From: a bacterium
GTDB taxonomy: Bacteria; Bacillota; Bacilli; Lactobacillales; Streptococcaceae
DNA: 64,000 nt
NCBI GenBank assembly: GCA_905221125.1
Contig: CAJNBY010000003.1
Span: forward strand, 62,001 to 126,000
Reading direction: 5' to 3'
In this document: positions 1 through 64,000 of the stretch, in pieces
How positions within the stretch are numbered: position 1 is the stretch's first letter
Layout of the letters: the number at the start of each line of letters is the position of its first letter
Position numbers and translations under genes: made by a program
Notes under the pieces: generated by a model
What the model was told of the DNA's origin: nothing
The model's input: the letters and a program-made list of their open reading frames with translations, nothing else
Database searches by the model: none

Positions 1-155
1 CCCAACTCCAAGGCTACTTCAAGGACGATTTTTGTTTTTCTTTCGTCATTTTTGTAGACGACAAGTGCATTGTTAATCTCAGGAAGTTTTTCCCCTGCTG
101 CAAACAAGACGTCTACAACGGGACCGATAACCTGAGCAATTTTACCTGAACTCAT
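1..155 (-). CDS. atpD: F-type ATP synthase beta subunit, N-terminal part
   Basis: The minus strand opens with [16 protein letters not shown] followed by residues typical of the beta-subunit N-terminal barrel; the gene runs off the window after 51 codons. The start ATG at 155 is preceded by a strong purine-rich ribosome site (GGAGAAGGAG). Beta is the catalytic subunit of the F1 head. It is the last atp gene visible here, 190 bp downstream of atpG, and that gap holds a BOX repeat. The catalytic P-loop lies outside the window. Confidence 0.95.
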
Positions 156-210
156 CTCCTTCTCCTATTCTATATAAGATACTGTCGGTTCCTAGCTCAA
201 CTAGGTCCTA

Positions 211-315
211 ATACTCTTCGAAAATCTCTTCAAACCACGTCAGCGTCGCCTTACCGTACTCAAGTACAGCTTACGGCTAGCTTTCTAGTTTGCTCTTTGA
301 TTTTCATTGAGTATA
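211..315 (-). repeat. BOX element (boxC-boxA type) inside the atp operon
   Basis: Starts ATACTCTTCGAAAATC and ends GATTTTCATTGAGTAT, the conserved ends of pneumococcal BOX repeats, read here in the minus orientation. The usual boxB module is absent or degenerate. It lies between atpG and atpD, so it is transcribed within the ATPase mRNA. Confidence 0.9.
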
Positions 316-345
316 AGTTCATTTTCATACGAGCTGGACTAGAGC

Positions 346-1224
346 CTATTCTAAGGCACTAGCTCCTGCTACGATTTCTGTAATTTCTTGTGTAATCGCC
401 GCCTGTCTGGCACGGTTATACTGAATTGTCAAATCATTGATGACTTTTTTAGCATTATCTGTCGCTGTTTGCATGGCTGTCATACCAGCAGCATTTTCAG
501 CTGTCTTGGCATCGATAATAGCACCGTAAATCATACTTTCTGCAAATTGAGGCAACAACTGCTCCAAAATTTCTTCTCGGCTGGTTTCCAATTCAAAGGT
601 CAAGCTGTAACTGTCGTCCGCTTCCTTTGGATCCAAGTCAACAATCGGAAGCATTTGCTCCACACGCATTTGACTGGTTAGCGTGTTGACATGGTGGTTA
701 TAGCAGACATAGAGTTCATCAAAGAGTTCATTTTGATACATTTCAACAGTTTTTGAAATAATCTTACGAACTTCATCAAAGCTAGGTTGGTCTGCCAAGC
801 CACGTAGTTCATAAAGTGGTTGAATACCGCGAGCTTTAAAGAAATCAGCTCCCATTCCACCGATACAGATCATTTCAAATCCTTTACCGTCTGGATGGTA
901 CTCTTCTTTCAACTCCATAACGGCTTTCAGGATAGAAGAATTATAACCTCCAACCAAACCGCGGTCTGAAGTAATGACGATATAGCCTGTCTTCTTAACT
1001 GGACGACTAATCAACATTGGATTGGTTGAACCACCAGCTCCATTACCATGAAGGATATCTGTCAAAAGTTTACGAACCTTCTGAGCGTAAACTTGGAAGT
1101 TGCGAGCAGCTTCTTCAGAGCGGCCTAGTTTAGCAGCTGATACCATTTGCATGGCATTAGTAATTTGACTCGTATTTTTTGTTGAGGCGATTTTTGTTTT
1201 AATATCATTTAGAGATACTGCCAT
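346..1224 (-). CDS. atpG: F-type ATP synthase gamma subunit
   Basis: 292 aa, the usual length for gamma, the central rotating shaft between F1 and the c-ring. The N-terminus ([17 protein letters not shown]) and the C-terminal helix ([21 protein letters not shown]) are the two family signatures; these helices form the coiled coil inside the alpha3beta3 head. It follows atpA by 15 bp, as expected for one polycistronic transcript. Nothing is missing. In streptococci the enzyme mainly hydrolyses ATP to export protons and hold cytoplasmic pH. Confidence 0.98.
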
Positions 1225-1239
1225 CTGACACCTCTATTC

Positions 1240-3295
<2,056 letters not shown>

Positions 3296-3296
<1 letters not shown>

Positions 3297-3790
3297 TAAG
3301 CTTCTCCTAGCTGATCGATATACTGATCAATGAGTTCTTTATGGGCATGACCGTCAAGGTTTTGTGAGATGATTTTACCAGCCAAGCTGATTGTCAAATC
3401 TGCTACCTCACCCTTAACGCTTTGTAAAGCTTCAGCTTTGTTTTGAGCAATTTCTTGGTTTGCTTTTTCTTTTAAGCGTCCTGCTTCTAGTTTAGCATCT
3501 GCTAAAATACTAGCCTTACTTTTCTCAGCTGTTTCTTTCGCATTCTCAATGATTGTCTTAGCTTCTTTACGGCTACCAGCCAATTCATCTTCGCGTTTTT
3601 GAGCTAATACTTCTGCTTTTTGACGTGCTTCTTCAGCTCTGTCAATATCCGAAGCAATTTTTTCAGCTCTTTCTTCGAAAATGCTTGTAATATTAGACCA
3701 TGCAAATTTTTTAATCAAGACTAGCAAAAGGATAAAAGAGCCAGCGATTAAAATAAAATTACCAATTAATTCACCTACTGTTACGTGCAT
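3296..3790 (-). CDS. atpF: F-type ATP synthase b subunit
   Basis: 164 aa. One N-terminal membrane helix (about residues 8-26, [17 protein letters not shown]) followed by a long charged helix rich in Glu, Lys and Ala that forms the dimeric peripheral stalk. The family motif with [13 protein letters not shown] is in the expected place. It lies between atpB (13 bp gap) and atpH (1 bp overlap). Confidence 0.97.
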
Positions 3791-3803
3791 CAGTTACTCC
3801 TTT

Positions 3804-4517
3804 CTACTCTTCATCATTAATTTTATTTCCTAGGTACATAGAGGATAATAGTGTAAAGACATAGGCCTGTACACAAGAAATGAACACGGAAAATGCAGTC
3901 CAAACTAAGTTTGTCCCAAATGCGATTGGATACCAAAAAATAGCCTGATGTGAAAGTAAAAGAAGCAAGCTTGTCATTACTTCACCTGCAAAGATATTCC
4001 CAAAAATCCGCAAAGCAAGAGAAAGGAAATTCGTGACTTCTTCAAGTAGATTCATCGGTGTCATAAATGCAGGAGTTACAAAACCTTTGAGGTATTGTTT
4101 AATCCCACGACGACGAATCCCCTCAATGTGCGCCATCACAATAATACAGAAAGACAAGACAAGGTCAAATGAAAGATTTGCAGTTGGCGATGTCCAAAGG
4201 TTTGTCCCATCTGTTGTTTGAAGTTTAGCCATCAAACCAAGATTATTGGCGATGACCATAAAAAGAAATAAGCATAAGTAAAAGAGTGAGTAATCTTTCA
4301 TGTAGTGGGAACCAAGGTTAGGTTCTGTAAATCCAATTACAAAATCATAGAGATACTCTAGTACATTTTGTTTACCTTTGGGTTTCAATGTCATATTACG
4401 ACTTGCCCAATAGATAAATGCAAAAATCAGAAACACAGACAGCAAAGTCAAGGCTGTCAAAGTTAAATCAAAGGTAACAGGACCAATATTGATGGTTGGA
4501 TTGATACTTTCTTCCAT
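3804..4517 (-). CDS. atpB: F-type ATP synthase a subunit
   Basis: 237 aa, five or six membrane helices. The conserved helix containing the essential arginine is [15 protein letters not shown] (about residues 165-180). Subunit a provides the two proton half-channels that meet the c-ring at this Arg. Located between atpE and atpF as usual. Changes in this subunit, like those in AtpE, can give optochin resistance in pneumococcus (established knowledge); I did not compare individual residues here. Confidence 0.97.
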
Positions 4518-4549
4518 CTAACATTCTCCCTTCTCCAATTTATATTTCG

Positions 4550-4750
4550 TTATTTAATAATAAATGAGAAGACAAGAGTTACGAAGAAAGTTCCTTCAAT
4601 AAAGGCAACCCCTAAAAACATCAAGCTACGAAACTCAGCGATAATATCTGGTTGGCGAGCTACTGATTTCAACAAACCATTCATCAACATACCCTCACCA
4701 AGAGATACACCCATACAGGCAAGACATAGACCGAAAAATGTTAAATTCAT
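4550..4750 (-). CDS. atpE: F-type ATP synthase c subunit (optochin target)
   Basis: 66 aa hairpin of two membrane helices joined by the polar loop ARQP (residues 31-34). The proton-carrying carboxylate is Glu52 in helix 2. First gene of the atp operon. Positions reported as optochin-resistance sites carry the susceptible-type residues here: Gly14, Gly18, Met23, Val48 and Ala49. The genotype at these sites therefore predicts optochin susceptibility. Preceded by a good ribosome site (AAGGAGAATTC). Confidence 0.97.
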
Positions 4751-4785
4751 GACGAATTCTCCTTTTAATTAAAATTTACTTACTT

Positions 4786-4842
4786 AGTTTAGTCCTAAAA
4801 ATTGGATTTGTCAACTTTTTACTAACATTGAAAGCGTTTAAT
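4786..4842 (-). promoter_or_regulatory. atp operon promoter with an imperfect upstream cre-like site
   Basis: On the minus strand TTGACA (4809-4814), a 17-bp spacer and TAAACT (4786-4791) form a sigma-A promoter for atpE. TTGAAAGCGTTTAAT at 4828-4842, just upstream of the -35, matches the CcpA cre consensus except for one base. The promoter is well supported; the cre call is weak. Confidence 0.7.
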
Positions 4843-4940
4843 GAAAATTATTTACAATTTTACTATTTTTGAGCTTATTATATAGAAAACTTTGGAAAAA
4901 ACTTGTAATAACTCCGACCATTATCTAGTTCTTTCTGAAA

Positions 4941-4972
4941 AATAATGAAAAAATCCGAGATGAAATCTCGGA
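4941..4972 (-). terminator. Rho-independent terminator of the U32 gene
   Basis: ATCCGAGAT-TTC-ATCTCGGAT followed by TTTTTTC on the minus strand. It lies 90 bp past the U32-family stop codon. The rest of 4751-5065 holds the atp promoter and no gene that I can support. Confidence 0.85.
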
Positions 4973-5065
4973 TGGAAATTAATATATTTTCTTTAACCTA
5001 ATGTTATTTTAGTAAGTAGGATTAAAGGGAAAGCAACTAGAAATCTTTCATCTCCTGTATGCTTA

Positions 5066-6352
5066 TTAAGCACGAACTGTGACGCTGGTTCCATCTTCCT
5101 TATAGAGATTGATGAGGCCTTCTTTGAGAGCTCGAACCATGTCTCCAGCTTGAACAGGTTGTGGAACCTTGATAGTCAAAAGTTCCATTGGATTAGGAGC
5201 ACGGTCAATTTTATTGCCTTTGGCATCATGTAAATCTTCGATATACGTTTCAAAATGACGGAAACCTGGTCCATAAAACTCAACTTGATCGCCTTCGTTA
5301 ATCACGTTCCGTTGACGAATAGTTGCTGTTTGCGTCGCATCATCATAAGAAACCACTTCAGCAACAAACTTGTACTCAGGAATTTTACGACGAGCACCAA
5401 ACAACTGCTCATTTTCAGATGGTGTACCGTAGTAGAAACCTGTGGCCAATTCACGTTGGGCAACCTTCCACATCTCATCAATCAAGTCTTGCTTGATAGC
5501 TTCAAACTTCTCTGGACTCTCTAGATAAGCATCAACAGCCGCCTTGTAGCAGTTGGTTACTGTTGATACGTAGTGAATAGACTTCATACGTCCTTCGATC
5601 TTCAGACTGTCCACTCCATTTTCAATCATATCTGGAATATGGTCAATCATAGACATATCAACGGCTGACATTGAGAATTCTTCAGGAATTTCTCCTTTGA
5701 GGCTCTTACGTTCTTTACCGAATGGCATGTCGTAAAGATCGTATTTCCAACGACAAGATTGTGAACATCCACCACGGTTGGCATCACGCATACTCATGTG
5801 GTTTGAAAGCGTACAGCGACCAGAGTAAGAAATGCACATGGCTCCATGGACAAAGGCTTCAATCTCAACATCTGTACGTTTGCGAATTTCTGCCAATTCT
5901 TCCATCGAAACCTCACGCGCCAAAACGACACGAGTTAAGCCTAATTCTTTCCAGAACTCAAGAGTTTCATAGTTAGTGGCACTGGCTTGAGTAGAGAGGT
6001 GAATTTCAAGACCTGGTGCTTCTGTAGCTGCAATCATAATCAAGGCTGGGTCAGACACGATAACCGCGGCAATCCCGATATCACGTAGCTTACGGAACCA
6101 CTCACCAGCTCCCTTTTCATTTCCTTCGTGCATAACCATGTTGGCAGCTACATAGACCTTAGCCCCGTACTTGGCAGCAAACTGGACTCCTTCTTCCATT
6201 TGTTCAAAGGTAAAGTTACCTGCACGGCTACGAAGGCCATAGGCCTGACCACCGATAAAGACAGCATCTGCCCCATACTGAACAGCTACTTTTAGCTTCT
6301 CTAAAGTCCCTGCCGGTGATAAAACCTCAGGACGTTTTAATGTTTTTGTCAT
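5066..6352 (-). CDS. U32-family tRNA hydroxylation protein (TrhP-like)
   Basis: 428 aa from the ATG at 6352, chosen over an ATG 18 bp upstream because AGGAG sits at the right distance only for this start. TIM-barrel U32 'peptidase' family: N-terminal PEVLSPAGTLEKLKVAVQYGADAV and the cysteine cluster SYSGRC...RDANRGGCSQSCRW around residues 165-195. Homologues TrhP/YrrN-YrrO and RlhA hydroxylate RNA uridine or cytidine using prephenate-dependent chemistry; older annotations call it collagenase-like protease. Single gene with its own terminator. The exact paralogue (TrhP1 or TrhP2) is not settled; length favours the longer one. Confidence 0.85.
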   Translation of the reverse strand: MTKTLKRPEVLSPAGTLEKLKVAVQYGADAVFIGGQAYGLRSRAGNFTFEQMEEGVQFAAKYGAKVYVAANMVMHEGNEKGAGEWFRKLRDIGIAAVIVSDPALIMIAATEAPGLEIHLSTQASATNYETLEFWKELGLTRVVLAREVSMEELAEIRKRTDVEIEAFVHGAMCISYSGRCTLSNHMSMRDANRGGCSQSCRWKYDLYDMPFGKERKSLKGEIPEEFSMSAVDMSMIDHIPDMIENGVDSLKIEGRMKSIHYVSTVTNCYKAAVDAYLESPEKFEAIKQDLIDEMWKVAQRELATGFYYGTPSENEQLFGARRKIPEYKFVAEVVSYDDATQTATIRQRNVINEGDQVEFYGPGFRHFETYIEDLHDAKGNKIDRAPNPMELLTIKVPQPVQAGDMVRALKEGLINLYKEDGTSVTVRA

Positions 6353-6535
6353 GATTTCTCCTATTTGCAATATAAAAGTTTGACGTTTTTCCTTCTCATT
6401 TTATAGTAAATAAGCGATAAAATCAAGCCTAGACAGATTGTTTTGACAATTCTAATATTTTAAGCTTTGTATAATAATTGTTAAATTATCGGATATAAAC
6501 CAATTTTAACAAGTAGCCAAAAAGTCTAGAAAAGT

Positions 6536-6560
6536 AAAAACCAGCATCCAAAGATACTGG
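6536..6560 (-). terminator. Native guaA terminator, now downstream of the guaA fragment
   Basis: CCAGTATC-TTTG-GATGCTGG then TTTTTACTTTT on the minus strand, 34 bp after the guaA stop codon of the left fragment. Presumably the original chromosomal terminator of guaA before the element arrived. Confidence 0.8.
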
Positions 6561-6592
6561 CTCATTAAACTACATAAATTAGTCCTTAGATG

Positions 6593-6605
6593 ACTACTCC
6601 CACTC
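6593..6605. repeat. Left attachment-site repeat
   Basis: ACTACTCCCACTC spans the guaA stop codon of the fragment. Identical to 14664-14676 at the intact guaA stop. Outside the shared core the flanks differ (TTAGATG versus TCCTACA). Confidence 0.75.
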
Positions 6606-7050
6606 AACTGTTGCAGGTGGTTTGCTTGTAATATCATAGACGATACGGTTAACATGATCCACTTCATTTACGATACGTACTGAGATTTTTTGAAGTACTT
6701 CCCATGGAATTTTGGCAAAGTCAGCAGTCATACCATCGATAGAGGTAATAGCACGGATTGCAATAGTGTAGTCGTACGTACGACCGTCCCCCATAACACC
6801 GACTGAACGAACGCCTGTGTTAACTGTGAAGTATTGCCAGATATCACGGTCAAGGCCAGCTTTGGCAATTTCTTCACGGAGGATAGCGTCTGATTCACGA
6901 ACGGTTTCTAGTTTCTCTTCAGTGATTTCACCCATGACACGGATCGCAAGTCCTGGTCCTGGGAATGGTTGGCGCCATACGATATGGTCTGGCATACCAA
7001 GCTCTGTACCGAGAGCACGAACTTCGTCTTTATAAAGAGTGTTGAGTGGT
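6594..7050 (-). pseudogene. guaA: guaA 3' fragment (GMP synthase C-terminus)
   Basis: Encodes the last 151 codons of GMP synthetase, from [20 protein letters not shown] through the dimerisation domain to PPATVEWE, and stops abruptly at 7050 where the sequence switches to Tn916 orf14. The intact copy matches it at about 92% of bases: I count about 35 differences in about 445 bp, nearly all synonymous, with one Glu/Asp change near the end. No start, ATPase or glutaminase domain; not functional. The native terminator follows it. See the finding on how it may have formed. Confidence 0.93.
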
Positions 7051-7560
7051 CAAAAAGCAGACTATCCCAATCCCATAGCCATACCTGTGAATGGTGGTTG
7101 GCGATATAACTATGGAAATCAGTTTTATGTTCAGTTGGTTTCACAATACCTAACCGACACTTCCCCAACAGAATTTGATGATGAAACCGTGCAAGTCATT
7201 ATGGACGAAGCCTTGAAATACGAAGGGTTTCCCTATGTCTTTGGAGGGGCGTCGCCTACCACCTCTTTTGATTGTAGTGGCTTAATACAATGGGTGTATG
7301 ACAAAGCTGGCATTTCTCTCCCTCGTGTCGCCCAAGATCAGTATGACGCTACGCAAGAAATCTCTATGGAAGAAGCCCAAGCAGGCGACCTTATCTTCTT
7401 TCATTCAACCTATAATGCAGGCACATATGTGACTCATGTGGCGATATATTTAGAGGGAAATCGCTTTTATCATGCAGGCGACCCAATCGGTTATGGCGAC
7501 TTAAGCAGTCGTTATTGGCAAGACCATCTGATTGGGGCTAGACGTGTTATTCATAACTAA
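7039..7560 (+). pseudogene. Tn916 orf14 3' part, NlpC/P60 domain
   Basis: The reading frame enters from the guaA junction (a fortuitous GTG at 7039 lies in guaA sequence), so the N-terminus and signal or membrane region of Orf14 are lost. What remains is a linker ([17 protein letters not shown]) plus a complete-looking NlpC/P60 hydrolase domain with the catalytic Cys in FDCSGLIQWV and His in THVAIYL, followed by FYHAGDP. In intact elements this VirB1-like enzyme opens peptidoglycan for conjugation. It has no secretion signal here and is probably inert. Confidence 0.88.
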
Positions 7561-7576
7561 GAAAGGAATGAATCAA

Positions 7577-8506
7577 ATGATTATAAAAATCGAGCGAAAA
7601 GAAAAGAAGGAGAAACCAAAGAAATCTAAAAAACCGAGCAAGCAAAGAAAAGTTCCGATGATTAAAGTTGGCACGCATAAGAAATTAACCTTTGTTTTAT
7701 GGGTTTTATTGATTGGTAGTGTCGGATTTGGAATCTATAAAAATTTTACTGCCATTGACACTCATACTGTCCGTGAAACAGAAATCATTAAACAGCAGAT
7801 TGTCGATACCAACCAAGTAGAAAGTTTTGTGAAATCCTTTGCGAAAGACTACTTTTCGTGGCAACAATCCCAAGAAGCCATTGATAAACGAAATGAAAAA
7901 TTGACCCATTATTTGACGGAAGAATTGCAGGTATTAAATGAAGAAATGATTCGTAAGGATATTCCTACTAGTTCTAGTGTGAACGATATACAGGTGTGGC
8001 AGGTTTCTCAAGTGAATGAGAACACCTTTGAGGTACTGTTTTCTGTTGAACAAGTTATTACCGAAGACAAAGACAAGGAAACTATATCGTCTAGCTTTCA
8101 TGTGGTTGTCCATATAGATGAATCAGATAATATGGTTATTATCAAAAATCCGACAATGAGTAAGAAACCTCAAAAATCGGACTACCAACCCAAACAGCTA
8201 GAAAGTGACCATACAGTAGATACAGAAACGATGGACGAAATCACTAGCTTTTTAGAAACGTTCTTCCAGCTCTATCCTACCGCCACAGAAAAAGAATTGA
8301 CTTACTATGTAAGTAATCATGTGTTACCTATGATTAACAAGGAATATGTTTTCGAGGAATTGGTGAATCCTATCTTTACCAGAAAAGATAACCAAGTAAT
8401 CGTGAATGTCGCTGTGAAATATTTAGATCAAGAAACAAAGGCAACCCAAATCTCGCAATTTGAGTTGATATTAGAAAAACAAGATAATTGGAAGATTGTA
8501 AAATAA
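7577..8506 (+). CDS. Tn916 Orf13-family conjugation protein (TcpC-like)
   Basis: 309 aa from the ATG at 7577, chosen because AAAGGA lies 9 bp upstream; an ATG at 7568 is too close to it. Short lysine-rich cytoplasmic N-terminus, one membrane helix (LTFVLWVLLIGSVGFGIY, about residues 38-55), then two NTF2-like extracellular domains typical of TcpC/Orf13 (the second contains FLETFFQLYPTATEKEL). TcpC is a VirB8-like scaffold of the transfer channel. The partners are missing here, so it is an orphan. Confidence 0.9.
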   Translation: MIIKIERKEKKEKPKKSKKPSKQRKVPMIKVGTHKKLTFVLWVLLIGSVGFGIYKNFTAIDTHTVRETEIIKQQIVDTNQVESFVKSFAKDYFSWQQSQEAIDKRNEKLTHYLTEELQVLNEEMIRKDIPTSSSVNDIQVWQVSQVNENTFEVLFSVEQVITEDKDKETISSSFHVVVHIDESDNMVIIKNPTMSKKPQKSDYQPKQLESDHTVDTETMDEITSFLETFFQLYPTATEKELTYYVSNHVLPMINKEYVFEELVNPIFTRKDNQVIVNVAVKYLDQETKATQISQFELILEKQDNWKIVK

Positions 8507-8515
8507 CAAATATTG

Positions 8516-8555
8516 GTACATGATTACAGATACTTTGTAATCATGTACTCTTTTT
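8516..8555 (+). terminator. Terminator after orf13
   Basis: GTACATGATTACA, 7-nt loop, TGTAATCATGTAC, then TCTTTTT. It separates the conjugation transcript from the tet(M) promoter. Confidence 0.85.
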
Positions 8556-8575
8556 GATAAAAAATTGGAGATTCC

Positions 8576-8604
8576 TTGACAAATATGCTCTTACGTGCTA
8601 TTAT
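8576..8604 (+). promoter_or_regulatory. tet(M) promoter
   Basis: TTGACA (8576-8581), 17-bp spacer, TATTAT (8599-8604). It matches the known Ptet position upstream of the orf12 leader in Tn916. Confidence 0.88.
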
Positions 8605-8635
8605 TTAAGTATCTATTTAAAAGGAGTTAATAAAT

Positions 8636-8744
8636 ATGCGGCAAGGTATTCTTAAATAAACTGTCAATTTGATAGTGGGAACAAATAATTGGATGTCCTT
8701 TTTTAGGAGGGCTTAGTTTTTTGTACCCAGTTTAAGAATACCTT
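8636..8744 (+). promoter_or_regulatory. tet(M) leader: 7-codon ORF and 14-bp inverted repeat
   Basis: AAAAGGAG precedes ATG CGG CAA GGT ATT CTT AAA TAA (8636-8659). The perfect arm AAGGTATTCTTAAA (8643-8656) overlaps this mini-ORF and pairs with 8731-8744. Translation of the short ORF would break the pairing. It lies between the promoter and the orf12 attenuator. Confidence 0.6.
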
Positions 8745-8780
8745 TATCATGTGATTCTAAAGTATCCGGAGAATATCTGT

Positions 8781-8867
8781 ATGCTTTGTATGCCTATGGT
8801 TATGCATAAAAATCCCAGTGATAAGAGTATTTATCACTGGGATTTTTATGCCCTTTTGGGTTTTTGA
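8781..8867 (+). CDS. Orf12 leader peptide and attenuator of tet(M)
   Basis: 28-codon leader peptide (MLCMPMVMHKNPSDKSIYHW...), the Tn916 orf12. A 17-bp stem (8808-8824 with 8831-8847) ending in TTTTT lies inside it and acts as the attenuator. The accepted model is that tetracycline slows or shifts translating ribosomes on the leader, so that RNA polymerase reads through into tet(M). Its stop is 15 bp before the tet(M) ATG. Confidence 0.9.
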   Translation: MLCMPMVMHKNPSDKSIYHWDFYALLGF

Positions 8868-8882
8868 ATGGAGGAAAATCAC

Positions 8883-10802
8883 ATGAAAATTATTAATATT
8901 GGAGTTTTAGCTCATGTTGATGCAGGAAAAACTACCTTAACAGAAAGCTTATTATATAACAGTGGAGCGATTACAGAATTAGGAAGCGTGGACAAAGGTA
9001 CAACGAGGACGGATAATACGCTTTTAGAACGTCAGAGAGGAATTACAATTCAGACAGGAATAACCTCTTTTCAGTGGGAAAATACGAAGGTGAACATCAT
9101 AGACACGCCAGGACATATGGATTTCTTAGCAGAAGTATATCGTTCATTATCAGTTTTAGATGGGGCAATTCTACTGATTTCTGCAAAAGATGGCGTACAA
9201 GCACAAACTCGTATATTATTTCATGCACTTAGGAAAATGGGGATTCCCACAATCTTTTTTATCAATAAGATTGACCAAAATGGAATTGATTTATCAACGG
9301 TTTATCAGGATATTAAAGAGAAACTTTCTGCCGAAATTGTAATCAAACAGAAGGTAGAACTGTATCCTAATATGTGTGTGACGAACTTTACCGAATCTGA
9401 ACAATGGGATACGGTAATAGAGGGAAACGATGACCTTTTAGAGAAATATATGTCCGGTAAATCATTAGAAGCATTGGAACTCGAACAAGAGGAAAGCATA
9501 AGATTTCAGAATTGTTCTCTGTTCCCTGTTTATCACGGAAGTGCAAAAAACAATATAGGGATTGATAACCTTATAGAAGTGATTACGAATAAATTTTATT
9601 CATCAACACATCGAGGTCAGTCTGAACTTTGCGGAAAAGTTTTCAAAATTGAGTATTCGGAAAAAAGACAGCGTCTTGCATATATACGTCTTTATAGTGG
9701 CGTACTGCATTTGCGAGATTCGGTTAGAATATCGGAAAAGGAAAAAATAAAAATTACAGAAATGTATACTTCAATAAATGGTGAATTATGTAAAATCGAT
9801 AAGGCTTATTCCGGGGAAATTGTTATTTTGCAGAATGAGTTTTTGAAGTTAAATAGTGTTCTTGGAGATACAAAGCTATTGCCACAGAGAGAGAGAATTG
9901 AAAATCCCCTCCCTCTGCTGCAAACGACTGTTGAACCGAGCAAACCTCAACAAAGGGAAATGTTACTTGATGCACTTTTAGAAATCTCCGACAGTGACCC
10001 GCTTCTGCGATATTATGTGGATTCTGCGACACATGAAATCATACTTTCTTTCTTAGGGAAAGTACAAATGGAAGTGACTTGTGCTCTGCTGCAAGAAAAG
10101 TATCATGTGGAGATAGAAATAAAAGAGCCTACAGTCATTTATATGGAAAGACCGTTAAAAAAAGCAGAGTATACCATTCACATCGAAGTTCCACCGAATC
10201 CTTTCTGGGCTTCCATTGGTCTATCTGTAGCACAGCTTCCATTAGGGAGCGGAGTACAGTATGAGAGCTCGGTTTCTCTTGGATACTTAAATCAATCGTT
10301 TCAAAATGCAGTTATGGAGGGGATACGCTATGGCTGTGAACAAGGATTGTATGGTTGGAATGTGACGGACTGTAAAATCTGTTTTAAGTATGGCTTATAC
10401 TATAGCCCTGTTAGTACCCCAGCAGATTTTCGGATGCTTGCTCCTATTGTATTGGAACAAGTCTTAAAAAAAGCTGGAACAGAATTGTTAGAGCCATATC
10501 TTAGTTTTAAAATTTATGCGCCACAGGAATATCTTTCACGAGCATACAACGATGCTCCTAAATATTGTGCGAACATCGTAGACACTCAATTGAAAAATAA
10601 TGAGGTCATTCTTAGTGGAGAAATCCCTGCTCGGTGTATTCAAGAATATCGTAGTGATTTAACTTTCTTTACAAATGGACGTAGTGTTTGTTTAACAGAG
10701 TTAAAAGGGTACCATGTTACTACCGGTGAACCTGTTTGCCAGCCCCGTCGTCTAAATAGTCGGATAGATAAAGTAAGATATATGTTCAATAAAATAACTT
10801 AG
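8883..10802 (+). CDS. tet(M): Ribosomal protection protein Tet(M)
   Basis: 639 aa, full length, starting [18 protein letters not shown] at 8883 (GGAGG 8 bp upstream), not at the in-frame ATG at 8868. An EF-G-like GTPase that removes tetracycline from the 30S A site. GTPase motifs: G1 AHVDAGKTT (10-18), G3 DTPGH, G4 NKID. C-terminal domains III-V are complete, including the loop region that contacts the drug site. Expressed from Ptet through the orf12 attenuator. Predicts tetracycline, doxycycline and minocycline resistance. Confidence 0.98.
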
Positions 10803-10899
10803 TGCGTTTTATGTTGTTATATAAATATGGTTTCTTATTAAATAAGATGAAATATTCTTTAATATAGATTTGAATTAAAGTGGAAAGGAGGAGATTGTT

Positions 10900-11088
10900 A
10901 TTATAAACTACAAGTGGATATTGTGTCCTATTTGTGGAAATAAAACAAGACTACGAATACGAGTGGATACTATACTTAAAAATTTCCCTTTATACTGCCC
11001 CAAATGTAAGAACGAAACTTTAATTAATGTTCAAAAAATGAATATAATAACAATCAAAGAGCCAGACGCCAAGACGCAGAGCCGATAA
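10900..11088 (+). CDS. Cysteine-rich KTR protein (orf6-like), unusual start
   Basis: The frame reads ...YKWILCPICGNKTRLRI...LYCPKCKNETLI...EPDAKTQSR: two CxxC pairs forming a zinc-ribbon-like fold about 20 residues apart, typical of the small KTR proteins found after tet(M). There is no ATG upstream of the first Cys. AAAGGAGG (10884-10891) is best placed for an ATT or ATA codon at 10900/10903, so either a rare start is used or the gene has lost its start. Ends at TAA 11086-11088 inside the terminator. Confidence 0.6.
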   Translation: MINYKWILCPICGNKTRLRIRVDTILKNFPLYCPKCKNETLINVQKMNIITIKEPDAKTQSR

Positions 11089-11126
11089 TTTGAGAAATGA
11101 AACTCTCATCTTATCGGCTCTTTTTG
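11078..11126. terminator. Terminator between converging KTR gene and orf9
   Basis: AGAGCCGATAA pairs with TTATCGGCTCT (11111-11121), with an inner TGAGA/TCTCA stem, then TTTTTG. It ends plus-strand transcription; the minus-strand orf9 stops just beyond. Confidence 0.85.
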
Positions 11127-11145
11127 TTTATCTGAATTTTACTGA

Positions 11146-11499
11146 CTAGCCTTCAATATTTCTTGCTTCATTGATACCTTTTGCTAGTGCTTCCATTAAG
11201 GATAGTTCTTTGTCTGTAAAGCTATCCATGTATTTTTCTACCTGTAACCTTCGAGTGCTTTTAATCAAATTATCTGTAGGTAAGAAAAATTCATCAATAG
11301 ATACATGGAGTAATGATACAAGATCATACAGCACTTGTGTACTTGGGTGTTGTCCTTTGTTTTCTATATTTGTTAAATAACGTGGGTCAATTTCAATCAT
11401 TGTTCCCACTTGTTCACGAGTGAGACCCCGTTTCATTCGAGCCTCTTTAATCGCTAAACCAACGGCTCTAAAATCGTATTTATCTTCTTTTTTACGCAT
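11146..11499 (-). CDS. Tn916 Orf9, XRE-family repressor
   Basis: 117 aa. Helix-turn-helix at residues 13-68 ([19 protein letters not shown]...YLTNIENKG...), then a helical C-terminus. Orf9 is divergent from orf7/orf8 and is considered a negative regulator of orf7, and hence of transfer and excision, in Tn916. Complete. The only minus-strand gene in the element core. Confidence 0.92.
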
Positions 11500-11730
11500 A
11501 CTAAATCACCTCTATACATTTTACTGTTCCTATATAACCATAAACAGGTATAGAAAAACATGTTATATAGTTTATGAGTTCCTATAGAACACTGTGGAAT
11601 TTATTAATGCGATGAATCCAATTTCAAATAGAAAGGTCGCTGATTTTATTTACCTATACAACTTTATAAAATTTAGTCATACTCCTAGAAAGTAGATAAA
11701 ATTGGCGACTTAATGGAGGGAAAAGTCGCC

Positions 11731-11841
11731 ATGAGAAAGATAATCTGTCATCTAGTTCTCTTAATTAAGTTCTTATCAAAAAAACTTATCCACCTGTACT
11801 GGATAGATATGACCATCAATGTGGTTTTGCAGATTACATAG
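11731..11841 (+). CDS. Small hydrophobic ORF (possible Tn916 orf10 equivalent)
   Basis: 36 codons, MRKIICHLVLLIKFLSKKL... , with GGAGGG 10 bp upstream of the ATG. It lies in the 380-bp gap between divergent orf9 and orf7, where Tn916 has orf10. Short hydrophobic and basic peptide; function unknown. The rest of the gap (11500-11730 and 11842-12029) presumably holds the divergent promoters of orf9 and orf7. Confidence 0.45.
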   Translation: MRKIICHLVLLIKFLSKKLIHLYWIDMTINVVLQIT

Positions 11842-12029
11842 ATAGAAAAATCAAAGCATATGAACAGAGAAAACAATCTGTTTATGTGCTTTTTTGGTCA
11901 CTTAATAAATATCTTTTAGGATTTCTCTTCATTTATGCAACAAATCCCCCTTTCGTGTCGGGGCTTAGTATGAAGGGAGATAAAGAAGCACATGCCACTC
12001 CCTTTCACGACAGAAAGGGGGTGAAAAGC

Positions 12030-12452
12030 ATGAAACCATCTTCTTTTCAAGAAACCATAGAAAATCAGTTTGACTATATCTGCAAACAAGTTATTGAAGA
12101 TGAACGAAAAGATTACTTCAAACATCTAGACAGACTATCAGCAAAAGAAGTCTCGTTTTCTGATATAGATAACTACCTTGTCAACTCTTTTTCTACTGTT
12201 GATACGTACGTCACTGATTTCCAACTATTTAAATTATTTGGATTAAGAATCAATGTTGAAAGTGATTTATTAAGTGAAGCCCTGCGTCATCTTTCAGAGA
12301 AAAAACGGAACATTATTTTACTTCATTACTTTATGGATATGAGTGATGTGGAGATTGCGGAGTTACTAAATTTGAATCGTTCGACTGTTTATCGTCATCG
12401 AATAAGTGGACTAGCCATGATTAAAGAATTCATGAAGGAGTGTAAAGAATGA
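12030..12452 (+). CDS. Tn916 Orf7, sigma-factor-like regulator
   Basis: 140 aa from the ATG at 12030 (MKPSSFQETIENQFDY), with AAGGGGG about 8 bp upstream; the frame is open 48 codons further up but that part is leader. Region-4-like helix-turn-helix near the C-terminus (MSDVEIAELLNLNRSTVYRHRISG). Orf7 and Orf8 are activators of excision and transfer transcription in Tn916. Upstream, CCCCCTTTCGTGTCG and CACGACAGAAAGGGGG can pair and would mask the ribosome site. Confidence 0.92.
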   Translation: MKPSSFQETIENQFDYICKQVIEDERKDYFKHLDRLSAKEVSFSDIDNYLVNSFSTVDTYVTDFQLFKLFGLRINVESDLLSEALRHLSEKKRNIILLHYFMDMSDVEIAELLNLNRSTVYRHRISGLAMIKEFMKECKE

Positions 12453-12679
12453 AAACAGCCTATCCAAGGGTTCCCTTCCCCCTCATTGTAAAGGCGACAG
12501 ATGGCGACGTGGAAGCAATTAATCAGATTGTTAAACATTATCGAGGGTATACCTCAAAACGTTCATTACGTCGCATGACAGACGAATATGGAAATTCTCA
12601 TATGGTTATTGATGAAACCCTACGTGGCAGAATGGAAACGAAACTCATCTCTAAGATTTTATCGTTCGAAATTAAATAG
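12449..12679 (+). CDS. Tn916 Orf8, helix-turn-helix domain protein
   Basis: 76 aa, starting in an ATGA overlap with orf7. Conserved pattern PFPLIVKATDGDVEAINQIVKHYRGY, the small HTH-16-type domain always paired with Orf7. Together they form the sigma-like regulatory pair. Complete. Confidence 0.92.
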   Translation: MKTAYPRVPFPLIVKATDGDVEAINQIVKHYRGYTSKRSLRRMTDEYGNSHMVIDETLRGRMETKLISKILSFEIK

Positions 12680-12691
12680 TCCCATTTTTTC

Positions 12692-13090
12692 GTGGAAGCG
12701 TGTCGAATCGTATCCACGCTTCCCAATTTGGGAGGTTTGTTATTCCATCAAAGCATATTGTGTGTTCAGTAGGTTTTGATAGGCTAACAAGCCAAACGTT
12801 CTTTGACAACCAAATAAAGGCAATCGAATACGTTTCGGTAAGAAAAGAGCTGATGAACTAACACGCCATGACCTACAAAATTAGTGAGCGATTCATGTTA
12901 GTAATTCGAAAGTAATCTTTAGCAGGATTGCTGCCATGACTTTCTTATCGTGATAATGATACTCCCGTATAGCCATAGTCCGAGCGTTAGAAGCGTCACA
13001 GGCAATGGGTACGGCTACATGAGAACCATGCAGAAGTGAAATTCCTGTGAGCTTTGCTAGAGCTGTTCGATTGCTAAGATATTCTTCTCT
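12692..13090 (+). ncRNA. Candidate structured RNA upstream of DUF3173/int
   Basis: Nearly 500 bp (12680-13176) without a supportable gene on either strand, but rich in pairing: GGAAGCGTG/CACGCTTCC near 12693-12723; GAAAGT (12908-12913)/ACTTTC (12939-12944) enclosing GCAG/CTGC; TCACAGG (12996-13002)/CCTGTGA (13044-13050) enclosing ATGGGT/AACCAT. The loop of that last hairpin holds GGCTA (13013-13017), complementary to upstream TAGCC (12970-12974), so a pseudoknot is possible. Strand is inferred from the neighbouring genes. I cannot assign it to a named RNA class; raiA-type and int-alpA-type motifs would be the first to test. Confidence 0.5.
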
Positions 13091-13116
13091 TGTCAGTGTA
13101 TTATTATAAAACTATT

Positions 13117-13125
13117 TGATATAAT
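13117..13125 (+). promoter_or_regulatory. Extended -10 promoter before DUF3173-int
   Basis: TGATATAAT is a perfect extended -10 (TGnTATAAT), 51 bp before the DUF3173 start. No convincing -35 at 17 bp. Confidence 0.6.
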
Positions 13126-13176
13126 TATAGGTGAATATTGGAGTTTTCCTAGCCTATAATTGGGAAAGGAGTAATA

Positions 13177-13377
13177 ATGATAACGGTCACAAAAAAGGAT
13201 TTAGTTGAGCTAGGATATGGAACTTCTTTTTCAGCAGACATCATAAAAAAAGCAAAAGAATTGATGATTACAAAAGGGCATATCTACTATCAATCTCGAA
13301 AGCTAGATAGAGTCCCTCGTGAAGCTGTTGAAGAAATTCTAGGAATTCGGTTTTCAAATGAAAACAGGTCTGAGTAG
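13177..13377 (+). CDS. DUF3173 protein, likely excisionase/directionality factor
   Basis: 66 aa (MITVTKKDLVELGYGTSFSADIIKKAKEL...). Small DNA-binding-like protein of the DUF3173 family, regularly found just before site-specific integrases of streptococcal and Tn5801-type elements, in the place of Xis. AAAGGAG lies 8 bp upstream. It ends 26 bp before int. Role as excisionase is inferred from position and size. Confidence 0.82.
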   Translation: MITVTKKDLVELGYGTSFSADIIKKAKELMITKGHIYYQSRKLDRVPREAVEEILGIRFSNENRSE

Positions 13378-13403
13378 TTTTTGCACAGTAAGGAGTAAAA
13401 ACT

Positions 13404-14597
13404 ATGGTTAAAGACCCAATAAAAAAAGCAAAGAATGGAACCTATTATTTTCGTGCAAATCTAGGTTATGATTCTAAAGGGAAAAAAATTCAAAAATATC
13501 GTAGTGGATTCACTACTAAAAAAGAAGCAAGAGAAGAATATTCGAAACTGCTATTGATGAAACCAGAAGAATTAAGTGAGAATAAGGATAAAATGACGTT
13601 TAAACATTATATCTTTGAAATTTTCCTTCCATGGTATAAGACACAGGTAAAGCTCAGAACATATGAAAATCGCTTACCAACTATTAAGAAGCATTTCTCT
13701 TATTTTGATAAAATGGCTGTTTCCGATATTGAGCCTATTGATGTGCAAAATTGGCAACTAAAATTATCAAAGAAGTGTAAGTCTTCTTATGTAAGAGCTG
13801 TTCAAGGACTATTTTCAGTTGCTATGGATCGAGCAATTGTCCTTGGGATAACCACCACAAATCCATCTAAGATTATTGGCAATGTGAAAAAGCAAAAGTC
13901 TAAAATTGAATTTTGGACAAAAGAAGAATTTGAAAAAGTAATCTCTCTAATTTACAAAGAAGATTACTATCAACACTTTTTATTTATCTCTCTGTGGTTT
14001 TTATTTATGACTGGAATGCGAATTGGTGAAGCTACTGCCATTCAATGGGAAGATATTGATTTTGACTCAGGAGTACTAACCATCAACAAAACACTCTATT
14101 ACAAGAATCAATCGAATTATAGATTTGTTGAACCAAAAACAAAGGCGAGCGTTCGTCATATTGTATTAGATAAATGCACATTAACTTATTTATCCGAATG
14201 GAAGGAAGTACAACAAAATCTAATTCAGACAGACTTTGTAATGAGCTATAACGGTATTCCTACCCAAAAACATACACTATCATATGCTATTGAACGCTAT
14301 GCTAAGCTGGCTGGTATCCATCGAATCAGAATCCATGGGTTACGGCATTCTCATGCTTCCTTGTTAATCAGTATGGGAGAAAATCCACTTATCATTAAAG
14401 ATCGTCTAGGACACGAAGATATTGAGACGACTTTAGGAACGTATGGACATCTTTATCCTAACAGTAATTTCGAGGTAGCTAACAAATTAAATGGAGCCAT
14501 TTCCTTTAAAGAAGCAAAACAAAATTATGATACTTCACCAAAGAATCAATTTACTGTAGACTACTTGCGAAACAAAGAAATGAAAAAAGTGCAATAA
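13404..14597 (+). CDS. int: Tyrosine integrase, Tn5801/guaA-site type
   Basis: 397 aa. N-terminal arm-binding domain (AKNGTYYFRANLGYDSKGKK), core-binding SAM-like domain (about 60-165) and catalytic domain with Arg in TGMRIGEATAIQWEDI, His-x-x-Arg in HGLRHSHASL, GHEDIETTLGTYGHL with the nucleophilic Tyr. Not the 405-aa Tn916 Int. It points at guaA, 68 bp from its stop codon, as expected for an enzyme cutting in the guaA 3' end. All catalytic residues are present, so the gene appears functional. Confidence 0.93.
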   Translation: MVKDPIKKAKNGTYYFRANLGYDSKGKKIQKYRSGFTTKKEAREEYSKLLLMKPEELSENKDKMTFKHYIFEIFLPWYKTQVKLRTYENRLPTIKKHFSYFDKMAVSDIEPIDVQNWQLKLSKKCKSSYVRAVQGLFSVAMDRAIVLGITTTNPSKIIGNVKKQKSKIEFWTKEEFEKVISLIYKEDYYQHFLFISLWFLFMTGMRIGEATAIQWEDIDFDSGVLTINKTLYYKNQSNYRFVEPKTKASVRHIVLDKCTLTYLSEWKEVQQNLIQTDFVMSYNGIPTQKHTLSYAIERYAKLAGIHRIRIHGLRHSHASLLISMGENPLIIKDRLGHEDIETTLGTYGHLYPNSNFEVANKLNGAISFKEAKQNYDTSPKNQFTVDYLRNKEMKKVQ

Positions 14598-14614
14598 AAG
14601 TGCAGTAAAAAGAT

Positions 14615-14658
14615 AAGAAGAGCCAGAAACCCTTGGTATAAGAGGATTTCTAGCTCTC
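14615..14658 (-). terminator. Hairpin at the element end, acts as guaA terminator
   Basis: On the minus strand AGAGCTAGAAATCC...GGGTTTCTGGCTCT, then TTCTTATCTTTTT. It sits between the int stop and the guaA stop, so the element supplies a replacement terminator for the intact guaA. Confidence 0.65.
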
Positions 14659-14663
14659 CTACA

Positions 14664-14676
14664 ACTACTCCCACTC
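14664..14676. repeat. Right attachment-site repeat at the intact guaA stop
   Basis: ACTACTCCCACTC, identical to 6593-6605. Reads GAGTGGGAGTAG on the guaA strand, close to the published Tn5801 core GAGTGGGAATA. Confidence 0.8.
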
Positions 14677-16227
14677 AACTGTTGCAGGTGGTTTACTTGT
14701 AATATCATAGACGATGCGGTTAACATGATCCACTTCGTTTACGATACGTACAGAAATCTTTTGAAGGACATCCCAAGGAATTTTGGCAAAATCAGCAGTC
14801 ATACCATCAATAGAGGTGATCGCACGGATTGCAATCGTGTAGTCATACGTACGACCGTCACCCATAACCCCAACTGAACGAACACCTGTATTAACTGTGA
14901 AGTATTGCCAGATATCGCGGTCAAGACCAGCTTTAGCGATTTCTTCACGAAGGATAGCATCTGACTCACGAACTGTTTCTAGTTTCTCTTCAGTGATTTC
15001 ACCCATGACACGGATCGCAAGTCCTGGTCCTGGGAATGGTTGGCGCCATACGATGTGGTCTGGCATACCAAGCTCTGTACCTAGGGCACGAACTTCATCC
15101 TTGTAAAGAGTATTGAGTGGTTCGATCAATTCAAACTGCATGTCTTCTGGAAGACCACCCACGTTGTGGTGTGACTTGATAGTTTGAGCTGTATCTGTAC
15201 CAGACTCGATAACGTCTGTGTATAAGGTACCTTGAGCAAGGAATTTCACATCTTTGAGCTTGCTTGCTTCGTCATCGAAGACATAGACAAACTCGTTACC
15301 GATGATTTTACGTTTTTGTTCTGGGTCAGAAACGCCAGCAAGTTTATCAAGGAAACGTTTAGCAGCGTCTGCTTTGACGATATTCAAACCAAACTTACCA
15401 CCAAGCATGTCCATAACTTGGTCCGCTTCTCCTTTACGAAGAAGACCGTGATCCACGAAGATACAGATCAATTGATCGCCAATCGCTTTTTGGAGAAGAA
15501 CTCCAACAACTGAAGAGTCAACACCACCTGATAGACCAAGAAGGACACGTTTATCACCGACAGTCTCACGGATTTTTTGGATCTGCATGTCGATGAAGTT
15601 ATCCATTGTCCAGTCGCCTTTAGCCTTACAGATGTTAAGGGCAAAGTTACGAAGGATATCATTCCCGTATACAGAATGACGAACTTCTGGGTGGAATTGG
15701 ATACCGTAAATGTGTTTATCAGGGTTTTCAATGGCTGCGTATGGACAGTCAGCTGATGTACCTGTACGAACAAAGTCAGCAGGAATCTCGGTAACTGCAT
15801 CGCCGTGGCTCATCAATACAGTTTGTTCATCAGGTGTTGATTCAAAAAGAGCTGATGGTGTGTGAGTTAGGGTTGATTGACCGTATTCACGATTTCCAGC
15901 GTCACCTGCAGGGACAACTTTTCCTCCAAGTTTATGGGTCAATAACTGCATACCGTAACAAATTCCCAAAATTGGAATTCCAAGTTCGAATATTTCTGGG
16001 TCAATATCGAATGAACCATCTTCGTATACAGAATTTGGACCACCTGAAAGGATGATTCCTACAGGATTGATTTCACGAACTTCAGCAGCTGAAATTTTAT
16101 GGCTTTTTAGTTCTGAAAAAACACCAATCTCACGGATACGGCGTGAAATCAGCTGGTTGTACTGGCTACCATAGTCCAATACGATGATTTTTTCTACATC
16201 TTGCAAATCAGTTGATATGTTGCTCAT
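14665..16227 (-). CDS. guaA: GMP synthase (glutamine-hydrolysing)
   Basis: 520 aa, complete. Converts XMP to GMP using glutamine and ATP. Class I glutaminase domain with Cys in GICYGMQLL and His/Glu in QFHPEV; ATP-pyrophosphatase P-loop [10 protein letters not shown]-terminal dimerisation domain ending PATVEWE. The last 150 codons differ by about 8% in DNA from the fragment at 6594-7050, so at least one of the two came from outside the strain's normal guaA. The protein product is not damaged by the insertion. Confidence 0.98.
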
Positions 16228-16296
16228 CTTTTTCCTTTCTCAAAAGAAATATCTTTTTCCAATATTCTATCACAAATAAGGGCGAATTACCAACTA

Positions 16297-16410
16297 ATAC
16301 TCAATGAAAATCAAAGAGCAAACTAGGAAGCTAGCCGTAGGTTGCTCAAAGCACTGCTTTGAGGTTGCAGATAGAGCTGACGTGGTTTGAATTTGATTTT
16401 CGAAGAGTAT
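16297..16410 (+). repeat. BOX element (boxA-boxC)
   Basis: ATACTCAATGAAAATCAAAGAG... to ...TTTTCGAAGAGTAT with a short remnant of boxB. Lies upstream of the GntR gene and mirrors the copy at 17182-17295. Confidence 0.92.
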
Positions 16411-16483
16411 AAACAAGGCGAAGATTGACTTTTTCTAGTTTATTGAGGTACAATAGAGAAAAGATAGAAATGAAGTGAAAAAT

Positions 16484-17182
16484 ATGCTACCTGCTTATAT
16501 GAAAATCCATGATCAGATTAAAAAGGATATTGACGAACATCGTTGGGCCATTGGTGAGAGACTTCCTAGTGAACGAGACTTAGCAGAGCAGTTTGCGGTC
16601 AGTCGCATGACCCTCCGCCAAGCCGTATCTCTATTAGTCGAAGAAGGCGTTTTAGAGCGTCGTGTAGGAAGCGGCACCTTTGTTTCCAGTACACGTGTAC
16701 AAGAAAAGATGCGAGGGACAACTAGTTTTACTGAAATTGTTAAGTCTCAAGGTAAAGTTCCCTCTAGCCAGCTCATTTCCTACAGAAAAACCATTCCTAA
16801 TGAGCAGGAAGTTGCCAAGCTAGGAATTTCTCCAACGGAGAATATTATCCGAATGGAGCGGGTTCGCTATGCTGACCAAGTTCCTCTGGTTTATGAGGTT
16901 GCTTCTATTCCTGAAAAATTCATTAAGGACTTTAAAAAAGAAGAAATCACCAGTCATTTTTTCCAAACCCTACAAAAACATGGCTACCGCATCGGTAAAT
17001 CACAGCAGACTATTTATGCTCGTCTCGCTAAGGAAAAAATTGCCCACTATTTAGAAGTTGAAAAAGGACATGCTATTCTTGGTTTGACTCAGGTTTCTTA
17101 CCTAGAAGATGGGACAGCTTTTGAATACGTAAAAAGTCAATATGTAGGCGAACGTTTTGAATTTTATCTTGAAAACAATTAA
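16484..17182 (+). CDS. GntR/HutC-family transcriptional regulator
   Basis: 232 aa from ATG 16484; a GTG nine bases upstream is an alternative, and neither has a strong ribosome site. N-terminal winged HTH (LPSERDLAEQFAVSRMTLRQAVSLLVEEG, about 25-55) and a UTRA ligand-binding domain (about 85-230). This subfamily resembles NagR/YvoA, which senses amino-sugar phosphates; the ligand here is inference. It stands alone, divergent from guaA, and is bracketed by inverted BOX elements. Confidence 0.88.
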   Translation: MLPAYMKIHDQIKKDIDEHRWAIGERLPSERDLAEQFAVSRMTLRQAVSLLVEEGVLERRVGSGTFVSSTRVQEKMRGTTSFTEIVKSQGKVPSSQLISYRKTIPNEQEVAKLGISPTENIIRMERVRYADQVPLVYEVASIPEKFIKDFKKEEITSHFFQTLQKHGYRIGKSQQTIYARLAKEKIAHYLEVEKGHAILGLTQVSYLEDGTAFEYVKSQYVGERFEFYLENN

Positions 17183-17295
17183 TACTCTTCGAAAATCTCT
17201 TCAAACCGCGTCAGCTCTATCTGCAACCTCAAAGCAGTGCTTTGAGCAACCTACGGCTAGCTTCCTAGTTTGCTCTTTGATTTTCATTGAGTATA
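17182..17295 (-). repeat. BOX element (inverted copy)
   Basis: ATACTCTTCGAAAATC... to ...GATTTTCATTGAGTAT, starting on the last base of the GntR stop codon. Opposite orientation to 16297-16410, enclosing the regulator gene. Confidence 0.92.
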
Positions 17296-17310
17296 AAATA
17301 CTACATAAAA

Positions 17311-17340
17311 CCTCTCTGTCACAGACAAAGAGGCTTTTTT
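17311..17340. terminator. Terminator between GntR and EamA genes
   Basis: CCTCT-CTGTCACAGACA-AAGAGG flanked by T-runs on both strands; can serve the converging genes. Confidence 0.65.
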
Positions 17341-18235
17341 ATTTTTCTAACAATAAATCTTTCAAAGAAATCAGGGTTACAGCGACTAATATCATTGCCA
17401 TACCAAGAAAATCAATGGGATAAAATTGTTCATTCATGATTAGGAAGGCAAAGAAAACCGCTGAAATTGGCTCAATTGAAGCTAGTAAACTTGACTTGAC
17501 CGGTCCAATCAGACTGGCTCCTTTTAGGAAAGCTGTATAGGCAAAGACAGTCCCAATAAGGATAATACCCGCAAAAGCAAGAAGAAAATCAAGACTGGTT
17601 GGGATATCAGTCTGCAGAACTCCTGTAAAAGGAAGGGCGACCAAACCTGCTATGACCATTCCCACACCTATGACCAAGCTACTCCCCCACTTCTTAATCA
17701 AGGCTATAGGTAAAATAATATAAAGGGCGTAAGTCCATGCAGAAAAGAGACCCCAAAATAGGCCAGAAGGTGTAATGGATAACTGGTCCAACTGACCATG
17801 AGTTGCAATGAGGAATGTTCCTCCAATGGCTAATATGATAGAAATAATCTCTGCCAGGGTCGGTGCCACCTTATCCTTGATACAGCTATAAATCAAAATC
17901 CCAACAGGACAAACATACTGAAGCACCGTCGCGGTTCCTGCATTGGTTTCCTGAATAGCAGTTAGATAGGCAAATTGATTGAGGAAGAGGCCAATCAGTG
18001 CAAAAATGAGAAGTGACAGCAAACTTTTTCTATCCTTTAAAAAGGCCAGCATTTTATCCTTTGCAGTAGCATAAGCCAAGACCATGAGAATCCCACCAGC
18101 GATTAAAAGGCGCAAGTTGGTCAAGACCAGAGCTGAAATTCCGTGCGCCATCAGGTATTGGCCACTCGTTCCTGACAAGCCCCAAGCAATCCCAGCCACA
18201 ACTGTTAATAAAGTCCCTTTTAAAATGTTTGACAT
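17339..18235 (-). CDS. EamA/DMT-family transporter
   Basis: 298 aa from ATG 18235 (AAGGAGAG upstream; an open extension of 20 codons lacks a ribosome site). Ten predicted membrane helices as two EamA repeats; first helix LLTVVAGIAWGLSGTSG. Inner-membrane exporter or importer of small metabolites; substrate unknown. Its start lies 8 bp after the stop of the serine hydrolase gene, so cppA, the hydrolase and this transporter form an operon. Confidence 0.9.
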   Translation of the reverse strand: MSNILKGTLLTVVAGIAWGLSGTSGQYLMAHGISALVLTNLRLLIAGGILMVLAYATAKDKMLAFLKDRKSLLSLLIFALIGLFLNQFAYLTAIQETNAGTATVLQYVCPVGILIYSCIKDKVAPTLAEIISIILAIGGTFLIATHGQLDQLSITPSGLFWGLFSAWTYALYIILPIALIKKWGSSLVIGVGMVIAGLVALPFTGVLQTDIPTSLDFLLAFAGIILIGTVFAYTAFLKGASLIGPVKSSLLASIEPISAVFFAFLIMNEQFYPIDFLGMAMILVAVTLISLKDLLLEK

Positions 18236-18243
18236 GTCTCTCC

Positions 18244-19179
18244 TTACTCTTCTTTGCGAATCAAGTCCATCACTTGATTGCGGTCTAAAATCCATTGGGC
18301 CCGCTCATCCTTTTCATAGGTACGATTCGATAGGAAAATGACCGCTTCTTTCTTCTGACGATTCCACATGATAAAGATACCTGTATAGCCCGTATGGTCT
18401 AGCCAATCTCCTTCCAAATTCCATGCTAAAGAACGTTCCTTGTCATCCAAAGGAGAAAAATTTTGACTCAAATCTCTTGAAAAATCGTCCTCTAAATAGT
18501 GTTCTAAAAAGATTTGTAAATCCTTTACAGTCGAAAACAAACCAGCACTACCAGCATGTCTGCCCAAGAGACGAGCCTTGGGATCATGCACTATGCCTGC
18601 CACTACACCTCTGACTGTTGGAACAGCAAGCTCAACAGGTCCAAACTGGGTTTCATTCATTCCCCAAGGTTTCCAGACTTGCTCCTGTAAAATCACATCC
18701 AAGTCTTGATCGAAGATTCTTTCCAAAATAAAGCCCAACAGCAAAAAATGAACATCCGAATAAAGAAAGGCTGGCTGACTTCGTCTGTTGAGATGAAACA
18801 TCGCTTCCTTTAATTCTGAAGCTGTTAAAAGGTCTCGATTTGGAATAAAAGGATCAAGGTCTGTAGCGTGAGTCAAGAGCTGGCGAATAGTGATATCTGG
18901 ATAATCACTTTCAGGTAAAAAATCGGTTACTGGTCTGTCAATATCTAATTGACCTTTTTCCCACAAGAAGGTGAAAACAGTACCAACCCCAACAACCTTA
19001 CTGACACTAGCTAGGTCGTAAACTAGTCCTGCCTCAGTATCCAAGCCATGTTCTGGGTCACTCTGGCCTACATAGATCTCCGTCCATTGATGGTCCTTAA
19101 AATACGCAAAAGAGGCTCCGGGATAAATCCCTGCCTCGATTTGTTCTTCTATTTTTTTAATAATCTTGGTCCACTTCAT
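18244..19179 (-). CDS. Serine hydrolase, class C beta-lactamase/PBP-like
   Basis: 311 aa, cytoplasmic-looking (no signal peptide). The SxxK motif is Ser58-Val-Ser-Lys61 in DLASVSKVVGVG. The second motif is Tyr-Ser-Asp (FLYSDVHFLLLG) where class C enzymes have Tyr-x-Asn. The third motif is His-Thr-Gly in LDHTGYTGIF. These fit an esterase or D-aminopeptidase-like member rather than a real beta-lactamase. Overlaps cppA by 4 bp (ATGA). Confidence 0.88.
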   Translation of the reverse strand: MKWTKIIKKIEEQIEAGIYPGASFAYFKDHQWTEIYVGQSDPEHGLDTEAGLVYDLASVSKVVGVGTVFTFLWEKGQLDIDRPVTDFLPESDYPDITIRQLLTHATDLDPFIPNRDLLTASELKEAMFHLNRRSQPAFLYSDVHFLLLGFILERIFDQDLDVILQEQVWKPWGMNETQFGPVELAVPTVRGVVAGIVHDPKARLLGRHAGSAGLFSTVKDLQIFLEHYLEDDFSRDLSQNFSPLDDKERSLAWNLEGDWLDHTGYTGIFIMWNRQKKEAVIFLSNRTYEKDERAQWILDRNQVMDLIRKEE

Positions 19180-19901
19180 ACTTCTTCAAACCACAATTCA
19201 ACATTATTTCTATCTTTACCAAGGAAGAATTTTTCAGACTTAGGAATAAAATATTCGGTAGACTCAAATTTCTGGCGCAGACTTGCTAAATCTAGTTCAT
19301 TGACCAAGAACTTGAGCATAGATAAGTCCCAAGTAACCGTATTGTCCACAGACAGATCCTGCCCCTGAGCTGAGATAAAACCAAGTGATGCCCCAATTTC
19401 AGATGGTTCCAAGAGACTTTCGACATCAGTTGGGAAATGTAATTCCATAGAAATCTCAAATTTACTTAAAGAGATTGATTCCAAATCTGTTTGAAATTCA
19501 GGCTTTTCTTCTACTTCTACTAGGCTTTCTCTATCATCTTCTGCATGAATCAAAATCAAATCATCTTCTGGCGAGTAAATTTCAAAAGCGTAGCTATTTT
19601 GCCCTTTATATAATTGATGAATCGAATCTGTTTTAGATAAGAGGTCTTCGATTTCCAAGGGATTTTCCACCTTGATAATCAATCTAGCCAGTTTTTTTCT
19701 TCCTTCTACCTTACGAGTACGCATACTTGGAGCTTCTTCTAAAACCAGCTTTTCAAGACCTGTTTGATCCCCTAGTGACAGAAAAGCTGACTCTTCTAAC
19801 AAAGCCTTCATGCCAAGGGTTTCAATATAAAATGTTTCATTTAATTTTCTATTATTAACTTTTAAAGTAGGAATAATCCGTACAATTTGATTTACATTCA
19901 T
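19176..19901 (-). CDS. cppA: CppA family protein
   Basis: 241 aa starting MNVNQIVRIIPTLKVNNRK at 19901 (GGAGG 5 bp upstream). The N-terminal domain is glyoxalase/VOC-like (RKLNETFYIETLGM), the C-terminal half is CppA-specific. Described as a C3-degrading protein; no signal peptide or protease motif is visible, so a metabolic role is equally possible. First gene of the cppA - hydrolase - EamA operon. Confidence 0.85.
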   Translation of the reverse strand: MNVNQIVRIIPTLKVNNRKLNETFYIETLGMKALLEESAFLSLGDQTGLEKLVLEEAPSMRTRKVEGRKKLARLIIKVENPLEIEDLLSKTDSIHQLYKGQNSYAFEIYSPEDDLILIHAEDDRESLVEVEEKPEFQTDLESISLSKFEISMELHFPTDVESLLEPSEIGASLGFISAQGQDLSVDNTVTWDLSMLKFLVNELDLASLRQKFESTEYFIPKSEKFFLGKDRNNVELWFEEV

Positions 19902-19993
19902 AAATTCCTCCACCACTTTTTATTTTATAGGATTTTAGAATTTTTTACAAGATATTATGCTCAAATTTACCGATTTTTCGTAAAATTGCATCA

Positions 19994-20016
19994 AAAAACC
20001 GAGGATTTCCCCGGTT
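19994..20016 (-). terminator. Terminator of the aquaglyceroporin gene
   Basis: AAACCGGGG-AAAT-CCTCGGTTT then TTT on the minus strand, just after the stop at 20025. Confidence 0.85.
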
Positions 20017-20024
20017 TCAATTTC

Positions 20025-20930
20025 TTATAGGTAAAGGAATTTGAAGATAGCTACTGCCGCAATTGCTGCTGCGATAGGTGCTACTACTGGTACCCAAGAA
20101 TACCACCATTTTGAATCGCCTTTGTGCTCACCAAGAACTGATTTTGGAAGGAAAGCATGAAGGAGACGTGGTCCAAAGTCACGGGCTGGGTTCAAGGCAG
20201 GTCCTGTAGGTCCACCAAGTGATGTTACCAAGGCCATAACGAGGAAACCAAGTGCCAAGTGAGCAATTCCAAGACCAGATGTCATAAATGGTGCTACTTG
20301 CTCTTTAGCTTGGTCAAGTGCTGCTGTTACTTGCTCTTGAGGAATTGTTTGACCTTGAGTAGTTGCTTGAGCAACTTGAGCATTAATAGCTGCTTGTGCT
20401 TTTGATACTAATTCAGCACCAAAGAAGTTTTTAGTCATACCAAGGGCTGCAAAGAAAAGAACAAATGAACCAACAAACTCGTTTACAAAACCATTAATAG
20501 TTGACGCAAAGTGTGATTCCTTTGTACCATTATCCAAACTTGAAATTGTTGAGAAAGTACCCAAGATGTTGTTTGGATTTTCAGTTTTCAAGTAGTATGG
20601 GCGGTGTGTTGCCACAACCAAGGCTTGACCAAAGATAGCACCCAAAACTTGTGCGATGATATAAGGCGCAACTTGTGCCCAAGGGAAGAGACCGCTGATT
20701 GCAAGTCCAAGAGTGAAGGCTGGGTTGATGTGGTTTCCAGATACGTTACCAAACATCAAGGCTGGGATCATAACCCCCATACCATAACCAACAGCGATAA
20801 CGATCCAGCCACTTTGGTGACCTTTCGTACCTTTAAGTTCAACGTTGGCAACTGCACCATTCCCAAGAATGATCAAAATAGCAGTTCCCAAAAATTCAGT
20901 GGCATATTTAATTGCCCATGTGAAATCCAT
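20025..20930 (-). CDS. Aquaglyceroporin (GlpF/Gla family)
   Basis: 301 aa MIP channel with two NPA motifs: GNHINPAFTLG and PALNPARDFGPR; the Asp after NPAR is the glycerol-facilitator type. Six membrane helices. Longer than E. coli GlpF because of a Gln/Ala-rich insert of about 45 residues (KAQAAINAQVAQATTQGQ...) between helices 4 and 5, a feature of lactic-acid-bacterial members. It passes water, glycerol and probably H2O2. Single gene with its own promoter and terminator. Confidence 0.9.
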   Translation of the reverse strand: MDFTWAIKYATEFLGTAILIILGNGAVANVELKGTKGHQSGWIVIAVGYGMGVMIPALMFGNVSGNHINPAFTLGLAISGLFPWAQVAPYIIAQVLGAIFGQALVVATHRPYYLKTENPNNILGTFSTISSLDNGTKESHFASTINGFVNEFVGSFVLFFAALGMTKNFFGAELVSKAQAAINAQVAQATTQGQTIPQEQVTAALDQAKEQVAPFMTSGLGIAHLALGFLVMALVTSLGGPTGPALNPARDFGPRLLHAFLPKSVLGEHKGDSKWWYSWVPVVAPIAAAIAAVAIFKFLYL

Positions 20931-20967
20931 TTGATAGATTCTCCTTAAAATTTTTTAGACAATCCTT

Positions 20968-20996
20968 ATTCTATCAATTTTTATATCTTTTAGCAA
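20968..20996 (-). promoter_or_regulatory. Aquaglyceroporin promoter
   Basis: Minus strand TTGCTA (20991-20996), 17-bp spacer, TAGAAT (20968-20973); AAGGAG ribosome site follows. Confidence 0.7.
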
Positions 20997-21052
20997 CTAC
21001 TTTTCCGAAAGATTATATGAGAAAGCGGTTTTATTTCTTATAAAAAACAAAA

Positions 21053-21080
21053 GGATTAAGAAGGTCATTCTCCTTAATCC
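21053..21080 (-). terminator. Terminator of the ATP-grasp/esterase operon
   Basis: GGATTAAG...CTTAATCC followed by TTTTGTTTTTT on the minus strand, right after the stop at 21089. Confidence 0.88.
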
Positions 21081-21088
21081 GATAGTTC

Positions 21089-22255
21089 TTATTCTTGACG
21101 TTGTCCGAACTCTGCAATCATCTGATCCATTTCTTGTCGACTCGGAGTTGTCAGCATATAAAGGTAATCTCCTTGAAGTTCTGCGAAGGCAGCTGGCATG
21201 ATTTTTTTAACCTTGAACTGTTGGCTATATTTGTCAAGCAAATCCTCTTCTGAATAGACATAATGAGCATTTGCACGGCGAGAAGTAGCCAAACAATACT
21301 GCGGTTTAAATTCTGACTCTGGGAACTCTTCTCCCGCTACAATAGCTGCATAGCCACGATAGAGATCCAAGGAATGGGCAAAGTTATAAACATCAATGGT
21401 AAAACCACCTGCAGGACGATTATTGTACTCAATAGCAATGTAATCGTCCCCTTCGCGGAAGAACTCGATATGGAAGAAACGTTCTCTCATACCAAATTCC
21501 TTGACAATTGCCTCACCATATTTACGTAATTTAGGATCCATATCCTTGAGAACGTAATAAGAATTGTCCATCTTGTACATCATGAGATCAAGCGGTGTAT
21601 AGGCGTAGTCAAAGGTTGTTGAGAAGACAATCTTACCTTCCTTGTCCACAAGCCCGTCAAAGGTACAGATTTCACTGGAAGTGACAAATTTTTCAAAGAA
21701 ATAAACGGTCGAATGGTCCCATTCTTGCTTGAAGTGATTGATATCATCTTCTGTCTCGAGCTTAAAGGTTGCGGCTGCTCCCACTCCATTATCAGGTTTG
21801 GCAATCATTGGAAGGCCGATTTCATTCACAGCTTGATCAACGTCTGCTTCCGTCTGGATAACAGCACCAGGTACCACAGGGACGCCTGCTTTTTTGAAAA
21901 GTTTCTTCATCTCAGACTTAAACTTGGTCTTTTTGAGATCCTCTGGTTTGGCACCGAAGACATTGAATTGTTCACGAAGGGCTGCGTCCAACTCTAACCA
22001 ATATTCATTGTGGGATTCGATGCGATCAATTGGGCCATGCTTATAAAATAGAAAAGCAACTGCACGTTTGACTTCGTCTATGTTCTCAAGATTGTCAACA
22101 CGAAAATATTCGGTCAGGCTATTGCGTAAAGGTTCATCCAATTGCTCGTATGGTTCCTGACCAATTCCCAAGACGGTAATCCCTTTATTGGCAAGTTCGA
22201 TGGTGAACTGTTGAAAGTTTTGTGGATAGTAGGGAGAAATAACAAGGTAATTCAT
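21089..22255 (-). CDS. ATP-grasp domain protein, carboxylate-amine ligase-like
   Basis: 388 aa. Pre-ATP-grasp domain (MNYLVISPYYPQNFQQF), then an ATP-grasp fold (about 110-310) with the lysine/glycine loop AKPDNGVGAAATFKL and metal-binding residues FFHIEFFREGDDYIAIEYNNRPAGG. Such enzymes join a carboxylate to an amine or thiol through an acyl phosphate. Substrate not deducible. Third gene of a three-gene minus operon behind two esterase-fold genes (12 bp gap). Confidence 0.85.
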   Translation of the reverse strand: MNYLVISPYYPQNFQQFTIELANKGITVLGIGQEPYEQLDEPLRNSLTEYFRVDNLENIDEVKRAVAFLFYKHGPIDRIESHNEYWLELDAALREQFNVFGAKPEDLKKTKFKSEMKKLFKKAGVPVVPGAVIQTEADVDQAVNEIGLPMIAKPDNGVGAAATFKLETEDDINHFKQEWDHSTVYFFEKFVTSSEICTFDGLVDKEGKIVFSTTFDYAYTPLDLMMYKMDNSYYVLKDMDPKLRKYGEAIVKEFGMRERFFHIEFFREGDDYIAIEYNNRPAGGFTIDVYNFAHSLDLYRGYAAIVAGEEFPESEFKPQYCLATSRRANAHYVYSEEDLLDKYSQQFKVKKIMPAAFAELQGDYLYMLTTPSRQEMDQMIAEFGQRQE

Positions 22256-22267
22256 AGGTCACTCCTT

Positions 22268-23008
22268 TTATAAATAGAGATTGCCAAGGAAATAAGGCAT
22301 TTGTTTGCGCCACCATTCCCAGTCGTGGGCGACATCGTGTCCCCATTCAGCAAACCAGGCTGGAATTTGCTTCTGGTCAAAGGCTTCTTTGAGCTTGTAG
22401 AAGGATGGTAAACCATCTTGTTCCCAAGCTCCAAGACCTGTACAGAGCACAATCTCTGCCTGACGGTAACGGTCAATAAACCAGCCGTCGTTCTGGTTCC
22501 AGATATAATCCACTGGCGAGTTTTGGTAAATAGCATCATCATTGTAGTAATCACCGACAAAGAAACGCGCGTCATAAACACCGCTGAGAGCAATCACTTT
22601 GGTAAAGACATCTGGATGCTGGAGGAAGAAATTGAGTGCATGGTAGGCGCCCATCGAACAACCTGTTGTCATCATGCCATCAAACCAACCTGTCTTATGC
22701 TTGATAAAAGGAATGGCCTCCTCAATCACATAGCGTTCGTAGGCACGGTGCATCTCCGCCTGGTCATGACCATTTTTCCAAGTAGCCAACCAGCTCTCAC
22801 TGTCTACACTAGATAGGGTAAAGAATTGGACACGGCCTTCCTCGATAAAGGAAGCACAGGCATCAATCATGCCAAAATCATAGTATTCGTTGTGACTACC
22901 ACCAGATGAAGCAAATACCACAACTGGAATCCCAGCATGACCATAACGGTTAAGGTACATTTCACGGTTAAGATTGCCACTCCAGTGGCTAAGATGTTCA
23001 ATATGCAT
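22268..23008 (-). CDS. Alpha/beta-hydrolase esterase
   Basis: 246 aa. Esterase-D-like fold with nucleophile elbow GCSMGAYHALNF and a likely catalytic His near the C-terminus (WGHDVAHDW). No signal peptide. Sits between another esterase and the ATP-grasp gene, suggesting they act on one small molecule or peptide-like compound. Confidence 0.85.
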   Translation of the reverse strand: MHIEHLSHWSGNLNREMYLNRYGHAGIPVVVFASSGGSHNEYYDFGMIDACASFIEEGRVQFFTLSSVDSESWLATWKNGHDQAEMHRAYERYVIEEAIPFIKHKTGWFDGMMTTGCSMGAYHALNFFLQHPDVFTKVIALSGVYDARFFVGDYYNDDAIYQNSPVDYIWNQNDGWFIDRYRQAEIVLCTGLGAWEQDGLPSFYKLKEAFDQKQIPAWFAEWGHDVAHDWEWWRKQMPYFLGNLYL

Positions 23009-23026
23009 ATTTTCTCCTTTCTTACT

Positions 23027-23851
23027 TTACCAGTTTTCTGCAAAAAATCTCAGACAGTCGGGTAGATTTTCTGACCAAGGGATTTCACTATGGATGGCAC
23101 CAGACTGAACTTTCAGCACAAGATTATCCAGATGTACTCCCCCTGCTATCAAATCATGGTAATAGCGTAGCGATGAATCAATATAGGCTTGCTTGATATT
23201 GGCAGCCATCAAGGTCTTGTCTGTATCATCCGCTTCTTCCGTTCCCACATAGATGAAGATACGCTGATCAGGTGATAGTTTTTTGCGCTCGATATAGCGG
23301 TTAAAGGCTTCTTGGTGGAGCCAGTTAGCAGATGAAAAGACACCCAAGCAACCAATTTGGTCTTGGTATTCCAAACCGATAAACTGGGTAATATTGCCAC
23401 CTAGCGAGGAACCAATCATAGCCGTATGCTGGCGGTCTGCTTTTGTACGGTAGGTCTCATCGATAAAAGGCTTGACCACCTCCATGACAAACTCGGCATA
23501 CTCCACACCCTTACCGCCAAACTGCTGCCCTGGGATAGGAGATTCTTGGAACTTCCATGCCGCATACTCATTCATCCGACCCATACCATCATTGTCAATG
23601 GCTACGACAATCATGCGACTGATATCAGGATTACGCTTAATAGCTGGGATAATCTTCCATGAATGACCAATGAAAGACTCCTTGCTATAAAAAACATTTT
23701 GCCCGTCATGAAAGTATACAACAGGATAGGAACGATCCGTGTCTTTCTCATAATCTTTAGGAAGAAGAACACGCACACGGCGCTCCTTACCTGTATAAGG
23801 AACCTTGAGTTTGTGTTCTTTCATTTTTAGATAAAAGTAGGATTGATTCAT
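23027..23851 (-). CDS. Alpha/beta-hydrolase esterase (Fes/enterochelin-esterase-like fold)
   Basis: 274 aa if started at MNQSYFYLK (23851); an ATG at 23875 is in frame and neither has a clear ribosome site. Nucleophile motif GSSLGGNITQF, N-terminal YPVVYFHDGQNVF typical of the esterase-D family, and a His near the C-terminus (SGAIHSEIPW). First gene of the three-gene operon. Confidence 0.82.
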   Translation of the reverse strand: MNQSYFYLKMKEHKLKVPYTGKERRVRVLLPKDYEKDTDRSYPVVYFHDGQNVFYSKESFIGHSWKIIPAIKRNPDISRMIVVAIDNDGMGRMNEYAAWKFQESPIPGQQFGGKGVEYAEFVMEVVKPFIDETYRTKADRQHTAMIGSSLGGNITQFIGLEYQDQIGCLGVFSSANWLHQEAFNRYIERKKLSPDQRIFIYVGTEEADDTDKTLMAANIKQAYIDSSLRYYHDLIAGGVHLDNLVLKVQSGAIHSEIPWSENLPDCLRFFAENW

Positions 23852-23907
23852 TGTCAGAAAACTCTCTATATTCAAAATTTATTCTTATTATATCACAGTT
23901 TAAGAAA

Positions 23908-23956
23908 AAAAGTCAGTTTTTCTTCCATTTTTGGATTAAAAACTAACTTTTTCATT
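23908..23956 (-). terminator. Terminator of iscS-thiI
   Basis: Imperfect stem AAAAAGTTAGTTTTT...AAAAACTGACTTTTTTT on the minus strand after the thiI stop. Confidence 0.65.
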
Positions 23957-23986
23957 TAATTTTCTAAATTCTTTTGGATTTTCTGA

Positions 23987-25201
23987 TTAGAGCAGATTGT
24001 CAATCAAGTCATCGACTTCATCTTTTTCAGCCTGAGGTGTGATCTCAGTAATCATAATCCCTGCCACTGCACGCTCAACCAAAGCTTCAACATCCATACG
24101 AGCTTCGTACTGCTCAGCATTCTTAATCTTAGGATTGGTCTTTGGACGATCTGGTGCAAAAATCGTACAACAGTCTTCAAAAGGTTGGATAGAAATTTCA
24201 AAGGTATCGATTTCCTGGGCGATGTCAATGATTTCCAATTTGTCCATAGTAACCACAGGACGAATGACTGGAGTGCTGGTCACAGCGTTGATAGTCTGCA
24301 TACTTTCCAAGGTCTGGCTAGCTACTTGACCAAGACTTTCCCCATTGATGATAACTAAACCATTTCTCACCTCACGAATACGGTCAGTAATCCGCATCAT
24401 GAAACGGCGGGTCAAGGTCATAAGGTAGGCTTCTGGCGCCTTAGCCTTGATTTCCTCTTGGATCTCTGTGAAAGGTACTTCGATAAACTGGATATTGCCA
24501 CCAAACTTAGTCAATTTACGAGTTAAATCTTGGGCTTTCTTAAGGGCACCAGGACTGGTGTAAGGTGGGCTGGCAAAGTGAACAGCCTCGATATCTACCC
24601 CACGTTTAAGAGCTAGATAACCTGCTACAGGTGAGTCAATCCCTCCTGACAACATGAGCATTCCTTTACCAGAACTTCCCACAGGTAATCCTCCTGCTCC
24701 ACGAAAAGTTTCATAGGAAATATAAGCAGCCTCCTCACGAATCTCAACCTGAAGATTGATGTCAGGATTTTTCATCTGAGCTTGTACGTTTGGAATAGCC
24801 TCGAAAACAGCTCCACCAAGAGTTTGATTGAGTTCACGACTATCAAGTTCAAAGGTGTGGTCGCTACGCTTAGCAGTGATTTTAAAGGTCATCCCTTCCT
24901 TGTAAGTTTCTTTCATAATCTCTTGGACAGCAGATTTAAGAACTTCCACAGACTTTTCGATCTTATAAACGGGAGAAAAGTTTTGAATCCCGAAGACTTG
25001 CTTAAGCGATTCTGCTACTGCTGAATAATCCGCCCCATTAAGGTAAGCGTGGGCACGATCGCGATCTGCGGTTACCTTAACTTGGGGATAGATAGACAAA
25101 ACGTCTGAAATATTATTACGAAGTTTATTGATGAAACGCATACGATTTTTGTGCTTGGTTGACAATTCTCCATAGCGAATCATAATTTCTGAATACTGCA
25201 T
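23987..25201 (-). CDS. thiI: tRNA 4-thiouridine synthase ThiI
   Basis: 404 aa. N-terminal ferredoxin-like domain, THUMP domain (about 60-165) and PP-loop domain [12 protein letters not shown] (about 184-195). No C-terminal rhodanese domain, as in other Firmicutes, where the paired cysteine desulfurase hands sulfur over directly. Makes s4U8 in tRNA and may serve thiazole synthesis. 8 bp downstream of iscS. Confidence 0.96.
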
Positions 25202-25209
25202 AAATGCTC

Positions 25210-26352
25210 CTATCTTACTTTTCTAGTTTGATTGTAAATTAATTTTAACTTGGTCAAAAACTGCTCGACCTGACTCATATCATTTTCAAGGTCTAGGCTA
25301 AGACGCACAGCTGACTGGGCCTTATCTTTGTCCACTTCCATGGCAATCAGGGTGCCTGCAGGTTTCCCAGCCTTGGATGAACAAGCAGAAGTCGTTGATA
25401 TGAAAATATCATAGTCTTCAAAGGCGTGAACAATGACTTCACCACGAACACCCTTAATTCCAAAAGTCAGGATATGAGGGGCAAAGTCTTCCTCATCTGA
25501 AAAGACAAATATATCCGGATAGTCCAAAAGCGCTTGACGAATCACTGCCTTCATCTGCCCAGTCTTGCTTGTAAAGAAATCTAGCTTTTCCATAGACAAA
25601 CGGAGAGCCTTGGCTGTCGCTGCAATTCCTGCCACATTTTCAGTTGTCGAACGATAATCACGCTCTTGACCACCACCTGTTAAAAGAGGCGTAATCTTCT
25701 TGCCAGACTTGATATAGACAAAACCAACACCACGAACTCCGTGGAACTTGTGACTAGAGAAGGTCGTAAAATCCACTCTATCAGTTAGATACTTTTCAGT
25801 AGGAATCTTAGCAAGTGCCTGAACCGCATCAACATGGAAGGAAATAGTCGGCTTGTCTGCCAAGAGTTCTGAAATAGCCTCAATAGGTTGGATAGAGCCA
25901 ATTTCATTGTTGACCGCCATAATAGAAACAAGAATCGTGTCTGGACGTATCAAATCTGCTAAAGCCTCAACATCCACAAATCCTTTTTCATCAACTGGAG
26001 CAAAATTCACCTCAAAACCTTGAGATTTCAACCAGAGGGCTGACTCTTTGACTGCCGGATGTTCAATGGCTGACACGATGATGTGCTTGCCAAACTGGGC
26101 TTTTTCAAAGGCCACACCCTTGATAACCCAGTTATCCCCTTCTGTTCCACCAGAGGTAAAGAAGATTTCATCACTTTTCTTACCAATTAAATCTGCAATC
26201 TGTTGGCGGGAAGCATCTAAGATTCGTGTTGCCTGGTCTCCCAAACGATGGAGACTAGATGGATTTCCTAAAATTTTTGAAGCCACCTGCATATAGGTTT
26301 CAAGTACTTCAGGATAGGGCTTGGTAGTCGCCGAATTATCAAAGTAAATCAT
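25210..26352 (-). CDS. Cysteine desulfurase (NifZ/IscS-type)
   Basis: 380 aa fold-type I PLP enzyme. The PLP-lysine is in [14 protein letters not shown]; active-site Cys in [11 protein letters not shown]. The partner gene is thiI, so this is the dedicated sulfur donor for s4U (NifZ in Bacillus). Its promoter faces that of the divergent DUF6556 gene. Confidence 0.94.
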
Positions 26353-26490
26353 GTTTTCTCACGCTTTCTAAAATCACTCCTTCTATTGTATCATGAAACG
26401 GAGCTTGCGACAAGAAAGGGCAATTCCTCTTTTTTTAAGATTTTTTTAAAGAAATGCGGTATAATAAATTTTAATCAAAGGAGAGAATGC

Positions 26491-26928
26491 ATGTCTAATT
26501 ATCGTAGAACTTCAAAACCAAAAACAGAACATCTCAAAAAAGGCTTCACTGTCTTTCAAAAAATCGTTGCTACAATCGCTAGTATCCTTGGCTTAATTAC
26601 CGCAAGTATCACAATCATGAACGCCTTGGACAATAATAAAAATACTAAAAAAGAACCTACGACAAGCCAGACGACAACCATTGTCAAAGAAATTCAAAAG
26701 GAAGCCCCTAAGGAAAACACCAGTCCCAATAAGGAAACTAACACTACCCAAGAAAAAACACAACAAGAAGAAACGCCAAAATCTAGCGTCAAGGAAGAGA
26801 AAAAGGAAGAGCAGAAAACATCAACTCAAGATTCTTCTACTCCTGCTCCTACTCCAAGTAAACCTGCCGCTGAAAATGAAAAACAGTCCAATAATACTTC
26901 TAGTTCAGAAAATAAAAGTAATCAATAG
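26491..26928 (+). CDS. DUF6556-like membrane-anchored, low-complexity protein
   Basis: 145 aa from ATG 26491 (AAAGGAGAG upstream). Basic N-terminus, one membrane helix (IVATIASILGLITASITI, about 26-44), then an extracytoplasmic tail made almost only of Lys, Glu, Thr, Ser, Asn, Gln and Pro. No cell-wall sorting signal. Likely a surface-exposed, disordered tail; function unknown. Confidence 0.75.
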   Translation: MSNYRRTSKPKTEHLKKGFTVFQKIVATIASILGLITASITIMNALDNNKNTKKEPTTSQTTTIVKEIQKEAPKENTSPNKETNTTQEKTQQEETPKSSVKEEKKEEQKTSTQDSSTPAPTPSKPAAENEKQSNNTSSSENKSNQ

Positions 26929-26937
26929 CCAGTAAAA

Positions 26938-26975
26938 TAGCTCCCTCCAAACTTGGAAAGAAGCTATTTTTTTAT
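26938..26975. terminator. Bidirectional terminator between DUF6556 and ftsK
   Basis: AAATAGCTCCCTCC-AAACTT-GGAAAGAAGCTATTTTTTT. The converging ftsK stop overlaps its end. Confidence 0.85.
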
Positions 26976-29275
26976 TGTTGTAAAACTTTTCTTGGTTTGG
27001 TACCTTCAGCTGGACCAATGACACCTGCCATCTCCAGTTCTTCCATGAGACGAGTCGCACGGTTAAATCCAACTGACAAACGACGCTGAATCATGGAGGC
27101 GCTGGCTTTCTGTGTTTCTATCACCAAAGCCTTGGCTTCTTCAAAAAGCGGATCTCCACCAGCTTCACCATCTGAAAATTCACCGTCATTTTCAGAAACC
27201 TCACCTGGATCAAAACTCTCATCGTAGTCCGCGTCTGCCTGAGCCTTGATGAAGTTTACGATGCGTTCGACATCATCATCCGAGATAAAGGAGCCTTGCA
27301 AACGAACTGGATGATTTTCATCAATCGGTTTAAAGAGCATGTCGCCTCGACCAAGCAGTTTTTCTGCTCCATTTTCATCCAAAATCGTACGAGAGTCTAT
27401 ACCAGATGAAACCGCAAATGCCACACGTGACGGAACATTGGCCTTAATCAACCCAGAGATGACATCAACAGATGGACGCTGGGTTGCAAGAATCATGTGG
27501 ATACCGGCAGCACGCGCCTTCTGTCCAAGTCGGATAATGGCATCTTCTACTTCCTTGCTGGCCACCATCATGAGGTCAGCCAACTCATCCACAATCACAA
27601 CAATGAGTGGCAGCGGAATCTGCTTGTATTCCGACTGGGCGTTGAACTCTTCTACCTTGGCATTAAAGCCTGCAATATTCCGAACCCCTACCTTGGCAAA
27701 GAGTTCATAACGGTTTTCCATCTCATCCACAACCTTTTGCAGGGCCTTGCTGGCCTTGCGTGGATTGGTCACAACTGGAATCAAGAGATGAGGAATGTCA
27801 TTGTAAACAGATAACTCAACCATCTTGGGGTCAACCATCATAAATTTAACTTGGTCAGGTCTCGCCTTCATGAGAATACTAGCAATAATGCCGTTAACTG
27901 CTACTGACTTCCCTGAACCCGTTGAACCTGCGACGAGCAAGTGAGGCATTTTAGAAAGGTCAAAAGCTCTTGCGGTGCCATTAACCGCCTTTCCTAGAGG
28001 AATTTCCAATAGATTTTCTGCTTTTGTTTGAGATTGTTCCCATAGTTCGCGGAAGGAAACAGTGGCAATCTCAGAGTTGGGCACTTCGATACCAACGAGA
28101 GATTTCCCTGGAATTGGTGCTTCAATTCGAACATCCTTGGCTGCTAAGGCAAGAGCGAGGTCGTCTGCCAGATTGGAAATACGGTTGACCCGTACACCGA
28201 CTGCTGGCTTGACTTCATACTTGGTCACTGATGGGCCAATTTCAGCCCGTTCAACTGTCACCTTGATACCAAAACTGGCAAAGGTTTCTTCTAGGATTTT
28301 GATATTTTCCCGAACGATTTTCTTCTCTTTAGACTGGTCTTTTGGTTTATCTGGGGCAAAGAGTTGTAAACTTGGAAGTTTGTATTCAAGGGCTTCCTTG
28401 GCTGAAAAATCGACCTGAACATCTTCATCATCAAAGGTCTCCTCATGGTCAGGGAATTCATGTTCAGCTTGAGGTAGGATGATTTCCGGTTCCACCCAGT
28501 CTTCTTCTGGAAAAGGTGGAGCGTCAAGTACAACATCTTCTGTCAAAATTTCACCCGTTTCCATATCGACAGGAGGCAAATCTAGCAAGGCTTTCTCAGC
28601 CGCTTCTTTTTCTAATCTAGTCTCTTCCTCAGCCTTTTGGCGAGCTTTTTCTTCTTGTTTGACAAAGCGTTCCTCTTTTCGACGCTCATGCCCTTCCCAC
28701 CATTTAGCAAAGCCTCTACTGAAAAATTCAGCAATATCGTAAACAGACCAAGGGCTGACTAGGAGAGCACCTGCTAAAATCAAGATAGAACCAATAAAGT
28801 AAGTACCGATATTTGAGAAGAGAAAGGCTGTTGGCACATAGAGTCCAACACCAATCAATCCTCCACCAGCCAAACTGGTCGTTCGAAAACCTGTCAAATC
28901 AGTCACAACCTGAGCCATGGTTCCCTTTAGGACAGACTTGTCCAAGTCATATTTCCAAACCAAGTAGGCCTCAAAAATCAGGAGCAAGCCTGCAAATATA
29001 GTGAAAAAGCCAGATAGGAGGCCTTCCTGTTTTCGTATCCACTTGAAAAAGAAGAGATAGATCAAGAGGGCAAATATTGCCAGATAAGCTAGGCTACCCA
29101 CCAGCAAGCGAATTAAATTGTAAAGGGTGATACCTGCAGCTCCTAATTTAAAAGCTGCGAAAATCAATAAAATCGCGATTCCTAGCGAAATTAACATTCG
29201 TTGAATCGCTTCTTTTCTTTCGAGTTCTGCTTTAGACGGTCTCCGTCTTGTTTTACTTGTATTCTTGTTTGCCAT
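26972..29275 (-). CDS. ftsK: DNA translocase FtsK/SpoIIIE family
   Basis: 767 aa. N-terminal membrane domain with about four or five helices (residues 25-170), a charged linker, then the RecA-like motor with Walker [15 protein letters not shown], Walker [12 protein letters not shown], and the C-terminal gamma winged-helix domain ([21 protein letters not shown]) that reads orienting DNA motifs. Pumps chromosome termini through the closing septum. Complete and monocistronic. Confidence 0.96.
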
Positions 29276-29313
29276 TCTTCTATTATACCATATTTGACAG
29301 GCATTTCGGAAAG

Positions 29314-29343
29314 AGAAAAAGACTGCACCAAACGGTACAATCT
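29314..29343 (-). terminator. Terminator of the fru operon
   Basis: AGATTGTACC-GTTT-GGTGCAGTCT then TTTTTC on the minus strand, between fruA and ftsK. Confidence 0.85.
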
Positions 29344-29363
29344 TTCCATTTTCTATCTAATTT

Positions 29364-31316
29364 TTATGCTTGAGGTTTGCGGAGGTAACCATAGACCACA
29401 CCACTTACGATTGCTCCTACCAAGACTGAAGCAAGGTAAAGAAGGGCATTTGAAGTAAGAGCAATGACGAAGATTCCTCCGTGTGGCGCCATGAGTTTGA
29501 TTCCAGTAAGACCAACGAGTCCGCCTGCTACTGCTGAACCAAGGATGAAGCTTGGAATCGCACGAGCTGGGTCAGCGGCACCAAATGGAATCGCTCCCTC
29601 AGTGATAAATGACAAGCCCATGATGATGTTTGTCAAACCAGAGTTGCGTTCTTCTTTGGTAAATTTATCTTTGAAAAGAAGAGTTGCTACAAAGATAGCA
29701 AGCGGTGGTACCATTCCTCCAGCCATAACTGCTGCCATGGCTACAGAACCACCTGAAGAAACAGTCGCTGCAAGCGTACCTGTACCAAAGACATAGGCAG
29801 CTTTGTTGACTGGTCCACCCATATCGACAGCCATCATTCCACCAAGAACGATACCGAGAAGGACAGCTGAACCGCCTCCAAGACCGCCAAGGAAATCATT
29901 CATAGCAGTGTTGATTGCTGCCATCGGGATGTTAACAGCCAGCATGACAAATCCAGTCAAGATTGTTCCAAGAAGTGGCAAGAGAAGGATTGATTTAGCA
30001 CCTTCAAGTGAACGAGGAACTTTAACGTATTTCTTGATAGCAAGCACCAAAGCACCTGCTATAAATCCACCAACAAGAGCACCTAGGAAACCAGATGAGA
30101 CACCTGCAAGAGTTGAAGTTGCCTCACCACCTGCGGCATAAGGGATTTTACCAAAGGCAAAACCTTCTTTGGCAATAGCACCAGCCACGAAACCTGCTAC
30201 CAAACCTGGTTTTTCAGCGATAGAGTAGGCAACATAACCTGCAAAGACTGGTAGCATCAAGCCAAAGGCTGCACCACCAATTTTCATGAACATAGAAGCT
30301 AACTCATGGTAGGAACCAAGATTGCCAAGGTTTTCATTTGGAACACCTAAAGCACCATCAATCAAGAAGGCAAGGGCAATCATGATACCACCACCGATAA
30401 CGAATGGCAACATTTGAGATACACCACTCATCAAGTGTTTGTAGAAGGCACCACCAAGACTTTGTTTTTCATTGCTTGCGGTTGCAGCTTTTGCACCATT
30501 AGCGGCACGGTATACTTCAGCATCTCCTGAAAGAGCCAAGTTTATTAACTCTTCTGTTTTACGGATACCATCAGCAACTGGACGATTGATCAATGGTTTG
30601 CCATCGAAACGATCCATTTCAACAGCCTTGTCTGCTGCGATGACAACAGCTTTAGCCTTTCGGATATCTTCTGCTGTCAATTGGTTCCCAACACCACTGG
30701 CACCGTTGGTTTCAACCTTGATCCCAACACCCATTTCAGCAGCCACTTTTTGAAGGGCTTCTTGGGCCATATAAGTGTGGGCAATACCTGTCGTACAAGC
30801 TGTAACAGCTACGATAAAGTCACCAGATTCATTGGCAGGCGCTTGAACAGGCTCCTCAGTTTTTTCTGAAGCTTGGTCAAAAAGTTCAATAACTTGGTCA
30901 GCTGACGTTGCTTGACGAAGCTTGTCAGCAAAACCGTCTTTCATCAAGTATTGAGACAATTCTGCCAAGGCTGCTAAGTGAGTATCATTGGCACCTTCTG
31001 GAGCTGCAATCATAAAGAAGAGGTCAGTTGCTTGTCCATCCAAGCTCTCATAGTCAACTCCCTTGTTTGACTTAGCAAAGAGAACAGTCGCTTCTTTGAC
31101 AGCAGCGTTTTTGCTGTGAGGCATTGCGATTCCGTCACCCAAACCTGTAGAAGTCAGAGCTTCACGCGCCAAAATTCCTTCTTTAAAGGTTTCAAAATCT
31201 GTCACATAACCGTGATCTACCAGACTTTTAATCATCTCTTCGATGACAGCAGTTTTTTCAGTTGCCTGCAAATCCAGCAACATGACATCTTTTCTCAATA
31301 GGTCTTGAATTTTCAT
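29364..31316 (-). CDS. fruA: PTS fructose transporter subunit IIABC
   Basis: 650 aa single-chain permease in A-B-C order. IIA: His in GIAMPHSKN (about 60-70). IIB: Cys in VTACTTGIAHTYMA (about 172-185). IIC: eight to ten membrane helices from about 300, with GGGIMIALAFLIDG and FGAADPARAIPS. Imports fructose as fructose-1-phosphate, the substrate of the preceding gene product. Its start overlaps fruK by 4 bp. Last gene of fruR-fruK-fruA. Confidence 0.97.
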   Translation of the reverse strand: MKIQDLLRKDVMLLDLQATEKTAVIEEMIKSLVDHGYVTDFETFKEGILAREALTSTGLGDGIAMPHSKNAAVKEATVLFAKSNKGVDYESLDGQATDLFFMIAAPEGANDTHLAALAELSQYLMKDGFADKLRQATSADQVIELFDQASEKTEEPVQAPANESGDFIVAVTACTTGIAHTYMAQEALQKVAAEMGVGIKVETNGASGVGNQLTAEDIRKAKAVVIAADKAVEMDRFDGKPLINRPVADGIRKTEELINLALSGDAEVYRAANGAKAATASNEKQSLGGAFYKHLMSGVSQMLPFVIGGGIMIALAFLIDGALGVPNENLGNLGSYHELASMFMKIGGAAFGLMLPVFAGYVAYSIAEKPGLVAGFVAGAIAKEGFAFGKIPYAAGGEATSTLAGVSSGFLGALVGGFIAGALVLAIKKYVKVPRSLEGAKSILLLPLLGTILTGFVMLAVNIPMAAINTAMNDFLGGLGGGSAVLLGIVLGGMMAVDMGGPVNKAAYVFGTGTLAATVSSGGSVAMAAVMAGGMVPPLAIFVATLLFKDKFTKEERNSGLTNIIMGLSFITEGAIPFGAADPARAIPSFILGSAVAGGLVGLTGIKLMAPHGGIFVIALTSNALLYLASVLVGAIVSGVVYGYLRKPQA

Positions 31317-32224
31317 CGTTTTTCTACCTCAACTTTTTCATATGTTTCTTTAATAAATTCTGCTGTTGCCAAGTCATCCGAGAAGGTCGTTGCCGTTCCG
31401 CAAGCCACTCCCCACTTGAAGGCTTCTACTGCGTCTTTTGATTTGACAAATTCACCTGTGAATCCAGCCACCATAGAGTCACCAGCTCCGACTGAATTTT
31501 TCACTGTTCCCTTAATTGGTTTAGCAAAGTAAGCTCCCTCAGATGTGACAAGAAGAGCACCGTCACCAGCCATAGAGATAATAACGTTTTGAGCACCTTT
31601 AGCTAGTAGCTCACGAGCATATTTCTCAATTTGGTCCAAACTTTCAAGTTTCACTCCAAAGATAGCTCCAAGTTCATGGTTGTTTGGTTTTACAAGAAGT
31701 GGCTGGTAGTCCAAACTATCAATCAAGGTCTGTCCTTCAAAATCACAAACCACTTGCGAACCCGTCTGGCGTGTCAAGGCAATCAAATCCTTGTAGATGA
31801 CATTCCCTAAGTTTTTAGCACTTGAACCCGCAAACACAACTGTATCTTCTGCAGTCAAACTAGACAAAATAGCTTTCAATTCTTCTAACTGACCCGGTTC
31901 AACATTTGGACCCGTTCCATTGATTTCTGTTTCTTGGTCTGCTTTAATCTTGACATTGATACGAGTATCTTCTGCCACTTGGACAAAACGTGTCTCGATT
32001 TCTTCCTCTGTCAAAGTATCTGTGATAAATTTACCAGTAAAACCTCCGATAAATCCAGTCGCTGTATTGGGAATATCCAAGCGTTTTAAAACACGACTGA
32101 CATTGATTCCTTTCCCTCCAGCGAACTTATCATCACTGTCCATACGATTCACACTGCCAACTTGAACTTGGTCCAAGCGAACAATATAGTCAATAGATGG
32201 ATTGAGTGTGACTGTATAAATCAT
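31313..32224 (-). CDS. fruK: 1-phosphofructokinase
   Basis: 303 aa PfkB/ribokinase-family kinase. N-terminal substrate motif GGKGINVSRVL and catalytic Asp in VGAGDSMVAGF. Phosphorylates fructose-1-phosphate to fructose-1,6-bisphosphate. Overlaps both neighbours by 4 bp (ATGA), so the three fru proteins are translationally coupled. Confidence 0.97.
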   Translation of the reverse strand: MIYTVTLNPSIDYIVRLDQVQVGSVNRMDSDDKFAGGKGINVSRVLKRLDIPNTATGFIGGFTGKFITDTLTEEEIETRFVQVAEDTRINVKIKADQETEINGTGPNVEPGQLEELKAILSSLTAEDTVVFAGSSAKNLGNVIYKDLIALTRQTGSQVVCDFEGQTLIDSLDYQPLLVKPNNHELGAIFGVKLESLDQIEKYARELLAKGAQNVIISMAGDGALLVTSEGAYFAKPIKGTVKNSVGAGDSMVAGFTGEFVKSKDAVEAFKWGVACGTATTFSDDLATAEFIKETYEKVEVEKR

Positions 32225-32961
32225 ACTTCTATTACCTCCGTTTTTTCCTTAATTGTCTGCAAGAGCTCATGCCCTTGACTTGTGATAACAATGGCTCGTT
32301 TTAATGGCGCTACCTTAGCAAAGCAAGTTTGTCCAATTTTTGATGAATCCACCAAGACATAAGTCTGTTTGGCATTCTCCAAAATAGCTCGCTTCACAGC
32401 TCCCTCTTCCATATCTGGAGTCGTATAATAGCCATCGTCCACACCATTCATCCCGATAAAGGCACGGTCAAAGTGTAATTGGTTAATCTGGTTAAGAGCA
32501 ACTCCCCCGATGCTAGCATCTGTCGCTGTCTTGACGCTCCCTCCAACCATGACAGTCGGAATCTGCTTTTCAACCAACTGAGCTGCATGGTGAATGGAGT
32601 TGGTCACAACTGTGACATTCTTATTGACCAATTCATGAATCAAAAAGGCTGTCGTTGTTCCAGCATCGATAAAGATGACATCTTGTTCCTTAATCAGAGA
32701 GGCTGCCTTCTGAGCAAGCAACTTCTTCTCTTGAAGGTTTTTGACAGATTTTTCTTGAATTGTTTCTTCTTCCTGCAAGGAATGGGGCAATTCTGCACCA
32801 CCATGCACGCGACGAAGCTTGTTTTCTGCTTCCAACTCATCCAAGTCTCTTCGAACCGTTGATTCTGACGTTTCTAGCAAACTAACTAATTTCTCTAGAG
32901 AAACTACATGGTGTTGATTTAGCTCCTCTAAAATCAGTTGCTTCCGCTCTGTTTTTAACAC
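32221..32961 (-). CDS. fruR: DeoR-family repressor of the fru operon
   Basis: 246 aa with a GTG start at 32961 (AGGAGG 7 bp upstream; no ATG nearby). N-terminal DeoR HTH (HHVVSLEKLVSLLETSESTVRRDL), C-terminal sugar-phosphate sensor domain with DAGTTTAFL and VVTNSI. Probably releases DNA on binding fructose-1-phosphate. First gene of the operon, hence autoregulated. Confidence 0.95.
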   Translation of the reverse strand: MLKTERKQLILEELNQHHVVSLEKLVSLLETSESTVRRDLDELEAENKLRRVHGGAELPHSLQEEETIQEKSVKNLQEKKLLAQKAASLIKEQDVIFIDAGTTTAFLIHELVNKNVTVVTNSIHHAAQLVEKQIPTVMVGGSVKTATDASIGGVALNQINQLHFDRAFIGMNGVDDGYYTTPDMEEGAVKRAILENAKQTYVLVDSSKIGQTCFAKVAPLKRAIVITSQGHELLQTIKEKTEVIEV

Positions 32962-32973
32962 CGAACCACCTCC

Positions 32974-33021
32974 TGTTATCGTTTACACTATTCATTCTAT
33001 CACACTTTCTTTCGAAGTCAA
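32974..33021 (-). promoter_or_regulatory. fru operon promoter with a perfect cre site
   Basis: Minus strand TTGACT (33016-33021), 16-bp spacer, TAGAAT (32994-32999). TGTAAACGATAACA at 32974-32987 fits the CcpA cre consensus TGNAANCGNWNNCA fully and covers the transcription start, so strong catabolite repression is expected. Confidence 0.85.
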
Positions 33022-33123
33022 GCACTTTTTGTCATTTTCTTTCAAAATCTATCGTTTTTTCTTATTTCCAGAATTTTTATTGCAAGATAAGAGCCTTTAT
33101 GGTAGACTATTTGAGTAAGTATT

Positions 33124-33211
33124 GGAAGATTACTCAAGAGGCTTAAGAGGCCGTGTTGGAAACGCGGTAGGCGTGTAACAGCGTGCGTGGGTTCGAATCC
33201 CATGTCTTCCG
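33124..33211 (+). tRNA. tRNA-Ser (anticodon GGA)
   Basis: 88-nt class II tRNA. Acceptor GGAAGAT pairs with GTCTTCC; anticodon arm CCGTG-TTGGAAA-CGCGG with anticodon GGA; long variable arm; T-arm GTGGG-TTCGAAT-CCCAT. CCA is not encoded. It stands immediately left of the prophage remnant. Confidence 0.95.
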
Positions 33212-33220
33212 TGGAAAAAC

Positions 33221-33365
33221 ATATTTCTAGGATGCGACAGATGTTGTATCCTTTTTTGTATTCTTTTTTAAAAAGAGGGTCTGCTTTAGGGTCTGTTTGT
33301 GACTCTCTTTTCTGCAAAAGAATACCAAGGAATACCAAAGACAAAAATAAAAAACGTTGATTTTG
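33221..33365 (+). repeat. Left boundary repeat of the prophage remnant
   Basis: TTTCTAGGATGCGACA...TGTTGTATCCTTTTTTG and GCAAAAGAATACCAAGGAAT...ACGTTGATTT match 39152-39252 closely, but about 45 extra bases (AAAAAGAGGGTCTGC...) split the two blocks here. Probably attL. 33212-33526 has no gene that I can support. Confidence 0.7.
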
Positions 33366-33420
33366 AACTGCATCCCAAAAGTTAGACAAAAAAATCTAAC
33401 TTTTGGGGTCAGTACAGTAC
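33364..33420. repeat. Back-to-back insertion-sequence ends (IS3-type remnant)
   Basis: CCCAAAAGTTAGA (33374-33386), loop CAAAAAAA, TCTAACTTTTGGG (33395-33407). Read outwards the arms are TGAACTGCATCCCAAAAGTT and TGTACTGACCCCAAAAGTT, which look like the two terminal repeats of an IS3/IS150-group element with the transposase deleted. The palindrome could also act as a terminator. Confidence 0.5.
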
Positions 33421-33526
33421 AGAAACTAGCTTCTTTCATATCGCTTGACATTAAGCTATTTCTAGCTAACACTTCAAACGTGTTACTTAAGATAGACGAG
33501 ATATAAACCTACCCGATTTTTTGCAG

Positions 33527-33700
33527 TTACTCTCGTTCCATATCTTCACGCTTACACTCAGGGCAAAACGTAGTCTTACACGGTTCTTTCCGATTGGTAG
33601 CTCTAACTGGTTCTTTAAATGTCTACATGAAGCAAGAATGTTTCTGACAAATCTCTTTCTCATTCACATAATGGCGCGGTTCAAATCCTAATCTCTGCAT
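33527..33700 (-). pseudogene. Small zinc-ribbon-like phage protein with an internal amber codon
   Basis: Frame starts MQRLGFEPRHYVNEKEIC at 33700 with AGGAGGGG upstream, and would be 57 aa, but codon 26 is TAG (33623-33625). The frame then continues with Cys pairs ...EPCKTTFCPECKRED... to TAA. Two widely spaced Cys groups suggest a metal-binding fold. Either a nonsense mutation or, less likely, readthrough. Confidence 0.55.
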
Positions 33701-33711
33701 CTTATCCCCTC

Positions 33712-33822
33712 CTAGAATAGCAACTCACCATGATGTTCTTGACGCACTGCTCTAGCACCGCCAGAATATGCAGGTTGTCGCTTCGGTTTCTGTCTATTCT
33801 CTACTAACTCAGCAGTAACCAT
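33712..33822 (-). CDS. Small basic ORF overlapping the XRE gene
   Basis: 36 codons (MVTAELVENRQKPKRQPAYS...) overlapping the end of the XRE gene by 19 bp and ending just before the next ribosome site. No clear ribosome site of its own; would need coupling. Low confidence. Confidence 0.35.
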   Translation of the reverse strand: MVTAELVENRQKPKRQPAYSGGARAVRQEHHGELLF

Positions 33823-34067
33823 TGCGGAAACTGATAGAAAGCGTTGTTCTTTACTTCGCTTATTTTCAACCATACTTGCTCCTCTCTAAGTTCATCCAAG
33901 CTGACTTCCAGTACATCAGTGATTTTGCACATATTCATCCACGACATCTCTTTCATTCTTCCAGCTTTTAGGTTAGAAAAATTAGAATGATGGACATTTG
34001 ATTCTTTAGCTAATCTGTACATTGACCAGCCTTTTAATTTTAATTGTTGTTCAATTTTATTCCACAT
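33804..34067 (-). CDS. XRE-family Cro/CI-like protein
   Basis: 87 aa from MWNKIEQQLKLKGWSMY (34067); an ATG 12 bp upstream is possible. Compact HTH (YRLAKESNVHHSNFSNLKAGRMKE) filling most of the protein. Divergent from the DUF2188 gene. TGTGTATTTCGAACACA at 34084-34100, between the two, is a palindrome that could be its operator. Confidence 0.75.
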   Translation of the reverse strand: MWNKIEQQLKLKGWSMYRLAKESNVHHSNFSNLKAGRMKEMSWMNMCKITDVLEVSLDELREEQVWLKISEVKNNAFYQFPQWLLLS

Positions 34068-34124
34068 CCAAAACACCATATGTTGTGTATTTCGAACACA
34101 TTAAACCCTTTCTTATACAATATG

Positions 34125-34153
34125 TTGACAATCAAATATATTTAGGTTATAAT
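34125..34153 (+). promoter_or_regulatory. Consensus promoter of the DUF2188 gene
   Basis: TTGACA (34125-34130), 17-bp spacer, TATAAT (34148-34153): a perfect sigma-A promoter. Confidence 0.88.
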
Positions 34154-34214
34154 ATATCTTGACTAAGACCTCTCACGTTTTAGTCAAAAGAATCAATAGA
34201 AAGGAGAATTAATC

Positions 34215-34439
34215 ATGGGCAAAAATCAGCATGTTGTCCCTGCTAAGAATGGCGGTTGGAACGTGAAAGGTGCTGGCAATTCAAGAGCGACTGTTCATAC
34301 TTCTACAAAGAGTGAAGCTACAAATATTGCTAGACAGATTTCACGAAATCAAGGTTCCGAACTAATCATTCATGGCAAAGATGGGAAAATTCAAAGCCGT
34401 GACAGCCACGGTAAAGATCCATTCCCACCCAAAGGCTAA
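34215..34439 (+). CDS. DUF2188 domain protein
   Basis: 74 aa (MGKNQHVVPAKNGGWNVKGAGNSRATVHTS...), AAAGGAG upstream. The DUF2188 pattern (HVVP..GGW.V...A...T..T..EA...A) is clear. Widespread small protein of unknown role, often in mobile DNA and near defence genes. Strong own promoter. Its stop overlaps the stop of the convergent 60-aa gene. Confidence 0.85.
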   Translation: MGKNQHVVPAKNGGWNVKGAGNSRATVHTSTKSEATNIARQISRNQGSELIIHGKDGKIQSRDSHGKDPFPPKG

Positions 34440-34618
34440 TCATAATTTGGTCTTAGCCTTACAACATATCCTGTAGCAGTGGTTACATCATCTAGTGTGA
34501 CTTCTGCTATTTTTTTCGCTTCGTTCTCTGTTTCAACAATTAGCCGTGTATAAAAGCGACTATCTAAAATGTTCATCAGATTTGGTTTGAACCTATACGG
34601 ATATCGTCTCGGTCTCAT
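34436..34618 (-). CDS. Small basic protein, unknown function
   Basis: 60 aa from ATG 34618 (MRPRRYPYRFKPNLMNILDS...TENEAKKIAEVTLDDV), with a GGGGGTGAGG ribosome site. Upstream open frame lacks a start signal. Stop codons of this and the DUF2188 gene overlap tail to tail. Not recognised. Confidence 0.6.
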   Translation of the reverse strand: MRPRRYPYRFKPNLMNILDSRFYTRLIVETENEAKKIAEVTLDDVTTATGYVVRLRPNYD

Positions 34619-34675
34619 TTCCTCACCCCCTTTCAAATGTGGTATAATCAAAATAAAAACGATTGGAGAGATATT

Positions 34676-35269
34676 ATGGAAATACCTCAAAATTTGATAA
34701 CTCTAATAAGCATAGTCGCTACAGCTTTCGCAGCAATCGTCACTCCGTTTATAAGTATCTTGATTTCTGTCATAAATAATAGACACGATCTCAAAATAAA
34801 ATCGTTGGAAAAACAACATGAAATTTTAGAATATAGAAAAGGCACAATCATTGAATTCGTAGAACAAAATAGCGAATTATCTTCTCGTTTAATTTCTAAA
34901 CTTGGAAACGATAATCTCAATCGTTACGATATCGAAAAACTCTATAAACTTGCTTTCTCTTCATTGTTGGCAGATAGAACTCAAGAAATAGTATCTCAAG
35001 TGGAAATCTATTTGAAATCACTCCATTCAACTGACAAAATCGAAGAAAATCGGAAAGATTTATCCAATTCAATTATTGATACATTTACTTACCTGTCCAA
35101 CGAGATATCCAAATTAACCAGAATACAATATGAAATAATGGAAGAACTACGAGAAGCCGTGAGTGCCCCTCCGAAACCTTTCGGATTCCGACGAAAAAAT
35201 AAACAAGATTCGACGCAATCACAACAAGTGAACAGGCGTAAAAAACAAGATCTATATCGCTCATTATAA
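34676..35269 (+). CDS. Membrane-anchored coiled-coil protein, unknown
   Basis: 197 aa from MEIPQNLITLISIVATAFAA (34676, GGAGAG upstream). One N-terminal membrane helix (about 6-33), then a charged helical cytoplasmic domain predicted as coiled coil (KIKSLEKQHEILEYRKGTI) and a Lys/Gln-rich tail. Common in streptococcal phages as a hypothetical protein. Its last 185 bp overlap a convergent minus-strand gene. Confidence 0.65.
   Translation: MEIPQNLITLISIVATAFAAIVTPFISILISVINNRHDLKIKSLEKQHEILEYRKGTIIEFVEQNSELSSRLISKLGNDNLNRYDIEKLYKLAFSSLLADRTQEIVSQVEIYLKSLHSTDKIEENRKDLSNSIIDTFTYLSNEISKLTRIQYEIMEELREAVSAPPKPFGFRRKNKQDSTQSQQVNRRKKQDLYRSL
35085..35264 (-). CDS. Small two-helix membrane protein, antisense to the previous gene
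   Basis: 59 aa starting MSDIDLVFYACSLVVIAS at 35264 with AAGGAG about 9 bp upstream, in series with two more small minus-strand genes. Two hydrophobic helices (8-26 and 37-54). Entirely inside the 3' part of the plus-strand gene 34676-35269. Good start signal and operon context argue that it is real. Confidence 0.5.
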   Translation of the reverse strand: MSDIDLVFYACSLVVIASNLVYFFVGIRKVSEGHSRLLVVLPLFHIVFWLIWISRWTGK

Positions 35270-35280
35270 CTTTCTCCTTC

Positions 35281-35385
35281 CTACTCCTTATCTTTTCTAT
35301 CAAATCGGTATTCCACTATCTTACGGATAGTAAAAGATACAATCACAAATCCTGCTAGGATTATCAATCCAGTTTCTTCACTCAT
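35281..35385 (-). CDS. Single-helix 34-aa membrane protein
   Basis: MSEETGLIILAGFVIVSFTIRKIVEY...: one membrane helix followed by a basic tail, with GTGAAAAG before the ATG. 16 bp upstream of the 59-aa gene. Resembles small phage membrane peptides; function unknown. Confidence 0.5.
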   Translation of the reverse strand: MSEETGLIILAGFVIVSFTIRKIVEYRFDRKDKE

Positions 35386-35418
35386 TGCTTTTCACGGCAA
35401 ATGATGGTACACTATCAA

Positions 35419-35450
35419 GTAGAGGTTGGGGCTTCTGCCCCTTTCTCTAC
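35419..35450 (-). terminator. Strong hairpin at the end of the 45-aa gene
   Basis: GTAGAG-AAA-GGGGC-AGAA-GCCCC-AAC-CTCTAC. Overlaps the stop codon of the 45-aa gene; may attenuate transcription into the next two small genes. No T-run, so its role is uncertain. Confidence 0.5.
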
Positions 35451-35584
35451 TTTTTGTTTTGAAGCTTACGTTTGTGTTCTAAGATTTGTTTGTGCCACAA
35501 ACGAGCTTCGTTTACTAAGCCTAGTATCAAGATGACGGTTGCAGTGTCCTTGTTTGCTAGGCTTTTTATAATGTGTTCCATCAT
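35447..35584 (-). CDS. 45-aa phage protein
   Basis: MMEHIIKSLANKDTATVILI...: helical, mildly amphipathic, with an excellent AAGGAGG ribosome site. First gene after the leftward promoter (35618-35646) that faces away from the CI gene, the position normally taken by cro or early genes. Not HTH-like. Unknown function. Confidence 0.6.
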   Translation of the reverse strand: MMEHIIKSLANKDTATVILILGLVNEARLWHKQILEHKRKLQNKK

Positions 35585-35617
35585 TTGCCTTACCTCCTTT
35601 TCCTTAAACTTGATTTA

Positions 35618-35746
35618 ATTATAATACGATTTTTTCGTATTTTCAATAGTTTTTGTCAAAAAATAGGAATTTTTCGTATTTTCTTATTGTTTATCGGTCA
35701 AAAATGATATATAATGTAATTATAAAAAAATACGAGGTAATCGTAA
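35618..35746. promoter_or_regulatory. Divergent CI switch: three operators and two promoters
   Basis: Three 17-bp sites of pattern ATACGA-N5-TCGTAT: O1 35624-35640 (perfect), O2 35663-35679 (one mismatch), O3 35730-35746 (one mismatch, ending at the ATG). Leftward promoter TTGAAA (35641-35646) and TATAAT (35618-35623) has O1 exactly as its 17-bp spacer. Rightward promoter TTGTTT (35687-35692), 17 bp, TATAAT (35710-35715) drives the repressor; O3 lies over its transcript start and the repressor ribosome site. Confidence 0.8.
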
Positions 35747-36553
35747 ATGGATGAAAAAAAACGAATGCAAATTATTGCTGAAAACATTACACACTTTAGG
35801 AAGCAACATGGCATCACCCAAAAAGAGTTGGCTAAAGAAGTTGGGATTTCAGCAAGCACCATGACAGACTATATGAAGTTAAGAAGCGCTCCTTCTTTTG
35901 GTGTTATCCAAAAATTAGCTGATTATTTCGGTGTTAGAAAATCAGATATAGATACTACTTTTAAAGAAGAATCCACCGACTCCCTCCTAGACACTCCAGA
36001 TTTCCTCACGCAACAGATAACCGATAATGTGGTACAATTATCCGTTGAAAATAAAAAAATCGTTCTACGAACATCTGAAGATCTTCTGAAAGAACAGAAA
36101 AACGAAGAAGAAACGAAGATAAACGAAGTATCAGAGAAAGTTATCGACTTGTATCAAGTTGAGGTTGTTTCTGAGACGGCAGCAGCTTGTGGATTTAACT
36201 ATGGATTTGGCTACGACGATACAGACAGAGAGAATATAGAGGTTGACGAGCAACCACCACGCCACGATATTGCGACTAAGGTGAGTGGAGATTCCATGCA
36301 ACCTGACTACCAAGACGGAGATATCCTCTATCTGGTAGACAAAGGACTAACTACCTATAATGGAGACCTAGCAATTATCGCATACGGAGACCGCTCTTAC
36401 TTCAAGAAGATATATACCGAAAACGGACGCTTACGCCTAGTGTCACTCAATGACAAGTATGAAGACATCATCCTAGACTTCCCACCAGCCGAAGACACAC
36501 ACATCAAGATTTATGCAGTCGTTGGGGTGTATAGAGGGGGTGTTACCTATTGA
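35747..36553 (+). CDS. S24-family LexA/CI-like phage repressor
   Basis: 268 aa. N-terminal XRE HTH (about 8-62, KQHGITQKELAKEVGISASTM). C-terminal S24 protease with Ser in KVSGDSMQPDYQDGD and Lys in YGDRSYFKKIY. The cleavage site appears to be Cys-Gly in TAAACGFNYG, the UmuD-type pair rather than the Ala-Gly of LexA and lambda CI. It should repress the leftward promoter and be inactivated by RecA after DNA damage. Overlaps the Abi gene (TTGA). Confidence 0.9.
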   Translation: MDEKKRMQIIAENITHFRKQHGITQKELAKEVGISASTMTDYMKLRSAPSFGVIQKLADYFGVRKSDIDTTFKEESTDSLLDTPDFLTQQITDNVVQLSVENKKIVLRTSEDLLKEQKNEEETKINEVSEKVIDLYQVEVVSETAAACGFNYGFGYDDTDRENIEVDEQPPRHDIATKVSGDSMQPDYQDGDILYLVDKGLTTYNGDLAIIAYGDRSYFKKIYTENGRLRLVSLNDKYEDIILDFPPAEDTHIKIYAVVGVYRGGVTY

Positions 36554-37440
36554 GTCGTCAACCAAAATGGAATAATAGAAAACTTATCAATCACCTAGTT
36601 TCTAAAGATGTTACCTTCAACAATATTTCTATAGGTCAAGCAATAACTTTCTTGGATAAGAACAACTACTACTACAAACTCGCTACCTTTAGGAAAAACT
36701 TTAAAAAGAAAGATGGTAAATATGTGGATTTAGATTTCTCGTATTTACAGGATCTTGCATCTCTTGATATGAAAATCAGAGCTATACTTTTAAACATAGC
36801 AATCGATGTGGAACATTTTATTAAGGTTGAACTTTCTCGCCAAATAAACAATAATTCACAAGAAGATGGATATAGCATTCTGACTGAGTTCAAAAACTCG
36901 CAATACAATAAATATTACGAGTTTACAAAGAAGAAATTCAGAGAGTCACGTTATCAAAACGCTATGTTTAATAAAAGAAAACATGATTATCCATATTGGG
37001 CCTTGCTAGAACATATGGACTATGGTTGTCTTATCAAATTCGTAACATTCTACTACCAAAAACATGGATGTAAATCATTAAAAAAAGCTTCAGAATTAGG
37101 TGATGGAGCTAGACATATAAGAAATGCCTGTGCCCATAATAGCGTCTTACTACTTAATGTATTTGAAAAGAATGATAAATTATCAAACGTTAACGCTGTT
37201 ATTACTACTTTTGCAAAACAAGTCGATGTAATCAAATACAAAAACTATAAGAAAGTAAACGATTTAATTTCACTTCTAGTATTGGCTAAAGCTTATTGCT
37301 CTCCTGCAGTACTAAACTACCAAAAACAAGCTATAGATAATTTTATAGTGCGCTGCCAGAGGAATCAATCAGCTTATGCTAAAAATGTGGAATTAACAAA
37401 AATGATGGTTATATTCAAAAAAATCGTTGACATCTTATAA
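36550..37440 (+). CDS. Abi-family abortive infection protein (AbiD/AbiF type)
   Basis: 296 aa with a TTG start overlapping the repressor stop. Abi_2 features: N-terminal ISIGQAITFLDKNNYYYKLATF, central LDMKIRAILLNIAIDVEHFIKVEL, and RHIRNACAHNSVLL with an RNxxxH-type motif of HEPN ribonucleases. Abi_2 proteins stop phage multiplication, probably by RNA cleavage. Co-transcribed with the repressor, hence expressed in the lysogenic state as a superinfection defence. Confidence 0.85.
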   Translation: MSRQPKWNNRKLINHLVSKDVTFNNISIGQAITFLDKNNYYYKLATFRKNFKKKDGKYVDLDFSYLQDLASLDMKIRAILLNIAIDVEHFIKVELSRQINNNSQEDGYSILTEFKNSQYNKYYEFTKKKFRESRYQNAMFNKRKHDYPYWALLEHMDYGCLIKFVTFYYQKHGCKSLKKASELGDGARHIRNACAHNSVLLLNVFEKNDKLSNVNAVITTFAKQVDVIKYKNYKKVNDLISLLVLAKAYCSPAVLNYQKQAIDNFIVRCQRNQSAYAKNVELTKMMVIFKKIVDIL

Positions 37441-37531
37441 ATAATTTGATACTATGGATATAGTGTAAGACTGATTTAGTTCAGCGCCCTATAATAAATG
37501 CGTGCATTTACAAGGGAGTCCATACCATAGA

Positions 37532-37762
37532 AAAAGTCGACTAGTTCCTAGCCGGCTTTTACTGTTTTTAGAAAATATATTCTACAAGGGCAGTAAGTGT
37601 TTCCAAAATGAAAATAGTTAGCGTTAGCGACAATAAAAATATATTGACAAAATTTAAACAACACAGTAAAATGGAGATAACTTTAAAGAGAAAAGTGTCA
37701 GTAACTCCACGGGGTCTGATTCGGGAAAAGTCTTCTCCATTTACTTGGAGGAGTCTTTTTTT
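37532..37762 (+). terminator. Two rho-independent-type hairpins after the Abi gene
   Basis: First: AGTCGACTAG-TTC-CTAGCCGGCT then TTTTACTG (37532-37560). Second: CTTCTCC-loop-GGAGGAG then TCTTTTTTT (37732-37762). The region 37441-38078 shows no credible gene apart from these hairpins and the RNA candidate below. Confidence 0.65.
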
Positions 37763-37815
37763 GAAGCTATTTAAAACATTGGAATTGAAATTGTCTCCAA
37801 GTTAGAAACAGTTGC

Positions 37816-37962
37816 TTGACAGAAATTAAAAAAAGAAATACACTAAGAATGTAAAAAAGCCTTGTTCGTCAAGGATAAACTCGTCTGGTGTACTTCTAAG
37901 AGGTACGCCTTATTTTATTATCTGACGAGTTGTCAACTGTTTCCATTTTGGAAACAACTCAA
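37816..37962 (+). ncRNA. Candidate small RNA with its own promoter
   Basis: TTGACA (37816-37821), 17 bp, TACACT (37839-37844), then no open frame. The transcript would fold: CCTTG-TTCGT-CAAGG (37860-37874); ACTCGTC (37879-37885) with GACGAGT (37924-37930) enclosing GGTGTAC/GTACGCC; and GTTTCCA-TTT-TGGAAAC. GAAACAGTTG (37805-37814) and CAACTGTTTC (37934-37943) form a further 10-bp inverted repeat around the whole unit. No clear T-run terminator, so the end is uncertain. Confidence 0.45.
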
Positions 37963-38078
37963 AAAATCCCCACACTCGCCATCGCCAAACTTTGAGTGTG
38001 AGAATATCCAGTATAGTAAAAGGCATTAAAAAGCCCTCTTTACTATACCCATTTTATCAGGAAATGAGGTAAAAATCA

Positions 38079-39160
38079 ATGGAAATTAAGTCTTATAAAA
38101 AGAAAAACGGAGAGACGGCTTATGGTTTCATAGTCTACGTTGGAAAAGAAAATGGAAAAAGTAAGTACGCTCGCAAAAAAGGGTTTGCTACAAAAGCTAA
38201 GGCAAGAACAGCACTACTTCAACTTCAGGATGATATTGAGAGCGGCGAGCAAACTAAGAAAGAAATAACGGTTGAGGAAATTTCTAAAAAATGGCTTAAA
38301 GATTATTCTGAGACAGTCCAAGAGAGCACTTATATCAAGACCTCTAGGAATTTTAAGAATCACATTTATCCAGCTTTCGGCAAACGAAAGATAGCAACAA
38401 TCACACCTCTTCAAATGCAAGAACAAGCCAATGAATGGTCTAGAAAGTTAGTCTATGGTCGTAAATTAAAGGGTTTGATGAACAATGTTTTCAAATACGC
38501 AATCAGACATGGCTACATAGAAAGCAATCCAGTTGATAGCGTGATTACCTCAACAAGAAAGAAATCTGATATCAAAAGCGACTTTTACAACAAAAACGAA
38601 CTTCAAAAGTTTTTGAAACTTGTTACTAAAACAAAGGATCTAGAAAAGATAACTCTATTTCGTCTTCTAGCCTTCACAGGGGCACGAAAAGGGGAGATTT
38701 TAGCCCTGGAATGGAGCGACTGGAACGATAATACTCTGGACATAAACAAGGCCATTACAAGAGGTTTTTCAGGGGAAGAGATAGGCAATACTAAAACGGT
38801 CAGCAGTAATCGACTGATTAGCCTGGACAAGAAAACAAAAAGCATTTTAAAAAATGGAGAAAACAAAATCCAGATACCAAATACATTTTTGAGAATGATT
38901 TAAAAAAGCCAATTCCCAGCACTCTTCCCAGAAAATGGCTTATCAAAATTGTAGAAGGTAGCGACCTGCGTCCAATTAAAATCCACGGATTCAGGCACAC
39001 ACATGCCAGTCTATGTTTCGATGCCGGTATGACTTTGAAACAGGTCCAACATCGTCTCGGACATTCAGACTTGAAAACGACCATGAACGTTTATACCCAC
39101 ATAACGAAGTAAGCAAAGGACGACATCGGAGAACGCTTTGCGAAGTACATAGATTTCTAG
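38079..39160 (+). pseudogene. int: Phage tyrosine integrase, frameshifted
   Basis: N-terminal part complete (arm-binding, core-binding, and Arg in FTGARKGEILALEW). The frame breaks in a six-A run at 38849-38854; with one more A it reads on through HGFRHTHASL, GHSDLKTTMNVYTH (Tyr nucleophile) to a premature TAA at 39110-39112, where relatives continue about 16 codons to TAG 39158-39160. Two lesions, so excision is unlikely. It points toward ssrA at the right boundary. Confidence 0.88.
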
Positions 39161-39252
39161 GATACGACAAAAATGTTGTATCCTTTGTTGTATCCTTTTT
39201 TGCAAAAGAATACCAAGGAATACCAAAGACAAAAACAAAAAACGTTGATTTA
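39151..39252 (+). repeat. Right boundary repeat of the prophage remnant
   Basis: Covers the last integrase codons and AGAATACCAAGGAATACC...ACGTTGATTT; counterpart of 33221-33365. Related CCAAGGAAT units recur up to 39292. Probably attR, 43 bp from the ssrA 3' end. Confidence 0.7.
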
Positions 39253-39294
39253 ACAACGTTTTACCAAGGAATGCGAAAGAATGCCAAGGAATAA

Positions 39295-39639
39295 TGGAGC
39301 CGGTGGGAGTCGAACCCACGTCCAAACACCTGCCAACATATTTGTCTACAACCATAGGTTATGTATTAGTTTAACAGCCCCTCGACACATAACTCAAGCC
39401 TAGAAACTGCGAGTCTATCAATCTCTTATCAAGCCGCTAGACAAGACTTGATCGTATCTCGCTAATAATAAGACCTGTCATTGAACACGAGCAATCCAAA
39501 TCGGGTCACGCCTGCTGGTTTTTAGGCAGCTAGAGCGTAAGAAGTGTTATTTTTTGCAGTTATATTTAACTGAGCGTTTACGTCGCCACACGAGTCGCAA
39601 AATATGCCTCATAATGCCTGTCGAATCCGTAACGACCCC
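39295..39639 (-). ncRNA. ssrA: Transfer-messenger RNA (tmRNA)
   Basis: 345 nt. 5' end GGGGTCGTTACGGATTCGAC and 3' end ACGTGGGTTCGACTCCCACCGGCTCCA-type sequence form the tRNA-like domain. The tag reading frame GCAAAAAATAACACTTC... encodes AKNNTSYALAA then TAA. Rescues stalled ribosomes together with SmpB. Intact despite the neighbouring phage remnant. Confidence 0.97.
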
Positions 39640-39655
39640 AAAAGATAATAAAACC

Positions 39656-39684
39656 ATTATACCTTATCTAACTCAAAAATGCAA
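39656..39684 (-). promoter_or_regulatory. ssrA promoter
   Basis: Minus strand TTGCAT (39679-39684), 17-bp spacer, TATAAT (39656-39661). Confidence 0.85.
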
Positions 39685-39700
39685 AAAGGAAATCAACTAA

Positions 39701-40336
39701 CTAAAAAAGATAGTCTTTCAAGGCTTTTGATAAAACCTGATAACCGGCAACACTGAGATGCAGTCCGTCAGTAGTATAGTCTTTTTTGAGTTGGCCTGCT
39801 TGGTCCGTCAAACTGGCAAAAACTGGCACAAATTCCACCTGCATATAGGCAGAAGCAAGTTCTTTATAGGCTTGATTCCATTTCTGAATTTTTTCATTTG
39901 TGCGGATATAGACTGTCTGCTTGTACTCCTCGCCTTCATTAACTGGCAAAATAGAAAGCAATTTAATCTCAGTCAATGGATAATCGCGAGCAATAGACTG
40001 TATGATAGCTTCGAGATTATTGAGAGCCTCATTCAAAGGCACATCTTTTCCGATATCGTTCGTCCCAATCAGAAGGACAATTTTATCTATCGCTCCACCA
40101 TAAAGATGAGCATCAAAGTTATCTAGCAACAGCCCTGTCTGATATCCTCGAATGCCTCGATTGACAATCGTCTTTGCAGTCCCAAACAGCTCCTGCAGAG
40201 GGTAATACTCAACAATGGAATCCCCTATAAAAAGAATATCTGGCTCTACAATGGAAACCTGATTTAAGTGACGATACTTAGTTTGGATTTTTTCTTGTTC
40301 CTTTAGTAACCAATTTTCTAATAACTGTACTGCCAC
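39701..40336 (-). CDS. SGNH/GDSL-family lipase or acetylhydrolase
   Basis: 211 aa. SGNH blocks: I FIGDSIVEYYPL (Ser), II NRGIRGYQ (Gly), III LIGTNDIGKD (Asn), V DGLHLSVAGYQ (Asp/His). Similar to platelet-activating-factor acetylhydrolase-like esterases. No signal peptide. Last gene of a capA-HAD-SGNH minus operon, 1 bp after the HAD gene. Confidence 0.9.
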   Translation of the reverse strand: MAVQLLENWLLKEQEKIQTKYRHLNQVSIVEPDILFIGDSIVEYYPLQELFGTAKTIVNRGIRGYQTGLLLDNFDAHLYGGAIDKIVLLIGTNDIGKDVPLNEALNNLEAIIQSIARDYPLTEIKLLSILPVNEGEEYKQTVYIRTNEKIQKWNQAYKELASAYMQVEFVPVFASLTDQAGQLKKDYTTDGLHLSVAGYQVLSKALKDYLF

Positions 40337-40337
40337 T

Positions 40338-41165
40338 TCATTCTCCTTTTTCTAACCAGTTCTCCAAGACTTGATAAACTCCTCCTTGGCTGTTGGCTGG
40401 TGCTAGAGCAGTTGCCACAGCTTTAGCTTTATCGTCAGCATTTTCCATCGCATAGGCAATTCCAGCCATTTCAAGCATTTCAACATCATTTTCACTGTCA
40501 CCAAAAGCCATGATTTGTTGGGGAGTCAAGTCCCAACGCTTGAGTAATTCTTCCAAGCCCCATGCTTTATGAATGCCAGCTTGGAGGATATCAATGCAAC
40601 CATAGCCACTGGATACAGCCCGAACACGGCCATCAAAGAGGTCATTAATCTCTGCCAAGACCGAACTCAAACGTTCCTCACCAACAACCATACTCATCTT
40701 GAGTACACCACCAAAGAGGTCGGATGTTAATTCATCTACAAAATGCATCCGTTGGTAGAATTTTTCAATCATTTCTGGAGTCATAAAACTTTCAAGTTCT
40801 GTAAAAATCGTACCTTCCTTGACGAAACCACCCTTCATCCCCGTTACAACAAACTGGTCCTGACACGCTCGACCCTTGAAATGAGCCAAAGCCTTGTCGA
40901 CAATAGCATCATCCCAAGTCTGAGCCTGAATCAGTTCATTATTTTCAAAAATACGAGCACCGTTGGCAACAACCAGAACCACTCGATCTACCAAGTGCCC
41001 CAGTAGTTGTCTCATGCGGTGAATTTCATTGCCCGTCGCGATAACAAAACGAATCCCCCTTCGATCCAACTGATCTAAAATCTTTTCCAAGCGTGGGAGA
41101 TCCAGCTGGCCTCTAGCATCCAGCAAGGTCCCATCCATATCTGTCGCAATTACCTTAATAGTCAT
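40338..41165 (-). CDS. Cof-type HAD-IIB phosphatase
   Basis: 275 aa. HAD motif I ATDMDGTLLDARG, motif II VIATGN, motif IV MAFGDSENDVEML; type IIB cap in between. Hydrolyses sugar phosphates or flavin phosphates; the substrate is not deducible. Middle gene of the operon. Confidence 0.92.
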   Translation of the reverse strand: MTIKVIATDMDGTLLDARGQLDLPRLEKILDQLDRRGIRFVIATGNEIHRMRQLLGHLVDRVVLVVANGARIFENNELIQAQTWDDAIVDKALAHFKGRACQDQFVVTGMKGGFVKEGTIFTELESFMTPEMIEKFYQRMHFVDELTSDLFGGVLKMSMVVGEERLSSVLAEINDLFDGRVRAVSSGYGCIDILQAGIHKAWGLEELLKRWDLTPQQIMAFGDSENDVEMLEMAGIAYAMENADDKAKAVATALAPANSQGGVYQVLENWLEKGE

Positions 41166-41186
41166 TTCATTTCCTCTGGATTCAAG

Positions 41187-42512
41187 CTAATCCCACTTCA
41201 ATCCCACATGTTCGTTCATTTCTTTGTAGGTTGTATCAATTCGTTCCTTAGTTGCTTCATCTAACTGGTCACGATGACTGCCACCCTCTATGAAATCTTC
41301 CAAGATATAGGTTTGATAATGATATAAAGGATAGCCTTCTGGTGAAAAGGTTCCCTTTGGTGTTCGATTGACCCAAGTAGGATGAGCTTTAGCTGTTCCG
41401 ATAGTTGTTTTTCCATCCTTCTTCTTAATGGTCACGTCCATGAGAACACCACGTTCAGTCCACTTAGCATTTTCTTCATCTCCCATAGATTCAATCCGTT
41501 GATTAGAAATGAAATTCCCCATTGAATAGATAATGAGTTTCTTGTCTCCATCTTTTTCAACCATTTCAGATGGTTCCACAACGTGAGGATGCCCTCCAAA
41601 GATGATATCCGCCCCCCAATCAATCATCTTGTGATAGAGAGCTTTTTGTTCTTCAGTTGGTTCCAATCGATACTCAACACCCATCTGAGGCATGATAATA
41701 GTGATATCCGCTTCCTTTTCCGCCCGTTCAATTTCAGCCTTCATCTTATCTTCGTTTAAATCTGAAAGATAACGATTATAGTCTTCCTGAGAAATATACT
41801 GCTCAATGCCATTGAAACCATAGGAATAGGCTAACAGTGCAACCTTAATACCATTCACTTCCTTAATGACCAGCGGAGCCTGATCACGTGGTTCATGCGT
41901 ATAAACTCCGATTGGAGTGATTCCAGCTTTCTCAATAATATCAGCCGTTGAAATAACTCCCTCAATTTGCGAATCCAAAATGTGATTATGAGCCAAATCT
42001 AGAACATGATAACCTGCATCCTTAATAGCATCCATAACTTCAGCAGGAGCATTAAAGAGAGGATAACCTGCTAAATAATGATCCTTATTGATGGTTCCTT
42101 CAAAATCACCAATAGCTAAGTCTGCTTGCTTAAGCCAAGGTGTCACATACTCAAAATTCTCATGAAAGTCATAGGTACCGTCTTCTTTTTTAGCCGAAAA
42201 GAAAAGTCCATCGTGGTAGAGCAAATCCCCGTGAGCCATAATTCTGGCAGTTTTTTCCTCTTCCTGCTCCTGAGACTTTTGCTTAGTCCCTTCTTGAGAA
42301 ATGGTATCCTTTTTTTGACTGGTTAAAGGGATTCCTTGGAAGCTTTCAAACAACAAGACCAAGCCCATTGATAAAGCAACTGCTAGCAAGAGTACCGCCA
42401 CAAATCCTTTATTGCTCCACTTGCGATAACTCCTAAAAAAGTTTACCAAACCCTTCATAAAACGAAAAGCTAAACCACCCTGATTTCTATCTTGTCTTCT
42501 TTGCATCTTCAT
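41187..42512 (-). CDS. CapA-family (PgsA-like) membrane-anchored metallophosphatase-fold protein
   Basis: 441 aa from ATG 42512 (TAGGGAGA upstream; ATG 42506 is also possible). One N-terminal membrane helix (FVAVLLLAVALSMGLVLLF), then the extracellular CapA domain with AHGDLLYHDG, AIGDFEGTI, DLAHNHILD and GGHPHVVEP, the metal-binding pattern of calcineurin-like enzymes. Related to the poly-gamma-glutamate accessory protein, but no pgsBC genes are near. First gene of the operon. Confidence 0.88.
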   Translation of the reverse strand: MKMQRRQDRNQGGLAFRFMKGLVNFFRSYRKWSNKGFVAVLLLAVALSMGLVLLFESFQGIPLTSQKKDTISQEGTKQKSQEQEEEKTARIMAHGDLLYHDGLFFSAKKEDGTYDFHENFEYVTPWLKQADLAIGDFEGTINKDHYLAGYPLFNAPAEVMDAIKDAGYHVLDLAHNHILDSQIEGVISTADIIEKAGITPIGVYTHEPRDQAPLVIKEVNGIKVALLAYSYGFNGIEQYISQEDYNRYLSDLNEDKMKAEIERAEKEADITIIMPQMGVEYRLEPTEEQKALYHKMIDWGADIIFGGHPHVVEPSEMVEKDGDKKLIIYSMGNFISNQRIESMGDEENAKWTERGVLMDVTIKKKDGKTTIGTAKAHPTWVNRTPKGTFSPEGYPLYHYQTYILEDFIEGGSHRDQLDEATKERIDTTYKEMNEHVGLKWD

Positions 42513-42580
42513 TCTCCCTACTTTCTTATGCAAGCCTTTTCTTTTTATTATATCACAGATAAGTAATTCTTTCACAATTG

Positions 42581-42776
42581 ATACTCTTCGAAAATCAAAT
42601 TTAAACCACGTCAGCGTCGCCTTACCGTGTATATGTAACTGACTTCGTCAGTTCTATCCACAACCTCAAAACAGTGTTTTGAGCTGACTTCGTCAGTTCT
42701 ATCTACAACCTCAAAGCAGTGCTTTGAGCAACCTACGGCTAGCTTCTTAGTTTGCTCTTTGATTTTCATTGAGTAT
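42581..42776 (-). repeat. BOX element with duplicated boxB-type units
   Basis: ATACTCTTCGAAAATC to GATTTTCATTGAGTAT; two copies of GACTTCGTCAGTTCTATC...AACCTCAAA.CAGTG inside. Fills the gap between capA and def. Confidence 0.92.
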
Positions 42777-42877
42777 GAATTGAACTTCCTATCTATTTTC
42801 TATAAATCCTAAAGGCTGTAATACTTTCAATCCTTGTCATTTTGTGATATCATGTAGAGGTAATGAAAGGAGAGAAA

Positions 42878-43489
42878 ATGTCTGCTATAGAACGTATTAC
42901 AAAAGCTGCTCACTTAATTGATATGAAAGATATTATCCGCGAGGGGAATCCGACTCTTCGCGCAGTTGCTGAGGAAGTCACTTTCCCCTTGTCTGATCAG
43001 GAAATTATCCTTGGTGAAAAGATGATGCAATTCCTCAAACATTCCCAAGATCCTGTTATGGCTGAAAAGATGGGACTCCGCGGTGGGGTTGGACTTGCTG
43101 CTCCTCAATTAGATATCTCAAAACGCGTTATCGCTGTTTTGGTACCAAATATTGTTGAAGAAGGCGAAACTCCACAGGAAGCCTACGACCTGCAAGCCAT
43201 TATGTATAATCCAAAAATCGTCTCTCACTCTGTTCAAGACGCTGCTCTTGGCGAAGGAGAAGGTTGCCTCTCTGTTGACCGCAATGTGCCTGGCTATGTT
43301 GTTCGCCATGCCCGCGTTACCGTTGATTACTTTGACAAAGATGGAGAAAAACACCGCATCAAACTCAAAGGCTACAACTCCATCGTTGTTCAGCATGAAA
43401 TTGACCACATTAACGGAATCATGTTTTACGATCGTATCAATGAAAAAGACCCATTTGAAGTTAAAGATGGTTTGCTAATTCTTGAATAA
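42878..43489 (+). CDS. def: Peptide deformylase
   Basis: 203 aa from ATG 42878 (AAAGGAGAG upstream). Motifs [14 protein letters not shown] (metal Cys) and HEIDH (metal His and catalytic Glu). Removes the formyl group from nascent proteins; essential and target of actinonin. Type II length. Followed at once by its terminator. Confidence 0.96.
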
Positions 43490-43493
43490 AGAA

Positions 43494-43527
43494 AATCCCG
43501 TTGCAAGACGGGGTTTTGTGTTATAAT
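43494..43527 (+). promoter_or_regulatory. def terminator overlapping the rlmB promoter
   Basis: ATCCCGT-TGCAAG-ACGGGGT then TTTG (43494-43518) ends def. TGTTATAAT (43519-43527) is an extended -10 for rlmB; its -35 candidate TTGCAA lies in the terminator loop and is only 15 bp away. The predicted transcript start coincides with the rlmB ATG. Confidence 0.65.
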
Positions 43528-43533
43528 AGAGGC

Positions 43534-44262
43534 ATGAAAACAAATGATATTGTCTATGGCGTCCACGCCGTTACCGAAGCCCTCCTTGCAAACACAGGAA
43601 ACAAACTTTACCTTCAAGAAGATCTCCGAGGTAAGAATGTTGAAAAAGTCAAGGAACTGGCTACAGAAAAGAAGGTATCCATTTCTTGGACCTCTAAAAA
43701 ATCCCTATCCGAGATGACTGAAGGTGCTGTTCATCAAGGTTTTGTTCTACGAGTGTCCGAATTTGCCTATAGCGAGCTGGATCACATCCTTGCCAAAACA
43801 CGCCAAGAAGAAAATCCACTGCTATTGATTCTGGATGGTCTAACTGATCCCCATAATCTAGGCTCCATCCTGAGAACAGCCGATGCGACTAATGTTTCAG
43901 GTGTCATCATTCCCAAACACCGTGCTGTCGGAGTGACTCCTGTCGTTGCCAAAACGGCCACAGGTGCTATTGAACACGTTCCAATTGCCCGAGTAACCAA
44001 TCTGAGTCAAACTCTAGACAAACTCAAGGATGAAGGTTTTTGGACCTTTGGAACAGATATGAATGGTACTCCTTGCCACAAGTGGAATACAAAAGGGAAA
44101 ATCGCCCTCATCATCGGAAATGAAGGAAAAGGCATCTCGAGCAACATCAAAAAACAGGTCGATGAAATGATTACCATTCCCATGAATGGTCATGTTCAAA
44201 GCCTTAATGCCAGTGTTGCTGCAGCCATTCTCATGTACGAAGTTTTCCGAAATAGACTATAA
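43534..44262 (+). CDS. rlmB: 23S rRNA (guanosine-2'-O)-methyltransferase RlmB/TrmH family
   Basis: 242 aa from ATG 43534 (MKTNDIVYGVHAVTEALL). N-terminal SpoU-substrate-binding domain, then the SPOUT knot with LDGLTDPHNLGSILRTADA, GNEGKGIS and LNASVAAAILMYE. Methylates a 23S rRNA guanosine (G2251 in E. coli). Probably transcribed without a leader. Confidence 0.92.
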   Translation: MKTNDIVYGVHAVTEALLANTGNKLYLQEDLRGKNVEKVKELATEKKVSISWTSKKSLSEMTEGAVHQGFVLRVSEFAYSELDHILAKTRQEENPLLLILDGLTDPHNLGSILRTADATNVSGVIIPKHRAVGVTPVVAKTATGAIEHVPIARVTNLSQTLDKLKDEGFWTFGTDMNGTPCHKWNTKGKIALIIGNEGKGISSNIKKQVDEMITIPMNGHVQSLNASVAAAILMYEVFRNRL

Positions 44263-44296
44263 AAAAGTTTCCAGTCATCTGATTGGAAACTTTTTT
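44261..44296. terminator. rlmB terminator
   Basis: AAAAAAGTTTCCA-loop-TGGAAACTTTTTT, symmetrical, so active on both strands. The IS200-type element begins immediately after. Confidence 0.9.
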
Positions 44297-44304
44297 ATGA
44301 TTAT

Positions 44305-45050
44305 GCGACTATTAGTCCGTCTCGCTCCGCTAGGTGCGAGACAAAAAACCACCCGCTATGCGGGTGCGCGTCGAAGGTTATACCCCAAAAACTCCAAACG
44401 CGATACAATAAAGGTGTTCAAGCCAATTGTAAAGCGAAAGGAGAAAAATATGGCACAAAAGGCACATAGTTTATCACACACAAAGTGGATGTGTTCTATC
44501 ACATTGTGTTCACCCCTAAGTATAGACGAAAAGTCATTTATAATCAATATCGAAGTAGTTTAGGAGAAATATTTCATCGCTTATGTAGTTATAAAGGTGT
44601 TGAGATTATCGAAGGACACTTAATGCCTGATCATGTACATATGTTAGTAAGTATTCCACCAAGGATAAGTGTTTCAAGTTTCATGGGTTATTTAAAAGGC
44701 AAAAGTGCACTCATGATGTTTGACAAACACGCCAATCTCAAGTACAAGTTTGGGAATCGGCATTTTTGGGCGGAAGGTTATTATGTGAGTACGGTTGGAC
44801 TCAATGAAGCCACAATTAAGAAATATATTCAAGAACAGGAAAAGCATGATATAGCACTAGATAAATTGAGTGTAAAAGAATATGAGGATCCCTTTAGGGA
44901 TAGTGGTAAGTAATACTAAAGCCTCTTTAAGAGGCAAGTGACGAGTCAAGAGCAATGAGGCTTGAACAACGTGAAAGCCAGCGTCTTTAGGCGCTGGCTG
45001 GTAATTTGGGCTTATAGCCCTGGTACAAACCACCCGTTAGACGGGTGGTC
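44305..45050 (+). mobile_element. IS200/IS605-family element, decayed
   Basis: About 745 bp holding tnpA only. No terminal inverted repeats; subterminal hairpins instead: left ACCCGC-TAT-GCGGGT, right CCACCCGT-TAGA-CGGGTGG. The octamer ATGATTAT flanks it on both sides (44297-44304 and 45051-45058). Sits between the rlmB terminator and a BOX element. Exact ends are inferred. Confidence 0.8.
44450..44913 (+). pseudogene. tnpA: IS200-type Y1 transposase TnpA, frameshifted
   Basis: The frame opens MAQKAHSLSHTKWMC with AAAGGAG upstream, then shifts: where relatives have KYHIVFTPKYRR the DNA has TC in place of a full codon, and the frame moves by one near 44494. Downstream is intact: HUH motif in PDHVHMLVS and the Tyr helix in LNEATIKKYIQEQE. 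Loss of a continuous N-terminus suggests no transposase is made, unless a GTG at 44485 is used. Confidence 0.82.
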
Positions 45051-45056
45051 ATGATT

Positions 45057-45251
45057 ATACTCAATGAAAATCAAAGAGCAAACTTGGAAGCTAGCTGTAG
45101 GTTGCTCAAAGCACTGCTTTGAGGTTGTAGATAAGACTGACGAAGTCAGCTCAAAACACTGTTTTGAGGTTGCAGATAGAACTGACGAAGTCAGTAACAT
45201 ACCTACCGCAAGGCGAAGCTGACGTGGTTTGAAGAGATTTTCGAAGTGTAT
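45057..45251 (+). repeat. BOX element abutting the IS200 right end
   Basis: ATACTCAATGAAAATC to TTTTCGAAGTGTAT, with two boxB-type units (ACTGACGAAGTCAG). It overlaps the final base of trxB (45251) and could act as its 3' end. Confidence 0.92.
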
Positions 45252-46162
45252 TAACTATGTTCGGTGATAAACTTGTAGGCTTCTTGACCAGCGATAGCTC
45301 CATCTCCAACTGCTGTTGTTACTTGGCGAAGGTCCTTCAAGCGAACATCTCCAACTGCAAAGATACCGTCAACTGCAGTTTTCATGTGATTATCTGTCAC
45401 AATCCAGCCAGCCTGATCTTGGATATTCAATTCTTTAACAAAATCGCTAACAGGGTCCAAACCAACATAGATAAAGACACCACCGAAGGCTTGCTCTGTC
45501 ACTTGACCTGTTTTCACATTTTCCAAAACAACAGATTCTACTCGATTTTCACCCTTGATTTCCTTGACTACAGAATCCCAGATAAAGCTGACTTTCTCAT
45601 TAGCGAAAGCACGGTCTTGTAACACTTTTTGGGCACGGAGTTGATCACGACGGTGAACAATGGTAACCGTCTTAGCAAAGCGAGTCAAGAAGAGGGCTTC
45701 TTCAACCGCTGAATCTCCACCACCAACTACCAACAAATCTTGGTCACGGAAGAAAGCACCATCACAAACGGCACAGTAAGACACACCACGACTGTTCAGT
45801 TCTTCTTCTCCAGGAACTCCCAAAGGACGGTGTTTAGAACCAGTCGCTACGATAACGGTACGAGTTTCATATGTTTGGTCATCGGTAATCACTTTCTTAA
45901 AATCACCATGGTCTTGGACATTCTCAACATAACCATAGATGTGCTCAACACCAAGATTTTCAAGTGGTTCAAACATCTTTTCAGCCAATTCAGGTCCACT
46001 AATATTAGCGTATCCTGGGTAATTTTCGATATCAGATGTATTATTCATCTGACCACCTGGCAGACCACCTTCAATCAAGCCTACTTTGAGATTGCTTCGA
46101 GCAGCATACAAGGCTGCAGTCATTCCTGCAGGACCAGCACCGATAATAATAGTATCGTACAT
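45251..46162 (-). CDS. trxB: Thioredoxin reductase
   Basis: 303 aa. FAD motif GAGPAGMTAALYAARS, redox pair CAVC in SYCAVCDGAFF, NADPH motif VGGGDSAVEEAL, and C-terminal GIFAVGDVR. Reduces thioredoxin with NADPH; important because pneumococcus lacks catalase. Preceded by the DUF4059 gene. Confidence 0.96.
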   Translation of the reverse strand: MYDTIIIGAGPAGMTAALYAARSNLKVGLIEGGLPGGQMNNTSDIENYPGYANISGPELAEKMFEPLENLGVEHIYGYVENVQDHGDFKKVITDDQTYETRTVIVATGSKHRPLGVPGEEELNSRGVSYCAVCDGAFFRDQDLLVVGGGDSAVEEALFLTRFAKTVTIVHRRDQLRAQKVLQDRAFANEKVSFIWDSVVKEIKGENRVESVVLENVKTGQVTEQAFGGVFIYVGLDPVSDFVKELNIQDQAGWIVTDNHMKTAVDGIFAVGDVRLKDLRQVTTAVGDGAIAGQEAYKFITEHS

Positions 46163-46227
46163 ATAGATTCCTTCTTTCTTGTTGTAACTATTTTTATTCT
46201 AACTCTTTCTTGTCAATCAAGCAAGGA

Positions 46228-46452
46228 TTATGCCTTGAAAACAAGAATTAAACTCATAACCGCAAAGGATAATACTGGAACAACCAAGACTCCAATCATA
46301 ATCATATCATAGAGATGGGCTTGGCGAGCCTTGGCTGTCTTATCAACTCCCGACATGGCTCTCAGTCCAATCCAAATTCCTAAAAAAATCAGGACAAGGA
46401 TGGTGGTCAAGATCAAACTCTCGAAATATAAAGAAAATAGTTGCAGTAGCAT
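46228..46452 (-). CDS. DUF4059 small membrane protein
   Basis: 74 aa from ATG 46452 (GAGAGA upstream). Two membrane helices (about 10-30 and 50-72) around a basic loop with KTAKARQAHLYD. Streptococcus-restricted family, unknown role, commonly next to trxB and this ABC transporter. Confidence 0.8.
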   Translation of the reverse strand: MLLQLFSLYFESLILTTILVLIFLGIWIGLRAMSGVDKTAKARQAHLYDMIMIGVLVVPVLSFAVMSLILVFKA

Positions 46453-46529
46453 GATTTCTCTCATTTCTATCTTTTTTAAAGAGTAAACTCAGCTAGTCCA
46501 GCTAACTGAGTTTTCCTTTATCTATTATA

Positions 46530-47273
46530 TCAAATATAAGTCCGTTTGTAACTAGCGAAGAATTCTTTTGTTCTCTCTTCTTTAGGATGGTGGATAATCT
46601 CATCTGGTGTTCCAGACTCGATGATTTTCCCCTTATCTAAGAAGAGAATCTTGTCAGCCACTTGGGCTACAAAGGACATGTCATGACTGACCAAAATCAT
46701 GGTTTGACCTGACTTCGCAGCATCTGCAATAGATTTTTCTACTTCACCAACCAATTCTGGGTCAAGGGCTGAAGTTGGTTCGTCTAAGAGCAAGACATCT
46801 GGTTTCATGGCAAGGGCACGCGCTAGGGCAACCCGCTGCTTCTGTCCACCTGATAAATGGCGAGGATAATGGTTTTCACGGTCAGAAAGCCCAACCTTAG
46901 CCAACTCTTCCTTGGCAATCTTAGTTGCTTCTTGGTCAGATAATTTCTTAACCACAACCAAGCCTTCTTTCACATTATCAAGTGCTGTGCGGCGTTCAAA
47001 CAAATTAAACTGTTGGAAAACCATGGACAGCTTGCGGCGTAGGGCCAGGATTTCTTCCTGAGTGATTTTAGCAAAATCAACCGAGAAATCATCAATCTTA
47101 ATCGAGCCACTATCAGGTGTTTCAAGATAATTGAGACTGCGTAGAAAGGTCGATTTTCCAGCTCCTGAAGAACCAATCAAGGCTACGACTTCTCCTTTTT
47201 GGATATCCAAGTCCAGATGATCCAAGACAGTCTGTCCTGAAAAGGATTTACTTAAATTCGAAATCTTAATCAT
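46530..47273 (-). CDS. Amino-acid ABC transporter, ATP-binding protein
   Basis: 247 aa. Walker A GSSGAGKST, signature LSGGQKQRV, Walker B LLLDEPTSALD, H-loop SHDMSF. Polar-amino-acid type (GlnQ/TcyC). Start overlaps the permease stop by one base. The set resembles cystine transporters (TcyBC), but the substrate cannot be proved from sequence. Confidence 0.92.
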   Translation of the reverse strand: MIKISNLSKSFSGQTVLDHLDLDIQKGEVVALIGSSGAGKSTFLRSLNYLETPDSGSIKIDDFSVDFAKITQEEILALRRKLSMVFQQFNLFERRTALDNVKEGLVVVKKLSDQEATKIAKEELAKVGLSDRENHYPRHLSGGQKQRVALARALAMKPDVLLLDEPTSALDPELVGEVEKSIADAAKSGQTMILVSHDMSFVAQVADKILFLDKGKIIESGTPDEIIHHPKEERTKEFFASYKRTYI

Positions 47274-48073
47274 TAACGAAGGTCTCCTTTCACATCTGTT
47301 TGCACTGTATCAGGTGCAGAAATAGCCATTTTTCTCTCGATGAAACGACCTAGGCTTTCAATTCCGATATTGACTACCCAATAAACAAGGGCAACGGAAA
47401 TAAAGCGTTCAAAATAGCGGTAATCAGCTCCACCTAGAATCTGAGCTTGGGCAAAGACTTCCACAACACCCGCACTAAAGGCTAGGGAAGTTCCCTTGGT
47501 CAAGCCGATTAGGGAATTGATTAAGGTTGGAGTCGCCACAACGGCCGCATTTGGAATAATCACGCGACGATAAACTTGTGCTCGGGTCATACCCAGACTG
47601 CGTGCCGCCTCAATTTCACCAGGATTAACTGAGAGAATGGCTGCACGAATGGTTTCACTGGCATAAGCTGCCTCATTGAAAGCAAAGGCAACAATCGCAA
47701 AAGCAGCAGCTGGAATCGCATTGATATTAAGACCTGTTCCCCATTGCTGATTGAGGGCTTTCAACGCCAAAGGAATTCCGTAGTAGGTCAACATGAGTTG
47801 CACCAAAATCGGTGTCCCCTTTAAGAAACTAACAAAGAAGGCCTGCAAGGGATATAAAATTCTGACACGATTGATCTTCACAATGGCAAAAATCAGCGCT
47901 AAAACCAAGCCAAAAAGGGCACCACCAATGGTCAACATAATCGTTGTTGGAAGTTGTTGGACAATTCTTGGAATCCCATCAAAGACCGAACGTAGGCTAA
48001 ACAGCTTGCCATTCGGAATCAATTGCATCAAGTTTTGGTACCAATCTGATGCTAAAATCGTTGTAACATTCAT
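47273..48073 (-). CDS. Amino-acid ABC transporter, permease
   Basis: 266 aa, five membrane helices, EAA loop EIEAARSLGMTRAQVYRRVIIP that docks the ATPase. No substrate-binding protein gene is attached; one must be supplied from elsewhere, as described for pneumococcal cystine uptake. First gene of the minus operon permease-ATPase. Confidence 0.92.
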   Translation of the reverse strand: MNVTTILASDWYQNLMQLIPNGKLFSLRSVFDGIPRIVQQLPTTIMLTIGGALFGLVLALIFAIVKINRVRILYPLQAFFVSFLKGTPILVQLMLTYYGIPLALKALNQQWGTGLNINAIPAAAFAIVAFAFNEAAYASETIRAAILSVNPGEIEAARSLGMTRAQVYRRVIIPNAAVVATPTLINSLIGLTKGTSLAFSAGVVEVFAQAQILGGADYRYFERFISVALVYWVVNIGIESLGRFIERKMAISAPDTVQTDVKGDLR

Positions 48074-48230
48074 AAAAACATCCTCTCCTGATAATGATTC
48101 ATTCTACCATACTTCTGCCGTCAATGAAATTATTTGCTACGGTCAGATACAGACTTTGTCTACCTACTAGTTTATCATACTTTGAAACAGGGAGGTTATA
48201 TATTTTATCTATCAAAGAGATAGATAAAAA

Positions 48231-48587
48231 CTATTTCAGTCCCAATTCTTCGTAAGCTTTTCGATAACCGATTTGCTTAACAGTTCCATTCTCCACTAAA
48301 ATCGGACGTTTTAATAACATACCGTCGCTTGCTAGCAATTCAGCTGCTTCTTGGTTTGACAGACTTCCTACCTTATCTTTCAGCCCTAATTCACGGTATT
48401 TGATTCCACTAGTGTTGAAAAATTGCTTCAACTCGAAACCTGAGGTTTCTAGCCAATTTAAAATGACTTCTTGGCTGGGTGTTTCTTCCACGATATGGAC
48501 AGCTTTGTAGTCCACACCGAGTTGGTTTAATTCTTGTTTTGCTTTTTTACAAGTTGAACATTTTGGGTATTCGATAAATTCTAACAT
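48231..48587 (-). CDS. ArsC/Spx/MgsR-family thioredoxin-fold protein
   Basis: 118 aa from ATG 48587 (a GTG nine bases upstream is possible). Redox motif CSTC in YPKCSTCKKAKQEL, followed by the ArsC-type SNQEAAELLASDGMLLKRPILV. Could be an arsenate-reductase-like enzyme or an RNA-polymerase-binding Spx-type regulator; length fits both. A symmetrical hairpin lies after its stop. Confidence 0.82.
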   Translation of the reverse strand: MLEFIEYPKCSTCKKAKQELNQLGVDYKAVHIVEETPSQEVILNWLETSGFELKQFFNTSGIKYRELGLKDKVGSLSNQEAAELLASDGMLLKRPILVENGTVKQIGYRKAYEELGLK

Positions 48588-48599
48588 GTGTTTCACTTT

Positions 48600-49109
48600 C
48601 TATTTTATATCTTTAAAATCTGCACCTTCATGCTCCAAGAGCCAAGCTTTCTTTTCCACTCCTGCAGCATAACCAGTCAGACACTTGCCTGCTCCAAGAA
48701 CACGATGACAAGGTACAAGGATGGACCAAGGATTGCGTCCTACAGCTCCACCAATTGCTTGAGCAGAAGCCACTTGCAGGTCTTGCGCTATTTGTCCATA
48801 GGTCACTGTCCGACCATAAGGAATGCCCTGTAAATAGGACCAAACTCTCTTTTCAAAATCCGTACCGATTGGAGCCAAGGGTAAGTTGGATAAATCCTGA
48901 GACATGCCTTTAAAGTAATCATCTAAACAAGCAATAACTGGGGCTAAAACAGGATGACTAACAACTTCTTCTATTGTTTCATCTCCTAATCCCCTCTCAA
49001 AATGCTTCTGGTCCTGTACCCAAATGCCATACAGATAATGATCATCAGCTACGAGAGAAAGGGAGCCAATTGGTGAAGAGTAGAGCATTTTTGCGTACTT
49101 CTTTTGCAT
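48600..49109 (-). CDS. ogt: Methylated-DNA-protein cysteine methyltransferase
   Basis: 169 aa. Active-site LVPCHRVLGAGK with the methyl-accepting Cys, and the DNA-binding GRTVTYGQIAQDLQ helix before it. Repairs O6-alkylguanine in a suicide reaction. One-base overlap with the GNAT gene upstream. Confidence 0.95.
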   Translation of the reverse strand: MQKKYAKMLYSSPIGSLSLVADDHYLYGIWVQDQKHFERGLGDETIEEVVSHPVLAPVIACLDDYFKGMSQDLSNLPLAPIGTDFEKRVWSYLQGIPYGRTVTYGQIAQDLQVASAQAIGGAVGRNPWSILVPCHRVLGAGKCLTGYAAGVEKKAWLLEHEGADFKDIK

Positions 49110-49603
49110 TATTTCTTTAATTTTTGATAGGCCAAGCGTTCGCCATCAACTGGAACCTTACCAACCTGTTGGAAGCCTAGCTTTTCAAAAATATGTTGCA
49201 TAGCCTTGTTTGCAGCATGCGTATCTGAGCGAAAATCTAGATAATCAAAACCTTCAATCAAGCCTTCTAGGAAAGTCTGTGCAACTCCCTGTCCCTGGAC
49301 ATCTGTTGCCACAGCGATACGGTGAAAGACTAGGTACTCTGACTCTCCTCCTTGCCAGTTTCCTTCATAAATGGCTTCATAGGCTTCCTCTGGACTCTTG
49401 GTAACAGCAGCATAGGCTAGCAGTTCTCCCTCTTCCAAGGCAACATAAGCTTGACCTGAGATAATATCATCGATAATAATGTCCGCATTTGGATAGCCAT
49501 TTTGCCACTGGTCACTACCAGTATCTGCTAAATATTTTTTGGCATCCTCAATCACCTGCATAATGGCATCTACTTCATTTGGAAAAGCTAAACGAATCTC
49601 CAT
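49109..49603 (-). CDS. GNAT-family N-acetyltransferase
   Basis: 164 aa. Acetyl-CoA site around VFHRIAVATDVQGQGVAQTFLEG, then FRSDTHAANKAMQHIFEKLGF. Acceptor unknown. First gene of a GNAT-ogt-ArsC-like run on the minus strand. Confidence 0.9.
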   Translation of the reverse strand: MEIRLAFPNEVDAIMQVIEDAKKYLADTGSDQWQNGYPNADIIIDDIISGQAYVALEEGELLAYAAVTKSPEEAYEAIYEGNWQGGESEYLVFHRIAVATDVQGQGVAQTFLEGLIEGFDYLDFRSDTHAANKAMQHIFEKLGFQQVGKVPVDGERLAYQKLKK

Positions 49604-49674
49604 CTTTTCTCCTCATTTCTGACTAGTTTCTCCCATCATAGCATAATTTAAGCCTTTTCACAAGCAGTTAAAAC

Positions 49675-49721
49675 TTGACTATTTGTTTTTATTATTTTAT
49701 AATCTAGTTATTAAAACTAGA
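49675..49721 (+). promoter_or_regulatory. Promoter with palindromic operator for DUF1836 gene
   Basis: TTGACT (49675-49680), 17 bp, TATAAT (49698-49703). TCTAGTT-ATTAA-AACTAGA (49703-49721) directly follows the -10 and covers the start point, fitting a repressor site. Confidence 0.75.
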
Positions 49722-49737
49722 TAAAGCGGAGTTTAAA

Positions 49738-50184
49738 ATGAAAACCACCTTTTCCTACCCAAGATGGGAAGAAATACCAAACATTGACCTCTATCTGGAT
49801 CAGGTTTTACTCTATGTCAATCAGGTCTGTGCTCCCATCTCTCCAGATAAAGATAAGGGACTAACAGCATCCATGGTCAATAACTATGTCAAACATGGTT
49901 ATCTGACAAAGCCTGACAAGAAAAAATACCAACGCCAACAGATTGCCCGTCTGATTGCTATCACAACCCTCAAATCTGTCTTTTCTATTCAAGAAATCGC
50001 TCAGACACTAAATACTCTCCAAAGTCAAGCCAGTTCAGAGCAACTCTACGATGCCTTTGTGGACTATATGAACCAAGGAGTTGACCCAGCTAACCCCATT
50101 ATCCAAACCAGCTGCCAAACTGTTAAACTCTATCATCAAACTCTAGCCTTAATCCATCATACTCAAGAGGAGGTAATCCAATGA
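49738..50184 (+). CDS. DUF1836 protein, MerR-like HTH
   Basis: 148 aa. The region TASMVNNYVKHGYLTKPDKKKYQRQQIARLI (about 43-75) looks like a MerR-type winged helix without the usual effector domain. Likely DNA-binding; the palindrome upstream could be its own operator. ATGA overlap with the hemolysin-III gene, implying that it controls that gene. Confidence 0.85.
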   Translation: MKTTFSYPRWEEIPNIDLYLDQVLLYVNQVCAPISPDKDKGLTASMVNNYVKHGYLTKPDKKKYQRQQIARLIAITTLKSVFSIQEIAQTLNTLQSQASSEQLYDAFVDYMNQGVDPANPIIQTSCQTVKLYHQTLALIHHTQEEVIQ

Positions 50185-50828
50185 ATACTAGTCTTAAACT
50201 CAGTAAACAACTTAGTTTTGGAGAGGAGATTGCTAATAGTGTGACCCATGCTGTGGGTGCAGTCACCATGCTCATCTTACTGCCTATCTCCTCCACCTAT
50301 AGTTATGAGACACACGGATTTTTATCATCTATCGGCGTTTCCATTTTCGTTATCAGCCTGTTTCTCATGTTCCTCTCATCCACCATTTACCACTCTATGA
50401 CCTATGGTTCAACCCACAAATACGTCTTGCGGATCATCGATCATTCTATGATTTATGTGGCTATCGCAGGCTCTTATACGCCAGTCGTCTTAACCTTGAT
50501 GAATAACTGGTTTGGCTATCTGATTATTGCTATTCAATGGGGAACGACCATCTTTGGTATCCTCTATAAAATCTTTGCTAAAAAGGTCAATGAGAAATTC
50601 AGCCTTTCTCTTTACCTGATTATGGGCTGGTTGGTTCTGACTATCATTCCTGCCATTATCAGTCAAACAACGCCAATTTTCTGGAGTCTCATGGTAACTG
50701 GCGGACTCTCTTATACAGTTGGAGCTGGATTTTATGCCAAGAAAAAACCTTATTTCCACATGATTTGGCATCTCTTTATCCTAGCAGCATCTGCACTTCA
50801 ATATATTGCGATTGTTTATTACATGTAA
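50181..50828 (+). CDS. Hemolysin III / PAQR-family membrane protein
   Basis: 215 aa, seven membrane helices. Family motifs: EEIANSVTHAVGA, STIYHSM, HSMIYVAIAGSYTP and the C-terminal HMIWHLFILAASALQYIAI, whose His/Asp/Ser residues form a metal-dependent hydrolase site like that of adiponectin receptors. Haemolytic activity is not established; a ceramidase-like or lipid role is possible. Confidence 0.9.
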   Translation: MNTSLKLSKQLSFGEEIANSVTHAVGAVTMLILLPISSTYSYETHGFLSSIGVSIFVISLFLMFLSSTIYHSMTYGSTHKYVLRIIDHSMIYVAIAGSYTPVVLTLMNNWFGYLIIAIQWGTTIFGILYKIFAKKVNEKFSLSLYLIMGWLVLTIIPAIISQTTPIFWSLMVTGGLSYTVGAGFYAKKKPYFHMIWHLFILAASALQYIAIVYYM

Positions 50829-50858
50829 AAAAGTTGAGAATCTTTTCTCAACTTTTTT
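50827..50858. terminator. Bidirectional terminator between hemolysin III and pdxT
   Basis: AAAAAAGTTGAGAA-TCTT-TTCTCAACTTTTTT. Confidence 0.92.
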
Positions 50859-51429
50859 CTTTACACATATTGATAAAATACTGGTGTATGCGAACATCAT
50901 CAGTCAATTCAGGATGAAAAGAGGTTACCAGCATATTTTTTTCTTGGGCTGCAACAATTTGATCGTCAACTCTTGCTAGAATTTCGACACCCTCTCCAAC
51001 ACTACTAATAATCGGACCACGGATAAAGGTCATTGGAATCTGACCAACTCCCTTACATTCTGCTTCTGTGTAGAAACTTCCTAGTTGGCGTCCGTAGGCA
51101 TTTCGCTCGACCACCATATCCATAGTTCCTAGATGACTTTCTTCTTGAGAAGTGATTTCCTTAGCCAGCAAAATTAAGCCCGCGCAGGTTCCAAAAACTG
51201 GAAGTCCAGAGAGAATGGCTTCTCGAATAGGAATCAGCATGTCCTGGTCTCGTAAGAGCTTGCCCATGGTTGTAGACTCCCCACCAGGTAATATTAAACC
51301 CGATAAATCACTCTGATATTGCTGCCAATCCTCTAGATTTCTGATTTCGACACTAGTGACACCTAATTTATCTAGTACTTTTTCATGTTCTGCAAAGGCA
51401 CCTTGCAAGGCCAATATTCCAATTTTCAT
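50848..51429 (-). CDS. pdxT: Pyridoxal 5'-phosphate synthase glutaminase subunit
   Basis: 193 aa. Class I glutaminase triad: Cys in [12 protein letters not shown], His/Glu in [17 protein letters not shown] oxyanion region. Delivers ammonia to PdxS. Begins one base after the pdxS stop. Confidence 0.96.
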
Positions 51430-52305
51430 CTATTTTCCTCGCTCAGCCATGAGAATTTGGATTTCATTTTCATTGATACCAACCATGGCTTCCCCTAAAT
51501 CTTCAGAGATTTGAGCTAGGATTTGAGGATTACGGAAGTTAGTAACAGCCTTAACAATGGCACTTGCTCGTTTAACAGGATCACCTGACTTAAAAATACC
51601 TGAACCGACAAAGACACCCTCTGCCCCTAATTGCATCATCAGTGCAGCATCTGCTGGCGTTGCAACACCTCCAGCAGCAAAGTTTACAACTGGCAATTTC
51701 CCATGTTCATGGACGTATTGAACCAATTCTACAGGGACTTGCAATTCCTTAGCAGCAACATAAAGTTCGTCCTCACGTAGATTTTGAATGCGGCGAATTT
51801 CCTGATTCATCATACGCATATGACGAACAGCTTGAACAATATCTCCTGTACCTGGTTCTCCTTTGGTACGAATCATGGAAGCACCCTCAGCGATACGGCG
51901 CAAAGCTTCACCCAAATCCTTAGCACCACAGACAAAAGGAACTTGGAATTCTTTCTTGTCCACATGGAAACGGTCGTCAGCTGGCGATAGAACTTCACTC
52001 TCATCAATATAGTCAATCTCAATAGCCTCTAAAATCTGAGCTTCAACAAAATGCCCGATTCTGACCTTGGCCATTACTGGAATACTAACCGCTTCTTGGA
52101 TTTCCTTAATCATCTTTGGATCACTCATGCGGGAAACCCCTCCAGCCGCACGAATATCAGCCGGAATTCGTTCCAAGGCCATAACAGCTGCCGCACCAGC
52201 AGCTTCTGCGATACGGGCCTGTTCTGGATTCTGAACATCCATAATTACACCGCCTTTGAGCATCTGTGCCAAGTTTTTATTTAGTTCATAACGATTTTCA
52301 GTCAT
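51430..52305 (-). CDS. pdxS: Pyridoxal 5'-phosphate synthase subunit
   Basis: 291 aa from ATG 52305 ([19 protein letters not shown]), the normal PdxS length; 12 more codons are open upstream. TIM barrel with Schiff-base lysines in VMAKVRIGH and in RTKGEPGTG. Makes PLP from ribose 5-phosphate, glyceraldehyde 3-phosphate and ammonia. Two-gene operon pdxST. No divergent pdxR is seen here. Confidence 0.96.
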
Positions 52306-52407
52306 TTCTTTTTCCTCATCATTTGTATTGGTAGCTACCATTTCATTTTAAGTCAGATTAGAAGGAATCACAAGATAAAAAAAACATAATTGTGTGGGTA
52401 CAGATTG

Positions 52408-52557
52408 ATACTCAATGAAAATCAAAGAGCAAACTAGGAAGCTAGCCGCAGGTTGCTCAAAGCACTGCTTTGAGGTTGTAGATAGAACTGACGAAGTCAG
52501 TAACATATATACGGTAAGGCGACGCTGACGTGGTTTGAAGAGATTTTCGAAGAGTAT
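52408..52557 (+). repeat. BOX element (boxA-boxB-boxC)
   Basis: ATACTCAATGAAAATC to TTTTCGAAGAGTAT with one clear boxB (ACTGACGAAGTCAGTAACATATATACGG). Between pdxS and nox. Confidence 0.93.
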
Positions 52558-52568
52558 AACTAAAAAAC

Positions 52569-52600
52569 TATCTGACCTTAACTTAAAGCCAGATAGTTCA
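52569..52600 (-). terminator. nox terminator
   Basis: AACTATCTGGC...GTCAGATAGTT then TTTTAG on the minus strand, 8 bp after the nox stop. Confidence 0.85.
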
Positions 52601-52607
52601 TCAAATT

Positions 52608-53987
52608 TTATTTTTCAGCTGTAAGAGCAGCCATTGTGATGTAGTTGTATGGTTTGTTGAAGTGTGGCAAGAAGAAGAGGTCTGTCAAGGCCAATTTATC
52701 AATTGTCACATGCTCTTGGATAGCAAGTGAGAACATATGAATTCCCATGCTAATTGCAATATCATGTGAAACCATTTGAGCCCCAAGAATTTCACGGCTA
52801 TCTTTGTCAAAGACAATCTTGATTGCTACTTCATGGTTGTCATGTTTCATGAATTCTGGTTTTTGAAGATCGTTAAAGCCTGTTTCAGTTGCATTGTAAC
52901 CAGCAGCTTTGGCTTTTTCAAGAGTCAAACCAGTTGAAACCATGTGAAGACCGTAGATAGAGATACCGTTTGAACCTTGCACACCGATTCCTTCCAATTC
53001 ATGTCCACAAGCGTTGTAGGCACCAACGATACCAGTACGAACTGCATTTGAAGCAAGGGCGATGTAACTTGTGTCTTTACGAGCGTTGTCATAAACAGTC
53101 GCACAGTCACCAACGGCAAATACACCAGGAAGTGAAGTTTCTTGTTTCTTGTCTACAAGGAAGGCACCGTTACGGAAGAGTTCAATCTTACCATCAGCAA
53201 GGGCTGTATTTGGACGGAAACCAACTGCAAGGATAACCATGTCCACATCAAAGCTTTCTTTGTCAGTAATCAAGCGTTCAACTTTACCGTCACCTTCAAT
53301 TGCTTTAACAGTTTGACCAAGAGCCAAGCGGATATTGTGGTCTTCCAAGTTCTTCGCCATCATTTGTGTGAAGTCTTTATCATAGTAACCGTTCAAGACA
53401 GTATCAACGATATCAACAAGGACAACTTCTTTTCCAAGACGCTCAAAGGCTTCAGCAAGTTCAACACCGATATAACCACCACCAACAACAGCGATGCGGT
53501 CAAGATGTTTGCTCTTGTCAGCAAGTTTATTGATAACTTCTTCAGCGTTTTGGTACAATTTCACGAATTGTACGTTTTCAAGAATTGCTTTAAATTCGCG
53601 GTTTCCTTTAACAATTTCAACACCTTCGATTGGTGGCAAGATTGGTGTAGAACCTGTAGCGAAAATCAATTTTTCGTATGATTCTTTGTGTTCTTTTCCT
53701 TCAACTTCGGCTGTAACTACTTTGTTATCATAGTCGATTGAAAGAACTGGCGAGTTCATGTAAACCTTAGCGCCTTTAGCTTCCAATTTTTCTTTATCAG
53801 AATAGAACAAGCCTTCAGCACCGTCAATTTGTTCACCAATCCAAAGAGCCATTCCACAACCTAGGAAAGAGATGTTAGAGTTTTGGTCGAATACAACGAT
53901 TTCGTTCTCATTTCCAAAATTATCCAACATCGTATTAATACATGCTGTACCAGCGTGGTTAGCACCGACTACAACGATCTTACTCAT
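52608..53987 (-). CDS. nox: NADH oxidase, water-forming
   Basis: 459 aa flavoprotein disulfide reductase. Redox-active Cys44 in [13 protein letters not shown] motif [12 protein letters not shown] at the N-terminus, NAD motif [14 protein letters not shown], and C-terminal dimer domain. Reduces O2 to 2 H2O with NADH, regenerating NAD+ in aerobic fermentation. Promoter has a perfect cre site. Confidence 0.97.
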
Positions 53988-54024
53988 AAAAAATTTCCTA
54001 CCTTCATTCTAAATTTACCCTACT

Positions 54025-54053
54025 AGTATAACATTTACTGTTAGCGTTTACAA
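54025..54053 (-). promoter_or_regulatory. nox promoter with perfect cre site
   Basis: Minus strand TTGTAA (54048-54053), 17-bp spacer, TATACT (54025-54030). TGTAAACGCTAACA (54039-54052) matches the cre consensus at every position and overlaps the -35 box. Confidence 0.85.
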
Positions 54054-54175
54054 GAGTTTGGCTGATTTTTCCTATTTTTTTGTAAAAAATTGTAAATAAT
54101 CTGTATCTTAACACGGATTCTTGCAATTTTTCTTCATTTCCTGAGCATATTTCTTGACATCTTTACAAATTTTAT

Positions 54176-54204
54176 TTGTGAAAACGCTGACTTTATGGTA
54201 TGCT
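54176..54204 (+). promoter_or_regulatory. apbE operon promoter with cre-like site
   Basis: TTGTGA (54176-54181), 17 bp, TATGCT (54199-54204). TGAAAACGCTGACT (54179-54192) fits the core cre consensus and overlaps the -35. The 306-bp nox-apbE gap holds only these regulatory signals. Confidence 0.65.
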
Positions 54205-54293
54205 AGTATCATGGAAAGAAAATGTAAGGGGTTCATTTTTCATAAATTTACTATATTTCAACCTTCTTTTCATAAGAGAAAGGAGTTGGTAGT

Positions 54294-55217
54294 TTGCCTC
54301 TTAGTTCACATTCTGAACGCCTAATGGGAACCACTATCACTATTTCATTAGTGGATGAGCGAGCCGATAGCTTGCTTCAAAAATCCTTTGATTTACTCAA
54401 AGAGCTCGAATACCGCTTCAATGCCAATAGTCAAGAATCTGAGTTGATGGAAATCAATCATCAAGCTGGAATAACTTCAGTCAAGGTTCATCCAGACCTG
54501 TTTGAACTGATTTCACTTGGTTTAGAGCATAGCCTAGCGCCCTCTAGCCACCTCAATATCAGCATTGGTCCCTTGATTCAAACCTGGCGTATCGGTTTTT
54601 CAGATGCCAAAGTTGCCCAACCTCAAGAAATCGAATCGGTCCTCCCTTTAATCAATCCTCATTATATCGAGTTAAATTCTTATACTTCTACTGTATTTCT
54701 AAAACAGAAAGGAATGAAGATAGACCTAGGTTGTTTAGCCAAGGGTTATAGTGCGGATAAGGTTGCCCAATTTCTGAGAGAAGAGGGAGTGACTTCTGCC
54801 TTGATCAATCTAGGAGGAAATATCCTGACCATTGGAAAAAATCAGGCAAGAGATAATCAACCTTGGCAAATCGGGATTCAAGACCCAGCCAATCCGAGGG
54901 GCAATCACTTAATGACCATTCCTGTTGTCAATAAATCTGTCGTGACTTCAGGTATTTATGAGCGTCACCTGACAGTCGATGGAAAAGATTACCATCACAT
55001 TTTTGACAGCCAAACAGGATATCCTGTTGAAACGGAACTTGCTAGTCTGACAATCATCTCTGATAAATCAGTCGATGGCGAAATCTGGACAACTCGACTC
55101 TTTGGAGAAAGACCTGCTTCTATCCTCTGGCAAGTCGAAAGTTTGGAGGGAATCGAAGCGATTCTGATCGATAAGGAAGGTCACCTAAGCTGTTCTTCAG
55201 GAGTTCCTACTCTATAG
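54294..55217 (+). CDS. apbE: FAD:protein FMN transferase (ApbE family)
   Basis: 307 aa with a probable TTG start at 54294 (AAAGGAG 8 bp upstream); ATG 54324 is the alternative. Motifs: DLGCLAKGYSADKVAQFL, ALINLGGNI, VTSGIYERHL and HIFDSQTGYPV, the metal- and FAD-binding set. No signal peptide or lipobox, so it should work in the cytoplasm, unlike classical secreted ApbE. It attaches FMN covalently to Ser/Thr in DxxSGA(T/S) motifs. Its likely target is encoded two genes downstream (tail of 55901-57145). Confidence 0.9.
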   Translation: MPLSSHSERLMGTTITISLVDERADSLLQKSFDLLKELEYRFNANSQESELMEINHQAGITSVKVHPDLFELISLGLEHSLAPSSHLNISIGPLIQTWRIGFSDAKVAQPQEIESVLPLINPHYIELNSYTSTVFLKQKGMKIDLGCLAKGYSADKVAQFLREEGVTSALINLGGNILTIGKNQARDNQPWQIGIQDPANPRGNHLMTIPVVNKSVVTSGIYERHLTVDGKDYHHIFDSQTGYPVETELASLTIISDKSVDGEIWTTRLFGERPASILWQVESLEGIEAILIDKEGHLSCSSGVPTL

Positions 55218-55276
55218 AAATAACTGTTTCAATGGAGTTTTAAAATCGTATTATGTAAAAAGAGAAAGGAAATCTC

Positions 55277-55882
55277 ATGTTAAAACTTATTGCTATTGTT
55301 GGAACAAATTCAAAACGTTCTACAAACCGTCAATTGCTTCAATACATGCAAAAACACTTTGCTGACAAAGCTGAAATTGAACTTGTTGAAATCAAGGACA
55401 TTCCTGTCTTTAACAAGCCAGCTGACAAGCAAGTACCTGCTGAAATCTTAGAAATTGCTGCTAAAATTGAAGAGGCTGATGGTGTTATTATCGGTACTCC
55501 TGAATATGATCACTCTATTCCAGCTGTTTTGATGAGCGCTCTTGCTTGGTTGTCATATGGTATTTACCCACTTTTGAACAAATCAATCATGATTACAGGT
55601 GCTTCTTACGGTACACTTGGTTCATCACGCGCCCAATTACAACTTCGCCAAATCTTAAACGCACCAGAAATCAAAGCAAGTGTCCTTCCAGATGAATTCT
55701 TGCTTTCACACTCTCTTCAAGCCTTTAACCCAAGTGGCGACTTGGTTGACCTTGATGTTATTAAAAAATTGGATGCCACTTTTGACGACTTCCGTATCTT
55801 TGTAAAAATTACAGAAAAATTGCGCAACGCACAAGAACTACTTCGCAAAGATGCTGAAGACTTTGACTGGGAAAATTTGTAA
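55277..55882 (+). CDS. NADPH-dependent FMN reductase
   Basis: 201 aa flavodoxin-like fold: phosphate-binding loop VGTNSKRSTNRQLL, and GVIIGTPEYDHSIPAVLM plus MITGASYGTLGSSRAQ around the flavin. Reduces flavin with NAD(P)H. Second gene of the operon, 18 bp before a longer paralogue. Confidence 0.9.
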   Translation: MLKLIAIVGTNSKRSTNRQLLQYMQKHFADKAEIELVEIKDIPVFNKPADKQVPAEILEIAAKIEEADGVIIGTPEYDHSIPAVLMSALAWLSYGIYPLLNKSIMITGASYGTLGSSRAQLQLRQILNAPEIKASVLPDEFLLSHSLQAFNPSGDLVDLDVIKKLDATFDDFRIFVKITEKLRNAQELLRKDAEDFDWENL

Positions 55883-55900
55883 GATAGGAGACCAAAAAGA

Positions 55901-57145
55901 ATGAAATTTGTTGGACTTGTAGGATCAAACTACGATCAATCATATAACCGTAAACTCTTGGAATTTATCCGCCGTCACTTCAAACTCAAATTTGAATTAG
56001 AAGTTCTTGAAATTGACGAAGTTCCAATGTTTAACCAAGACGAAAAATGGGACGAAAGTTTCCAATTGCGTCTCTTGTATAACAGAATTACACGTGCTGA
56101 TGGTGTCATTATCGCTACCCCTGAGCACAACCACACAATCTCAGCTTCTCTTAAATCTGTTCTTGAATGGCTTTCATATGAAGTTCATCCATTTGAAAAC
56201 AAACCAGTCATGATTGTGGGTGCTTCTTACTACGACCAAGGTACTTCTCGTGCCCAAGTTCACCTTCGTAAGATTCTTGACGCTCCAGGTGTCAATGCCT
56301 ATACACTTCCTGGAAACGAATTCCTTCTTGGTAAAGCTAAGGAAGCCTTTGATGTTGATGGGAATATTACAAATGACGGAACAGTTAAATTCCTCGAAAC
56401 TTGCTTGGATAATTTTGTAAAATATGTAGGAGTTGTTTCAAAATTGAAAAAACCAAAACCAATTGAACCAGAAGATTTGGATTGTGGAAGACCAATTGCT
56501 ACCACAATCACAGAAGTTGATCCCGATGATCCAGAATGGGTTGAAAAAGTTGCTGAAATTACTGGTGCGGTTTCAGGTGATACCTATGTCAAACTAGATC
56601 ATGGTATCTTAACTGTTAACCAAATCGATATGTTCTTGAAAGCAATGCCATTTGAGTTGACCTATGCAGATGATAACAACCAATTCTTATACTACAATAA
56701 TGTTCACCAAGATCCAAATACAATGTTTGCTAAACGTGTACCATCTCAATCTGGTAACCGTCTCTCAACTGTCCATAACTCACTTCCCGGTGGACGTATG
56801 AAAAATGTTGAGTGGGTTGTCGGTGTACTACGTAATGGTGATCAAGAATATGTTCGTACAATCGTTCCTGGATCTCCTGCAGGGGTTATCAATACTCACA
56901 ACTATCAAGCTATGTACTATCCTGATGGATCATACGCTGGTATCAACGAAATAGTCTTCAACTTCCAACCATGGCTTGATTGGTACCTCAATTCTACTGG
57001 TCAACGTCTAGTTGGTGGAAATGCTGCAGCATCTGCTGGCGGACATGGTCACGGCGATGCAGATGCTACATCTGGAGCTTCTGATGCAGGTGATGCTGGA
57101 GGCCACGGTGGTGGTGCAGACGCTACATCTGGCGCAAGCAACTAA
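55901..57145 (+). CDS. FMN reductase-PAS protein with tandem flavinylation motifs
   Basis: 414 aa. Residues 1-180: NADPH-dependent FMN reductase paralogous to the previous gene (GVIIATPEHNHTISASLK, GASYYDQGTSRAQVH). About 200-365: PAS-like domain of the DUF438 kind (ILTVNQIDMFLKAMPFELTYADDNN). About 370-414: Gly/Ala/His/Asp-rich tail holding two copies of DATSGAS, a fit to the ApbE target DxxSGA(T/S). Inferred: a soluble NADPH oxidoreductase whose mobile tail carries two covalent FMN groups added by the neighbouring ApbE. Confidence 0.85.
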   Translation: MKFVGLVGSNYDQSYNRKLLEFIRRHFKLKFELEVLEIDEVPMFNQDEKWDESFQLRLLYNRITRADGVIIATPEHNHTISASLKSVLEWLSYEVHPFENKPVMIVGASYYDQGTSRAQVHLRKILDAPGVNAYTLPGNEFLLGKAKEAFDVDGNITNDGTVKFLETCLDNFVKYVGVVSKLKKPKPIEPEDLDCGRPIATTITEVDPDDPEWVEKVAEITGAVSGDTYVKLDHGILTVNQIDMFLKAMPFELTYADDNNQFLYYNNVHQDPNTMFAKRVPSQSGNRLSTVHNSLPGGRMKNVEWVVGVLRNGDQEYVRTIVPGSPAGVINTHNYQAMYYPDGSYAGINEIVFNFQPWLDWYLNSTGQRLVGGNAAASAGGHGHGDADATSGASDAGDAGGHGGGADATSGASN

Positions 57146-57153
57146 TAACAGTT

Positions 57154-57218
57154 TTAGGAACCATTTTGGTTCCTTTTTTAGGAAAAAAGACTAGCAGACA
57201 CAAACTGCTAGTCTTTTG
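57154..57218 (+). terminator. Two terminators after the apbE operon
   Basis: AGGAACC-ATTTT-GGTTCCTTTTTT (57157-57180) and AAGACTAGCAG-ACACAAA-CTGCTAGTCTTTT (about 57187-57218); the second is symmetrical. Confidence 0.88.
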
Positions 57219-57259
57219 ATTATTATTTCACCTATCTTTGTTAAAAGAAAGAATACTTA

Positions 57260-57517
57260 TTATGAATTTGGATCATCGAGACTACGGCCATGTAACCCTT
57301 TTTCACGTTGGACTTGGCGTAGTTTTTCTGGTGTGACATCGTTTCCTTCTTCATCCACAATTTTGATTCCTTCAATATGGTGACGAACAGCGCGACGATA
57401 ACCTTCGATGTACTCCTCACGTAGTTTAGCTTGTTCCACTTTTTCTTCTGGGGTCAAGCCTTCTTCTTTTTTCTTTTTAGCGAGCTCGTTGATACGAGCA
57501 ATTTTTTTCGGATCCAT
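57260..57517 (-). CDS. DUF896 family protein
   Basis: 85 aa ([37 protein letters not shown]...), the YnzC/DUF896 helical hairpin. Binding partner unknown. 41 bp after glyS, so probably in the gly operon. Confidence 0.9.
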
Positions 57518-57558
57518 TTCTTCTCCTTTGTGATAAGATAAAGTCCGTTTGACTGAGT

Positions 57559-59595
57559 TTATTTAGTGTTAATTTGGTTAAAACGAGCAAGCTTAGCTGC
57601 TTTTTGAGTTAAATGAGACAAAATAGCCAAACGATTTTGACGGACAGCCTGATCTTCGGCCATAACCATAGTATTTTCAAAGAAAGCATCAATAACTGGA
57701 CTGAGAGCAAAGAGCTGTTTCAATTGCTGACTAGCAGTCCCTGACAAAACGAGTGATTCGACGGCTTCTGCCAAGGCTTTCTCTTCTTCATTCTCAAAGA
57801 GAGCTGGATCAACCGTGTCGGATCCTTCTGCTTTCTCAGCCAAATTAAAGGCACGAGAAAGTGATTCAACAGATGGTTTGAAGTCTTCTCTCTTGCTTGC
57901 TTCTACGAGAGCACTTGCTGTTTCCAGCATCTCTGCCACAACAAAGTTTGAACCTGCAAGAACTGCTTCCTTGATATCTTTTGGAGTTGAACCCATCATT
58001 TTATCAACACGAGCCTTGATAAAGTCTATAACCTCTGCCTTATTTTCATAAGTCAAGCTGTCAAATGTTAGAGCATAAAGGCTATCAATCAGCTCATCCA
58101 TAGCAATATGCCAACCAAAGGCATCCAAGATACGAACCACACCTTGAGTTGCACGACGAAGGGCATAAGGATCATTAGAACCAGATGGAATCAAACCTAC
58201 TGAGAAGAAGCTCAAAATCGTATCCAATTTGTCTGCAATGGCTAGAACCGCGCCAACCTTGCTCTCTGGAAGTTCGCCTTCGGCTGATGTAGGCATATAG
58301 TGTTCACGAATAGCAGCTGCCACCGCTGGAGTTTCACCAGCAAGAAGGGCATATTTCTCACCCATAATTCCTTGGAGTTCATCAAATTCACCAACCATAC
58401 CTGTCAACAAGTCAAACTTGTAAATGGCTGCTGCACGGGCTAGATCAATCGTTTCATCAGCTGACAAACCAGCTTTTTCTGCCAAGAGAATAGCAATCTG
58501 ACCAGTACGAATCATGTGTTCACGAAGGGAACCAATCTTCTCATGGAAGGTTACATTGTTTAATTTTTCAACAAGATCTGAAATCACCAATTTTTGATCT
58601 TCACGCCAGAAGAATTCTCCGTCTTCCAAGCGGGCTACCAAGACTTTTTCATTTCCTTTGATGACATTTTCCAAATGCTCTGCGTTTCCATTACGAACAG
58701 AAATAAAGTTTGGCAAGAGTTTGCCATCTTGATCGCGAACAACAAAGTAACGTTGGTGTTCTTTCATTGACGTCACCAAAACTTCTTCTGGAACTTCAAG
58801 GTATTTGGCATCAAAACTTCCCATAAAGGCAGTTGGGTATTCAACCAAGTTCAAGACTTCATTAAGCAAGTCAGCATCAATTTCGATACGTACACCATGT
58901 TTCGCCTCAATTTCCTTGATTTGGTCAACAATCATTTGCTCACGTTCACGAGGATCCGCAATTACAAACTGTGCACGAAGGTCTTCTTCATAGCTCAATG
59001 CTGACTGAATCTTAGTTTCTTGTCCCAAGAAACGATGACCACGGCTGACACGACCGCCCTTGATATCAAGGAAATCCAAATCAAACTCTTCTTCATCTAA
59101 AAGAACAGTTAAAGTGTGAACAGGACGAATGTATTCAAAGCTATTTCCAGCCCAGTGCATGCTGACAGGGAAAGTCAATGACTTCAAGACATCCACAACA
59201 GCAGGAACAATGGCTTCAACTGCTTGACCAATTTCTTCCTTAGTGACATAGACATATTCTTCACCCTTGATTTCACGGAATTCAATATCTTCAACCGTCA
59301 AACCTTTTCCACGGACAAATCCTTGAGCTGCTTTGGTGAAGTTTCCATCACTATCCAAGGCAATTTTCTTTGCTGGACCCTTGAAGTCTTCTGTCAAATC
59401 AGACTGCTTGTCTGCAAGACCAGTCACACGAACAGCCAAACGACGTGGTGTTGAGAAGGTTTGAATGGCTTCAAAAGACAGGCGGTTTTCCTTGAGGAAG
59501 GCTGCCATTTTTTCGCCTAGTTGTTTTTCACTTGGTGTGACAACATAGGCTGGTAATTCTTCAAGACCGAGTTCTACTAATAAGTTTTTTGTCAT
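57559..59595 (-). CDS. glyS: Glycyl-tRNA synthetase beta subunit
   Basis: 678 aa, normal for the alpha2beta2 bacterial enzyme. N-terminal [20 protein letters not shown]3/4- and HD-like central domains, C-terminal anticodon-binding region. Works with GlyQ. The gap to glyQ is unusually long (258 bp) and filled by an imperfect palindrome. Confidence 0.96.
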
Positions 59596-59635
59596 GTTTT
59601 TTCCTTTACATTTTCTTCAATCTTTTTTGATATGC

Positions 59636-59761
59636 ACCTTAGGTACTGGGAACGTCGCTAACTAACTTTGTGAGTCTGTATGGAAATCTAATGCAAAATT
59701 GATCAAGATTTCCAACAGTCTCATCAAAGTGGATTTAGCTGACTGATTTTGAACCTAAGGT
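59636..59761. repeat. Imperfect palindromic element between glyQ and glyS
   Basis: ACCTTAGGT (59636-59644) pairs with ACCTAAGGT (59753-59761); TGGAAATCT (59681-59689) pairs with AGATTTCCA (59706-59714); the sequences between also match in inverted order (GCTAACTAACTTTGTGAG with CTCATCAAAGTGGATTTAGC). About 126 bp in all; MITE-like. Transcribed inside the operon, where it would form a long hairpin. The remaining gap to glyQ shows nothing recognisable. Confidence 0.6.
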
Positions 59762-59853
59762 TTCAAAAATCCCCACATAACAGTACAGCTGTGCATATCC
59801 CTCTAGCAAATCTTCGACTTGCCTCTAACGATTTTAGAGAACAGTATTACACA

Positions 59854-60771
59854 CTATTCTGCGTCTTCTGCTAAGAGTTTAGCTCGTGTTGCTTCATCCA
59901 AAAGTGGGTAGCCTAGGCGTTTGCGTTCTGCGACAAAGGTTTTGGCTACGACACGGGCCAAGTTACGGATACGTGCGATATAGCCTGCGCGCTCTGTTAC
60001 AGATACGGCACCACGCGCGTCAAGCAGGTTAAAGGTGTGTGAACATTTGAGAACATAGTCATAGGCAGGGTGTACTAAACCTTCTTCCAAGGCACGACCA
60101 GCTTCTTTTTCAAACTTATCAAAGTTTTCAAGCAACATTTCTTGATCCGAAATTTCAAATGAATATTTTGAATGCTCGTACTCAGGCTGGATAAAGATTT
60201 CTCCGTATTTTACACCATCAGCCCACTCAATATCATAGACAGAGTCTACTTCTTGGATATAAGAAGCCAAGCGTTCCAAACCATAGGTAACTTCCGCAGT
60301 CACAGGGCCAGTTGCCAATCCACCAACCTGTTGGAAATAAGTGAACTGAGTAATTTCCATCCCATCAAGCCAAACTTCCCATCCAAGACCAGCCGAACCA
60401 GTAGATGGGTTTTCCCAGTTGTCCTCAACAAAACGAATATCGTGTTCCAAAGGATTGATTCCCAATTTTTCTAAAGACTCAAGATAAAGTTCTTGGATAT
60501 TTGATGGAGAAGGTTTCATCACCACTTGGAATTGGTGGTGTTGGTACAGACGGTTAGGGTTTTCCCCGTAACGACCATCAGCAGGACGACGTGATGGCTC
60601 TACGTAAGCCGCATTCCATGGCTCAGGTCCGATAGCACGAAGGAAAGTGTAAGGACTCATTGTCCCCGCACCTTTTTCATTATCATAAGCCTGCATCAGC
60701 ATACAACCTTGGTCATTCCAAAATTGTTGCAAAGTCAAAATAATTTCTTGAAATGTTAATTTCTTAGACAT
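59854..60771 (-). CDS. glyQ: Glycyl-tRNA synthetase alpha subunit
   Basis: 305 aa from ATG 60771 ([24 protein letters not shown] upstream). Class II aminoacylation core: [19 protein letters not shown] and [14 protein letters not shown]. Together with GlyS it charges tRNA-Gly. The open frame extends 22 codons upstream, but the normal N-terminus is here. A second copy of its ribosome site and first seven codons lies 176 bp upstream. Confidence 0.96.
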
Positions 60772-60948
60772 TGAATACTCCTTAATAAAAAATGATTTCT
60801 TGCGACACGAGTCTGCCTCGTCGATTATACGAGGCAAGACGAGTTAGTACTGCGTCTAGCTCAGGCACTCTAGTGCTGAGCGTGAGGCAATCCGACTGTA
60901 AGGAGGTCTCTGCCACTGACGCAGTGAAATGTTAATTTCTTAGACATT
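60749..60948 (-). repeat. Duplicated glyQ start region flanking a structured insert
   Basis: The 24-bp sequence at 60749-60772 recurs exactly at 60925-60948 (both also followed by TACTCCTT, the ribosome site). Between them: hairpins TGCCTCGT-CGATTAT-ACGAGGCA (60814-60836) and GCTCAGGCACT-AGTGCTGAGC (60859-60881), and the inverted repeat ACTGCGTC/GACGCAGT (60849-60856, 60918-60925). Confidence 0.75.
60869..60946 (-). CDS. Upstream ORF made from a copied glyQ start
   Basis: ATG at 60946 with an AAGGAG ribosome site gives MSKKLTFHCVSGRDLLTVGL... and stops at codon 26. The first seven residues equal GlyQ, the rest is insert sequence. Probably a by-product of the duplication, but well placed to be translated and to influence glyQ. 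Confidence 0.45.
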
Positions 60949-60976
60949 TTTTACTCCTTTAATTTATATTATTTTT

Positions 60977-61354
60977 TTAGATGGATTTATCAAGTAACCA
61001 AGAAAAGGCTGGATCCTGAAAAATATGACGTTTGGGAACAGTTTGTAAATTCTGATCGCATTCATCTATTGTACCTAATTTCAAAGCACAGACTTCTGGT
61101 ATATTTTCTTGAACAGTGAAAATTTGACTATGACAGTTCTGGCAATAATAACGCTGTTTTCCTGGAGAAGAACTATAGGAAACAAGCTTTTCTTTTCCAT
61201 GCAATACTAGCTTTTCACTGCTAACTTTAGCATTAACTGTATAGGCAGACGCAGTTGCTTTCCGACAGAATGAGCAATGGCAAAACACTAATTCAGATAA
61301 TTCCTCATCTAGAGTGTAGGTTACTGCTTTACATAAACAAGATCCTTTAAGCAT
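60977..61354 (-). CDS. GFA/CENP-V-family zinc protein
   Basis: 125 aa. Zinc ligands in LKGSCLCKAVTY, FCHCSFCRKA and YYCQNCHSQIF, the pattern of glutathione-dependent formaldehyde-activating-like proteins. Real substrate unknown; streptococci use few such enzymes. Lies between the T-box and glyQ, so it shares glycine-starvation control. Confidence 0.85.
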   Translation of the reverse strand: MLKGSCLCKAVTYTLDEELSELVFCHCSFCRKATASAYTVNAKVSSEKLVLHGKEKLVSYSSSPGKQRYYCQNCHSQIFTVQENIPEVCALKLGTIDECDQNLQTVPKRHIFQDPAFSWLLDKSI

Positions 61355-61382
61355 TAAGCTCCTTTCTACTTAGGCATTAGAC

Positions 61383-61572
61383 GAAATTCAAAAAGAACCG
61401 AATTTCAACACCCAAGCCTTGCGACTAGGGGCGTCAGAAACGCGGTTCCACCCTAATTTATTACTTCATTGTTTTTGAAAATACTACAGAAAGCGCCAGT
61501 TCCTTATTTTGCCCTACTTGGCTCCCACTATCCCAAGCTCGCTTGAAGAACGCCATAAGACTTTCTTTCCTG
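61383..61572 (-). promoter_or_regulatory. T-box riboswitch, probably glycine-specific
   Basis: Minus-strand T-box sequence GGGTGGAACCGCG (61441-61453). Terminator: GAACCGCGTTTC pairs with GAAATTCGGTTC, then TTTTTG (about 61389-61450). Stem I includes AGGAACTGGCGCTTTC with GGC (61495-61497) in the specifier position, a glycine codon. Short leader without stem II, as in glyQS T-boxes. Promoter TTGTAC (61602-61607), 17 bp, TATAAT (61579-61584). Confidence 0.88.
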
Positions 61573-61623
61573 CTGACTATTATATCAAAAATTAGAACAA
61601 TGTACAATTCTTTTTATGATTTT

Positions 61624-62412
61624 CTAGAAATCCATATCATCAACTCTTGGAGCACCAGACTGAACAGCAATCGCTTTTAAGGTTTCACGCTCCTCGTGAC
61701 TCAGCTCAATTCCGAAACAATCAAGATTAGCCTGAATACGAGATGCTGTAACAGATTTTGGAAGTGGTAAAAATCCTTCTGTCAAGCTCCAAGCTAAGGC
61801 TATCTGGGCAACAGACTTTCCGTGATTTGCCGCGATTTCTTGGACTTCCTTGCTATCAAAAAGTTCTCCCTGACCAAAAGGCCCCCAAGCTTCCAATAAA
61901 ATTCCTTTTTCTCGACAGTAATCTACGACTTGATCTTGATACACACCTGGCGCCAAGCGAACTTGATTAACCGTAGGAATAATAGTTGCAGTTTCAAGCA
62001 AGGCATCCAAATGATGGGGAAGGAAATTACTAACCCCGATAGCACGGATTTTCCATTGGTCATTTTCTCTGAGCGGTTTTGGCTTTGGCCAATGAATCAA
62101 ATACAAATCCAAATATTCCAAGCCCAGCTTCTCTAAAGACTCTTCAAAAGCCTGACGAGCTTGCTCATAGGTGTGATTTGTATTCCAGAGTTTACTGGTT
62201 ACAAAAATTTCCTCACGCGGAACGCCACTGTCTTGAATAGCACGACCAACGCTTTCTTCATTTTTATAGATAGCTGCCGTATCGATATGGCGATAACCCG
62301 CCTCTAAAGCCTCTAGGACAGCTTGGTAAGCAATCTCTCCATTTTCAGCTTTCCAAGTTCCAAAACCCAGAACTGGAATTGTAACACCATTATTTAAAGT
62401 ATAAGATTTCAT
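61624..62412 (-). CDS. Aldo-keto reductase
   Basis: 262 aa (AKR5-like). Catalytic tetrad Asp44, Tyr49, Lys74, His107 all present (HIDTAAIY, VTSKLW, YLIHWPKP). NADPH site LPKSVTASRIQANL near the C-terminus. Reduces aldehydes such as methylglyoxal or acts like a 2,5-diketogluconate reductase; substrate not deducible. Monocistronic. Confidence 0.93.
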   Translation of the reverse strand: MKSYTLNNGVTIPVLGFGTWKAENGEIAYQAVLEALEAGYRHIDTAAIYKNEESVGRAIQDSGVPREEIFVTSKLWNTNHTYEQARQAFEESLEKLGLEYLDLYLIHWPKPKPLRENDQWKIRAIGVSNFLPHHLDALLETATIIPTVNQVRLAPGVYQDQVVDYCREKGILLEAWGPFGQGELFDSKEVQEIAANHGKSVAQIALAWSLTEGFLPLPKSVTASRIQANLDCFGIELSHEERETLKAIAVQSGAPRVDDMDF

Positions 62413-62488
62413 TATTTTTCCTTTCTATGTGAAGAAAATCCAAAGAAACAAATTCTCAATGAAAACTTATCTCTTTAGATTTTTTAAA

Positions 62489-63880
62489 TTATTGGTCACG
62501 GTCGTAGTAAAGCTGGTGAGCTTTAAGACGAGAATCTAACAAATCTGGTACGGTTACAAAGTCATAACCTTGCCCTTTCAAATAGTCAATAACCTTAGGT
62601 AGAGCATGTACCGTCTCAGCATGGATATCATGCATGAGAATAATAGAACCATTCTTGACTTCACGCTGAATTTCTGTCAAAATAGCTGCTTCATTTTTAC
62701 TCTTCCAGTCCAGACTATCCACATCCCACATAATAAAACTCAAATCGAGGCTATTGCGAATGTCGTCCGTAATGGCACCATAAGGCGGACGCATAAGTTT
62801 AGAGCTAGAGCCCAGGACTTTAGTTAGCGCATCCTCAGTATCAGTTATTTGTTTTTTAGCGTCATCAAGCGAAAGTTTTGAAAGCACTGGATGGCTCCAA
62901 CTATGGTTTCCAATGACATGGCCATCTGCTTTCATACGTTTCAGAATCTCTTCATTGCCAGAAACATTCTTACCTAAAACAAAGAAAGTTGCCTTGATAC
63001 CATACTTAGAAAGCGTATCTAATGCTTGATTTGTCGTCGCAGGATTTGGTCCATCATCAAAAGTCAAGGCTACTACTTTACGATTCTTCTTTTCATAATA
63101 AGCCTTATATAGCTCTGCATCCTTATCTAATAAATAAGAGGACTGAATAACTTCAAAGAAACTAGATACCGGCAAGGCAATCTCGTCTAGATTTTCAACT
63201 GTCTGACTTGGATAAAGAATAATTTGACTATCCTTATAATCAAAATTCCATGCAGACAAGTCTTGATCAGACAAGCCTTTAACAAACTGATCAATCTTTT
63301 CTTGTTCTAATTTCTTATCTTGCAAGAAAGAAGTAAGTTCTTTTATCAGTTTCTCTTTGGCCTTACTAGCATCTGAAAATAGTTGATCAAGGGTAAAAGG
63401 TTTACCGTCGTCTGTCAAATGCACTTTCGCTAGACTAGTTTTTTCAGTCTCTTCAACTTTTGACGAAGTTAAATCATAGACTTGTTTTATCACACTTCGG
63501 TTGACAATCCCTTTTAAAGTCGAATCCTGTTTCTCTGTATAATAAAAAACCAGATTTTCCTTGTCTTCTAGATTGTCTTTAATATCCTGTGTCATGATTC
63601 CCTTTATAGACGAAATCACTTGTCCCCCTTGGAAAGGATAATAGGCAATTACTTCAGCTTGTCCCTTACGAAAATGATCTTTCTGATTTCCCTCACTCAA
63701 TTGATCATCTTTCTCTTTTTTGAGCGATTCAATCTTTTGCTCAAAACTTTGCTTTGTATATATTTTATATCCAATAATTGAACCAAGGACACAAATGCTA
63801 ACTGAAAAGATAGCTACTAGGGCTATTAAACTCATTCTTATCTTATCGTGATTCTCACGCTTTGCTCTACTTTTATCCAT
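62489..63880 (-). CDS. pgdA: Peptidoglycan N-acetylglucosamine deacetylase
   Basis: 463 aa, the length of pneumococcal PgdA. N-terminal membrane anchor ([22 protein letters not shown]), two middle domains, C-terminal NodB deacetylase with [36 protein letters not shown] and LMHDIHAET (metal and catalytic residues). Removes acetyl groups from cell-wall GlcNAc and so gives lysozyme resistance. All key residues are present. Confidence 0.96.
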
Positions 63881-63886
63881 AAGACC

Positions 63887-63915
63887 ATCATATCAAATTC
63901 AAGCTATAATTTCAA
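63887..63915 (-). promoter_or_regulatory. pgdA promoter, nearly leaderless
   Basis: Minus strand TTGAAA (63910-63915), 17 bp, TATGAT (63887-63892). Only 6 bp separate the -10 from the pgdA ATG, so the mRNA would start at or beside the start codon. Confidence 0.65.
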
Positions 63916-63943
63916 TGATTTTGGAGGAAATAGTATATTAAAA

Positions 63944-63962
63944 AAGAGGGGAAGTCCCCCTC
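63944..63962 (-). terminator. Terminator of the gene at the window end
   Basis: AGAGGGGG-ACT-TCCCCTCT then TTTTTTAA on the minus strand. Confidence 0.85.
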
Positions 63963-63970
63963 TCAAGATT

Positions 63971-64000
63971 TTATTTGACTGCTTCTTTCAAAGCATCTAC
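63971..64000 (-). CDS. C-terminal end of an unidentified gene
   Basis: Minus-strand frame ...VDALKEAVK then TAA, followed by a terminator. Only nine codons and a stop are in the window, too few to name the product. Confidence 0.6.
   Translation of the reverse strand, partial: VDALKEAVK

Follow-up and report, generated by a model that had tools for sequence, protein, structure and literature searches.

An apbE-linked flavin reductase pair with a PAS domain and a candidate flavinylated tail

Gene content and setting of the locus

The window, i.e. the whole stretch of 64,000 nucleotides analysed here, carries the gene apbE followed by two paralogous FMN reductase genes, referred to as RED1 and RED2 (Table 1), an arrangement that was described in an earlier note on this DNA and is confirmed by Pfam (PF02424 and twice PF03358). 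RED2 comprises an FMN_red domain (PF03358, residues 1-147), a PAS_10 domain (PF13596) and a C-terminus with two DATSGAS copies, as the earlier note had read it. RED1 was found beside RED2 in all 80 close and all 60 diverse homologous loci and is very probably the partner subunit of RED2, a role that the note had missed. Three terminator-like hairpins were detected in the scanned region, compared with 2.0 in shuffles, a count that is weak if taken alone.

Table 1. Features of the apbE-RED1-RED2 locus, in positions of the window
Feature	Position	Strand	Evidence or remark
nox, H2O-forming NADH oxidase, divergently oriented (shown for context)	52608..53987	-	NF046103 761.7 bits, cut-off 600
Perfect cre match	54039..54052	-	TGTAAACGCTAACA; overlaps nox promoter-like site 54053-54025
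Second cre-like site, upstream of apbE	54179..54192	+	1 mismatch
apbE, FAD:protein FMN transferase	54294..55217	+	PF02424 E 3.9e-77; 307 aa
RED1, stand-alone FMN_red, FRedA-like candidate partner subunit	55277..55882	+	PF03358 E 4.3e-34; 201 aa
RED2, FMN_red + PAS_10 + motif tail, presumed ApbE target	55901..57145	+	414 aa
PAS_10 domain of RED2, residues 242-355	56624..56965	+	PF13596 E 7.8e-21; Foldseek 2qkp
Gly/Ala/His-rich disordered tail, RED2 residues 373-414	57017..57142	+	pLDDT <50
Flavinylation motif 1, DATSGAS, residues 388-394	57062..57082	+	presumed acceptor Ser394
Flavinylation motif 2, DATSGAS, residues 407-413	57119..57139	+	presumed acceptor Ser413
Two terminator-like hairpins 3' of RED2	57156..57217	+	57156-57174, 57185-57217

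The region shared with nox had been proposed to be under cre control, and cre-like sites with at most one mismatch are present in it in most close relatives (68 of 77 loci). Matching with a cre consensus pattern revealed a single perfect site in the 64 kb (chance mean 0.07; six window shuffles have one), and the 14-mer of the second site is identical in several relatives that lack the perfect one. The nox neighbourhood itself is local (77/80 close loci vs 5/60 diverse loci), and thus the function of the reductases is not defined by nox.

The apbE gene has a TTG start preceded by AAAGGAG, and the N-terminus of its product, MPLSSHSERLMGTTITISLVDER, is devoid of a hydrophobic stretch (best 15-residue Kyte-Doolittle mean 0.65 within the first 60 residues), which supports the cytoplasmic location without a signal peptide assigned to it earlier. 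RED2 starts directly in its FMN_red domain at residue 1 and, judged by sequence, shares this compartment. Within the fetched flanks of the reductase pair, apbE was located on the strand of the pair at 79 of the 80 close loci and at 45 of the 60 diverse ones, and on the opposite strand at one further diverse locus, and the genomes of the 14 diverse loci without a nearby copy encode ApbE elsewhere. RED2 is present at E <=1e-100 in 236 of the 335 genomes that represent the window's family (a hand count of 274 matches minus 38 weaker ones), and 235 of these 236 have ApbE (Fisher 1.7e-8, kinship ignored), the sole exception, G631, having a disrupted RED2. These data support the suggestion that a soluble reductase is the probable target of a cytoplasmic ApbE. 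ApbE is still encoded in 83 of the 99 family genomes without fused RED2, and hence has other uses.

The C-terminal tail and conservation of its motifs

The AlphaFold model of RED2 (mean pLDDT 81.5, pTM 0.68) falls below a pLDDT of 50 in residues 373-414, and this predicted disorder speaks for the flexible tail postulated in the earlier note. The substrate motif of ApbE has the form D-x-x-[S/T]-G-A-[S/T] (review excerpts, PMC12052999), of which RED2 contains two exact copies. The protein combines PF03358, a motif-bearing unstructured (pLDDT <50) C-terminal extension and a nearby apbE, the features by which ApbE-associated FMN_red proteins are defined.

The tail motif is not a chance occurrence. 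When the 39-residue tail was shuffled 200,000 times, two motifs appeared in 4 shuffles. The two copies differ in codon usage at 4 of 7 positions, the acceptor serine being TCT in one and AGC in the other, so that conservation is seen in the peptide and not in the nucleotide sequence. Asp388 and Ala393 are found in at least 90% of the rows of a 69-row alignment, and the linkers between motifs vary in length and composition while the Asp and Ala of the motif remain constant. In the 57 parsed diverse tails, D..[ST][GS]A[ST] occurs 147 times, compared with 0.9 in composition-matched shuffles and 0 in the protein bodies, and three or four motifs are present in 29 of these tails. The motif tails, for which the earlier note had suggested a search across Streptococcus, are confined neither to this genus nor to two copies.

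Homologues next to apbE that lack the motif, which the same note had regarded as a refutation, were partly seen. The strict form D..[ST]GA[ST] is absent from 1 of 79 close loci (L039) and 13 of 60 diverse loci; of these 14 loci, 13 keep D..[ST]SA[ST] copies, and apbE is near L039, 11 of the 12 loci with SSA copies only, and L169. The tail of L039 has only the degenerate copies DATASAS and DATSSAS. Either the motif is broader than its textbook form or some tails are unmodified. For these counts a length filter reduced the 80 close loci to 79. The count of 147 motifs covers the tails that could be parsed, to the exclusion of 9 of the 69 A1 rows and 3 of the 60 diverse loci, the latter being L170 and L173 with two strict motifs each and L169 with none.

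That the motifs are unmodified products of low-complexity drift, with ApbE serving another target, would be consistent with L039 and with the ApbE genes of family genomes devoid of fused RED2. We consider it very improbable in view of the 147 motifs against 0.9 in shuffles, the unchanged peptide encoded by diverged codons and the modification in vitro of related FMN_red proteins described in the excerpts of PMC11334425.

Distribution of the PAS module and known relatives

The architecture that the earlier note took to be new, i.e. a motif-bearing tail on a soluble reductase, has already been reported: Huang et al. 2024 (PMC11334425, excerpts) describe ApbE-associated FMN_red proteins whose C-terminal extension is unstructured and contains one to two motifs, and which share with RED2 the FMN_red domain, the apbE association and the motif-bearing unstructured extension. 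Flavinylation dependent on the Ser/Thr was shown there for two Lactococcus FMN_red proteins, L. lactis WP_021723379 and L. taiwanensis WP_205872264 (PMC11334425, excerpts). Cytosolic ApbE acting on a soluble target likewise has a precedent (PMC12052999, excerpts). The term "PAS domain" does not occur in Huang et al. (PMC11334425), and in the excerpts of that paper we found neither a partner subunit nor a PAS module, and no tail with more than two motifs. Four proteins of the window's family (L239, L246, L248 and L250) combine FMN_red and a motif tail next to apbE with no Pfam PAS, indicating that motif tails also occur without PAS, and may represent the type tested by Huang et al.

What our analysis adds to the literature is the link of the motif tail to the PAS module, to which the tail belongs, a point that the earlier note had missed. 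As judged from sequence comparison, PAS domain and motif tail move together as one module. It is fused to the reductase in proteins of Streptococcus, Enterococcus, Vagococcus and Companilactobacillus. In two genomes that are probably Lactobacillus (G010 and G018), the paired FMN_red proteins lack a tail (178 and 184 aa; gaps of 12 and 13 bp) and three motifs reside on a separate PAS protein of 244/245 aa and 28 kDa. PF13596 is found in RED2 and in the separate PAS protein alike, and blastp of RED2 residues 191-413 against L204/L205 gave 36% identity. Among the matches listed, motifs are present in 94 of 102 PAS proteins shorter than 300 aa, and the remaining eight comprise three 191-aa PAS-transporter chimeras, one protein with a degenerate tail (P0177) and four proteins so short (178-194 aa) that they stop ahead of the tail. 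These motif counts derive from the best 120 of 1373, 200 and 1488 matches, respectively; in the third set, led by a distant query, the strict motif is absent from 38 of 120 proteins and the [GS] form from 6 of 120. An 894-aa relative contains FMN_red followed by PAS plus motifs thrice (three PAS_10 domains, 8 relaxed motifs). The nearest PAS structures, 2qkp and 3cax, are both uncharacterised, the Foldseek match 2qkp being the C-terminal domain of S. mutans SMU_1151c, and looser matches include heme as well as flavin PAS domains. Another S. mutans protein, SMU.1602, was rejected as a family member, as it is a putative aldo/keto reductase in PMC12077213.

Two adjacent paralogous FMN_red genes together with PAS also characterize the FRedA/FRedB-LjPAS locus of L. 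johnsonii, in which PAS is separate. FRedA/FRedB is an obligate, NADH-dependent, H2O2-forming heterodimer that accepts FMN and FAD (Valladares et al. 2015, PMC4500961) and reduces no quinone in vitro (PMC4500961). By homology, RED1 and RED2 would form a heterodimer of the same kind. Out of the O2, quinone and metal outlets that the earlier note had envisaged, O2 is therefore favoured by the L. johnsonii enzyme. The PAS proteins of G010 and G018 (28.0 and 27.9 kDa) and the 12-bp gap of G010 agree with the L. johnsonii locus, and these proteins appear to resemble LjPAS, the unexplained partner of FRedA/B, the loci being matched by their features and not as L. johnsonii. That further lactic acid bacteria have PAS and FMN_red fused was mentioned by Valladares et al. 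(PMC4500961), whose text has no match to covalent flavin, flavinylation or ApbE. The fused and separate occurrence of PAS suggests a role for the LjPAS-type protein. Among the listed titles and abstracts of open-licence papers, none was found that connects LjPAS or PAS_10 with flavinylation, nor did pneumococcal locus tags yield anything on the apbE-RED1-RED2 operon among the literature matches listed. For EF1227 of E. faecalis, a relative named in PMC4500961, a single expression column in PMC2941500 (excerpt) gives 1.06, a value too weak to use.

Proposed function of the tail flavin

We favour with moderate confidence a reading of apbE-RED1-RED2 as a self-contained cytoplasmic NADH-oxidising flavoenzyme, in which tail FMN loaded by ApbE is reduced by the NADH-fed heterodimer and passes its electrons to O2 or another acceptor. 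RED1 would assemble with the FMN_red domain of RED2 as in FRedA/B, and the resulting heterodimer would bind FMN and oxidise NADH. ApbE would join FMN via its phosphate to Ser394 and Ser413, as others have shown for related FMN_red proteins; flavinylation of the RED2 tail is likely, and we infer that its flavin relays electrons. The tethered FMN would be a built-in substrate of the flavin reductase, swinging into the heterodimer, being reduced and swinging out to hand electrons to O2, yielding H2O2, or to another small acceptor. Judged from its length alone, the tail could extend to the FMN site, and PAS_10 might, speculatively, serve as a dock or gate for the flavin arm. The use of FAD, i.e. 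FMN with a substituted phosphate, by FRedA/B counts in favour of a tethered FMN as substrate. Counting against it, purified FRedA/B needs no PAS protein to oxidise NADH when free FMN is supplied, and the reaction was slowed, not accelerated, by LjPAS (PMC4500961).

The tail FMN might instead perform no relay and anchor the catalytic FMN in an ordinary FMN_red pocket, thereby retaining a weakly bound cofactor. Huang et al. modelled the sites near the conserved flavin site and proposed that flavins are thereby held in place at established sites (PMC11334425, excerpts); FRedA/B binds FMN with a KD of ~2 uM and retains 0.58 FMN per dimer after purification (PMC4500961), and the two motifs of RED2 would be just enough for two heterodimer pockets. 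We regard such an anchor as unlikely, since the three or four motifs in half of the parsed diverse tails exceed two pockets, one protein has 8 relaxed motifs and those of G010 and G018 are located on a separate protein.

PAS domains are often sensors. Hence PAS might sense redox state or O2 and regulate assembly of the heterodimer, the tail flavin being the sensing group and not an electron carrier. LjPAS was treated as a regulator by Valladares et al. (PMC4500961), who reported slower complex formation in the presence of PAS and oxygen-dependent expression of LjPAS (PMC4500961). Such a sensor seems quite improbable to us, as no signalling output domain was found in the scanned PAS proteins and motif number varies freely, unlike a sensing cofactor; LjPAS was also without effect in a two-hybrid experiment, a method considered unsuited to the question by the authors themselves (PMC4500961).

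Extending the favoured relay reading, PAS_10 and a disordered tail with two to eight ApbE-loaded FMNs might constitute a transferable cytoplasmic swinging-arm carrier, i.e. a tethered substrate for heterodimeric NADH flavin reductases, acting in cis where it is fused to the reductase, in streptococci and enterococci, and in trans in Lactobacillus, where it would be LjPAS. This proposal, which we put forward tentatively and rate at somewhat below even chances, would widen the ApbE motif to D-x-x-S-S-A-S. If true, lactic acid bacteria would possess a class of soluble redox enzymes that bring along a tethered flavin substrate of their own, and the PAS protein that accompanies the H2O2-forming flavin reductase of lactobacilli, so far unexplained, would be an electron carrier. 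Flavinylation would then be a cytoplasmic tool too, with unfolded tails able to carry electrons, and published assays may have missed the active form of PAS proteins that had been produced in the absence of their own ApbE.

Multi-flavinylated FMN_bind proteins are extracytoplasmic. They have several covalent FMNs per chain (PMC10339131, PMC11334425, both in excerpts), as is predicted for the RED2 tail, but consist of folded domains arranged as beads on a string (PMC11334425, excerpts), whereas the sites of RED2 lie in an unfolded cytoplasmic tail. As a parallel, three loci (L210, L211 and L212) encode an FMN_red partner and a large subunit that starts with FMN_red and carries the ApbE motif inside FMN_bind, along with FAD_binding_2; RED2 has PAS_10 and the disordered tail instead, with no match to FMN_bind or FAD_binding_2 at E up to 1. 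From their domain content these three appear to be HcrB-like, which would place them with the hydroxycinnamate reductase HcrAB and the soluble fumarate reductases that have FMN_red, FMN_bind and FAD_binding_2, and HcrA has been reported as a stabiliser of HcrB (PMC10295242, excerpts).

Conserved motifs in the tail of RED2

Gene order, domains, motif conservation, predicted disorder and co-occurrence were computed here for the apbE-RED1-RED2 locus and its relatives (Table). Judging by sequence, the host is a Streptococcus near the mitis group; RED2 of G001, the nearest genome among those compared, is 99% identical, and S. oralis, S. mitis and S. infantis are among the named close relatives. Genus and family of the genomes with G handles are inferred.

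Table. Features of the window and of the fetched loci (L) of relatives
Feature	Position	Strand	Remarks
apbE	54294-55217	+	
RED1	55277-55882	+	201-aa FMN_red
RED2	55901-57145	+	414-aa FMN_red + PAS_10
DATSGAS copies	RED2 residues 388-394 and 407-413		Gly/Ala/His-rich C-terminal tail
Perfect cre match	54039-54052		Single one in whole window; on nox promoter-like site
cre-like site	54179-54192		1 mismatch; closer to apbE
pdxT- and pdxS-like genes	50848-52341	-	Vitamin B6 synthesis; judged by eye; just beyond nox
894-aa protein, G294	L209:2817-5501		FMN_red + three PAS_10 + 8 relaxed motifs
FMN_red + FMN_bind + FAD_binding_2 fusions	L210:2301-4781, L211:4078-6522, L212:3255-5669		Motif inside FMN_bind
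FMN_red with motifs, without Pfam PAS	L239:1423-2394, L246:1297-2049, L248:1030-2043, L250:1501-2313		Directly beside apbE

The two-motif tail described in the earlier note proved real, with a conserved motif far above shuffle expectation. Shuffling the 39-residue tail 200,000 times gave two motifs in 4 shuffles, and the codons of the two copies differ at 4 of 7 positions, the acceptor serine being TCT in one and AGC in the other. Among 60 loci from diverse genomes of the window's taxonomic order, 57 tails could be parsed and held 147 D..[ST][GS]A[ST] motifs versus 0.9 in shuffles; none occurred in the bodies of the proteins. At least two motifs were found in 54 of these tails and three or four in 29, with variable linker composition and spacing (mostly 5-13 residues). 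Asp388 and Ala393 were at least 90% conserved in a 69-row alignment, and the best 120 listed RED2 homologues carried at least one strict motif (D..[ST]GA[ST]) in 119 cases and at least two in 104.

The strict form was present at 47 of the 60 diverse loci, D..[ST]SA[ST] alone at 12 (L139, L140, L141, L143, L145, L147, L150, L153, L160, L164, L166, L172) and neither at L169. Since apbE lies inside the fetched flanks of 11 of these 12, a wider ApbE motif is possible. In the close relative Streptococcus sp. DD10 (L039, P0014), where apbE is adjacent, the copies read DATASAS and DATSSAS, and P0042 and P0053, named S. pneumoniae, have one strict copy and one DATAGAS. Among the best 120 listed homologues of a distant query, the strict form was absent from 38 and the [GS] form from 6. 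Hence homologues lacking the motif beside apbE, named beforehand as counter-evidence, do exist for the strict motif as a minority, but a near-motif is usually present.

Association with ApbE and the nox region

An apbE gene was found on the same strand within the fetched flanks at 79/80 close and 45/60 diverse loci, and on the opposite strand at one further diverse locus. The 14 diverse loci without nearby apbE have ApbE elsewhere in the genome (seven Streptococcus and seven others, including G330, whose ApbE lies at the margin of the DNA retrieved). In the window's family, RED2 (E <=1e-100) occurs in 236 of 335 genomes, 235 of which encode ApbE, versus 83 of the 99 without such RED2 (Fisher 1.7e-8, uncorrected for kinship). 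In the sole exception, G631, RED2 has an internal stop and a second piece. RED2 appears to be in pieces or interrupted in G631, G498, G608, G655 and G637 of the window's genus; in G637 two parts lie far apart on one contig, as if rearranged. For bare, tail-less FMN_red pairs the picture is mixed: ApbE is absent in G045, G139 and G196 and present in G157, G210 and G250, and in G206 it lies near such a pair, followed by a separate FAD_binding_2 protein.

The divergent gene nox encodes an H2O-forming NADH oxidase (NF046103), and two terminator-like hairpins lie 3' of RED2. Using a cre consensus pattern, perfect sites were detected at 36 of the 77 close loci with both nox and apbE-reductase units, and sites with at most one mismatch at 68, compared with about 0 perfect sites in shuffles. 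Catabolite control of nox and apbE-RED1-RED2 is plausible where nox neighbours.

The PAS module and other carriers of the motif

G010 and G018 have a short FMN_red pair with no tail (L206, L207) and, two ORFs past it, apbE; a separate gene at another place encodes a PAS_10 protein of 244/245 aa (28.0/27.9 kDa) with three motifs (L204, L205). Motifs occur in 94 of 102 PAS proteins below 300 aa among the matches listed, and a 27-row alignment shows no variation at Asp203, Gly207, Ala208, Asp228, Ala233 and Ser234. In an alternative model, the FMN on the tail would not act as a relay and would only secure the cofactor in its pocket. This less likely but still plausible model fits the two motifs of the window's RED2 but is weakened by relatives with three or more motifs and by this trans arrangement. 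In the proposed relay, ApbE would load FMN on Ser394 and Ser413 of RED2, a RED1/RED2 heterodimer would reduce the tail flavin, and O2 would be one electron acceptor; PAS might, speculatively, serve as dock or gate.

In the G294 protein relaxed motifs lie before, between and after the PAS_10 domains; P0323 (712 aa) and P0358 (711 aa) resemble it, with 6 and 7 motifs. The L210-L212 fusions, two from genomes of the window's genus and with FMN_bind C-terminal in L211, are likely NADH-dependent fumarate- or enoate-type reductases. The PAS-less proteins (250-337 aa, one to four motifs) indicate that a motif tail can occur without PAS. From the sequences, the common thread appears to be an FMN_red unit plus a module offering covalent FMN. 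P0234, P0235 and P0237 (191 aa), which combine part of a PAS_10 domain with the transporter domain PF01226, are probably chimeric contigs.

Relation to reported systems

Flavinylation of FMN_red tails (PMC11334425) and a heterodimeric H2O2-forming NADH reductase (PMC4500961) are known in relatives. The architecture, regarded in the earlier note as a different one, cannot be called unreported: Huang et al. 2024 (PMC11334425) describe apbE-near FMN_red proteins with an extended C-terminus and one to two motifs, those of L. lactis and L. taiwanensis being flavinylated in dependence on the predicted Ser/Thr. The results of that paper give cognate apbE co-expression, its methods lysate plus Listeria ApbE. 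A term search of it returned 0 occurrences of 'PAS domain', and the PAS-less type may be the kind tested there. Together with the cytosolic ApbE with soluble fumarate reductase cited in a 2025 review (PMC12052999), these tails make RED2 a variation on an already reported kind.

The purified L. johnsonii FRedA/B is an obligate, NADH-dependent heterodimer (Valladares et al. 2015, PMC4500961) that uses FMN or FAD (Km ~20 uM each), not riboflavin, and yields H2O2; quinone reduction was not detected. Acceptance of FAD suggests that a group on the FMN phosphate is tolerated, as serine-linked FMN would need. The text of PMC4500961 contains zero mentions of covalent flavin, flavinylation or ApbE; it states that other species have the counterpart of LjPAS, the separate PAS protein, as a fusion with FMN reductases. 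G010 and G018 resemble this system in domain content, in the size of the PAS protein and in the gap between the genes, which is 12 bp in G010; from this resemblance we infer L. johnsonii or a near species. Pre-incubation of FRedB with E. coli-made LjPAS lowered the initial rate from 6.8 to 2.6 umol/min/mg, with no significant slowing of the preformed FRedA/B complex (PMC4500961). LjPAS expression is inconsistently reported there, as anaerobic repression in the abstract and as a 3.07-fold drop at high oxygen in the results.
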